Shown: positions 1 to 35,811 of the stretch, piece after piece
Position numbering within the stretch: the stretch's first letter is position 1
How the letters are laid out: every line of letters begins with the position of its first letter
Source of the DNA: Prevotella sp.
Lineage (GTDB): Bacteria; Bacteroidota; Bacteroidia; Bacteroidales; Bacteroidaceae
DNA: 35,811 nt
Direction: 5' to 3'
NCBI GenBank assembly: GCA_017445845.1
Contig: JAFSRY010000084.1
Coordinates: 1 to 35,811 of the forward strand
The notes under the pieces: generated by a model
What the model saw: only the letters and a program-made list of their open reading frames with translations
Database searches by the model: none
What the model was told of the DNA's origin: nothing
Position numbers and translations under genes: made by a program

Positions 1-650
1 AGGACATCAAGTATTCCACCCTGCGCGTAGACGACAGCCAGCAGCCGATAGCCTTCTTGGTGCCCAGTCGTGACGGCTACTACTCAAAAGATGGCTTCTG
101 GTGCAACGTGCTCTTAGTACGTGTGGCTAAGGGAGTGGACAAGCGCGAGGCCAAAGAGAAAGTGCTGGAGACGGTGCTTAAATACGAACACGACAACGAG
201 CTTGAAGTCAGTGACCTGCGCTATGTGGACGAAGAACTGGAGGAATCGTACCATCAGGAAAGGCTCTTCACCCAGCAGATTCTGCTCTTCTCGCTGTTGG
301 CCATCCTCATCAGCATCATCGGCGTGTTTGGCCTGACAATGTTCGAGAGTGAGTATCGGCGCAAGGAGATAGGCATCCGCAAGGTGTTCGGCAGTTCCAC
401 GAAGGAAATCCTAATGATGTTCTGGCGTCGATACCTCTACATCCTGTTAGGGTGCTTCGTGGTGGCGGCTCCCATCGGCTACCTGCTGGGCCGGCACTGG
501 CTCGAAGGCTTTGCTGTCCGCACCACCATCTCGCCCCTGCTCTTTGTAGTGTCCTTCCTGCTTATCACGCTGATCACCATGCTGACGGTGACCTACCAGA
601 GTTGGAAGAACGCCAACGAGAACCCCATCAACAGCATCAAGACGGAGTGA
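1..650 (+). CDS. ABC transporter permease, FtsX/MacB-like, 3' part only
   Basis: The reading frame is open from base 3, so the gene starts before the window; 215 residues are visible. It shows the end of a periplasmic (MacB_PCD-like) region, then an FtsX-type membrane core: one helix around LLFSLLAILISIIGVFGL, the cytoplasmic loop YRRKEIGIRKVFGSS, and two more hydrophobic segments. The C-terminus reads QSWKNANENPINSIKTE, and the two following permeases also end in NPxxxxKTE. In the FtsX family this loop couples the membrane subunit to the ATPase, here probably the one at 7528-8190. These transporters move lipoproteins, peptides or drugs, or transmit force to the periplasm; the substrate cannot be told from sequence. 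The next gene is a cargo gene of different type, separated by a terminator and a promoter. I am sure of the family but not of the substrate. Confidence 0.9.
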   Translation, partial: DIKYSTLRVDDSQQPIAFLVPSRDGYYSKDGFWCNVLLVRVAKGVDKREAKEKVLETVLKYEHDNELEVSDLRYVDEELEESYHQERLFTQQILLFSLLAILISIIGVFGLTMFESEYRRKEIGIRKVFGSSTKEILMMFWRRYLYILLGCFVVAAPIGYLLGRHWLEGFAVRTTISPLLFVVSFLLITLITMLTVTYQSWKNANENPINSIKTE

Positions 651-656
651 CATAAT

Positions 657-694
657 CGGGCAAAATCTGCTTTCGTTTAGGCAGATTTCGCCCG
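657..694 (+). terminator. Stem-loop terminator after permease 1
   Basis: The arms CGGGCAAAATCTGC and GCAGATTTCGCCCG form a 14-bp stem with one mismatch and a 10-nt loop, starting 7 bases after the permease stop. There is no long U tract. An equivalent hairpin follows permease 2 at 3940-3976. Confidence 0.6.
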
Positions 695-700
695 AAATGC

Positions 701-731
701 TTGTTAATGTCAAGCAAATATTGTATCTTTG
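701..731 (+). promoter_or_regulatory. Bacteroidota sigma-ABfr-type promoter for the kinase gene
   Basis: TTG at 701-703 and TATCTTTG at 724-731 match the -33 and -7 elements of Bacteroidota promoters with a 20-bp spacer. The start region of the kinase ORF lies about 25 bp downstream. Confidence 0.7.
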
Positions 732-755
732 CATCGAAAACGTATAAAAGGAAGA

Positions 756-1445
756 ATGAATGGAGATCAAACTGAACGACTATCACAAGAAGGTGAATGC
801 CGAGAAAAAGGCAAGTGTAGCATATTGGCAAGCGCATCCGCTTTCGCGCGAGGAGTGCTTGAGACAATTGAAAAGCTTGCGGGAACAACGGCTTGCAAGT
901 CTGTCCAATTGGTAAGACTACGCCAATGGGCACAGGAACAAGGCTGCTGGTTTGAAGACCGTAGCCTTTTCGGTGATTTCTTTGACCGAGGGTCAGAGAA
1001 TGAGACGTATTTATCAGCTGATAGAACGACCATCATCAAGTTGAATGATTTCCGTTACTCAGATGACAATCTGACACCATTCTTTGAGCGTATCAAAGCG
1101 CATAATCAATACTTCCCTGATTGTCCATACAATATGCTTGGATTTGCAGAGAATCGCGACGGAAAAGTTTGTGCTGTATTGGAGCAACCTTTTATTGCTA
1201 ACGCCCGTCTGGCCACGAAAGAGGAAATCCACGATGAGTTCCTCCGTTTAGGCTTCCATCCGGAGGACAACGGCGAATACTACACCAACGGCCAGCACGA
1301 CATCTTCGACGCAGTAGCCGGCAACGTATTGGTAGGCGGCGACGGCAACTACTATTTCATCGATACCATCATCTATCCCTCCGATACTGGCGGCTACGAC
1401 CTATATCGCAGCCTCTCGCCCCGATTCTCTGGCGAGAGTGTCTAA
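756..1445 (+). CDS. Kinase-like protein of the polyvalent-protein kinase type
   Basis: The body of this protein resembles the small Ser/Thr/Tyr kinase-like domain found in Bacteroidota polyvalent proteins and mobile elements. Numbering from the ATG at 756, visible kinase landmarks are a lysine strand (TTIIKLNDF, K95), a hinge-like LEQPFI, a catalytic-loop analogue DAVAGN (D185, N190) and a metal-binding FIDT (D203). The glycine-rich loop is weak (RGSENETYLS). The substrate is unknown. The start is uncertain: the ATG at 756 gives an unconvincing first 50 residues, and a different ORF (760-915) overlaps them in another frame. Homology-like sequence begins only near RLRQWAQEQGCWF, about base 909, where a TTG could start translation. 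The gene sits alone between two ABC permeases with its own promoter and terminator, so it is likely cargo rather than part of the transporter. Its first two thirds are more AT-rich than its neighbours. Confidence 0.65.
   Translation: MNGDQTERLSQEGECREKGKCSILASASAFARGVLETIEKLAGTTACKSVQLVRLRQWAQEQGCWFEDRSLFGDFFDRGSENETYLSADRTTIIKLNDFRYSDDNLTPFFERIKAHNQYFPDCPYNMLGFAENRDGKVCAVLEQPFIANARLATKEEIHDEFLRLGFHPEDNGEYYTNGQHDIFDAVAGNVLVGGDGNYYFIDTIIYPSDTGGYDLYRSLSPRFSGESV
760..915 (+). CDS. Small 51-residue ORF overlapping the kinase 5' end
   Basis: The ATG at 760 opens a frame reading MEIKLNDYHKK...LASLSNW and stopping at 913-915. It is hydrophilic and Lys/Arg/Glu-rich with helix-forming composition, and looks more protein-like than the overlapping kinase-frame N-terminus. 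It ends exactly where recognisable kinase sequence starts in the neighbouring frame. It may be a separate coupled small protein, or the true N-terminus of the kinase separated by a frameshift. An A/G-rich stretch (AAAAGGAAG) at about 746-754 could serve as ribosome binding site for either ATG. I do not recognise a family. Confidence 0.45.
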   Translation: MEIKLNDYHKKVNAEKKASVAYWQAHPLSREECLRQLKSLREQRLASLSNW

Positions 1446-1478
1446 AAATCATACGCTCTACTGTCTATTTTTTAGACA
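1439..1478 (+). terminator. Stem-loop terminator overlapping the kinase stop codon
   Basis: TGTCTAAAAA (1439-1448) pairs with TTTTTAGACA (1469-1478); the stop codon lies inside the first arm. The same structure, also overlapping a stop codon, ends the transposase-like gene at 5034-5073. Confidence 0.65.
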
Positions 1479-1504
1479 ATCCGCTTCCGCAGGGGCTAAA
1501 AACC

Positions 1505-1535
1505 TTGGCGGATTCGTTTTATTGCCGTACTTTTG
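1505..1535 (+). promoter_or_regulatory. Bacteroidota promoter for permease 2
   Basis: TTG at 1505-1507 and TACTTTTG at 1528-1535 have a 20-bp spacer. The ATG of the permease is 24 bp downstream at 1559. This promoter rules out translation from the in-frame TTG at 1505. Confidence 0.75.
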
Positions 1536-1558
1536 CAGCAACAAAAGTATTAAAACGT

Positions 1559-3934
1559 ATGAAGAGCTATTTCAGATTCCTTTCGCGCAACAAGCTATAT
1601 ACCTTTATAAATATAGGGGGACTGGTGGTATCGCTGATGTTCATCATCCTCATGGGCGACTACACGTGGCGGCAATACAGCATCGACTCTTGGCACAAGA
1701 ATGCCGACCGCATCTATCTGATGGGCAATCAGCAGATGTTCTATATGTGGCCTCAGGCAGCAGAGGCAATTAGGAAGCAATGCCCGGAGGTGGACAAGAC
1801 CTGCTGCGTGCTGAGTGCTGACGGCAAAATCAAGTATGGACAGCAGGAGGTGAAATCAAAAGATGCTCAGGAAGGTATCATCATGCTGGCAGACTCCACT
1901 TTCTTCCAGTTTTTCGACTTTGAACTGACGAAGGGTGACCGCCAGACCGCCCTTGATGCACCAGACAAATGCGTCATCACCGAGCGGCTGGCCAATAGTC
2001 TCTTTGGCAGCAGGGACCCCATCGGCGAATCATTGCAGATAGTGGGCAACCGCCATGTGCATATCGTGAGCGAAGACAAAGCCGACCCTTATGACAGCAC
2101 TTTGGTCTACACGGTCAGCGCTGTCGTCCAGGATTTCGACCATACCGTACTGCCTAACGAGACGCAGGTCATTGCCAGCATGGAGCGCTACCCGCAGGTG
2201 GTGGGCTACAAACTCGAAAGCAACACGTTTGCCTACAGTTCTACGGGTGCTATCAAGGCTTTTCTCATGCAGAAGCCAGGCACGAGCCTGGAGAGCAAGA
2301 AAGCGCAGATGGAAGACTATCTGCGAAAGAACTATGTGGGCGCTTGGGGAGATTATGTACTCCATCTCACACCGCTTACCGACGTCATGTTCGCACCGCA
2401 GAATGAGGGTGTCGGCATGCTGAAGGGTGACCGGTCGAGACTCCAGATACTGCTTGCAGCCGTGCTGGCCATTCTCTTCTTCGCCGTGAGCAACTATATC
2501 AACCTGACCGTTGCCAATACGGGTTTCCGTGCCAAGGAGATGGCCACCCGGCGACTCTTCGGCAGCAGCCAGCGCAGCATTTCCCTGAAGTTGATCGTCG
2601 AGTCTACGCTGATGGTGGCTTTCTGCTTTGTTGTAGGCTTTGTCTTGGCCTGCTGTTTCCAAGACGAGGCAGCCGAACTGTTCAAGGGCAAGATAGACCT
2701 GATGAACGATATTCGTATGGACACCGTAGGAGTCAGCATAGGGTTCGTCTTGCTAACTGGTATCATTTCAGGCATCATGCCTTCGTGGCAGATTTCCCGC
2801 TTCCAGCCCATCGACATTGTGAAAGGCAGCTTCCGCTACCGCTCCAAGATGGTGCTGGGCAAGGTGTTCATCATCCTGCAGAATGTCGTCACCATCACGA
2901 TGCTGACTTCTGCCCTCGTCATCTGGTTGCAGCTGAACCACCTCATCCATGCGCCATTGGGCTATAACACCAAGGACCTGTATTATGTCTATGCCCCCCA
3001 GGGAAAATTCCAGGCAGTCAGGAGCCTGCTGGAGAAGATGCCCTTTGTGGAAGGGATTGGCATATTCCAAGGGACTTCCTTCTCCAATTTGAGTTGGAGT
3101 TCACGTACTATCACCAGAGACGACAAGAAAGTCCAGTTGCTTCAGACTGACATGGACAGTACGGCCTTCAGACTCTACGGACTGCACGTCTTGAAAGACT
3201 ATGGCCCCACGAATGACGGATTCTATCTGAATGAGGAAGCCATGCGACAGTTGGGCTATACTGACGGAGACCGTGAGATAGACTGGGGTGGCGGACAGAA
3301 GAATCCTATAGCGGGCGTTCTCCGCGATTTCCACCGTGTCAATGTCTTGCAAGATGTGCAGCCTTTCGCTATCCGTCTGCAGGACGATATGGAGTATCCC
3401 GGCTACTTGGTGAAGACAAATGGCGATAAGAGGGCGAAAACAGCTTTCGTCGATATGGTTAAAGCATTAGGCAGTCCTGATATTGACCCCAAATGGCTCG
3501 TTAACGGTTTGGAAGACAGCATCGCCGAGACCTTCGAGGACCAGCAGAACACGTTGCGCATCGTCTCCCTCTTCACCCTCATTGCCATCGTCATTTCGGT
3601 GCTGGGCTATGTGGGCCTGTCGCTCTTCTTCATCCGTCAGCGCAAGAAGGAGATTGCCATCCGCAAGGTGATGGGATCGACATCGGGCGAGGTCTTGGTG
3701 CTGATGCTCCGCACCTTCTCCATCCCCCTGTTGGTATCGTTCGTCATCGCCGTGCCTATCTCATATTATATCATGAGCGACTGGCTCTCGAACTTCTCAT
3801 ACCGCATCGCGCTCAACCCCTGGATATTCGCTGTTGCCGGGTTTACCTGCTTCATCATTTCCCTGTTCACTGTCATTATCCAGAGCTGGCGCGCTGCTTC
3901 CGAGAATCCTGTGAAGAACATCAAGACGGAGTAA
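1559..3934 (+). CDS. ABC transporter permease, double MacB_PCD/FtsX type
   Basis: This is a 791-residue inner-membrane subunit. The start MKSYFRFLSRNKLYTF at 1559 lies just after the promoter and begins with the basic stretch and first helix (about residues 12-35) usual for MacB-like permeases. A periplasmic region (about 36-295) is followed by an FtsX core (about 298-430), another helix near 445, a second periplasmic region and a second FtsX core from about 665, with the coupling loop RKKEIAIRKVMGS. The first core carries the matching loop RAKEMATRRLFGSS. It ends in SENPVKNIKTE. The duplicated layout is common in Bacteroidota multi-permease arrays, where several permeases stand beside one ATPase. 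Substrate is unknown; lipoprotein or peptide export and envelope-stress functions are the usual candidates. Confidence 0.93.
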   Translation: MKSYFRFLSRNKLYTFINIGGLVVSLMFIILMGDYTWRQYSIDSWHKNADRIYLMGNQQMFYMWPQAAEAIRKQCPEVDKTCCVLSADGKIKYGQQEVKSKDAQEGIIMLADSTFFQFFDFELTKGDRQTALDAPDKCVITERLANSLFGSRDPIGESLQIVGNRHVHIVSEDKADPYDSTLVYTVSAVVQDFDHTVLPNETQVIASMERYPQVVGYKLESNTFAYSSTGAIKAFLMQKPGTSLESKKAQMEDYLRKNYVGAWGDYVLHLTPLTDVMFAPQNEGVGMLKGDRSRLQILLAAVLAILFFAVSNYINLTVANTGFRAKEMATRRLFGSSQRSISLKLIVESTLMVAFCFVVGFVLACCFQDEAAELFKGKIDLMNDIRMDTVGVSIGFVLLTGIISGIMPSWQISRFQPIDIVKGSFRYRSKMVLGKVFIILQNVVTITMLTSALVIWLQLNHLIHAPLGYNTKDLYYVYAPQGKFQAVRSLLEKMPFVEGIGIFQGTSFSNLSWSSRTITRDDKKVQLLQTDMDSTAFRLYGLHVLKDYGPTNDGFYLNEEAMRQLGYTDGDREIDWGGGQKNPIAGVLRDFHRVNVLQDVQPFAIRLQDDMEYPGYLVKTNGDKRAKTAFVDMVKALGSPDIDPKWLVNGLEDSIAETFEDQQNTLRIVSLFTLIAIVISVLGYVGLSLFFIRQRKKEIAIRKVMGSTSGEVLVLMLRTFSIPLLVSFVIAVPISYYIMSDWLSNFSYRIALNPWIFAVAGFTCFIISLFTVIIQSWRAASENPVKNIKTE

Positions 3935-3939
3935 CCAAA

Positions 3940-3976
3940 CGGGCGAAATCTACTTATAATCGATAGATTTCGCCCG
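3940..3976 (+). terminator. Stem-loop terminator after permease 2
   Basis: CGGGCGAAATCTA (3940-3952) pairs perfectly over 13 bp with TAGATTTCGCCCG (3964-3976). It starts six bases after the permease stop and corresponds to the hairpin at 657-694. Confidence 0.65.
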
Positions 3977-3981
3977 AATTG

Positions 3982-4013
3982 TTTGTCTTTGTCAAACGAT
4001 TGCCGTATCTTTG
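3982..4013 (+). promoter_or_regulatory. Bacteroidota promoter for the transposase-like gene
   Basis: TTTG at 3982-3985 and TATCTTTG at 4006-4013, spacer 20 bp. Because the -7 box ends only four bases before the GTG at 4018, the mRNA leader would be very short or absent if that GTG is the start. Confidence 0.7.
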
Positions 4014-4017
4014 CATT

Positions 4018-5040
4018 GTGGATAAAGAAACCTACGAGAAGCAGAAAGCCTTTGCCGGCGAGAAGAAGCCTTCGATGAACCGCCGCATGATAGACCACGA
4101 CTATCAGGAGCGGCAGATGTACATGGTCACGATGGTGACCGAGGGGCGCCGTCCGCTCTTCGGACAGGTGGCGGGACGCAGCGATGGCGCAGCTGGTACG
4201 CCCGACGAGCCGCATGTGGTGCTGACAGACTTAGGCAGACGGGTTTCGCAGAATTGGCATGACATCGGAGTGCGCTATCCGCAAATCAGCATCATTGCAC
4301 TGCAGATGATGCCCGACCACTTCCACGGCATCCTTTTCGTAAAAGCACACATTGAAAAGCCTCTTGGCAAGGTGCTCCTTGGCTTTAAGCAAGGATGCAA
4401 TAAGGCTTTCCGTGAGCTCGTACCGTCTGTTGCTGTAGTACAGCAACAAACACAACAGGCAAACAGCGACCGCTACCACGGCCTGCTCTTTGCCCGTGGC
4501 TACAACGATAAGCTATTGCTGCGCGAAGGCCAGCTCGACACCTGGCTCCGCTACCTCGCTGAGAACCCGCGCCGCCTGCTGATGAAGCGCGAGCACCCCG
4601 ACCTCTTCCGCGTGCAGCGAGGACTCATGATTGGCAGCCAGCAGTTCTCTGCCATCGGCAATCTTTTTCTGCTACAGCGCCCCGTCAGGCTGCAGGTGCA
4701 GTGTTCGCGCCGTCTGACGGAATCGGAGATACAGCAACGGGTGAACCATTTCCTCTCTGCCGCCGCACAAGGGGCTGTGCTCGTGTCGCCCTCCATATCG
4801 CCTGGCGAGAAAGCGGTGATGCGCGCTGCCTTCGAACGAGGCTTCCCACTCATCTACCTTCAGGAGAATGGTTTTACCGACCTCGCCAAGCCCGGCGGCC
4901 AGCGCATGGAGGCTTGTGCCCGGGGACAACTGCTCATCCTCGCCCCATGGGAACACCACAACGAGCACATTGCCATCAGTCGCAACCAATGCCTCTCACT
5001 GAACGACATGGCCCGCATGATTTGCAATCAATGTGTCTAA
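4018..5040 (+). CDS. REP-associated-type (Y1/HUH) transposase-like protein with extra C-terminal domain
   Basis: The GTG at 4018 gives 340 residues; ATG at 4075 is an alternative, but the N-terminal YEKQKAFAGEKK stretch looks native. The N-terminal half has the IS200/RAYT hallmark MMPDHFHGILFV, with HUH residues H101 and H103, and later WLRYLAENPRRL, as in REP-associated transposases. HUH enzymes cut single-stranded DNA at hairpins through a tyrosine. Here the helix where that tyrosine is expected reads GFKQGCNKAF, with no tyrosine, so activity is doubtful. From about residue 250 there is an additional domain (AVLVSPSISPGEKAVMRAAF, then QLLILAPWEH) with alternating strands and helices that looks Rossmann-like. 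I cannot name it with confidence. The gene is isolated between two ABC permeases with its own promoter and terminator. A REPIN-like element lies at 12768-12920. Confidence 0.75.
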   Translation: MDKETYEKQKAFAGEKKPSMNRRMIDHDYQERQMYMVTMVTEGRRPLFGQVAGRSDGAAGTPDEPHVVLTDLGRRVSQNWHDIGVRYPQISIIALQMMPDHFHGILFVKAHIEKPLGKVLLGFKQGCNKAFRELVPSVAVVQQQTQQANSDRYHGLLFARGYNDKLLLREGQLDTWLRYLAENPRRLLMKREHPDLFRVQRGLMIGSQQFSAIGNLFLLQRPVRLQVQCSRRLTESEIQQRVNHFLSAAAQGAVLVSPSISPGEKAVMRAAFERGFPLIYLQENGFTDLAKPGGQRMEACARGQLLILAPWEHHNEHIAISRNQCLSLNDMARMICNQCV

Positions 5041-5073
5041 AAATCATACGCTTTACTGTCTAATTTTTAGACA
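5034..5073 (+). terminator. Stem-loop terminator overlapping the transposase-like stop codon
   Basis: TGTCTAAAAA (5034-5043) pairs with TTTTTAGACA (5064-5073); the stop codon is inside the first arm, as at 1439-1478. Confidence 0.65.
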
Positions 5074-5099
5074 ATCAGTATCCGCCAAGACTAAAAACC

Positions 5100-5130
5100 T
5101 TGGCGGATTCGTTTTATTGCCGTACTTTTG
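5100..5130 (+). promoter_or_regulatory. Bacteroidota promoter for permease 3 and the ATPase
   Basis: TTG at 5100-5102 and TACTTTTG at 5123-5130, spacer 20 bp, identical in layout to 1505-1535. The permease ATG is 27 bp downstream. Confidence 0.75.
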
Positions 5131-5157
5131 CAGCAGAAAACAAAAAGAACCGAGTGT

Positions 5158-7509
5158 ATGAAGAATAATCACAAAGGACAAGGAACCTTGATCAAGGTTG
5201 TCTCGCTGGCCATCGGGCTGACCGTCGGACTGGTGCTGATAGCGCGTGTGGAGCTGAACCGCAACTACGACCGCTGTATCGCCGACAAGGAGCGAGTATA
5301 TCAGGTCAGCGAGATGTTCCAGAAGATGGGCGAGGAGGCTGCTGAGTATGAGAACACCCCTGGCGGAGCCATTCCTGCCATGTGCCGCTACATCCCGGAG
5401 ATAGAGGTGGGTACACGATGGACGTATCAGTTTACCGACGAGAAACTGACGACAGAGGACGGCACGCACCACGACTTTGAGCATACGGTGTTTGCCGACT
5501 CCTGCTTCTTCGATATTTTTGGCACAAGGATACTGCAAGGAGATGCCAAGACGATTCTGAGTACGCCCGGCCAATGTCTGATTAGTAAGCGGTTGTACGA
5601 CAGGATAGGTGGCGATGCCGCCGGCAAGACCTTCTGCTTTATGGCTGCACCCGATAAACCGATGACGGTGGCCGGTGTGTTCGAGGACTACGACGAGAAC
5701 TCATCGTTCCGCCAGCTTGACATCATCATGTCGATGCCCTCTATCGGAATCTATTCCTACGATGGCACAGGCCATCTGATGGGCAACGACCGCTACCACT
5801 CCTTCGTCCGTCTGCGACCTGATGCCGACATGGCGAAAGTGACTGCAGGGATGAACAAGATGCTGAAGGAACAGATACCCTGGGACGACGTCAAGGCCGC
5901 AGGCATCAAGGACTATGGCTTCAAGCTGAATGCCGTCAGCGGGAGCCACATGCAGAAGAAGACAGTCAAGACAACATGCATCATCCTCTCTGTCGTAGCC
6001 TTCGTCATGCTCTTTACGGCGGTGATGAACTACATCCTCGTGGTCATCAGCACAATGGTGAGTCATGCCCGACAGGTGGCATTACGCAAGGTGCTGGGAG
6101 CCCCACGCCGTGAGTTCTATCTGACCACACTGAAGGAGGCCGCCGCGCATCTGCTCTCAGCACTGCTCATCATGGCCCTGCTGCTCTGGGCTGGCCAGGA
6201 CTGGGTGCGCGACCTCTTGGGCGTCAGCGTCAGCACGCTCTTCTCGTCGCAGACTTATTTGGTGCTGACTGCCGTCTGCCTCATCGTACTGACTTGTTGC
6301 GGACTGCTGCCGGGATATATCTACTCGCGCATCCCGATGGTCTATGCCTACCGGCTTTTCTCTGAAAACAAGCGCCTCTGGAAACTGTCGCTGCTGGCCT
6401 TCCAGCTCGTGCTGTGTACCATGCTGCTGTGCGTGCTCAGCACCATCTACCGCCAGTACGACTATATGCTCAACCGTGACCTGGGCTACGACTACAAGGA
6501 TGTGGCCTATATCGAGATTGCCAATCCCTCCGATTCTACCTTTACGTTGGCTCGCGAGATAGAGAAGCTGCCGTGTGTGGAAAGCACGAGTGCCGCCTAT
6601 TCACTATGGACGAACAAGCAGAGCGGCAACAATGTGATGCTGCCCGGCAAGACGGAACAACTATTCAATTTCTCCTGCTTGTATTGGGCTGAGTCGAGCA
6701 TCGTCCAGACCATGGGGCTGACGGTGAAAGAAGGCACCGTGCCCGCACGCGTCGACCATCCGGGATGGGAAGGCGAGGCTATCGTAGACGAGCACTTTGC
6801 CGAGATGCTCAAGCAGCATACGGGCTGGAGCGATGTCGTCGGCCAGACAATCCTGAGCACAGAGTTTGGCGACCAGCTGCCTATCACCATCAAGACCGTG
6901 GTGAAGAACTTCACCATCGGTTCGCTCGTCAGCGCGGAGGAACGTCCTTCGATGATGCTCAACGGAAACATCTACGCCAAGTACATCTTGGTCAAGTTCA
7001 ATGCACTGACGCCGGAAAACATACTCGCCGTTCAGCAGACGTGCGACAAACTCTACCCTAATGCAGAATTGAACGTGAAACGGTATAAGGACGAACTGAC
7101 CGACCATTACGCACAGACGAAGCATACCCGCGACCTCATCATGATTGGTTGTCTGGCCTCGCTGCTGATAACGTTGATTGGACTGATAGGCTATGTGCGC
7201 GACGAGGTGCAGCGCCGCTCCCGCGAACTGGCCATCCGAAAGGTGATGGGGGCAACCGTCAGCGAACTGCAAGGGCTCTTCCTACGGAGCATCGCGCTGA
7301 TAGCCATCCCGTCCATCATCGTTGGCATCGCCCTGGGCTGGTACTTCAGCACGTTGCTCATGGAGCAGTTTGCCGATAAGGTGGCACTCGCGTGGTATGT
7401 CTTCGCCGCCTGTACGCTGTTCGTAGTGCTCATCATTGCCGCCATCGTACTGCTCCAGACCTATCGCGTGGCCACCAGCAATCCCGTGAATTATCTAAAG
7501 ACAGAGTAA
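5158..7509 (+). CDS. ABC transporter permease, double MacB_PCD/FtsX type
   Basis: This 783-residue protein starts at the ATG at 5158, after the promoter. The first helix is close to the N-terminus (about residues 9-28), with a shorter cytoplasmic lead than in permease 2. A periplasmic domain with the usual VAGVFEDY strand follows, then a first FtsX core from about residue 272 (loop HARQVALRKVLGAP). A helix near 420, a second periplasmic domain and a second core from about 657 (loop RRSRELAIRKVMGAT) complete it, and it ends in SNPVNYLKTE. It is followed after 18 bp by the ATPase gene with no terminator between, so the two are cotranscribed and probably form one complex. The clear similarity of ends and loops to permeases 1 and 2 indicates an expanded paralogue series. 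Confidence 0.93.
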   Translation: MKNNHKGQGTLIKVVSLAIGLTVGLVLIARVELNRNYDRCIADKERVYQVSEMFQKMGEEAAEYENTPGGAIPAMCRYIPEIEVGTRWTYQFTDEKLTTEDGTHHDFEHTVFADSCFFDIFGTRILQGDAKTILSTPGQCLISKRLYDRIGGDAAGKTFCFMAAPDKPMTVAGVFEDYDENSSFRQLDIIMSMPSIGIYSYDGTGHLMGNDRYHSFVRLRPDADMAKVTAGMNKMLKEQIPWDDVKAAGIKDYGFKLNAVSGSHMQKKTVKTTCIILSVVAFVMLFTAVMNYILVVISTMVSHARQVALRKVLGAPRREFYLTTLKEAAAHLLSALLIMALLLWAGQDWVRDLLGVSVSTLFSSQTYLVLTAVCLIVLTCCGLLPGYIYSRIPMVYAYRLFSENKRLWKLSLLAFQLVLCTMLLCVLSTIYRQYDYMLNRDLGYDYKDVAYIEIANPSDSTFTLAREIEKLPCVESTSAAYSLWTNKQSGNNVMLPGKTEQLFNFSCLYWAESSIVQTMGLTVKEGTVPARVDHPGWEGEAIVDEHFAEMLKQHTGWSDVVGQTILSTEFGDQLPITIKTVVKNFTIGSLVSAEERPSMMLNGNIYAKYILVKFNALTPENILAVQQTCDKLYPNAELNVKRYKDELTDHYAQTKHTRDLIMIGCLASLLITLIGLIGYVRDEVQRRSRELAIRKVMGATVSELQGLFLRSIALIAIPSIIVGIALGWYFSTLLMEQFADKVALAWYVFAACTLFVVLIIAAIVLLQTYRVATSNPVNYLKTE

Positions 7510-7527
7510 TAACATTTAAAACCGTAT

Positions 7528-8190
7528 ATGATGATCAAGTTAGAAAACATTCAGAAGGTGTTCCGCACGGAAGAGGTGGAGACCGTTGCCCTTGGGGGCG
7601 TATCGTTGGAAGTGAAGAAAGGTGAGTTCGTGGCCATCATGGGGCCATCGGGTTGCGGCAAGTCCACATTATTAAATATATTAGGACTGCTGGACAACCC
7701 GTCGAGCGGACACTACTGGCTGGACGGTCAGGACGTTGGCCAGCTCCGGGAGAGTCAGCGTACGAAGGTGCGCAAAGGCCTGATTGGCTTTGTCTTCCAA
7801 AGCTTTAACCTGATTGACGAGCTGAACGTCGAGGAGAACGTGGAGTTGCCGCTCATCTATCTCGGTGTGCCGAAGAAGGAGCGCAAGGCAAAGGTCGAGG
7901 AGGTGCTGCGTCGCATGGCCATCAGCCATCGTGCCCACCACTTCCCGCAGCAACTCTCGGGTGGTCAGCAGCAACGTGTGGCCATTGCGCGTGCCGTGGT
8001 GATGAACCCGAAACTCATCCTTGCCGACGAGCCTACGGGTAACCTCGACTCGAAGAACGGTCTGGAGGTGATGCAGCTGCTGACCCAGCTCAATCAGGAG
8101 GGGACGACGGTGGTCATGGTGACGCACTCGCAACGCGATGCCGGCTATGCCCAACGTGTGGTGAACATGCTCGACGGAGTGTTGGAGTGA
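7528..8190 (+). CDS. ABC transporter ATP-binding protein, LolD/MacB family
   Basis: This 220-residue cytoplasmic ATPase would power the FtsX-like permeases upstream. It has Walker [10 protein letters not shown] (residues 39-47), a Q-loop in [10 protein letters not shown], the signature [14 protein letters not shown], Walker B with [13 protein letters not shown], and the switch histidine in VMVTHS. This set is typical of the LolD/MacB/FtsE branch, and the length matches. The first two codons are both ATG (7528 and 7531), and either may be used. It lies 18 bp after permease 3 in the same operon. The other two permeases have separate promoters, so this single ATPase may serve all of them, as is common for such arrays; that is inference. 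Confidence 0.95.
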
Positions 8191-8208
8191 AAAATATTTT
8201 CCTTTGCC

Positions 8209-8240
8209 TTTGGTTGTTTGGAATAATTTGCGTTACTTTG
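8209..8240 (+). promoter_or_regulatory. Probable promoter of the hybrid sensor gene
   Basis: TTTG at 8209-8212 and TTACTTTG at 8233-8240 (one mismatch to TAnnTTTG) are spaced 20 bp apart, 46 bp before the ATG at 8287. Confidence 0.5.
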
Positions 8241-8286
8241 CATTGCAGATATTAACGGAACAGGCTCAGCCAATCGTCTTAGGAAT

Positions 8287-11200
8287 ATGAACATACACAA
8301 AAGAATACTATCCCTGCTCCTTCTCACCGCGAGCCTCGCGGCCTATGCCGACCCGAGTTATCTCTTTAAGCACTTCGACATGCAGACGGGACTGTCGCAA
8401 TACTCGGTGCTGGCCATCACCCAGGACGACACGGGGTTCATGTGGTTCGGTACGAAGGACGGTCTGAACCGCTTCGACGGTCAGTACTTCAAGGTGTACC
8501 GCAGCGGCGAGGGTAGTCACGGTCTTGACTGCGACTACATCAACTGCCTCTATAAAGACCCGCTGAACCAGCTGTGGGTGGGCACGGACCGCGGCATCTA
8601 TCTCTACTCGTCGCTGACCGACTCCTTCAGTCGCTTCGACAGGGTTACCAACTCGGGCGAGCGCATAGAGAACAACATCAATCTCATCTATGGTCACGGC
8701 GACGACGTCTACATCAACAGTCAGTTGCAGGGTGTGTTCCGCTACAATGTCACGAAACAGTCGCTGGACCACTATCCGATGAAGGGTCTGTCCAACGTGA
8801 CGTCACTGGCCATCGGCGACGACGGCCGCATCTGGCTGGGCATGTTCGGCGGCGGGTTACTCTACACCGATGATGCCTTCCGCCATGTCATCACCTATTT
8901 GGACAAGGACGGCCGCGACTGCTTCGACGGACATACCATCTTCGGCATCGTGCCCACAGAGCAGGGACGGCTTTTCGTGTGCGACAACCTGTCGGGGCTG
9001 CACGAGGTGAACACGAAGGAGAACACGGTCACCAACGTCATGCCCGATGCCGACCGACGAGTCTATGCCCATGCCCTCATTCGCAACGGCAACGAACTGT
9101 GGATGGCGACGGAAGACGGCCTATACGTCTTCGAGATGCTCACGCGCGACATGCGCCACTTCTGTTACGAGCCCTCTAATCCATTCTCCATATCGGACAA
9201 CTCGCTGCAGTGTGTCTTTCGCGACCGCGACGGCGGCATCTGGATAGGCAGCTATTTCGGTGGTGTGAACTATGCGCCCCACCGGCCGTATGTCATCGAG
9301 AAGTTCTTCCCCCGATCCGATGTCAAGGGCAGCCTCTCGGGCCGAAGGGTCAGGGAACTTGCTGAAGATGCCAATGGCCACATCTGGATTGGCACGGAAG
9401 ACCACGGGCTGAACGTCTATGACCCGCATACGGGTCTGTTCAGGTATATTGCCGAGAGCGCGGCCTTTCCCAACATCCACGGCATCAGCATCGTGGGCAA
9501 CGAGCTGTGGGTGGGCACATTCTCACACGGACTGAAGATACTTGACCTTAACACAGGGCGCATCGTAAGGTCGTACCGCGACAAGGCTCCTGGGGCGTCA
9601 CTGCCCGACAACAGCGTGTTCACCATCTGCCCTACCGACGACAAGATATACCTTGGACAGCTGAGCGGACTCACCGTCTACGACCCGAAGACCAACACTT
9701 TCACGCCCGACACCCTCATTGCCGGAAAGATTGTCTACGACATCCACCAGGACCGCAAGGGGGCGCTGTGGGTGGCACTCTATGGCAACGGCCTCTACCA
9801 ACGACAGAAGGGGGCGACACAATGGAAACTCTACAGTGCGGGCGACAGCCTGCGCCACATACCGTCGAACAACGTGCTGAGCATCTTCGAAGATGCCAAA
9901 GGAAGAATATGGATTACCACCGAAGGTCAGGGCATCGCCCTATACGACACCGAGAGCGACAGCTTCGACAGTGTGAGGCTGCCCATTGACAAATCCCAGC
10001 GCACCATCTTCCAGATTGTAGAAGACACCCGCGGCCAACTGTGGATGTCGTCGAGCGGAGGCCTCATCCGCTACAACCCCGCCACCGACAATGCCCGCAT
10101 CTACACGACGGAGAACGGACTGCTCGACAACAGCTTCAACTACTCATCGTCGCTGCTCGCCTCCGACGGACGCATCTACATGGGCAGCCTCAACGGATTC
10201 ATCGCCTTCACGCCAGGCTCGTTCGTCGACGACGACGACAAACCGGTCATCGTGGCGACACAACTGTTCATCAACAACATCAACGTCGACAACTTCAGTC
10301 CCTCGGGGTCGCCGCTGAAGGAGAGCATCACTGCCACACGACGCCTCACGCTCCGTCACGACGAGAACTCGTTCTCGCTGCGTGTGGCACTGATGAACTT
10401 CGACGACACCAACACACAACCCATCGAATACCGGCTGGAAGGCTTCGACAACAACTGGCAGAACCTATACGGCGAGAACACCATTACCTATACCAACCTG
10501 CCCGCCGGCACCTACCAGCTGAAAGTACGCACACGATACTCCGACGGAGAACCGGCTCCCGAAACCTACGAGCTGACGGTGGTCGTCAAGCCGTCGCCGT
10601 GGGCCACCTGGTGGGCAAGGCTGGGCTACCTGCTCATCGTCCTGCTGTTCTCCTGGCTCGTCTACCGATACTTCAGCCACCGCGCCGCCCTGCGCCGCCG
10701 CATACAGATGGAGAAGTTCGAACACGAGAAAGACCAGGAACTCTATGAGAGCAAAATCAACTTCTTCACCAATGTGGCCCACGAGATACGGACGCCGCTG
10801 TCGCTCATCAAAGGACCACTGAACGACATCCTCGGACAACACCAGCCCGACGAAGGTGAGGAATACGAAAACCTGAGCATCATGGGGAAGAACGTTGACC
10901 GACTGCTCGACCTGACGAACCAGCTGCTCGACTTCCGACGCACGGAACGCGACGGACTCAGGCTGAACTTCGAGAAATGCAACATCGGCAGTGTCGTCGA
11001 AAGCGTCTACGAACGCTTCATACCCACCATGCGGCAACATGGCATCGAGGCTACTATCAGTCTGCCACAGACTCCCTTCACGGCTTATATCGACCGCGAA
11101 GCATTCACAAAAATCATCAGTAACCTGATGAACAATGCCGTCAAATACTGCGAGCACACCATCAGGATCACCCTGACGACGGAAAGCGAACGGTTCCGCG

Positions 11201-12264
11201 TTGAATGCGTCAACGACGGACCCATCGTGGCGAAGGACATCCGCGACCAGATCTTCACACCATTCTTCCGAGCAGAAGGTTCCAAGCAGACCGGAACAGG
11301 CATCGGACTGGCGCTGGCTCGAACGTTGGCAGAGCTGCACGGCGGAACGCTCACCATGGGCGACTCAGAGGAAATGAACGTGTTCCAGCTCAGCCTGCCC
11401 ATCGAACAGGCCTCGGCCATCCGACTCAACAGCGAACCGCCCATGCCCTTCGAAGAAGAACCCAAAGAGTCGCAGCCAGACATCACCGACACTCCGGCAG
11501 CAACCCCAGAGGACGAAAAGCCGACGGTGCTCATTGTGGAGGACAACCAAGAAATGCTTCAATATGAGCGGCGCGTCATCGGACGTGTCTACAGCGTACT
11601 CACTGCTGCCAACGGCGAACAAGCCCTGCAGGTGCTGGCCAGCCACGACGTCGACATCATCGTCTCCGACGCCATGATGGAACCCATCGGCGGCTTCGAA
11701 CTGTGCAGGCGCGTCAAGGAAGACATCAACTACAGCCACATCCCCTTCATCCTGCTCACTGCCCTCACACTCGACACGTCGAAGGTGGAGGCCATGGAGA
11801 GCGGTGCCGACTCATACATAGAAAAACCATTCTCGGCCGAATACCTCTTCAGCGTCATACAGAACCTCATCCGACAACGCGACAACATGCGGCAGGCCTA
11901 TGCCAACTCTCCCTTTGTGCAGAGCAATGCCGTCACCATCAGCCATGCCGACGAAGAATTTGTGAAACGTCTGGAAAAGGTGGTCAGCGAACACCTCAGC
12001 GACAAAGACTTCGACATCGCACTGCTCGCATCAGAAATGTTTATGAGCCGTACCAGCCTGAATAGAAAAATGCGAGGCATCTTCCAGCTCACGCCAAATA
12101 ACTATATCAAGGTGGAACGGCTCAAGCGGGCAGCTCAGCTGCTAAAGACTGGCGACTGCAAAGTCAGTGAGGTTTGTTACATCGTAGGCTTCAGCTCGCC
12201 CTCCTACTTCTCACAGTGCTTCTACAAGCAGTTCGGCCTGTTGCCAAAAGACTTTGTGAATTAA
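8287..12264 (+). CDS. Hybrid two-component system sensor/regulator (HTCS), AraC-type output
   Basis: This 1325-residue one-protein signalling system has a signal peptide (cut near AAYA/DPSY), then about ten two-component-regulator propeller repeats (for example MWFGTKDGLNRFDG, IWIGTEDHGLNVYD, LWVGTFSHGLKILD). A Y_Y_Y domain (about 710-765) and one membrane helix (about 778-797) follow. The HisKA motif is NVAHEIRTPLSL with H832, and the HATPase has NLMNNAVKY and GTGIGLAL. The receiver has IVSDAMMEPIGG with D1128, and an AraC helix-turn-helix fills the last 100 residues. In Bacteroidota such proteins sense a glycan fragment in the periplasm and switch on a nearby PUL. Here the immediate neighbours are ABC transporter genes, and the SusC/SusD operon starts 18 kb away, so the target is open. 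Length and domain order are complete and normal. Confidence 0.96.
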   Translation: MNIHKRILSLLLLTASLAAYADPSYLFKHFDMQTGLSQYSVLAITQDDTGFMWFGTKDGLNRFDGQYFKVYRSGEGSHGLDCDYINCLYKDPLNQLWVGTDRGIYLYSSLTDSFSRFDRVTNSGERIENNINLIYGHGDDVYINSQLQGVFRYNVTKQSLDHYPMKGLSNVTSLAIGDDGRIWLGMFGGGLLYTDDAFRHVITYLDKDGRDCFDGHTIFGIVPTEQGRLFVCDNLSGLHEVNTKENTVTNVMPDADRRVYAHALIRNGNELWMATEDGLYVFEMLTRDMRHFCYEPSNPFSISDNSLQCVFRDRDGGIWIGSYFGGVNYAPHRPYVIEKFFPRSDVKGSLSGRRVRELAEDANGHIWIGTEDHGLNVYDPHTGLFRYIAESAAFPNIHGISIVGNELWVGTFSHGLKILDLNTGRIVRSYRDKAPGASLPDNSVFTICPTDDKIYLGQLSGLTVYDPKTNTFTPDTLIAGKIVYDIHQDRKGALWVALYGNGLYQRQKGATQWKLYSAGDSLRHIPSNNVLSIFEDAKGRIWITTEGQGIALYDTESDSFDSVRLPIDKSQRTIFQIVEDTRGQLWMSSSGGLIRYNPATDNARIYTTENGLLDNSFNYSSSLLASDGRIYMGSLNGFIAFTPGSFVDDDDKPVIVATQLFINNINVDNFSPSGSPLKESITATRRLTLRHDENSFSLRVALMNFDDTNTQPIEYRLEGFDNNWQNLYGENTITYTNLPAGTYQLKVRTRYSDGEPAPETYELTVVVKPSPWATWWARLGYLLIVLLFSWLVYRYFSHRAALRRRIQMEKFEHEKDQELYESKINFFTNVAHEIRTPLSLIKGPLNDILGQHQPDEGEEYENLSIMGKNVDRLLDLTNQLLDFRRTERDGLRLNFEKCNIGSVVESVYERFIPTMRQHGIEATISLPQTPFTAYIDREAFTKIISNLMNNAVKYCEHTIRITLTTESERFRVECVNDGPIVAKDIRDQIFTPFFRAEGSKQTGTGIGLALARTLAELHGGTLTMGDSEEMNVFQLSLPIEQASAIRLNSEPPMPFEEEPKESQPDITDTPAATPEDEKPTVLIVEDNQEMLQYERRVIGRVYSVLTAANGEQALQVLASHDVDIIVSDAMMEPIGGFELCRRVKEDINYSHIPFILLTALTLDTSKVEAMESGADSYIEKPFSAEYLFSVIQNLIRQRDNMRQAYANSPFVQSNAVTISHADEEFVKRLEKVVSEHLSDKDFDIALLASEMFMSRTSLNRKMRGIFQLTPNNYIKVERLKRAAQLLKTGDCKVSEVCYIVGFSSPSYFSQCFYKQFGLLPKDFVN

Positions 12265-12283
12265 AAAAGACTTTGTGAATTAA
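12246..12283. repeat. 19-bp tandem duplication across the HTCS stop codon
   Basis: AAAAGACTTTGTGAATTAA occurs twice back to back (12246-12264 and 12265-12283). The first copy encodes the last residues KDFVN and the stop; the second repeats them untranslated. Confidence 0.9.
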
Positions 12284-12290
12284 AAAACTA

Positions 12291-12340
12291 TTGCTGTCCA
12301 GTAATAATTAAATAACCCTGGACAGCAATATTTTTCTTTT
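12291..12340 (+). terminator. Rho-independent terminator after the HTCS gene
   Basis: TTGCTGTCCAG (12291-12301) pairs perfectly with CTGGACAGCAA (12318-12328), followed by a T-rich tail, TATTTTTCTTTT. Confidence 0.85.
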
Positions 12341-12449
12341 GTATTGCAGGCTTCCTGTAAGGCCATTTCATCGTTTTCTCAACCACGATAAGCAGTTCAG
12401 GCACGAAGGCTTGAAAGACTTCTGTATGCCGATGCTTAGAAACTAAAAA

Positions 12450-12515
12450 GCAAATCAACTGAATTTAGTCAGCAAATCAACTGAATTTGGTCAGCAAATT
12501 AACTGAATTTACTTT
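12450..12515. repeat. 22-bp tandem array A, three units
   Basis: Three contiguous 22-bp units each contain AAATCAACTGAATTT (one base differs in unit three) followed by a linker TAGTCA, TGGTCA or TACTTT. The core is an imperfect palindrome centred on unit position 10. The GGTCA linker falls at the same unit position as in the array at 31103. It lies in the gene-free region after the HTCS terminator. Confidence 0.85.
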
Positions 12516-12636
12516 TACGATACTTACACATATCATAAAGGATGCTTATCATTGTCCCATCCAAAAGATATTCTTTATTATTGCTGTCCGCTAAAACGGC
12601 CCGAACCAAAGGTCGACGGCCGAAGGGAAATTCAAG

Positions 12637-12700
12637 GGCCAACAAGAACATAACATGAACTAAGCCCGGGGCGCTGTCCTGGGCTTAGTTATAGTTGGCC
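12637..12700. other. Nested stem-loop, possible structured RNA or element remnant
   Basis: An outer pair GGCCAAC (12637-12643) with GTTGGCC (12694-12700) encloses a perfect 10-bp inner pair AACTAAGCCC (12658-12667) with GGGCTTAGTT (12681-12690). There is no U tract after either stem and no ORF. The function is unknown. Confidence 0.45.
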
Positions 12701-12767
12701 TTTCAGGCCGCCACAAGTGGGAGGAAATCGAGAAATTTCAAAATTACCGGAAGCAATCATAAGAAAG

Positions 12768-12920
12768 AAGGCGTGTCAAAATAGAAATTCAATCGTCCTA
12801 CGGACGAGAAATCCTACAAATCGATACAAATCAAAAGTCCTGATAGACAAGATGAAAGATTTTGGATAGATTTGTGAGATTTCTGCGCAAAGCGCACTAC
12901 CTTCGATTTGACACGCCCTC
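12768..12920. mobile_element. REPIN-like element: two inverted REP-like arms
   Basis: The ends carry GGCGTGTCAAA (12770-12780) and its inverse TTTGACACGCC (12907-12917). Moving inward, each arm has a small hairpin (TCGTCCTACGGACGA on the left, TGCGCAAAGCGCA on the right) and then the same motif, GAAATC-CT/TC-ACAAATC, in inverted orientation. The two roughly 65-nt arms therefore match along their length, separated by a short A-rich centre. This resembles paired, inverted REP units mobilised by REP-associated transposases. There is no coding capacity. Confidence 0.6.
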
Positions 12921-12941
12921 TTTTGGGGCGGTGAGCAGTCA

Positions 12942-13685
12942 TTATCTCACTACGACTTTCCTGCCGTTGATGATATTGATACCCTTCACAGGCGCACTGA
13001 GCTGCTGACCGGTGATGGAGTAGTAAGCCTTATCGGACTTAGCGGTGTTCACGCTGCGGATGCCCGTAGACTTATTCTCGTCGAACATTGGCAGGTCAGC
13101 ACCAATCTCACGGAAGATAGCATAGACATAGGTGTCGGGCGTCTCGTGGAATTTCGAGAGGTCTTTGGCACAATCTTCGCGGCTGGGTGTGTCGTTGGCA
13201 CTCGTTCCGTCTTCGTCATGCTCGGACTTCGGAACATTGATGTTGATGATGTCCTGACCGGTCCAGAAGAAACTGATCGTACGCTCGTTCTCCTTGTCAC
13301 CCTCGATGCTGGGATAGCAGTCGTCGGGACCATAGACGCCGTCCTCGGTAACCTTGTCGGCAAGGCATACAAGTTCGTAGCCTGCCTCAGGGAGAGCATC
13401 GACCATCACCTCGAAGACACCCAGACCCTTGTTGCAGCCGATGGTATAGTCGCCGCCGCCACCATTCTCGGCAAAAACCAACTTGATGAATGCCGACTCG
13501 CCCATGTTATCGGAGCAGTCGACGAGATAGTTGGCATCATCGCCATTCTTCGGCTCCAGATAGACTGTACCGGCACCGGTAGGATTGGCGTAGACCTCTA
13601 CATAAAGATTCTTGTACGGGGTGATGCCTGCGCTTGCTGTTGCGGCCATCAGGACGACGACCATCAATGTAAATACTTTCTTCAT
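12942..13685 (-). CDS. Secreted protein of unknown function with GRKVVVR-type C-terminal tail
   Basis: The 247-residue protein starts at MKKVFTLMVVV (13685); the upstream in-frame extension crosses the promoter and is not used. It has a signal peptide (cut near ATASA/GITPY) and an extracytoplasmic body rich in Asp, Gly and aromatic residues. A C-terminal segment, GIRSVNTAKS...YYSITGQQL...GINIINGRKVVVR, resembles the tail common on Prevotella secreted proteins and similar to Por-type sorting tails. It is a paralogue of 18405-19175: both share TPxKNLYVExYAxPTGAGxVY near the mature N-terminus, the central cell of GYELVC/GWELVC, and FHETPDTYVYAIFR/WNEEPDTKIYVIFR. I do not recognise an enzymatic motif. 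It may be a surface or matrix protein. It is monocistronic with its own promoter. Confidence 0.8.
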   Translation of the reverse strand: MKKVFTLMVVVLMAATASAGITPYKNLYVEVYANPTGAGTVYLEPKNGDDANYLVDCSDNMGESAFIKLVFAENGGGGDYTIGCNKGLGVFEVMVDALPEAGYELVCLADKVTEDGVYGPDDCYPSIEGDKENERTISFFWTGQDIININVPKSEHDEDGTSANDTPSREDCAKDLSKFHETPDTYVYAIFREIGADLPMFDENKSTGIRSVNTAKSDKAYYSITGQQLSAPVKGINIINGRKVVVR

Positions 13686-13727
13686 AGCTTTTTGTCTTTT
13701 GTTAGTGAATAATGATTTATAACGGTG

Positions 13728-13756
13728 CAAAATTACAACGAAGAAAGCAAAGACAA
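13728..13756 (-). promoter_or_regulatory. Probable promoter of the secreted-protein gene
   Basis: On the minus strand TAATTTTG (13728-13735) is the -7 box and TTG at 13754-13756 a possible -33 box, spacer 18 bp. The paralogue at 18405-19175 has the same TAATTTTGCA box. Confidence 0.6.
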
Positions 13757-13894
13757 TATAAAAAAAACGCCAATTAATGCAAGAAACGAACAAAAATAAC
13801 CTTTTTCTTGTATCATCCCAAATGTAGCAAGATTCACACAAGTTGTCTAAGCGGTTCATACAGAAGGAACTAACGAAAACGAAACTGTCATACC

Positions 13895-14136
13895 CTTAAC
13901 AGGCTGTGATAATAGTGTTAACAAGCATTGTTAAGACTGTTAACAAGCATTGTTAAGACTGTTATCAGGCATTGTTAAGACTGTTATCAATGCCTGGTAA
14001 CAATCCCGATGCTTTCTTTCGTCATCTCCGATACAGCCTATCGACATGTCCGATACAGCCTATCGACATCTCCGATACAGCCTATCGACATGTCCGATAC
14101 AGCCTATCGGCAAGCCCGATAATGCCTTTCGGCGCT
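13895..14136. repeat. 22-bp tandem array B, eleven units with two core types
   Basis: Eleven contiguous units of exactly 22 bp start at 13895, 13917 and so on to 14115. Units 1-5 carry variants of TTAACAAGCATTGTTAA; units 6-11 carry variants of CCGATACAGCCTATCGG. Cores are palindromic, mostly centred on unit position 10, with a centre such as GCAT, GCCT or GGCT. The phase is unbroken where the arm sequence changes between units 5 and 6. The last two units overlap the 3' end of the minus-strand gene at 14104. Confidence 0.9.
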
Positions 14137-15303
14137 CCAGAAAAGACAGACACTACGAACCAGCAACGGGCTTACCATCCATATACGCAGCGCATCGACC
14201 TGCGGAGAGAACGGCCACAGACACACATAGAAGACGAGTACAGCCACATAGAGTCCGAAGACCCGCCCGTACCAACAGCGATGGCGGAACAACAGCCACA
14301 ACAGCAGCGGCAGCGGATTGAACACCAGAAGGTTCCAGTTGCCGGCAGCGCCTTCCATGTGGGAAATACACGAAATATAGAAGAGGAACAGCCCGATGAG
14401 CGTCTGAAAGGTGAGCAGAAGACCATCGAAAGCAAATGCCGGCCAACGGGCTGACTGCGGCTTCGCCAACTGCCAGAGGCTGACGGCAACAGCCAGCAGC
14501 AACACGAGCAGGAAGAGATGAGACGGTGTGAACGGGGCTGGGGAAATAGCAAATCCGTGAGGCAACAGCGTTGCAGGCTGTCCTACGACGAACGGCCGCT
14601 CGTGGCCTTCTGTATCGACGATGCGCATCTGCAGCAGCGATTTGCGTATCAGCATCGGTGCCATCTTGTCCTCAATGTTGCCATTGGTATCGCCATGGGC
14701 TCCGAGAATGGTCGTCCAGAAGAAATATGCCCACGGCTGATCTTCGGATATGCGGCCGATGAAGTGGCGATAGGTGCCGGTGATGCCGTCGTCGTAGCTG
14801 TCGCAGACAATCCTTTCGTCTGCCAGGACCCGTTCTACGGCATATATCGACATCGACGAGCAGTTGGTGTGCAGGTAGTTGTAGGGGCGTCGCGTCTTGC
14901 GTGCCACCTCCTGGTCGAGCAGCTGCCAGAGCTGACGTTTCTGGTCGAGGGTGAGGTTCAGTTCGTATACTTCCACACCACGATTATACATTTCGTATTC
15001 CTTCAGAAACGAAGGTGTCTTCATGGCGACGTACGACCCGACGGCATTGCCGCGGAAAAGTCTGGTGCGGTTGGAGAAATTGTCTTCCATATAGTAGGAG
15101 AACACGAAGTCGAGTCCCTTCGACGGGCACTCCATACGCAGGGCACAATGACCGTAGCCAGAATAGAAGTCGTCGCCCGCATCACATACCAGCAACGAGG
15201 CGTGCAGGTCGGTAGGCAGTCCGAGTGAGTCGGTAGCAGCTTCGTCAGCCCATACTCCGACTCCCACTAAAAAGGCCAGAATGCACAAAGTCAAACGTTT
15301 CAT
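14104..15303 (-). CDS. Membrane protein with Lnb-type N-terminal periplasmic domain (DUF4105)
   Basis: This 399-residue protein starts at MKRLTLCILAF (15303) with a signal sequence; ATG at 15318 and GTG at 15342 are also in frame. The periplasmic domain (about 30-250) has the family's conserved GYGHCALRMECPSKG (H52) and NYLHTNC (C148), likely the His/Cys pair. Four or five hydrophobic helices follow from about residue 270. The family is called Lnb N-terminal periplasmic domain, and members are linked to lipoprotein N-acylation, so a role in lipoprotein maturation at the inner membrane is possible but unproven here. It is the third gene of an operon after a second DUF4105 protein and an adenylate-forming ligase. 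The last residues are encoded inside repeat array B, so the C-terminus may have been altered by it. Confidence 0.8.
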   Translation of the reverse strand: MKRLTLCILAFLVGVGVWADEAATDSLGLPTDLHASLLVCDAGDDFYSGYGHCALRMECPSKGLDFVFSYYMEDNFSNRTRLFRGNAVGSYVAMKTPSFLKEYEMYNRGVEVYELNLTLDQKRQLWQLLDQEVARKTRRPYNYLHTNCSSMSIYAVERVLADERIVCDSYDDGITGTYRHFIGRISEDQPWAYFFWTTILGAHGDTNGNIEDKMAPMLIRKSLLQMRIVDTEGHERPFVVGQPATLLPHGFAISPAPFTPSHLFLLVLLLAVAVSLWQLAKPQSARWPAFAFDGLLLTFQTLIGLFLFYISCISHMEGAAGNWNLLVFNPLPLLLWLLFRHRCWYGRVFGLYVAVLVFYVCLWPFSPQVDALRIWMVSPLLVRSVCLFWSAERHYRACR

Positions 15304-15335
15304 TTTCTTTTTTAACATGTAAGTTGACAAGTAAT

Positions 15336-15375
15336 TTTTCACCTTTTCACCTTTTCACCTTTTCAACTTTTCATC
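15336..15375. repeat. 8-bp tandem repeat at the ligase/DUF4105 junction
   Basis: Five octamers read TTTTCACC three times, then TTTTCAAC and TTTTCATC on the plus strand. On the coding strand this is GGTGAAAA-type repeats covering the last codons of the ligase and the region just before the DUF4105 start. Eight is not a multiple of three. Confidence 0.85.
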
Positions 15376-17102
15376 TTGGGTTTCCTCTCCAATGCCCGAT
15401 AGTCAATCTTGCCACGGTCGGTGCGAGGCATCGTCGAGAGGACATGAACCTCGGAAGGAATCATATATGCCGGCAACTGACCTTGACACCAGCGGATGAC
15501 AGACTGACAGACCTCCGCCTCACCGACTCCAGCCGCCTTGGGAGAGACCACGACGTAGGCGATGGGCAGATTGATGCGTGTCGCGTCGGTTTTGCCTACA
15601 ACGCAACACTCTTCAATCTCCGGCATCTGCATGATGACACTCTCTATACGCTCGGGGAATATCTTCGACACCATTCCATTTTCGTCCTTCTGCATGATGA
15701 GCCGCTTCAGACGACCTGTAAGGAAAAGAAGCCCGTCCTCGTTCATATAGCCCACGTCGCCCGTATGAAGCCAGCGTGTGCCGTCGGCATCGGTCTTGAT
15801 GATGTCGGCCGTGGCCTCGGGGTTCTTATAGTAGCCCACCATGATGGTAGGACCGGAAAAACAAATCTCGCCTTCCTCGTTATACGACAGTTCCTCACCC
15901 GTCGTGACATCAACGATGCGGCAGTTGGTCTTCAGGAAAGGAATGCCCACGCTGCCCGGCACTTTTGCCCAAGGATAGGTGCCGACGACACCACTTGTAG
16001 ACTCCGTCATGCCGAGACCCATCATCAGGTTCAACCGGCCGCCACCGGCATGAAGGATGTCGTTGACAGCCTTCTCCGTTTCAACATCCATACTCTCGCC
16101 GCCACTGGCAATAGCCCGAAGGCTGGAAAAGGCATTCTTCCGAATCTTTGAGATATGGAAAAGGGCCTCCCAATAAGCGGGAATGGAATGGATAAAATTG
16201 ACCTTATAGCGATAGATGTATTCGGGCAGTTTGCTGGGGTCGTATTTCGGGATGAGCAATACACGGAAGCCATAGCAGAACGATTCCAATATCGTGACAA
16301 GGCTGTAGTTGATGAATGGCGGCAACTGAATCATCATGCAGTCTTGCCGCCGACAGCCGCGACCCTCTACCATCTGCCACATCTGACCGATAATGTTCAT
16401 GTTGGAATTGACAACGCCTTTCGGTCGACCCGTCGTCCCTCCGGTATGCGAGATAACAGCCCAGTCGTCATCGGCACGCTCCACACGTTGGGGAAGCGTC
16501 ACTCCCCTGCCCTGCTTCATGAATGTCCCCCACGTCATCACAAGAGAGTTTTCAGATACACGCTCCTTGCGGTTCTTCAGAGCGTATATCGAGCGAAGCA
16601 CGGGCTGAAGCGACTGCGCAGGTGATACTACCACGAGTTTCTCTACAGAGACCTTGTCAAGATGGTCACGCAGAAGAGCATAGGTTCCCGTAAAGACAAA
16701 AGCCAGTCGATTGGGCATTTCGTTCAGGTAGTTCAACGTTTCTTCGGCACTTGCCAACGGGTGAATCATGTTTGCCACAGCTCCCAAACGGTTCAGCGCA
16801 TACACCAGATAAACAACCTCGGGCACGCTGGGCATGGCTATTGTGACGATGTCGTTGCGCCTCACACCCAGTGCCAGCAGGCTCTGTGTGCAAAGGTCTA
16901 TCTGACGGAACACTTCGCCATAACGTATCGTGCGAGACAGATAATGACAGGCTATATCGTCAGGATACGAATGATTGTTCTCTACAAAATACTCATAGAG
17001 CGTGCAGGTGAACACTTCCGCCTTTACATGCGCTGCATCATAATATTTCAGCCAAGGCTGGTCGACTGACGGAAGCCCAACAAGGTTTGTCTCCCTACTC
17101 AT
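15363..17102 (-). CDS. Class I adenylate-forming enzyme (acyl-CoA synthetase / AMP-ligase family)
   Basis: The 579-residue cytosolic enzyme activates a carboxylate with ATP to an acyl-adenylate and usually passes it to CoA or a carrier. All core motifs are present: the P-loop SHTGGTTGRPKG (residues 218-229), GLGMTES (362-368), the ATP-binding HTGD (446-449), the hinge TGRLKRLIM (462-470), and the C-terminal catalytic lysine in RGKIDY (K565). The substrate is not evident; acyl-binding residues resemble long- or medium-chain acyl ligases more than acetyl-CoA synthetase only in overall layout. The ATG overlaps the stop of the upstream DUF4105 gene by four bases (ATGA), showing translational coupling. 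Standing between two Lnb-type proteins, it may supply or recycle acyl groups for an envelope acylation step; this is inference. Confidence 0.92.
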   Translation of the reverse strand: MSRETNLVGLPSVDQPWLKYYDAAHVKAEVFTCTLYEYFVENNHSYPDDIACHYLSRTIRYGEVFRQIDLCTQSLLALGVRRNDIVTIAMPSVPEVVYLVYALNRLGAVANMIHPLASAEETLNYLNEMPNRLAFVFTGTYALLRDHLDKVSVEKLVVVSPAQSLQPVLRSIYALKNRKERVSENSLVMTWGTFMKQGRGVTLPQRVERADDDWAVISHTGGTTGRPKGVVNSNMNIIGQMWQMVEGRGCRRQDCMMIQLPPFINYSLVTILESFCYGFRVLLIPKYDPSKLPEYIYRYKVNFIHSIPAYWEALFHISKIRKNAFSSLRAIASGGESMDVETEKAVNDILHAGGGRLNLMMGLGMTESTSGVVGTYPWAKVPGSVGIPFLKTNCRIVDVTTGEELSYNEEGEICFSGPTIMVGYYKNPEATADIIKTDADGTRWLHTGDVGYMNEDGLLFLTGRLKRLIMQKDENGMVSKIFPERIESVIMQMPEIEECCVVGKTDATRINLPIAYVVVSPKAAGVGEAEVCQSVIRWCQGQLPAYMIPSEVHVLSTMPRTDRGKIDYRALERKPKMKS

Positions 17103-18292
17103 CGTTTTGCAAAATAACGGTTAAGGCAGCGCAACAGCAAGGTGGCAAGCAACAGCTCATGCGGCCATTCAAACTGGCTCATGTGGACAATGTAGAACAA
17201 CATGAAGGCTATAAGGACAACCGAACAACCCAGCCACAACCGCGCCTCACCGCCTTTCTTCCGGCAATAAAGCCACAGCAACAGGGGTAACGGATTGAAA
17301 ACAAAAAAGAACCAGTTCCAAAAATAGCCGAACATACCGACACACGATGCATAGAGCATGTAAAACGCAAAGAGGTTATAGAAGGTGAACAGCACACCAT
17401 CGAACACGGCTCCCACGCGCTTCCAACGGAACACATGCTCGACCAACGTCACCACCACCGCCACTAAAAGCAGCAGGGCAAAGACGAAGACAGGAGTCCA
17501 TATAGAGGGTTCGATAAACAGCGTCTGTGGTGCCGACTCAAAAGGTTCACCTGACAAAGCCGGTCGCGAAGAACCTTCAATGCCAACTATCGTTGCCTCG
17601 GGCAACAGACGCGCCCACAACGAAGGACACAACACGAGTTCCAAGGGACAAGGGTCATCGGGCGGGATGGCTGAAAGCATCGTTATGCCGAAGAACTCTA
17701 TCCACGGTGCATCGGCAAACAAAACATGAAAGGCATCGCGAACACGCATGTCCAATGGAGAAAGACGGGGATAAACAAAATCCTCACGCTCCATCACCGA
17801 CTCTAAAGAATGATAGAGAGTTGAGGTACAATTATTATAAAGGAAATCGAATGGCAGCGTGGGCCCAAGCATCATCTTATTATCCATCAGTCGCCACAGC
17901 TCACGCTTTTCGTTAAGAGTCAGGTTGAGGGGATATTCTATTACACCTCGGCCGGTTTGCCGAAAGGTGTCCATATATTCATCGTAGGGCAAAGCCTCGA
18001 AGCCGCCTTTCATCTGACCAAAAAGCAGCAACAAGTTGAATTCAGGACCTGGGGGGACAATGGTGCTGTAGGAGAAACAAAAATCCAAGCCCTTCGAAGG
18101 ACACTGCAATCGCAGACCGCTATGTCCTAAGGCAAAAAATGCTTCCTCGCCAGGAGAGGACAATACGATACTGGCAATGACATAGTTACTGCTGTCTGGT
18201 TGTATTTCAATGGCATCCACCTCTTCGGCACTCATCATAGGAACAAATGCGAAGAGCAGAGCTATACTTGATAGAAGGAAACGACGCCTCAT
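17099..18292 (-). CDS. Membrane protein with Lnb-type N-terminal periplasmic domain (DUF4105), second copy
   Basis: The 397-residue protein starts at MRRRFLLSSIALLF (18292); an upstream in-frame ATG at 18310 would add six residues before the signal peptide. It has the same layout as 14104-15303: GHSGLRLQCPSKGLDF (H57), NLTLNEKRELWRLMD, LYNNCTST (C155), then four to five membrane helices, including a long hydrophobic stretch ending FNPLPLLLWLYC. Identity with the other copy is concentrated around the His and Cys motifs and in that stretch, so the two are diverged paralogues, not a recent duplication. It is the first gene of the three-gene operon and overlaps the ligase start by four bases. A lipoprotein-acylation role is suggested by the family name only. 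Confidence 0.8.
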   Translation of the reverse strand: MRRRFLLSSIALLFAFVPMMSAEEVDAIEIQPDSSNYVIASIVLSSPGEEAFFALGHSGLRLQCPSKGLDFCFSYSTIVPPGPEFNLLLLFGQMKGGFEALPYDEYMDTFRQTGRGVIEYPLNLTLNEKRELWRLMDNKMMLGPTLPFDFLYNNCTSTLYHSLESVMEREDFVYPRLSPLDMRVRDAFHVLFADAPWIEFFGITMLSAIPPDDPCPLELVLCPSLWARLLPEATIVGIEGSSRPALSGEPFESAPQTLFIEPSIWTPVFVFALLLLVAVVVTLVEHVFRWKRVGAVFDGVLFTFYNLFAFYMLYASCVGMFGYFWNWFFFVFNPLPLLLWLYCRKKGGEARLWLGCSVVLIAFMLFYIVHMSQFEWPHELLLATLLLRCLNRYFAKR

Positions 18293-18350
18293 GACGATTT
18301 CAAACTGCACAATTACTCAACTTCTATACTTCAGAAAGTTGAAAAAGATA

Positions 18351-18386
18351 AAAAAGCCCCTCTCTATCCCAAGAAAAGAGAGGGGG
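18351..18386 (-). terminator. Rho-independent terminator of the 18405-19175 gene
   Basis: On the minus strand CCCCTCTCT pairs with AGAGAGGGG (9 bp, plus-strand positions 18377-18385 and 18357-18365), followed by CTTTTTT. Confidence 0.85.
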
Positions 18387-18404
18387 ACTTTAGAAAACAA
18401 ATAG

Positions 18405-19175
18405 TTACTTCACAATGACCTTCTTGCCATCACGGATGATGAGGCCATTCTCGACCTTACCAACCTGCTGACCGGCAGCATTGTAAATCTTGCCATCGCT
18501 GACCGTGATCTTGTTGACGGCATTCACACCAGTGGCATTATGACCTTCATATTCAGGATCGAACTTAGGAAGTTCCTCACCGACACGACGGAAAATGACA
18601 TAAATCTTGGTGTCGGGCTCTTCGTTCCAGAGTGAAGGATCGGCGAAACAGTCGTCGCGAGTACGGGGATTACCATCGGAATCACCTGTCTGAGGACAGT
18701 CAACGTTGTTGACATTAACCATAGCATCTTCAGAACCTGGCCATTCAAACGACCACTGACGTGAGTTCTGATTCTCACCTGTAAATGTGGGGAATACATC
18801 GCTGACGCCATAGATACCATCCTCATAGACGGCTCCGGCATAGCATACCAGTTCCCAACCATCTTCAGGCTCTACTTTGATCTTAGCCTCGAAAGTACCA
18901 TTGGGGCTGGCGGGGTCTGCAGGCTTGTTGAAGCCCTGAACGTCGTCGCCATTACCATTCTCACCACCGACGTACTTCATGAAAGCGGAATCACCCCAGT
19001 CTTCCGACTGTTCGAACACATACTGTGCATCCTCGTCGTTCTTCGGGTTGATGTAAACAGAACCTGCACCGGTAGGTGTAGCATAAGCCTCAACATAGAG
19101 GTTCTTGAAGGGGGTCGTTGCACTTGCACTTGTTGCAAAAGCAGCTACTGCCATCAGAGTAAAGATTTTTTTCAT
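18405..19175 (-). CDS. Secreted protein of unknown function, paralogue of 12942-13685
   Basis: The 256-residue protein begins MKKIFTLMAVAAF with a signal peptide (cut near ATSASA/TTPF). The body is acidic (many Asp, Glu, Asn, Gly) and ends in NAVNKITVSDGKIYNAAGQQVG...GLIIRDGKKVIVK, a tail of the Prevotella Por-like kind. It shares block-wise similarity with the other paralogue from the mature N-terminus to the tail. No catalytic motif or lipobox is seen. It has its own TAATTTTG promoter and a strong terminator, so it is monocistronic. Together the two paralogues bracket the DUF4105/ligase operon, which could mean they pass through or depend on that system, but nothing in the sequence proves it. 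Confidence 0.82.
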   Translation of the reverse strand: MKKIFTLMAVAAFATSASATTPFKNLYVEAYATPTGAGSVYINPKNDEDAQYVFEQSEDWGDSAFMKYVGGENGNGDDVQGFNKPADPASPNGTFEAKIKVEPEDGWELVCYAGAVYEDGIYGVSDVFPTFTGENQNSRQWSFEWPGSEDAMVNVNNVDCPQTGDSDGNPRTRDDCFADPSLWNEEPDTKIYVIFRRVGEELPKFDPEYEGHNATGVNAVNKITVSDGKIYNAAGQQVGKVENGLIIRDGKKVIVK

Positions 19176-19234
19176 AGTCTTTTGTTTTAAAAGTTAATAT
19201 TAAGTGTGTAAAAATATTATAGGGATTACGGTTG

Positions 19235-19242
19235 CAAAATTA
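19235..19242 (-). promoter_or_regulatory. -7 promoter box of the 18405-19175 gene
   Basis: TAATTTTG on the minus strand, 59 bp before the ATG, fits TAnnTTTG and matches the box of the paralogous gene. No well-spaced -33 element is clear. Confidence 0.5.
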
Positions 19243-19337
19243 CATTATTTTTTTCATATCACTTGCAAAAAACGGACACAAAAATATAAAAATTGAACCA
19301 AAATGCTATATTTTTTGCTTTTTCGGGTTGATATTGC

Positions 19338-19372
19338 GCCCTGACGCAGTTTATTCACCCTGTCGTCAGGGC
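19338..19372 (-). terminator. Stem-loop after the SusC/SusD operon
   Basis: GCCCTGACG (19338-19346) pairs with CGTCAGGGC (19364-19372) around a 17-nt loop, about 50 bp past the SusC stop. No T tract follows on the minus strand, so it may stabilise the mRNA end instead of terminating. Confidence 0.45.
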
Positions 19373-19421
19373 AGCAATACCTTTCCCAAAGTTCAACATT
19401 TCATATCTAAAGCGTCAAGCC

Positions 19422-22400
19422 TCAGAAGCCCAGAGCCACACCGAAGTTGAGCACACGCTGATTCATGTAGGCATCACCGGCGGTATTGGTCGATATTTCC
19501 GGGTCTTGCTGATACTTGTCGTAGCTGGTCCATGTGAACAGGTTGTAAGCGTTCATATAGAGGCGGGCGGAGTCGAGGAACTTAGGCAGCACCTTCCGCG
19601 GCAGGTCGTAGCTGAGGTCGATGGTCTTCAGACGGATATACCAGGCGTCGACGAGCCAGAAGTCTGACATGTAGGCCTCGGCAGCATTGACGGTGGTGGG
19701 GTTCGACGTCAGGCGTGGGAAATTGATTTCTTCACCGTTCTCATAGCGCTCTTGGGTCCAACGCTGCAGGTGGAGCGGTTGGAACTGACTCTTAAAGGGT
19801 TCGATACCCGTACCGACGACAGAGAAGCTGTAGTTGAACGAACCTTGGAAGAGGACGCTCAACGTGAAACCCTTCCAACTGCCGCCGATGGTCCATCCAA
19901 GGGTGGTGTTAGGCAGGTTGGGCTTGCCGATGGCCTGCTTGTCGTAGTCGTCAATGACTCCGTCTTTGTTCAGGTCCTTATACTTCAGGTCACCGGCCTG
20001 CACAGGTGTCTCGCTGACAGGAACGGCGGGGGCACCCTCGGCACCGGCAGCAATGGCAGCAATCTCCTCGGGCGTATAGAAGCCGTCCCATGTATATCCG
20101 AAGGGCTGGTTGATGGGCCGTCCGGTCTTGGTGAGCCAGGGGAAGCGCTGCATGGCCTCCTGCTGGAAGAGGATGCGGTTCTGGGCATAGGAGAACACGA
20201 AGTTGGTGTTGAAACTCCAGTCGCCCCACGACTTACGATAGCCCACCTGTCCGTCGAAGCCTCGGTTCATGGTCTTTGCCACGTTGACGGGCGACGTGCC
20301 GATACCGATGAGCTGCGGGATGTCGCCGCGATAGACGAGCTGGTCGTAGCGGTGGTCGTAGAAGTAGTCGAAGGTGATGGACACGCTGTTCCATAGGTTC
20401 AGGTCGATACCGATGTCAAACTTACGCGCCTTTTCCCAGGTGACATTGTCGTTGCCGAGGGCACCTTCACGATAGCCCTGCCAGTTCATGGCACGGTCGC
20501 CAAAGTAATAGGTGTCGCCCACCTCGTAAATCTGGTTGTAGAGGTAGCGGTCGCCCATGGCCACGTCGGAACCGACGATACCGAACGAGGAGCGTATCTT
20601 CAGGTGGTCGACGCTCTTCTCGAAGAGATTGCGGAACCATTCCTCCTCGCTGATGACCCAACCGGCACCGATGGCGGGGAAGAGTCCGTAGCGGTGGCCT
20701 GCCGAGAAGCGGTCGGAGCCGTTGTAGGCTGCATTGAAGTCGACGAGGTACTTGTTCTTGTACTTATAGCCTAACTTCAAGGTCATACCCATGAACTTCT
20801 CAGGCACCTTCTGTCCGAAGTTCTCGTTGGTCGTGCTCTCGCGGTTGAAGAGCAGCATACCGCTGACGTCGTGGTCCTCGTTGAACACACGGGCGTAGTT
20901 GAGGAATGCCTGCAGGTTGAGGTCCTTACGGGCGGTATTGGTGCCTGCCGTGACGGCATAGGAACCGTTGGTGTAGACATGGTCGGGGTTGATGTTGTAG
21001 TAGCCGCCACCCTGTCCGTCGGAATTGAAGTGGTAGGTGGGGAACTCACTGCGCCACACAGAACGCCAGTTCTCGTCGATGGTGGAGTAAGCCACGCGGA
21101 TGTTGCTCGACAGTCCCTTGGTGATGAAGTCCATCTTCCAGTTGGCACTGTAGAGCAGGTTGTTGTCGTTGCGGCGTGTGCGGCTGTAGCCGGAGTTGGC
21201 GAGTTGCGCATTGAGCGTAGGCCGCCGTCCGGAAGTGTCGTAGAGATATGCCCACGAGCCGTCGGGGTTGATGACGGGCGAGGAGTAGGGGTGCATTTCC
21301 TCCCAACTGTATATCTGCCCTGTGGCGTTGAGTTTATAGGGCTCGTTGATGTTCATGAAGCGTGAGGTCACGTCGAGTCGCATCGTCAGGTTGTTGGTCA
21401 CCTGGAAGTCGATGTTCGAACGATAGTTGAAACGACGGTACAGATAGTTGGAGTTCACATCGGTGTTGGCCGAACCGAAGTCCTTCACCAGACCGTTCTG
21501 CATGAAGTAACCCACCGAGACGAAATACTTCAGACGGTCGGTACCGCCAGAGACATCGACATTGGCATTCGACTGTTGAGCCGTGCTCTTGAAGATTTCG
21601 TCATACCAGTTCACGTCGGGATGTCCATAGGGGTCGTCGCCGGTGCGGAAGTGTTCGAGGTCGGCATCGGTGAACATTGGCTGCATTCCGTCGTTGGCAT
21701 AGGCCTCGTTGACGAGCTGTGCCGTCTGATAGGAACCAAGGAAGTTGGGCGTGCGGACAGGCATCTGCAGACCGCTCTCCACACGGACATTGATGCGTGG
21801 ATGGCCGTCTTCACCACGACGTGTCTTGACGACAAGAACGCCGTTGGCACCCTTGATACCGTAGATGGCTGTCGTGGAGGCATCCTTCAGGATAGAGATA
21901 CTCTCGATTTCGTTGATGTTGATCTGTGAGAGCTGCTCGTAGGTATACTCCACGTCATCGACGATAATCAGCGGCTTGTTGCCGTCGCCATTGAGCGAGC
22001 TGACACCGCGGATGAAGAAGTCGGAGGCATCCTTACCGGGCTGTCCGGAGCGTTGCTGCGAGAAGAAACCCGGGAGTTTACCTGCCAGCGTATTCTGGAC
22101 ACTGCTGACGGGAACCTTCTGCAGTTCCTTACCGTTGATGGCAGAGACGGCACCGGTCAGGGTGATACGCTTCGCCTGGCCGTAGCCCACAACGACGACT
22201 TCGTCGAGGCCGTTGGCATCGGGCTGCAGCTGTACGTCGAGCGTTGCGCCGCGTACCACCATTTCGCGTTCTGCATATCCCACGTAGGAGAACAGCAGGT
22301 GTGTGCCGTTATTGGCAGCTATCGTGTAGCGACCGTCGATGTCGGTGACGGCGGCTGTCTGTGTGCCTTTCACTTTCACGGTCACGCCGATGAGCGGTTC

Positions 22401-22496
22401 GCCGTCGTCACTACCTGTCACGACGCCGCTTACGGTCTGTCCCATCATGAATGTGCATGTGCAAAGGCACATCAAAAGCAATAAATATCTTTTCAT
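19422..22496 (-). CDS. SusC-like TonB-dependent outer-membrane transporter
   Basis: This 1024-residue SusC/RagA family protein starts at MKRYLLLLMCLC (22496), with a signal peptide ending near MMGQ/TVSG. An N-terminal carboxypeptidase-regulatory-like domain (VSGVVTGSDDGEPLIGVTVKVKG, through YVGYAEREM) is followed by the canonical TonB-box-like LDEVVVVGYGQ. The plug domain (NTLAGKLPGFFSQQ, DASTTAIYGIKGANGVLVVKT) and a long beta-barrel end in an aromatic residue (FGVALGF). It would import glycan fragments across the outer membrane using TonB energy, normally capped by a SusD lipoprotein. It is the last gene of a six-gene operon and starts two bases after the stop of a SusD gene, the reverse of the usual SusC-then-SusD order. 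Confidence 0.96.
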   Translation of the reverse strand: MKRYLLLLMCLCTCTFMMGQTVSGVVTGSDDGEPLIGVTVKVKGTQTAAVTDIDGRYTIAANNGTHLLFSYVGYAEREMVVRGATLDVQLQPDANGLDEVVVVGYGQAKRITLTGAVSAINGKELQKVPVSSVQNTLAGKLPGFFSQQRSGQPGKDASDFFIRGVSSLNGDGNKPLIIVDDVEYTYEQLSQININEIESISILKDASTTAIYGIKGANGVLVVKTRRGEDGHPRINVRVESGLQMPVRTPNFLGSYQTAQLVNEAYANDGMQPMFTDADLEHFRTGDDPYGHPDVNWYDEIFKSTAQQSNANVDVSGGTDRLKYFVSVGYFMQNGLVKDFGSANTDVNSNYLYRRFNYRSNIDFQVTNNLTMRLDVTSRFMNINEPYKLNATGQIYSWEEMHPYSSPVINPDGSWAYLYDTSGRRPTLNAQLANSGYSRTRRNDNNLLYSANWKMDFITKGLSSNIRVAYSTIDENWRSVWRSEFPTYHFNSDGQGGGYYNINPDHVYTNGSYAVTAGTNTARKDLNLQAFLNYARVFNEDHDVSGMLLFNRESTTNENFGQKVPEKFMGMTLKLGYKYKNKYLVDFNAAYNGSDRFSAGHRYGLFPAIGAGWVISEEEWFRNLFEKSVDHLKIRSSFGIVGSDVAMGDRYLYNQIYEVGDTYYFGDRAMNWQGYREGALGNDNVTWEKARKFDIGIDLNLWNSVSITFDYFYDHRYDQLVYRGDIPQLIGIGTSPVNVAKTMNRGFDGQVGYRKSWGDWSFNTNFVFSYAQNRILFQQEAMQRFPWLTKTGRPINQPFGYTWDGFYTPEEIAAIAAGAEGAPAVPVSETPVQAGDLKYKDLNKDGVIDDYDKQAIGKPNLPNTTLGWTIGGSWKGFTLSVLFQGSFNYSFSVVGTGIEPFKSQFQPLHLQRWTQERYENGEEINFPRLTSNPTTVNAAEAYMSDFWLVDAWYIRLKTIDLSYDLPRKVLPKFLDSARLYMNAYNLFTWTSYDKYQQDPEISTNTAGDAYMNQRVLNFGVALGF

Positions 22497-22498
22497 AG

Positions 22499-24328
22499 TT
22501 ATTCGTTCCAATTAGGGTTTTGCACCATGTTACTGTTCTTGTTTACTTCCGTATAGGGGATAGGATAGAGATACATCTTGTCGGTCCAGTTGACAGTGAG
22601 GATGTCGATGGGGGTATAGGCGGTCTGGGTAGTACCCTTCACAACCTGCATACCCTGCAGGGGCTGCTGGAAGATGGTCTCTGCCTCGCGCCAGCGACGG
22701 ATGTCGAAGAAGCGATGCTCCTCGAAGGCCAGTTCGCAGCGGCGCTCGTTGTGGATGACCTCACGCATCTGCTCACGCGTCATCGTCGGGTCGAGTCCAT
22801 AGCGCTTGTCGGCACCGGGCTCTATGCCTGCACGGTGGCGGATAGGAATGAGGACGTTGATGATGTTGTCCATATAGGCATCACGCTGGTCGCTCTCGTT
22901 GGCAGCCTCAGCATAGTTCAGCAACACTTCGGCAAAGCGGAAGTAAATCCACAGCTCGGTATGGTTGGCATACTCGGCACTGGTGCTGAAGTTGTTCATG
23001 AACTTACACAGATAATAGCTGGTCTGGTTGTAACGGCCGGAACCCGAGGGATTATTAGTGCCGCCCTGATAGGTGTCGAGCTGGGTGTTGAGCCAGGGAG
23101 AGCCCTGATGCAGCACGGTGTATTCCAGACGTCCGTCGCGATTGTCGTAGGGGTGTTGCGGGTCGTAGGCGTACTTACTCTCTCCGCGTGGCTTGCCGTC
23201 CTTCATGACGAAGGCATCGACCAGGTTCTGCGTGGGGTTGGTACGTCCGTTGCCGAGTTTGTTGCCGGTGAAGCCGAGCGGGCCGTTGCTGCGTTCTACG
23301 GATGTTCCGCTGCCGTTGTTGCGGAAGAAGATGTTCTCACGGGTTTCTGTGGAGAAATAGTTGGAGAACACTTTCCAATAGTCAGCAATGAGCTGGAACT
23401 TGCTACGGTTCATTGACGTACGGGTGCTCAGCACGCCATACTTGTCGATGAACTGCCATGCTACCTCGGCAGCCTTGTCCCAGCGCTTCGGGTCGTAGTC
23501 GGTATAGCCCACATAGGGATTACCCTGCTGCAGCGTCTTGCCATTAAAGAGCGGACTAGCAGCATAGAGCAGTACGCGGGCCTTGAAGGCGATGCAGGCC
23601 TGCTTCGTGGGAGCATGTGCAAACGCCGTGGCGTCGCGCATGGGCAGCGAGCGCAGGGAGTCCTGGATGTCGTCGAGTTCGCTGATGATGTAGTTCACAC
23701 ACTCTTCGAAGGTGTTGCGTGGCAGCTCCAGATTGTCGTTGATGTCAAAAACCTTGTCACCGAGAAGGGGTACTCCGCCATAGCGTTCCAACAGATTGAA
23801 GTAGAAGAAGGCACGCAGGAAACGGGCCTCAGCCTTGTAGGAGGAACCTAACGGACGTTCTTCACCGACGACGGCATTGCCTTCACTGTCGGTATATTCC
23901 TTCGAGTTAATATAGGTTGTATTAAAAGGTACGCGTTCTATATTATTAATAAAGATGTTGCACTTGCGGATGGCTGCATACCAGGTGCCCCAGTTCATGT
24001 CTGACGACACTTGGTTGCTGGCTGTATAACGGCCAGACTGTAGGCGCGCCACGTCGGGGTCGGCATCCATATAGAGCGACACGGCGTCGTCGGTGGCAGC
24101 GTCGAGGAAGTCACTGCCCACGCGGTTGTAGCCGTTGGGCAACGATGAATAGATGTTGTTCAGGAAGCGCACTGCCTGCACGCCGGCCGAGTCGGTCTCT
24201 GAGAAGACATACTCTATGGTATACTGGTCTACCGGCACACTCTCATAATCGTCGGTGCAGGCCGTTGTGAAGGCGAAGAGTACACCGAGAAGGAGGATGG
24301 TATTCTTAATTGATTTCATACTGCGCAT
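22499..24328 (-). CDS. SusD-like surface glycan-binding lipoprotein
   Basis: This 609-residue RagB/SusD family protein may start at ATG 24328 (MRSMKSIKN) or 24319 (MKSIKN). A lipoprotein signal ends in AFTTAC, with acylation at that cysteine. Typical SusD features are NIYSSLPNGY near the N-terminus, RKCNIFINNIERV, KAEARFLRAFFYFNLLERYGGVPL with its TPR helices, FAEVLLNYAEAANE, RHRAGI, and the C-terminal RRCELAFEEHRFFDIRRWREAE. It sits on the outside of the outer membrane as lid over a SusC barrel and binds glycan. It begins four bases after the stop of the upstream SusC (24333-27431), which is its most likely partner, and is followed by another SusC. Confidence 0.96.
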   Translation of the reverse strand: MRSMKSIKNTILLLGVLFAFTTACTDDYESVPVDQYTIEYVFSETDSAGVQAVRFLNNIYSSLPNGYNRVGSDFLDAATDDAVSLYMDADPDVARLQSGRYTASNQVSSDMNWGTWYAAIRKCNIFINNIERVPFNTTYINSKEYTDSEGNAVVGEERPLGSSYKAEARFLRAFFYFNLLERYGGVPLLGDKVFDINDNLELPRNTFEECVNYIISELDDIQDSLRSLPMRDATAFAHAPTKQACIAFKARVLLYAASPLFNGKTLQQGNPYVGYTDYDPKRWDKAAEVAWQFIDKYGVLSTRTSMNRSKFQLIADYWKVFSNYFSTETRENIFFRNNGSGTSVERSNGPLGFTGNKLGNGRTNPTQNLVDAFVMKDGKPRGESKYAYDPQHPYDNRDGRLEYTVLHQGSPWLNTQLDTYQGGTNNPSGSGRYNQTSYYLCKFMNNFSTSAEYANHTELWIYFRFAEVLLNYAEAANESDQRDAYMDNIINVLIPIRHRAGIEPGADKRYGLDPTMTREQMREVIHNERRCELAFEEHRFFDIRRWREAETIFQQPLQGMQVVKGTTQTAYTPIDILTVNWTDKMYLYPIPYTEVNKNSNMVQNPNWNE

Positions 24329-24332
24329 GGTT

Positions 24333-27300
24333 TTAGAAGTTGAGTTTGACACCGGTGAAAATAGTACGCTGCAGGGGTGAGCTGGTGAAAGTCACCTCGG
24401 GGTCGACGAGGTCGCAGCCCGAGAAGGTCAGCAGGTTCTGTCCTTCGAGGAACACTTTCACACGCACTCCGCCAAGCACGTTGTGGCAGAAGGCCTCCGG
24501 CAGGTTATAGGCCAGCGTGGCGTTCTTCAGGCGGATGAAGTTTCCGTTCTGCATCCACAATGACGAGCCATAGTAGCCACCGTAGTTATAGGTATTGCCG
24601 CCGGCGGTCAGACGGGGATACTTAGCCGTAGAGGCTGTCTCCGGCGTCCAACGGTCGAGGATATTCTGGAAGGCTTGTCCGTAGCTGTTGCCGATGGGTT
24701 GGAAGCCTTCCACCAGGTGACGGTCGCTGACATAGAGGTCGCGGTTGTAGACGCCCTGCCAGAGCATAGAGAACTCAAGTCCCTTCCACTCCAGTCCGAG
24801 GTCGAGTCCGAAGTACTGGACCGGTTTCTCGCCGCCGATGGCGACGCGGTCCCATTCGTTGATGACGCCGTCATTGTTCTGGTCAACATACTTCACGTCG
24901 CCGGGCTGCACGTCATAGCCCACCATGACAGGATAATTGTTGGCAATATCCTGAGCCGTAAGGAAGCCGTTGGCCTGCAGACCGAAGATGAGTCCTTCGG
25001 GCCGTCCGGTCTGGCGCAGGTAGTTATAAGGTGTTTCCTGCTCGTCCATGAACAGCAGCTTCGTACGGGCGATGCTCCAGTTGCCGCTGACGTAGTAGTT
25101 GAGGGCACCTACATGGTCCTGCCACGACAGGGTGACGTCCCATCCGGTGCGGCGTGTGCGTCCGATGTTCTCGTTGGGATAGTCGGTGCCGAGGAGGGCG
25201 ATGCTCTTTCCTCGCTGCTGCAGCAGGTCGAAGTATTTGTCGTTGTAGTATTCAACGGTTGCCGTCAGGCGCTTGTTGAACAACGAAGCGTCAAGACCGA
25301 CATTGAGCTTGTTGGCCTGTTCATAGGTGACATAGGGGTTGGCGAGTCCGTCTTCCGTCACCCAATAGCCATTGCTGCGGTCTGAGCCCAGCGGATAGAG
25401 GGTGGTGAGGTTGGTGGAGTAGGTCTGCCGCCAGATGTAATAGCCTGAGTTGCTCACACCGTTGCCGGTTCCGCCCCAGGTGCCGCGCAGCTTCAGCTTG
25501 TCGACCCATGTGACATTCTCCATGAACTGCTCCTTGCTGATGTCCCAGCCCAAGCCCATGGCTCCGAAGGTGCCCCAGCGACGGCCAGGTGCATAACGGT
25601 TGTAGTAGCTTTCGGTCAGGCGACCCTGCAGGAAGTATTTCTTGCCATAGTCGTAACTGAAGCTCTGCATGATGTTCGAGGGAATCATCGGCAGATCATA
25701 GTCGTCAATCTCATGACGGGTGTCGCCCATGACGCTGGCTCCGAACGTGTGGAGACCGAATGTACGCTTGTAGTCCACGGAGAGCTGTCCGTAGAGGTTG
25801 TGGTAGTTGGAGACAGGTGCGTAGTTGTTGGTCTGTGCCGATGGTGAGCCGTACTGCACATACATCGGTGTGCCCTCGTCGCTGAGACTGTACTGATAGA
25901 CGGGATTGCGCTTCGTACGGGAGATGGTGTTACGGGTCTGCGTGGTGACATTACCGATGAACTGTGCCGTGAGTCCTTTCACGAGGCGATGGAAGTCGTA
26001 GTGCAGTTTACCCGTTGCCATGATGTCGCGGGTGTTGTCTGAGATATAACCACTCTCCATGGCCATCGACACGAGGTTGTTCTGGAAAGAGTAGTTGCCG
26101 CCGTAGCTTCCGTCCTCGTTATAGACGGGATAAGCATTGTTGGGGGTGCGATAGATGTTCAGCAGCAGGTCGCTGTAGCCGTTGCCGCTGCCGCCGGGCT
26201 GGTTGCCTTCGATGATGCGTCCGATGGCGGAGAGCGATGCCGTCAGGTCCTGGGTGACATTGATGTTCACCTTCGAGGAAATCATGTAGCGGTTGTAGCT
26301 CAGGTTGGTGTTGTAGCCGTTGGCACTGTTCTTCTTGAAGAGGCCCTCCTCGTTCATATAGCCGAGGTTCACGATATACTGTGCCACCTTATTGCCGCCC
26401 GACACATTCAGGTTGTAGGACTGTGTGGTGGCATGGTCGTTCAGCACCTCGTCCTGCCAGTCTACGTTGGGATGACCGTAGGGGTCGTTGCCGTTAAGGT
26501 AGGCCTGATAGTCGGCATAGGAATAGATGCTGCCCTTTCCGTCGTTCTGCAGGGCTTCGTTCAACAGGTAGGCATACTGTGATGCCGAGAGGGGTTTGAG
26601 TTTGTTGACACTGCTGTGGACGCCGAACTTTCCGGTCAGCGAGAGGTGCAGCTTGCCCTCAGTGGGGTTCTTGGTGGTGATGACGAGTGCGCCGCGCGAG
26701 CTCTTCATACCGAGGAACATCGACGACAGGGCGTCGCGCTCAAGGCTCACCGACTCGATGTCTTCAGGGTCGATGGAGAGCAGGTTGCGCTCCACGCCGT
26801 CGACGATAATGACCGGAGTCACGTTGCGCGAGCTGTAGGAGAAGCGGGTGTTGTCGCCATAGGAGCCGCCGCCGAAGTTTGAGGGCAGGCTGCCGATGAG
26901 GTCGGTGCGGGTGTTAGAGGAGACGTTCGACAGGTGAGAGCCGCGATACTGCGAGACGTTGAATCCTGCCATGCGTCCCTGCAGGGCTGTGAGGATATCG
27001 GTGGAGAGGTATTTCTCCAGGTCTTTGTTATAGACGGTGGAGACAGAGCCGAGGTTCTCCTCCCTGCTGACGGTCTCGCCGAAGGGGCCGGTGATGTCGC
27101 GGTCGGTATCGACGAATCGGTCGGCGAGATGGACGATGATGTAGTCCTTGCGCTGTCCTACCTTTTCTTCCTTGTAGAGATAAGCCAGATGCTTGAAGGT
27201 GAGCACGTCGGCTTCGTTGACGCTTAGGACGAACTGTCCTTCGGCATCAGTTGTTGTCATGGTGTTGGAGCCTTTTACGGTCACAACGACGCCGGGCACG

Positions 27301-27431
27301 GGAGAGTTGTCCTGTGCATAGACGACACCCGTGACACGTTGTGCCTGTGCGGTGAGCGAGCAGAAGCCAGCCACCAGCAGGGCTACCAACATGAGCAACC
27401 GATGTTTATTGTTGAAGAAATCTGTTTTCAT
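24333..27431 (-). CDS. SusC-like TonB-dependent transporter, divergent type
   Basis: This 1032-residue SusC/RagA protein starts at MKTDFFNNKHRLL (27431), with a signal peptide ending near LTAQAQ. The N-terminal carboxypeptidase-like domain (RVTGVVYAQDNSPVPGVVVTVKG) is present, but the following segment does not contain the usual DEVVVVGYG. It reads GETVSREENLGSVSTV instead. The plug has STDILTALQGRMAGFNV and PVIIVDGVERNLLSIDPEDIESVSLERDALSSM, then the barrel, ending in FTGVKLNF. Atypical TonB regions are seen in a subgroup of SusC proteins. It lies between the DUF4961 gene and its likely SusD partner in the operon, with 35 bp and 4 bp gaps. Confidence 0.95.
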   Translation of the reverse strand: MKTDFFNNKHRLLMLVALLVAGFCSLTAQAQRVTGVVYAQDNSPVPGVVVTVKGSNTMTTTDAEGQFVLSVNEADVLTFKHLAYLYKEEKVGQRKDYIIVHLADRFVDTDRDITGPFGETVSREENLGSVSTVYNKDLEKYLSTDILTALQGRMAGFNVSQYRGSHLSNVSSNTRTDLIGSLPSNFGGGSYGDNTRFSYSSRNVTPVIIVDGVERNLLSIDPEDIESVSLERDALSSMFLGMKSSRGALVITTKNPTEGKLHLSLTGKFGVHSSVNKLKPLSASQYAYLLNEALQNDGKGSIYSYADYQAYLNGNDPYGHPNVDWQDEVLNDHATTQSYNLNVSGGNKVAQYIVNLGYMNEEGLFKKNSANGYNTNLSYNRYMISSKVNINVTQDLTASLSAIGRIIEGNQPGGSGNGYSDLLLNIYRTPNNAYPVYNEDGSYGGNYSFQNNLVSMAMESGYISDNTRDIMATGKLHYDFHRLVKGLTAQFIGNVTTQTRNTISRTKRNPVYQYSLSDEGTPMYVQYGSPSAQTNNYAPVSNYHNLYGQLSVDYKRTFGLHTFGASVMGDTRHEIDDYDLPMIPSNIMQSFSYDYGKKYFLQGRLTESYYNRYAPGRRWGTFGAMGLGWDISKEQFMENVTWVDKLKLRGTWGGTGNGVSNSGYYIWRQTYSTNLTTLYPLGSDRSNGYWVTEDGLANPYVTYEQANKLNVGLDASLFNKRLTATVEYYNDKYFDLLQQRGKSIALLGTDYPNENIGRTRRTGWDVTLSWQDHVGALNYYVSGNWSIARTKLLFMDEQETPYNYLRQTGRPEGLIFGLQANGFLTAQDIANNYPVMVGYDVQPGDVKYVDQNNDGVINEWDRVAIGGEKPVQYFGLDLGLEWKGLEFSMLWQGVYNRDLYVSDRHLVEGFQPIGNSYGQAFQNILDRWTPETASTAKYPRLTAGGNTYNYGGYYGSSLWMQNGNFIRLKNATLAYNLPEAFCHNVLGGVRVKVFLEGQNLLTFSGCDLVDPEVTFTSSPLQRTIFTGVKLNF

Positions 27432-27466
27432 ATTTCTTTTGATTATACTTTTAAACGTTATGACTG

Positions 27467-28537
27467 TTATTCGCACTCGAAGCGGAACACGAAAGGCTCC
27501 TTCACGGCAGGCATCGGCGTACCGAGCTGTGCCAGGTCGTCGTCAGACTGCGTAATGGTGATGGTGCCGTCGGCATTGCAGAAGTAATACTCGATGTGTT
27601 CGATGACGGCGTCTTCAGGTACGCCGAAGAAGTCAACGGGCCAGAAAGTGATGTTGTAGGTGTCGCTGTAGGCGTTCTCGCGGACCATGCGCGACTTGGC
27701 ATCGCGTACGTTCATGGTGTACTGGCCGCCGTCGGCGGTATAGGCTGTTCCCTGCAGGTATACTTCCTTAGTGGCAGCCAGGTCATTGTCGGCAGCCGAG
27801 CCCTTGAAGGTGAAAGTGATGTAGTCGTTCTGCAGACTGCTCATCGGAGAAATCTTGTTGAAGTGGTCGTTGCAGAAGTCGAGCACGAGTCCTGAGCCTC
27901 CGACGACTTCAAAGCAGTCGGGACTGTAGACCACGGTCTTGTGGTCGGTGCCGCCCGAGAAGCCATCATCGGTGTGGTTGATGAAGACGGCAGGATGGAA
28001 CCTCAGGTTTTTGTCACCCACGTTCGTAGTGAAGAAGATTTTGAAGGTGGGGAACTGGTTGTTGATGATATTCCATTTGTCGTCGGTCTGATAGACCACC
28101 CATTCCATGTCGTCGAGCACGTTGGTGCCGACGCCGTACTCCTGGGTCAGACATTCCACCCATGTCCGTCCCTGTCCGTTCTTGGGCAGTGAGGAGTTGG
28201 GTACGACCGACATCTTCATGATCATGTCGTGGTCTTCGGCAAGGTCGCACTTATAGGTCACCTTTGCATTCTCGGCAGCTTTCCAGCTCTTCGGCACGAG
28301 GTAGGCGATGACGAAGTTCACGCCTGTATGGTCTTCGTGACACTCAATCCATCCGGATGTGACGAAGGTGGCCTCGGTGTTGGCCTGTGAATAGAGCACT
28401 TTGTCGCCATTCTCTGTAGTCTGACTGATGTCAAAGTCAGTGACGTTCATACATTTTGCTGCACAGCAGCTGATGATGACGGCGAGCATGAATGCCTGTG
28501 CCGTCAGTTTGGTCAATCGGTTACGTCGTATATTCAT
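27467..28537 (-). CDS. DUF4961-type surface lipoprotein
   Basis: The 356-residue protein starts at MNIRRNRLTKLTAQ (28537). Its signal ends in LAVIISC, giving a lipobox cysteine at residue 24. The mature part has a beta-rich pattern with a VTYKCDLAEDHDMIMKMS strand, FFTTNVGDKNLRFHPAVF and a C-terminal VIEHIEYYFCNADGTITI repeat-like region. I assign it to DUF4961 because it follows a DUF5004-type protein in a SusC/SusD operon, a combination known from Bacteroidota PULs, and the sequence fits. The role is probably glycan binding or assembly at the cell surface; no catalytic motif is visible. It is 16 bp after the DUF5004 gene and 35 bp before SusC. Confidence 0.75.
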   Translation of the reverse strand: MNIRRNRLTKLTAQAFMLAVIISCCAAKCMNVTDFDISQTTENGDKVLYSQANTEATFVTSGWIECHEDHTGVNFVIAYLVPKSWKAAENAKVTYKCDLAEDHDMIMKMSVVPNSSLPKNGQGRTWVECLTQEYGVGTNVLDDMEWVVYQTDDKWNIINNQFPTFKIFFTTNVGDKNLRFHPAVFINHTDDGFSGGTDHKTVVYSPDCFEVVGGSGLVLDFCNDHFNKISPMSSLQNDYITFTFKGSAADNDLAATKEVYLQGTAYTADGGQYTMNVRDAKSRMVRENAYSDTYNITFWPVDFFGVPEDAVIEHIEYYFCNADGTITITQSDDDLAQLGTPMPAVKEPFVFRFECE

Positions 28538-28553
28538 GTTTCAGTTCCTCCTG

Positions 28554-29000
28554 TTATTCTTCACGATAAAGGGTGTAAACATAGACGTTGCTGCGGCAAC
28601 CGGGCGAGAGTGTGATGGATAGCGAGCGCTGTCCGTTGACGATGGGATAGCTGAACCCAAGGCTGACAGGGCTGGCTGCGCCGTTCTCCTGGAAGGTCAG
28701 CTGCATGGGGTGCTGTGGGTCGTTGACCGACCACTTGCCCTCACCGCTGACGACGAAGGGAAGGTAGTTCATGATGTTATACGAGCCGTCGGCATTCAGC
28801 TTCAGCTGGAAGCGTGTGAAGTCCATCGACTTCGTGATGTCGATGCCGTTGCGGGTGACGGTCTGCAGTTTCCATGTGCCGCTCATGTCCTTGACGGCCT
28901 CGCTCACCTCGTAGGGATTGGTGTCGTCGCTGAACGAGCTGCACGATGTGACGAGTGCCAGTGCCGCAACAGCCATGATTAATCTTGTGATGTGTTTCAT
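28554..29000 (-). CDS. DUF5004-type lipocalin-like lipoprotein
   Basis: This 148-residue protein begins MKHITRLIMAVAALALVTSC, a lipoprotein signal with the acylated cysteine at residue 20. The mature part opens with a spacer (SSFSDDTNPYEVSEAVKD) and then a single beta-barrel-like domain starting MSGTWKLQTVTRNGID, the usual lipocalin/DUF5004 opening. It contains RFQLKLNADGSYNI and YPIVNGQRSLSITL strands. It is short and probably a surface accessory protein that binds glycan or another lipoprotein. It lies 19 bp after a SusD gene and 16 bp before DUF4961, in the same transcript. Confidence 0.72.
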   Translation of the reverse strand: MKHITRLIMAVAALALVTSCSSFSDDTNPYEVSEAVKDMSGTWKLQTVTRNGIDITKSMDFTRFQLKLNADGSYNIMNYLPFVVSGEGKWSVNDPQHPMQLTFQENGAASPVSLGFSYPIVNGQRSLSITLSPGCRSNVYVYTLYREE

Positions 29001-29019
29001 ATTTCTGCTTGTATGCTTT

Positions 29020-30897
29020 TTAGTTCTCGTAATAGGGGTTCTGCTTGAGTTCCGGCATCTTCACAATCTCGTTGTAGGGGATGGGCCAGAAGTACATGGC
29101 TTTACGGAAGATGTGCTTGCGGACATCGACGACGCGCCAGGTGTAGCCTGTCCGCATATTTGTGCCGGTGTGGGTAAGCTCCAGACCGTGCATCATGGCG
29201 TTGTCGGTTTCCTCGGCAATCATCCAGCGGCGCACGTCGAAGAAGCGGAAGCCTTCGAAGCAGAGTTCCAGACGACGCTCCAGTCGGATGGCCTCGCGCA
29301 TTTCTTCCTGGGTCATGTTGGCCTTCAGTCCGTACATGCCGTCGGCACCAGCCTCGATGCCGGCACGGCGTCGGATGAGCTTCAGTGCCTCATAGGGACT
29401 CATCTCTGTGGTGCCGAGGGTTTCTGAATAGTCGGGGCCATAATACTCATTGACGGCCTCGGCATAGTTCAGCAAGATTTCGGCGAAACGGATGAGGGGT
29501 CGCGACATGGGCGGTGCGACGAAGTAGTTGCCGGCGCAGGCGCGATGCACCATTTTTTTGATATACAGTCCCGTGGGTGTTCCCGAGTAGATGGCATCTT
29601 CTGTGGCACCGTCGCCAATGCAGGTGTAAACCCAGTGGTTGGCGTCGCCAGCCGACATCTGCTGCATGTTGTTCACCGTGACGGTGTTGCCGAAGCGCGG
29701 GTCGCGGTTGGTCTTGGGGTCAAGGGGGTTGTACTGGTACTTGCCCGTCGGGTCGTCGACGGCCTTTCCGTCGAGCATGGGGAAGGCTGCTGCCAAGTCA
29801 TAATAGATGTATCCGCCCAGCCGGTCGCCTCCGCACGATGGCGGACAGTAGAGGTCGCAGACGCGGATGCCTTCGGGTTCCTTCTTCTGGAGGATGACTT
29901 CCTGATAGGCTCCGTAGGAATAGTTGTAGTCGATACCCTTGGCATCGTCCTTGTAGGAGGTCAGGTCGGCGAAGTCGGCGGCAATCTGCACGGCATAGTA
30001 GCCGAAACCGTTGTCGGCATTACCGTCCTTGTCTACATGCACCTCGTAGAGGCGGTAGTCGCCGGTGGTCAGGGTCATCAGACGGCGCGAGGCGTCAATG
30101 GACTTCTTCCAGCGCTCCTTGTCGTAAGTGGGATAACCCAGCAGGTCTTTCGTGTCGTCGGTACCGAAGCCGCTGCCGTTGTGCAGGGGACTGGCGGCAT
30201 CGAGATACATACGCGAGAGCAGACCGTAGCAGACGCCTTCGTTGATGCGTCCGTTGGTGCTGCCCGATGTTCGCTCGCGCAACACTTTCATGTCCAATAC
30301 AGCCTGCACCTCACTGGCAATGTAGTTGATACAGTCTTCGTAGGTGTCGCGAGTCGACTTGGGTTTGTCGTCGGCTCCATAGAGGACGTCGCCCAGCAGT
30401 GGCACTCCGCCATAGTGGCGCACCAGGATGTAGTAGTACCATGCACGCAGGAAGCGACACTCAGCGATATACTGCTGGCGTGTGCTCTCGAGCATCGGCG
30501 TGTCACCGATACGTTTGAGGAACTTGTTGCAGCGGCGGATGTTGGTGTAACACTTGCTCCACGCATCGTCGGTCACGGTCACGGGGTTCACCGTACCGGT
30601 GGCAAATGCCATGCCGGTGGTAATCGACGGTGAGGCTCGGAACTCTGCCTCGTCGCAGGCAACCTGCAGACCGCCATTCGACCACATGCTGTTGTGACCG
30701 CCGAAACGGTCGCCATCGGTGTCGAAACCGATGTCGGTGTAAATCTGCGTCAGAAAGCCCGACGCATACGTACTGTCGGCAAAGACCACTTCCTCGTTCA
30801 GGTCGGTAATCACCGTCTGATCGAGATAGTCGTCATTGCACGACACGAACCCTCCTGTCATACACAGGGCAAGGGCCAATAAAGTTTTTGTTCTCAT
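29020..30897 (-). CDS. SusD-like surface glycan-binding lipoprotein, first gene of the operon
   Basis: This 625-residue SusD/RagB protein starts at MRTKTLLALALCMTGGFVSC (30897), with a lipobox cysteine at residue 20; an upstream in-frame start would add an untypical MKIQRNKKHYKL. Standard SusD elements are CYTNIRRCNKFLKRIGD, QQYIAECRFLRAWYYYILVRHYGGVPLLGD, RFAEILLNYAEAVNEYYG, LIRRRAGIEAGAD and the C-terminal RRLELCFEGFRFFDVRRWMIAEE. It is unusually placed: no SusC lies before it, and the promoter region upstream is occupied by a 22-bp repeat array. Its barrel partner must be one of the two SusC proteins further down the operon. Confidence 0.95.
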   Translation of the reverse strand: MRTKTLLALALCMTGGFVSCNDDYLDQTVITDLNEEVVFADSTYASGFLTQIYTDIGFDTDGDRFGGHNSMWSNGGLQVACDEAEFRASPSITTGMAFATGTVNPVTVTDDAWSKCYTNIRRCNKFLKRIGDTPMLESTRQQYIAECRFLRAWYYYILVRHYGGVPLLGDVLYGADDKPKSTRDTYEDCINYIASEVQAVLDMKVLRERTSGSTNGRINEGVCYGLLSRMYLDAASPLHNGSGFGTDDTKDLLGYPTYDKERWKKSIDASRRLMTLTTGDYRLYEVHVDKDGNADNGFGYYAVQIAADFADLTSYKDDAKGIDYNYSYGAYQEVILQKKEPEGIRVCDLYCPPSCGGDRLGGYIYYDLAAAFPMLDGKAVDDPTGKYQYNPLDPKTNRDPRFGNTVTVNNMQQMSAGDANHWVYTCIGDGATEDAIYSGTPTGLYIKKMVHRACAGNYFVAPPMSRPLIRFAEILLNYAEAVNEYYGPDYSETLGTTEMSPYEALKLIRRRAGIEAGADGMYGLKANMTQEEMREAIRLERRLELCFEGFRFFDVRRWMIAEETDNAMMHGLELTHTGTNMRTGYTWRVVDVRKHIFRKAMYFWPIPYNEIVKMPELKQNPYYEN

Positions 30898-31102
30898 GAG
30901 TTTGTAATGCTTTTTATTTCGTTGTATTTTCAATTCGTATGCGGGATTTTTTATTAATATTTATAATAACGAAGGAAAGGTGAGTTTACACTAAAGATAT
31001 TGAGAAAATTTTATGTTAAATAATGTTATCCAACCGCTCGTTCCTGTCTTTTCATGGTGAGGTTTCAACGTTATCTTGCCCACATTCCATAGCTTCGAAA
31101 AA

Positions 31103-31344
31103 GTAAAATAGCCTATTTTGGTCGGTAAAATAGCCTATTTTGGTCAGTAAAATAGCCTATTTTGTTTTGTAAAATAGCCTATTTTGGTCGGTAAAATAGC
31201 CTATTTTAGTATTTCAACAGGCTGAATCGAGGGTAACGAAAGGCTGAAACGAAGGGAGAGAAAGGCTATATCGAAGGGACAGAAAGGTTGAGTTGTGGGG
31301 GCCGGCAGGGTGAGTCGTTGGTGACGAAAGCGAGGAACTGACCT
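31103..31344. repeat. 22-bp tandem array C, five near-identical plus about six degenerate units
   Basis: Units start at 31103, 31125, 31147, 31169 and 31191 with the palindrome AAAATAGCCTATTTT centred on unit position 10 and linkers such as TTGGTCG. The same 22-bp phase continues at 31213, 31235 and 31257 with a different core (AGGCTGA or AGGCTAT in the middle and CGAAGGG at the end). It then fades through 31279, 31301 and 31323. The array lies in the 590-bp divergent region between the SusD operon and GH92. The remaining bases there (30898-31102) are AT-rich and hold no clear promoter to full consensus. Confidence 0.85.
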
Positions 31345-31366
31345 TATGCGAGCGTTAAAAAAGACG

Positions 31367-31394
31367 AAAAGTGCGGGCTTTCGGCCTTACTTTT
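31367..31394 (+). terminator. Stem-loop before GH92, possible terminator or attenuator
   Basis: AAAAGT...CGGGC pairs with GGCC...ACTTTT around a TTTC loop, followed by TTAG. It lies about 95 bp before the GH92 start, where a read-through or attenuation signal is possible. Confidence 0.3.
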
Positions 31395-31487
31395 TAGTGT
31401 AATGCGGGGATTATAAACGTTATATAACAGTAGTAAAAACGGGATATACATAGTAAAGTAAATAGAAAATCAAAACCAAGGATATTT

Positions 31488-33779
31488 ATGAGACACAAGA
31501 CATTTCTGACCACATTGCTACTGATGCTGTCGGCCGTGCTATGGGCACAGCCGCGCGACTTGACTCAATACGTCAACACCTTGCAGGGCACACACTCGAA
31601 CTTCGGACTGAGCCACGGCAACACGTTTCCAGCTACGGCCATGCCCTATGCCGTGCACGAATGGACACCCCAGACGGGTCCTAACGGCGAGGGCTTCAAA
31701 TACCTCTACGAGGCCGATGCCATACGCGGCTTCGGACAGAGCCACCAGTGCTCGCCCTGGGTGAGCGACTATGCCGTCTATACCTTCTTCCCTGAGGTGG
31801 GCAACCTCGTCGTCGACCCCGAGAAACGACCTGCAAAGTTCAGCCACGACAACGAACTGGGACGGCCACACTACTACACCGTCACCTTCGACAACGGCAT
31901 CAAGACCGAGTTCTCCACCACCACCCGCGGTGTCCACTTCCGCTTCTCCTACCCCAAGCGGCAGGATGCCTGGCTCGTCATCGACGGCTACACCGGCGAC
32001 AGCGAGGTGAAGATAGATCCCGAGCGCCGCGAGGTGCGCGGATGGGTGAACAACCACCGCTTCGTCAACCACTCCGAGAATTTCCGCTGCTACTTCGTCA
32101 TCCGCTTCGACAAGCCCTTCGAGGACTACGGCACCTGGGAGAACAAGAAGAATGAAACCTTCGCCAAGCAGACAGAAGGCCAGGGCCGCGGCTACGGCGC
32201 CTACCTGAAGTTCAAACCCGGCACGAAGGTGCAGGCCCGTGCCGCCTCGTCGTATATCAGCTACGAGCAGGCTGAGCTGAACCTCGAGCGCGAACTCGGC
32301 AACGACAAGACCCTCGAGCAAACCAAGGCCCGCGGGCAGCAGACATGGAACGAGTTGCTCGGCCGAGTCCTCGTCGAGGGCGGCACCGACGAGCAACTGC
32401 GCACCTTCTATTCGTGCCTCTTCCGTGCCAACCTTTTCTCGCGTAAGTTCTACGAGCGACGTGCCGACGGCACACCCTACTACTACAGTCCCTACGACGG
32501 CAAGATCCACGACGGCTACATGTACACCGACAATGGCTTCTGGGACACCTTCCGCTCCCAGTTCCCCCTGACCAACATCCTGCACCCCACGCAGCAGGGA
32601 CGCTATATGGAGGCGATGATGCGCGTGCAGTCAGAGGAACTCGGATGGTTCCCCTCCTGGTCGTGTCCGGGCGAGACGGGCGGTATGCTGGGCAACCACA
32701 GCATCTCGCTCTTCGCCGACGCTTACGCCAAGGGCATCCGCACCGTGCCGGCCGACAGCATCCTCAAGGGATATGCCCATGAGGCTTTCAACAAAGGACC
32801 CTTCGGCGGAGCCAACGGCCGTCAGTGCTGGCAGTACTACTTCACCCTGGGCTATGTCCCCTTCCCCGAGTCCCACGGCTGCGTGTCGCAGACGCTGGAG
32901 TATGCCTACGACGACTGGTGCGCCTACAACCTCGCCCGACAGAGCGGCAACAGGTTCTACGAGGACATCTTCCGCCGCCACCTCTACAACTACCGCAACC
33001 TGTGGGACCCGGCAACAGGCTTCTTCCGTGCACGTGGCACCGACGGCAAGTGGAGCGACTCCTTCAAAGGCAACGCCTTCGACCCACTCGTGTGGGGAGG
33101 ACCCTATACCGAGGGTAATGCCTGGCACTACATCTGGTCCGTCTTCCACGATGTAGAGGGACTCATCCGCCTCTTCGGCTCCGACGAGGCCTTCGTAGCC
33201 AAGATGGACTCCGTCTTCTCGCAGCCCTCGACAGTAAAACCCGGATGGTATGGCGGAAAGATACACGAGATGGTAGAGATGGAGATGGCCAACATGGGAC
33301 AGTATGCCCACGGCAACCAGCCCATCCAGCACATGCCCTACCTCTACAGCTACGCCGGACAGCCCTGGAAGACGCAGTACTGGGTGCGACAGATCATGGA
33401 ACGCCTCTACAACTCCACCCCCGACGGCTTCCCGGGCGATGAGGACCAGGGCGGCATGTCGTCGTGGTACGTGCTGTCGGCACTCGGCATCTATGCCGTC
33501 ACCCCCGGCACCAACGAATATGTCATCGGCTCTCCCGTCTTCCGGAAGGCCACCATCACGCTGGAAAACGGCAACAAGTTCGTCATCGAAGCCCGCGACA
33601 ACAGCAAGGAGAACGTCTACATCCAGAGCGCCGACCTCAACGGCAAGCCCCTCATGAAGAACTTCATCACCTACGACGACATCATGCGCGGCGGCACCCT
33701 CTCCTTCCAGATGGGCAGCCAGCCCAACACGCAGCGCAACACCACGAAGGCCGCCGCACCCTACTCCATGACAAAGTAA
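31488..33779 (+). CDS. Glycoside hydrolase family 92 exo-alpha-mannosidase
   Basis: The 763-residue protein starts at ATG 31488 with a signal peptide (MRHKTFLTTLLLMLSAVLWA/QP) and no lipobox, so it is periplasmic or secreted. The GH92 N-terminal beta domain begins DLTQYVNTLQGT, with GLSHGNTFPATAMPYAVHEWTPQTG. The C-terminal alpha/alpha barrel holds YTEGNAWHY, with E542 as probable general acid, and DEDQGGMSSWYVLSALGIYAVTPG, with D651 and D653 as the calcium-assisted base pair known in the family. GH92 enzymes are inverting, calcium-dependent mannosidases, most often alpha-1,2 on N-glycan or yeast mannan chains; the linkage cannot be fixed from sequence. It is divergent from the SusC/SusD operon and probably shares its substrate. 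Confidence 0.95.
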   Translation: MRHKTFLTTLLLMLSAVLWAQPRDLTQYVNTLQGTHSNFGLSHGNTFPATAMPYAVHEWTPQTGPNGEGFKYLYEADAIRGFGQSHQCSPWVSDYAVYTFFPEVGNLVVDPEKRPAKFSHDNELGRPHYYTVTFDNGIKTEFSTTTRGVHFRFSYPKRQDAWLVIDGYTGDSEVKIDPERREVRGWVNNHRFVNHSENFRCYFVIRFDKPFEDYGTWENKKNETFAKQTEGQGRGYGAYLKFKPGTKVQARAASSYISYEQAELNLERELGNDKTLEQTKARGQQTWNELLGRVLVEGGTDEQLRTFYSCLFRANLFSRKFYERRADGTPYYYSPYDGKIHDGYMYTDNGFWDTFRSQFPLTNILHPTQQGRYMEAMMRVQSEELGWFPSWSCPGETGGMLGNHSISLFADAYAKGIRTVPADSILKGYAHEAFNKGPFGGANGRQCWQYYFTLGYVPFPESHGCVSQTLEYAYDDWCAYNLARQSGNRFYEDIFRRHLYNYRNLWDPATGFFRARGTDGKWSDSFKGNAFDPLVWGGPYTEGNAWHYIWSVFHDVEGLIRLFGSDEAFVAKMDSVFSQPSTVKPGWYGGKIHEMVEMEMANMGQYAHGNQPIQHMPYLYSYAGQPWKTQYWVRQIMERLYNSTPDGFPGDEDQGGMSSWYVLSALGIYAVTPGTNEYVIGSPVFRKATITLENGNKFVIEARDNSKENVYIQSADLNGKPLMKNFITYDDIMRGGTLSFQMGSQPNTQRNTTKAAAPYSMTK

Positions 33780-33782
33780 AAA

Positions 33783-33857
33783 ATGAGAAATAGCATCATA
33801 AAAAATATTGCATGCACATTCCTTTTTATAGCCATAGGGGGACGTGCATCTATATAA
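33783..33857 (+). pseudogene. Small ORF resembling an isolated signal peptide
   Basis: The ATG at 33783, six bases after the GH92 stop codon begins, opens a 24-residue frame MRNSIIKNIACTFLFIAIGG, with a basic start and hydrophobic core, that stops at 33855. It looks like the signal sequence of a gene whose body is gone, but a chance ORF or a true small membrane peptide cannot be excluded. Confidence 0.25.
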
Positions 33858-33891
33858 AAATCCATTCAATTATTAACACATCATATAAAAA

Positions 33892-34508
33892 TTGAAAAAG
33901 TTATTTACAATTATTGCGTTATGCTGCATGACTCTTCATGCCACGGCGCAGACTGATGCAGAACTGATTTGCGACACGGTTCCTGCTTGGGTCAAAGAAC
34001 TGCTGACAGAAGAACAGTATAAAGTCGTCAAGGAATATGCCGACTTGTATGCAGAGGTAGACTTTTCGGGGTTCAAAGACTGTGAAGGAGACCCGAAACT
34101 GATAGAAGAGGTTGTGACGACATTAAGGACCGAGTGGATTCCAGGGGCAAAAGATGCACCGGATTTCGCACTTAAAGCACGAGCGGACACGCCTCGTGCA
34201 GTACACTGGATTGCCCCCTGGAGCGCACAACAGAAGGGAGGCGCACTTATGAAGTCTTCCGTGACGAAGAAAGCGGCATGTGCCTTTGGCTGGACGTAGA
34301 ATATGAGATGAAGGACGGAGTACCTGATGCCATCCGTTATACCACCCGTACGAATGGAGAATCATATAAGGATATGTTCAACATTCCATTACGTTTCAAG
34401 CCTGAGGAGAACTGCTTCCCTATCATCCTCAGCGGAGCCATTAACTATCATGACAACGGCGAACTGAAGTTTGTGAAGTTGTTCCGCCGGCTGAACATGA
34501 AGCTGTAA
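33892..34508 (+). pseudogene. Secreted protein gene with a single frameshift
   Basis: The first frame starts at a TTG (33892, MKKLFTIIALCC, signal peptide ending ATA/QTD) and runs to a stop at 34297, but protein-like sequence moves to the neighbouring frame in the middle. Adding one C to the CCCCC run at 34214-34218 gives a continuous 205-residue reading: WIAPLERTTEGRRTYEVF, then GMCLWLDVEYEMKDG and a C-terminus LKFVKLFRRLNMKL at 34508. So either a one-base deletion broke the gene or the assembly lost a base. The mature start DTVPAWVK recurs in the next gene, so both belong to one local group. No family is recognised. The TTG start is unusual for this region. Confidence 0.7.
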
Positions 34509-34528
34509 TATACACATGCATTGTTTCA

Positions 34529-34577
34529 ACTTTTACTCCGCCGACCTCTGGTTCGGAAGTGAGGAGTAAAGTTGTTT
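34529..34577 (+). terminator. Stem-loop terminator after the frameshifted gene
   Basis: CAACTTTTACTCC pairs with GGAGTAAAGTTG (one bulged base), with an inner CCGA/TCGG stem, followed by TTTTCC. It lies between the stop at 34508 and the start at 34611. Confidence 0.65.
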
Positions 34578-34610
34578 TCCTAACTATATAACTTGGCAAA
34601 ATAGAACAAA

Positions 34611-35811
34611 ATGAAAAAGATTCTTGCGGTATTATTGATATCCCTATTGCCAGTAAATATAACTTTTGCTCAGGAAATTCAGGAAGGAGGTGTTTGGGAA
34701 GCCGACACTGTTCCTGCTTGGGTGAAAGCAAAGGATACACCCGGCCGGTTTGCTAACCTTCGGCAACCTCAGACGGGGTTTAGAATTACTGGCAATGGCA
34801 GTTCTGGAAACCGGTTTGCCACTTCCGCAAAATGGGGCAGGCACCTCGCACAAATGGACGGGATATCAAAGGCGGACGAACCGGAAAAGATAAAGCCATT
34901 CTCCTCAAAAGTCGTTGACAAAGAGCAGGGAATAAAGAAACAGAGATATATCATATTCTCCGATCCTGATGGTTGGGACGCTCATGTGATGCTGGAAGTC
35001 TGCTACAAAGAAGAGAAAGAAACCGTCTCTGTCTTGAACACCAAAATCAGCGGATACAGCCTGTCTGGACGACCCGTAAAGGTCTATCCGCCACATGACG
35101 GCACTATGCCGACCTACGAGAAAGATGGCATGGAAAAGACACCAGGCCTCACCCTCGTATACGACGTCAGGGGAAAGAAAATTACAGGACGCTATTTCGG
35201 CATCCTCGTCTTCGAAGAAGCAACGGGGAAGAAACACAAAGCCCTTGTCACACGGAACTTCACGCTTGATTGCACTGACGAAAGGGAAGGAGCAGGACCT
35301 GCAAGCAAGCGAATGGACGATGTTGGTTCCATCTCGCCTGTCACCAATTTCTTTGAATACGGCAAACAGGTTGAAAATGCCGACGACAACTATCTCAATC
35401 TGCAGCAGAACTTTGAAAAGTATTGCGACAATGCTGAAATCATCCGGTTTGTCTCATGGAAAAAGACAGGGACCGTCCGTCGGGCTGCACAACTGAAGAA
35501 ACTAATGAAAAAGAATGTGGCCATGACGCCTCCTTACACGCTGGCAGCCAGTGTCAGGAGAGAAGGTGAAAACACCCAATCCTCTATCCGTTTGGAAAGG
35601 ATCAGCCCTATGCCCGACCGGAAGATGATAGAGAGTCTTTTGCCGAACAAGATAGATGTATCGCCGTACCTGAACCATGACATCTATGAATTGTCGTTTA
35701 CGGTCAACAACGAGTTCTTCAGGCAATACTATGTAGTCAATCGCGATACCCATCATGTCGTTCACTTCTTCACAAACATATTTGATTCTGATATTAAGAC
35801 AGATGTATTAA
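34611..35811 (+). CDS. Secreted protein of unknown function, cut by the window end
   Basis: The ATG at 34611 opens a frame without a stop to the last base, giving at least 400 residues. The start MKKILAVLLISLLPVNITFAQ is a clear signal peptide. The mature part begins EIQEGGVWEADTVPAWVKAKD, sharing DTVPAWVK with the preceding frameshifted gene. The body is hydrophilic with repeated beta-strand patterns: a GKKITGRYFGILVFEEATGK strand pair, YIIFSDPDGWDAHVMLEVCY, and a C-terminal part YELSFTVNNEFFRQYYVVNRD. There are no lipobox, membrane helix or catalytic motif. AT content is higher than in the GH92 gene. It follows a terminator and may have its own promoter. I do not recognise a family. Confidence 0.85.
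   Translation, partial: MKKILAVLLISLLPVNITFAQEIQEGGVWEADTVPAWVKAKDTPGRFANLRQPQTGFRITGNGSSGNRFATSAKWGRHLAQMDGISKADEPEKIKPFSSKVVDKEQGIKKQRYIIFSDPDGWDAHVMLEVCYKEEKETVSVLNTKISGYSLSGRPVKVYPPHDGTMPTYEKDGMEKTPGLTLVYDVRGKKITGRYFGILVFEEATGKKHKALVTRNFTLDCTDEREGAGPASKRMDDVGSISPVTNFFEYGKQVENADDNYLNLQQNFEKYCDNAEIIRFVSWKKTGTVRRAAQLKKLMKKNVAMTPPYTLAASVRREGENTQSSIRLERISPMPDRKMIESLLPNKIDVSPYLNHDIYELSFTVNNEFFRQYYVVNRDTHHVVHFFTNIFDSDIKTDVL

Follow-up and report, generated by a model that had tools for sequence, protein, structure and literature searches.

The array of 22-bp units at positions 13895-14136 of a Prevotella sp. contig (JAFSRY010000084.1 of assembly GCA_017445845.1, analysed over its whole 35,811 nucleotides, here called the window) is best accounted for as a lattice of putative sites for dimeric HU-HIG proteins of the HU/IHF superfamily, sites that would be specific to individual paralogues and often autoregulatory, and to this reading a probability of roughly 0.6 is given. 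In such a lattice each unit would comprise a 17-bp site, made of two 6-bp half-sites in inverted orientation at a distance of 11 bp, together with a 5-bp linker whose length is fixed and whose sequence is free. Neighbouring dimers would lie on one face of the DNA at a spacing of 22 bp, or about two helical turns, which would permit side-by-side assembly, and paralogues with different half-sites and a common pitch could build mixed-type lattices in phase. Many HU-HIG genes have an array of their own upstream of the promoter, pointing to probable autoregulation, and the remaining copies, including that at 13895-14136, would act as target or nucleoid-organising sites. The evidence consists of the lattice and its phase, the conservation of cores and linker length at one promoter, and an association of the arrays with HU-HIG genes.

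The description of the array in an earlier note on this DNA, as eleven contiguous 22-bp units of two core types on one lattice, is borne out by direct reading of the sequence and by TRF, which reports a period of 22 with 0% indels in each half. That note had also centred nearly all cores on unit position 10, and the dyad does lie there for most units of the common lattice, the best centre being 1 position off in unit 1 and 0.5 off in unit 6, where arm pairing is also poor (3/9). The paired changes that it saw in the arms of unit 5 (GTTATCA with TGGTAAC) have not survived closer reading, in that the complementarity is one position short of perfect and unit 5 is unit 4 read in the opposite orientation, the two forming a 22-nt inverted repeat that is 86% complementary. 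The array overlaps the end of a gene, with the stop of the minus-strand reading frame 14104-15342 in unit 10 and unit 11 within the frame, and it starts 210 bp upstream of the start codon of the gene at 12942-13685 (Table 1). Given this placing a promoter role at 12942-13685 is possible but not indicated, and the array may just as well have a role in the nucleoid or as an insulator. A scan of the flanking Lnb protein against the contig collection confirmed nothing.

Table 1. Features of the window and of the upstream regions of host HU-HIG genes; positions refer to the window, and negative values to the region upstream of the gene named.
Feature	Position	Strand	Remark
Second 22-bp array, three units near CAAATCAACTGAATTTA	12449..12511	.	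Type present in many other Prevotella genomes
Gene with start facing array 13895-14136	12942..13685	-	No Pfam match
Units 1-5 of array 13895-14136	13895..14004	.	TTANCA-N5-TGNTAA cores and 5-bp linkers
Units 6-11 of array 13895-14136	14005..14136	.	CG-N11-CG (CCGATA-N5-TATCGG) cores, phase as in units 1-5
Lnb_N/5TMH_Lnb protein gene	14104..15342	-	3' end inside array 13895-14136
Third array, five units, core TAAAATAGCCTATTTT	31103..31212	.	Type as in the array upstream of HU-HIG gene L280
Degenerate units in phase with third array	31213..31322	.	CG-N11-CG motifs at two lattice positions
22-bp array upstream of L278	-143 to -60		
22-bp array upstream of L280	-225 to -121		AAAATA type as at 31103, beside CG-type units
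22-bp array upstream of L281	-177 to -93		

The window contains repeats of other kinds as well. A MITE-like element of about 165 bp at 12759-12925, with the inverted ends GGCGTGTCAAA ... TTTGACACGCC, has a second copy in the host genome that is 96% identical, and several more genomes of the genus carry it complete or in part at 72-96%. Short intergenic segments within 12603-12717 (query 304-345 and 366-418), which share their intergenic gap with the CAAATC array at 12449-12511, are matched at 85-97% in further genomes of the genus. At 12246-12287 an exact 19-bp direct repeat of 2.2 copies runs across the 3' end of a hybrid two-component regulator gene, duplicating the stop region, and at 15336-15377 an 8-bp repeat, TTTTCACC, lies between two genes and resembles tracts matched in many genomes of the genus.

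Arrays with a 22-bp period number in the dozens in the host genome, which is 75.5% complete, and BLAST with the array itself finds 27 places there. A host sample of 427 kb, composed of the window and 391 kb from four long contigs that were chosen knowing their array matches and is hence not fully blind, holds 16 segments repeated at lag 22 (75% identity over 40 bp) and none at lags 19, 20, 21 and 23; of the host intergenic TRF rows with a period of at least 10, 19 of 30 have period 22. The regularity is exact, since the 129 sites of the form TTNNCW-N5-WGNNAA in the host loci yield 168 pairs within 140 bp and all 168 are spaced by exact multiples of 22, a count that, like the counts of lattice units, covariation, conservation and phase in general, mixes unchosen loci with loci chosen for matching the array (L002-L008, L029-L047). 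The unit that emerges is one of two 6-bp half-sites 11 bp apart in alternating orientation (H-N5-H'-N5), giving a 17-bp core and a 5-bp linker. TTANCA is the type of most of the host units listed, and the TGACCA, TAAAAT, CCGATA and CAAATC types are readable in the same register; for some arrays of relatives, read by eye, a 6-6-6-4 arrangement fits better. Between adjacent units of host arrays with an odd dyad, taken together, differences are rarer in half-sites (106/1,553) than in spacers (148/1,242), and in arrays of relatives the half-sites are not clearly better conserved than the spacers. Gaps that carry arrays are convergent, tandem and divergent alike.

Elsewhere in the host genome, too, units of different types keep a common phase. 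CG-N11-CG motifs that flank arrays of another type, within 132 bp, lie at phase 0 mod 22 in 61 of 71 cases (22/23 beside AAAATA arrays, 37/44 beside TTANCA and 2/4 beside TGACCA), where the motif was picked after some of its loci were known and motifs within one locus are not independent. The interiors of these CG-type units differ widely. Judged by the in-phase motifs around arrays of other types, it is common in this genome for the core to change where one unit meets the next, and the switch between units 5 and 6, which the earlier note had placed exactly at such a border, is confirmed as an instance of it. In other species the surroundings of CAAAT-type arrays (L195, L201, L202, L203), inspected by eye, likewise show mixed types in phase.

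The array itself has no BLAST match in 29 other genomes (17 of the same genus and 12 of other families), nor was it matched in phage records, and the CAAAT-type pattern found no match in viral contigs. Related genomes carry 22-bp intergenic arrays with other cores, such as TGCATCAAATTGTGGTGCA (G016), GGGTAATCCAATTACCC (G036) and CAAAAACATAGGTTTTG (G006). Intergenic autocorrelation peaks at 22, 44 and 66 in G003, G016 and G006, and the peaks are kept in G003 and G016 and lost in G006 once all detected repeats are masked; in the host genome, masking of the arrays leaves the rise at 21-22 and removes the 44-bp harmonic. Across 40.5 kb of intergenic DNA from 20 genomes of the genus, some of which had been sampled earlier, TRF gives 13 rows at period 22 and 9 at period 21, and in 40.0 kb of intergenic DNA from 12 genomes of other families it gives none at period 22 and two each at periods 20, 21 and 23. 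No lag-22 signal appears in G009, G061, G034 (2.5 kb) or G007 (1.6 kb). In G009 (L086, L107 and other stretches) the periods are 14, 21 and 28, some arrays consist of 7-bp words, and no N-terminal HU-HIG occurs among the matches listed. The 22-bp arrays for which the earlier note had proposed a search in the host and in related Prevotella are therefore present across the genome and in many, not all, of the sampled species of the genus, and with this spread a local satellite is ruled out.

The constraint on such arrays can be followed at one promoter. A 37-bp pattern of the unit type found at 12449 occurs at 71 loci of the contig collection, 67 of which are labelled Prevotella, Prevotellaceae or Xylanibacter, and it is present in the isolates tf2-5, D31d, MA2016 and P6B1, so that it is not an assembly artefact. 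Two records with this Prevotella unit type, L207 and L276, are labelled as Clostridiales and Dokdonia MAGs and are perhaps misassigned contigs. Seven of the 71 loci represent one promoter in seven species (L231, L247, L263, L259, L240, L256 and L251). Here the cores scarcely vary (CAAATTCACTGAATTTG and forms close to it), the linkers are always 5 bp long and are identical only between MA2016 and SIG140, being mostly different otherwise, and the sequence outside the array can be aligned only within close pairs. Fixed pitch, conserved cores and linkers of free sequence and fixed length, the features of an array of protein operators, are thus found together. In the five loci where both could be located, a TANNTTTG box, which we take to be the Bacteroidetes -7 element, lies 35 to 57 bp downstream of the proximal end of the array. 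At five of the seven loci (L240 and L251 gave no protein by the start pattern) the product starts with MAIQYRLLQNKIKGSKNYGKYYAHTV, with small differences, and scores 186-211 bits in BLASTP against the host protein L278; judged by sequence, the gene behind this promoter is a close homologue of that HU-HIG protein.

These data bear on the proposal that the arrays are minisatellites, neutral or selfish, which lack a partner protein and have spread through slippage and through recombination between arrays. Such an origin would be in keeping with units that are often near-identical within an array, with degenerate array ends, with the distance of at least 150 bp that separates the arrays of the host sample from start codons, and with the use of other units by other species, the array here being unmatched in the 29 other genomes. 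It is nonetheless judged improbable, for TTANCA-type sites show no phase slips and flanking CG motifs few, cores and linker length are kept over seven species, and a single gene family is associated with the arrays, on its upstream side.

The palindromic character of the units raises the further question of whether they work as hairpins in RNA or single-stranded DNA. Folded as RNA, the array does far better than shuffled sequence (z -9.2 and -6.7), a result that tandem inverted half-sites would be expected to give anyway, and in CG-type units pairing is in excess at three of the five inner position pairs when distinct units are counted (P 0.001, 0.005 and 0.008, against 0.44, 0.09 and 0.003 with all units), with no excess at the remaining two. 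Over 93 lattice units of the TTANCA type, however, the variable half-site position 4/14 is paired in 0.30 of cases versus 0.39 after shuffling (P for excess 0.99), and at position 6/12 the values are 0.85 versus 0.79, nominally significant (P 0.016) and no longer so with distinct units (P 0.29). Independence at the fourth position is what a protein site that tolerates variation there would show, and a stem would not. The absence of covariation at this position leaves paired arm changes unsupported and makes hairpins unlikely; with an exact 22-bp pitch that hairpins do not need and no Rfam match in the window at the gathering threshold, they are considered very improbable. Palindromy itself is a tendency and not universal, given that few arrays reach a consensus palindromy of P 0.05 (13 of 39 in the host and 7 of 39 in relatives); a scan of palindrome spacing in the host sample gave three pairs at 22 with a pairing threshold that missed most of these cores. 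Of the earlier interpretation, then, the paired arms and the hairpins are not supported, and what stands is a fixed lattice bearing sites for a family of factors as opposed to a simple satellite, as is indicated by the other cores in related genomes, the in-phase type changes and the cores and linker length kept over seven species.

The HU-HIG family comes into view through the genes that lie beside the arrays. The host genome has five HU-HIG genes (PF18291, 66.6-88.2 bits, matched from profile position 1 or 6) and four weaker HU-type matches, and its candidate proteins exceed the PF18291 cut-off with the N-terminal part included. L278 scores 88 bits with PF18291 and 62.8 bits with TIGR01201 (HU_rel), just below the cut-off of 68.6 for that model, and has no match among solved structures at E 0.01. 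By TRF three of the five genes (L278, L280 and L281) have an upstream 22-bp array. Upstream of L282 four 17-bp units, read by eye, follow one another at 22-bp spacing as CAAAACAACTTGTTTTG, two CG-type units and CAAAACAACTTGTTTTG again, and upstream of L279 there is no array. CG-type units therefore stand at two HU-HIG promoters, those of L280 and L282, and the two unit types before L280, AAAATA and CG, are those of the window at 31103-31322. In the host genome, at its 75.5% completeness, none of the HU-HIG genes proved to have a TTANCA array.

Over a wider set from the genus, an upstream array, defined as 2.4 or more copies of a 21- or 22-bp period no further than 350 bp away, is computed for 17 of 67 HU-HIG genes (18 with L281 reframed), the figure for control genes being 42 of 1,250 (Fisher P 9e-11), and for 0 of 198 genes of other families. 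The 67 loci, like the larger set of 73, derive from an initial set plus the 40 best by bit score among the matches listed; the duplicate L330 and two loci with less than 250 bp upstream (L302, L355) were left out, and the misframed L281, L301, L314 and L341 were entered as negatives. For the 73 loci L281 was reframed, L301, L314 and L341 were omitted, and nine loci were added, three of them from G028, which belongs to another family. In this set 22 is the best upstream lag in 28 of 73 HU-HIG regions versus 106 of 1,250 controls, and a strong lag 22 is found in 17 of 73 versus 28 of 1,250; among the 363 controls whose upstream gap is 200 bp or longer, 27 have it (P 1.9e-4). Arrays lie on the upstream side of HU-HIG genes (9/25) and seldom downstream (1/25), and across 15 gene-array pairs the similarity of the proteins correlates with that of their units (Mantel rho 0.26, permutation P 0.011). 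This over-representation of lattices just upstream of HU-HIG genes suggests that each HU-HIG protein recognises its own private tandem array. Compared with lattice strength, the number of HU-HIG genes per genome among the matches listed gives rho 0.52 (P 0.07) over 13 genomes, which counts against the HU-HIG reading, and rho 0.76 (P 0.007) over the 11 whose intergenic DNA came to 4 kb or more, a restriction made post hoc; G007 and G034 have HU-HIG genes but no lag-22 signal in their 1.6 and 2.5 kb. Genomes of the genus have 2 to 30 PF18291 matches each among those listed, plain HU included, and the matches listed for 11 of the 12 genomes from other families are short HU-like frames that begin no earlier than profile position 20.

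Pitch may also follow the protein subfamily, since 23-bp arrays accompany L335 (G003) and L344 (G017), which are HU-HIG genes of one subtype with arrays of different sequence, and L372 of G028, a HU-HIG gene from another family of the order, whose array, of 3.7 copies, contains ACACGTACGTGT. Two further genes of G028 have no array, and lag 23 is also the best in a few other regions.

HU-HIG genes could, on the other hand, be the targets of another regulator, with the lattices serving as operators for a different protein family and HU-HIG genes as frequent recipients and not as binders. The HU-HIG proteins are linked to the arrays by position only, the TTANCA arrays are without a HU-HIG partner in the available genome, 49 of the 67 HU-HIG genes have no detected array and most arrays do not adjoin a known HU-HIG gene. 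Helix-turn-helix dimers also suit 17-bp two-fold sites with an 11-bp half-site pitch, and HU proteins are mostly weakly sequence-specific, which counts against their HU-HIG relatives as readers of the arrays. On the same side stand the half-sites of relatives, no better conserved than spacers to any clear degree, palindromy that many arrays lack, and the 44-bp harmonic that masking removes from the host genome. A single external regulator would nevertheless be expected to leave a single unit, whereas HU-HIG genes bear many different units whose similarity tracks that of the proteins, and the alternative is regarded as unlikely. Binding by HU-HIG proteins, many of which would regulate themselves, appears the most economical account, and with it would go cooperative assembly and the assignment of HU-HIG paralogues to the TTANCA and CCGATA units of the window.

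A broader form of the HU-HIG account can be put forward only tentatively. The family may be one of fast-diversifying, sequence-specific, lattice-forming histone-like proteins, in which each paralogue has a private 17-bp code laid out on 22-bp arrays (21- or 23-bp by subfamily), regulates itself and co-assembles in phase with others on composite lattices, which would amount to a chromatin-like code of several letters in bacteria. The genus is rich in HU-HIG-type genes and no described site was recognised for them in the literature searched. If the arrays are HU-HIG sites, bacteria of the gut and rumen have a widespread and unexplained class of intergenic DNA that can be read, the site of each paralogue becomes predictable from its own promoter, and the HU fold would include sequence-specific, fast-evolving builders of lattices.

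How, then, does this arrangement relate to known systems? The candidate binders match the HU/IHF-type models HU-HIG (PF18291) and HU_rel (TIGR01201), and the difference lies in the sites, which are weakly sequence-specific for known HU proteins and are here proposed to be private; private tandem arrays or sites for HU-HIG or HU_rel were not recognised in the literature searched, subscription journals being mostly outside its reach. REP/BIME elements with their RAYT proteins share dispersed intergenic palindromes with the lattices and differ in that a fixed tandem pitch is present here. They were rejected as a candidate, Y1_Tnp (PF01797) giving no match in the 75.5%-complete host genome with controls detected in 5 of 14.

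The nearest described repeat is BrickBuilt of P. gingivalis and P. gulae (PMC4596501), and beyond it no relevant literature was recognised. It too is a Bacteroidales intergenic tandem array with about two helical turns per unit, which in P. gingivalis occurs in 19 copies (PMC4596501), and it prompts the suggestion that the present arrays are mobile MITE-like elements with an internal minisatellite. BrickBuilt is built, however, from a single family of 23-nt units, where the period here is 22, with 0-6% indels per element and a leader and tail with inverted ends (PMC4596501). No common leader or tail is noticeable by eye in the lattices and the one alignment inspected, and several unit types occupy one phase here; a BrickBuilt-like origin is considered highly improbable. 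The portions of that paper available to us describe neither an in-phase change of unit type nor a link to HU-HIG, and in its Table 1 one of the 19 copies, BrickBuilt_14, adjoins a PF00216 gene (PMC4596501).

A functional parallel may be drawn with the arrays of phage repressors. Phage repressor operator clusters and stoperators consist of tandem two-fold sites separated by short linkers, with a private site for each repressor, autoregulation and few sites per phage. Tandem two-fold sites and short linkers are equally the form of the Prevotella arrays, for which private sites and autoregulation are inferred, whereas the Prevotella arrangement is distinguished by lattices that are numerous on the chromosome and have as many as eleven units, an exact 22-bp pitch and candidate binders with an HU fold.
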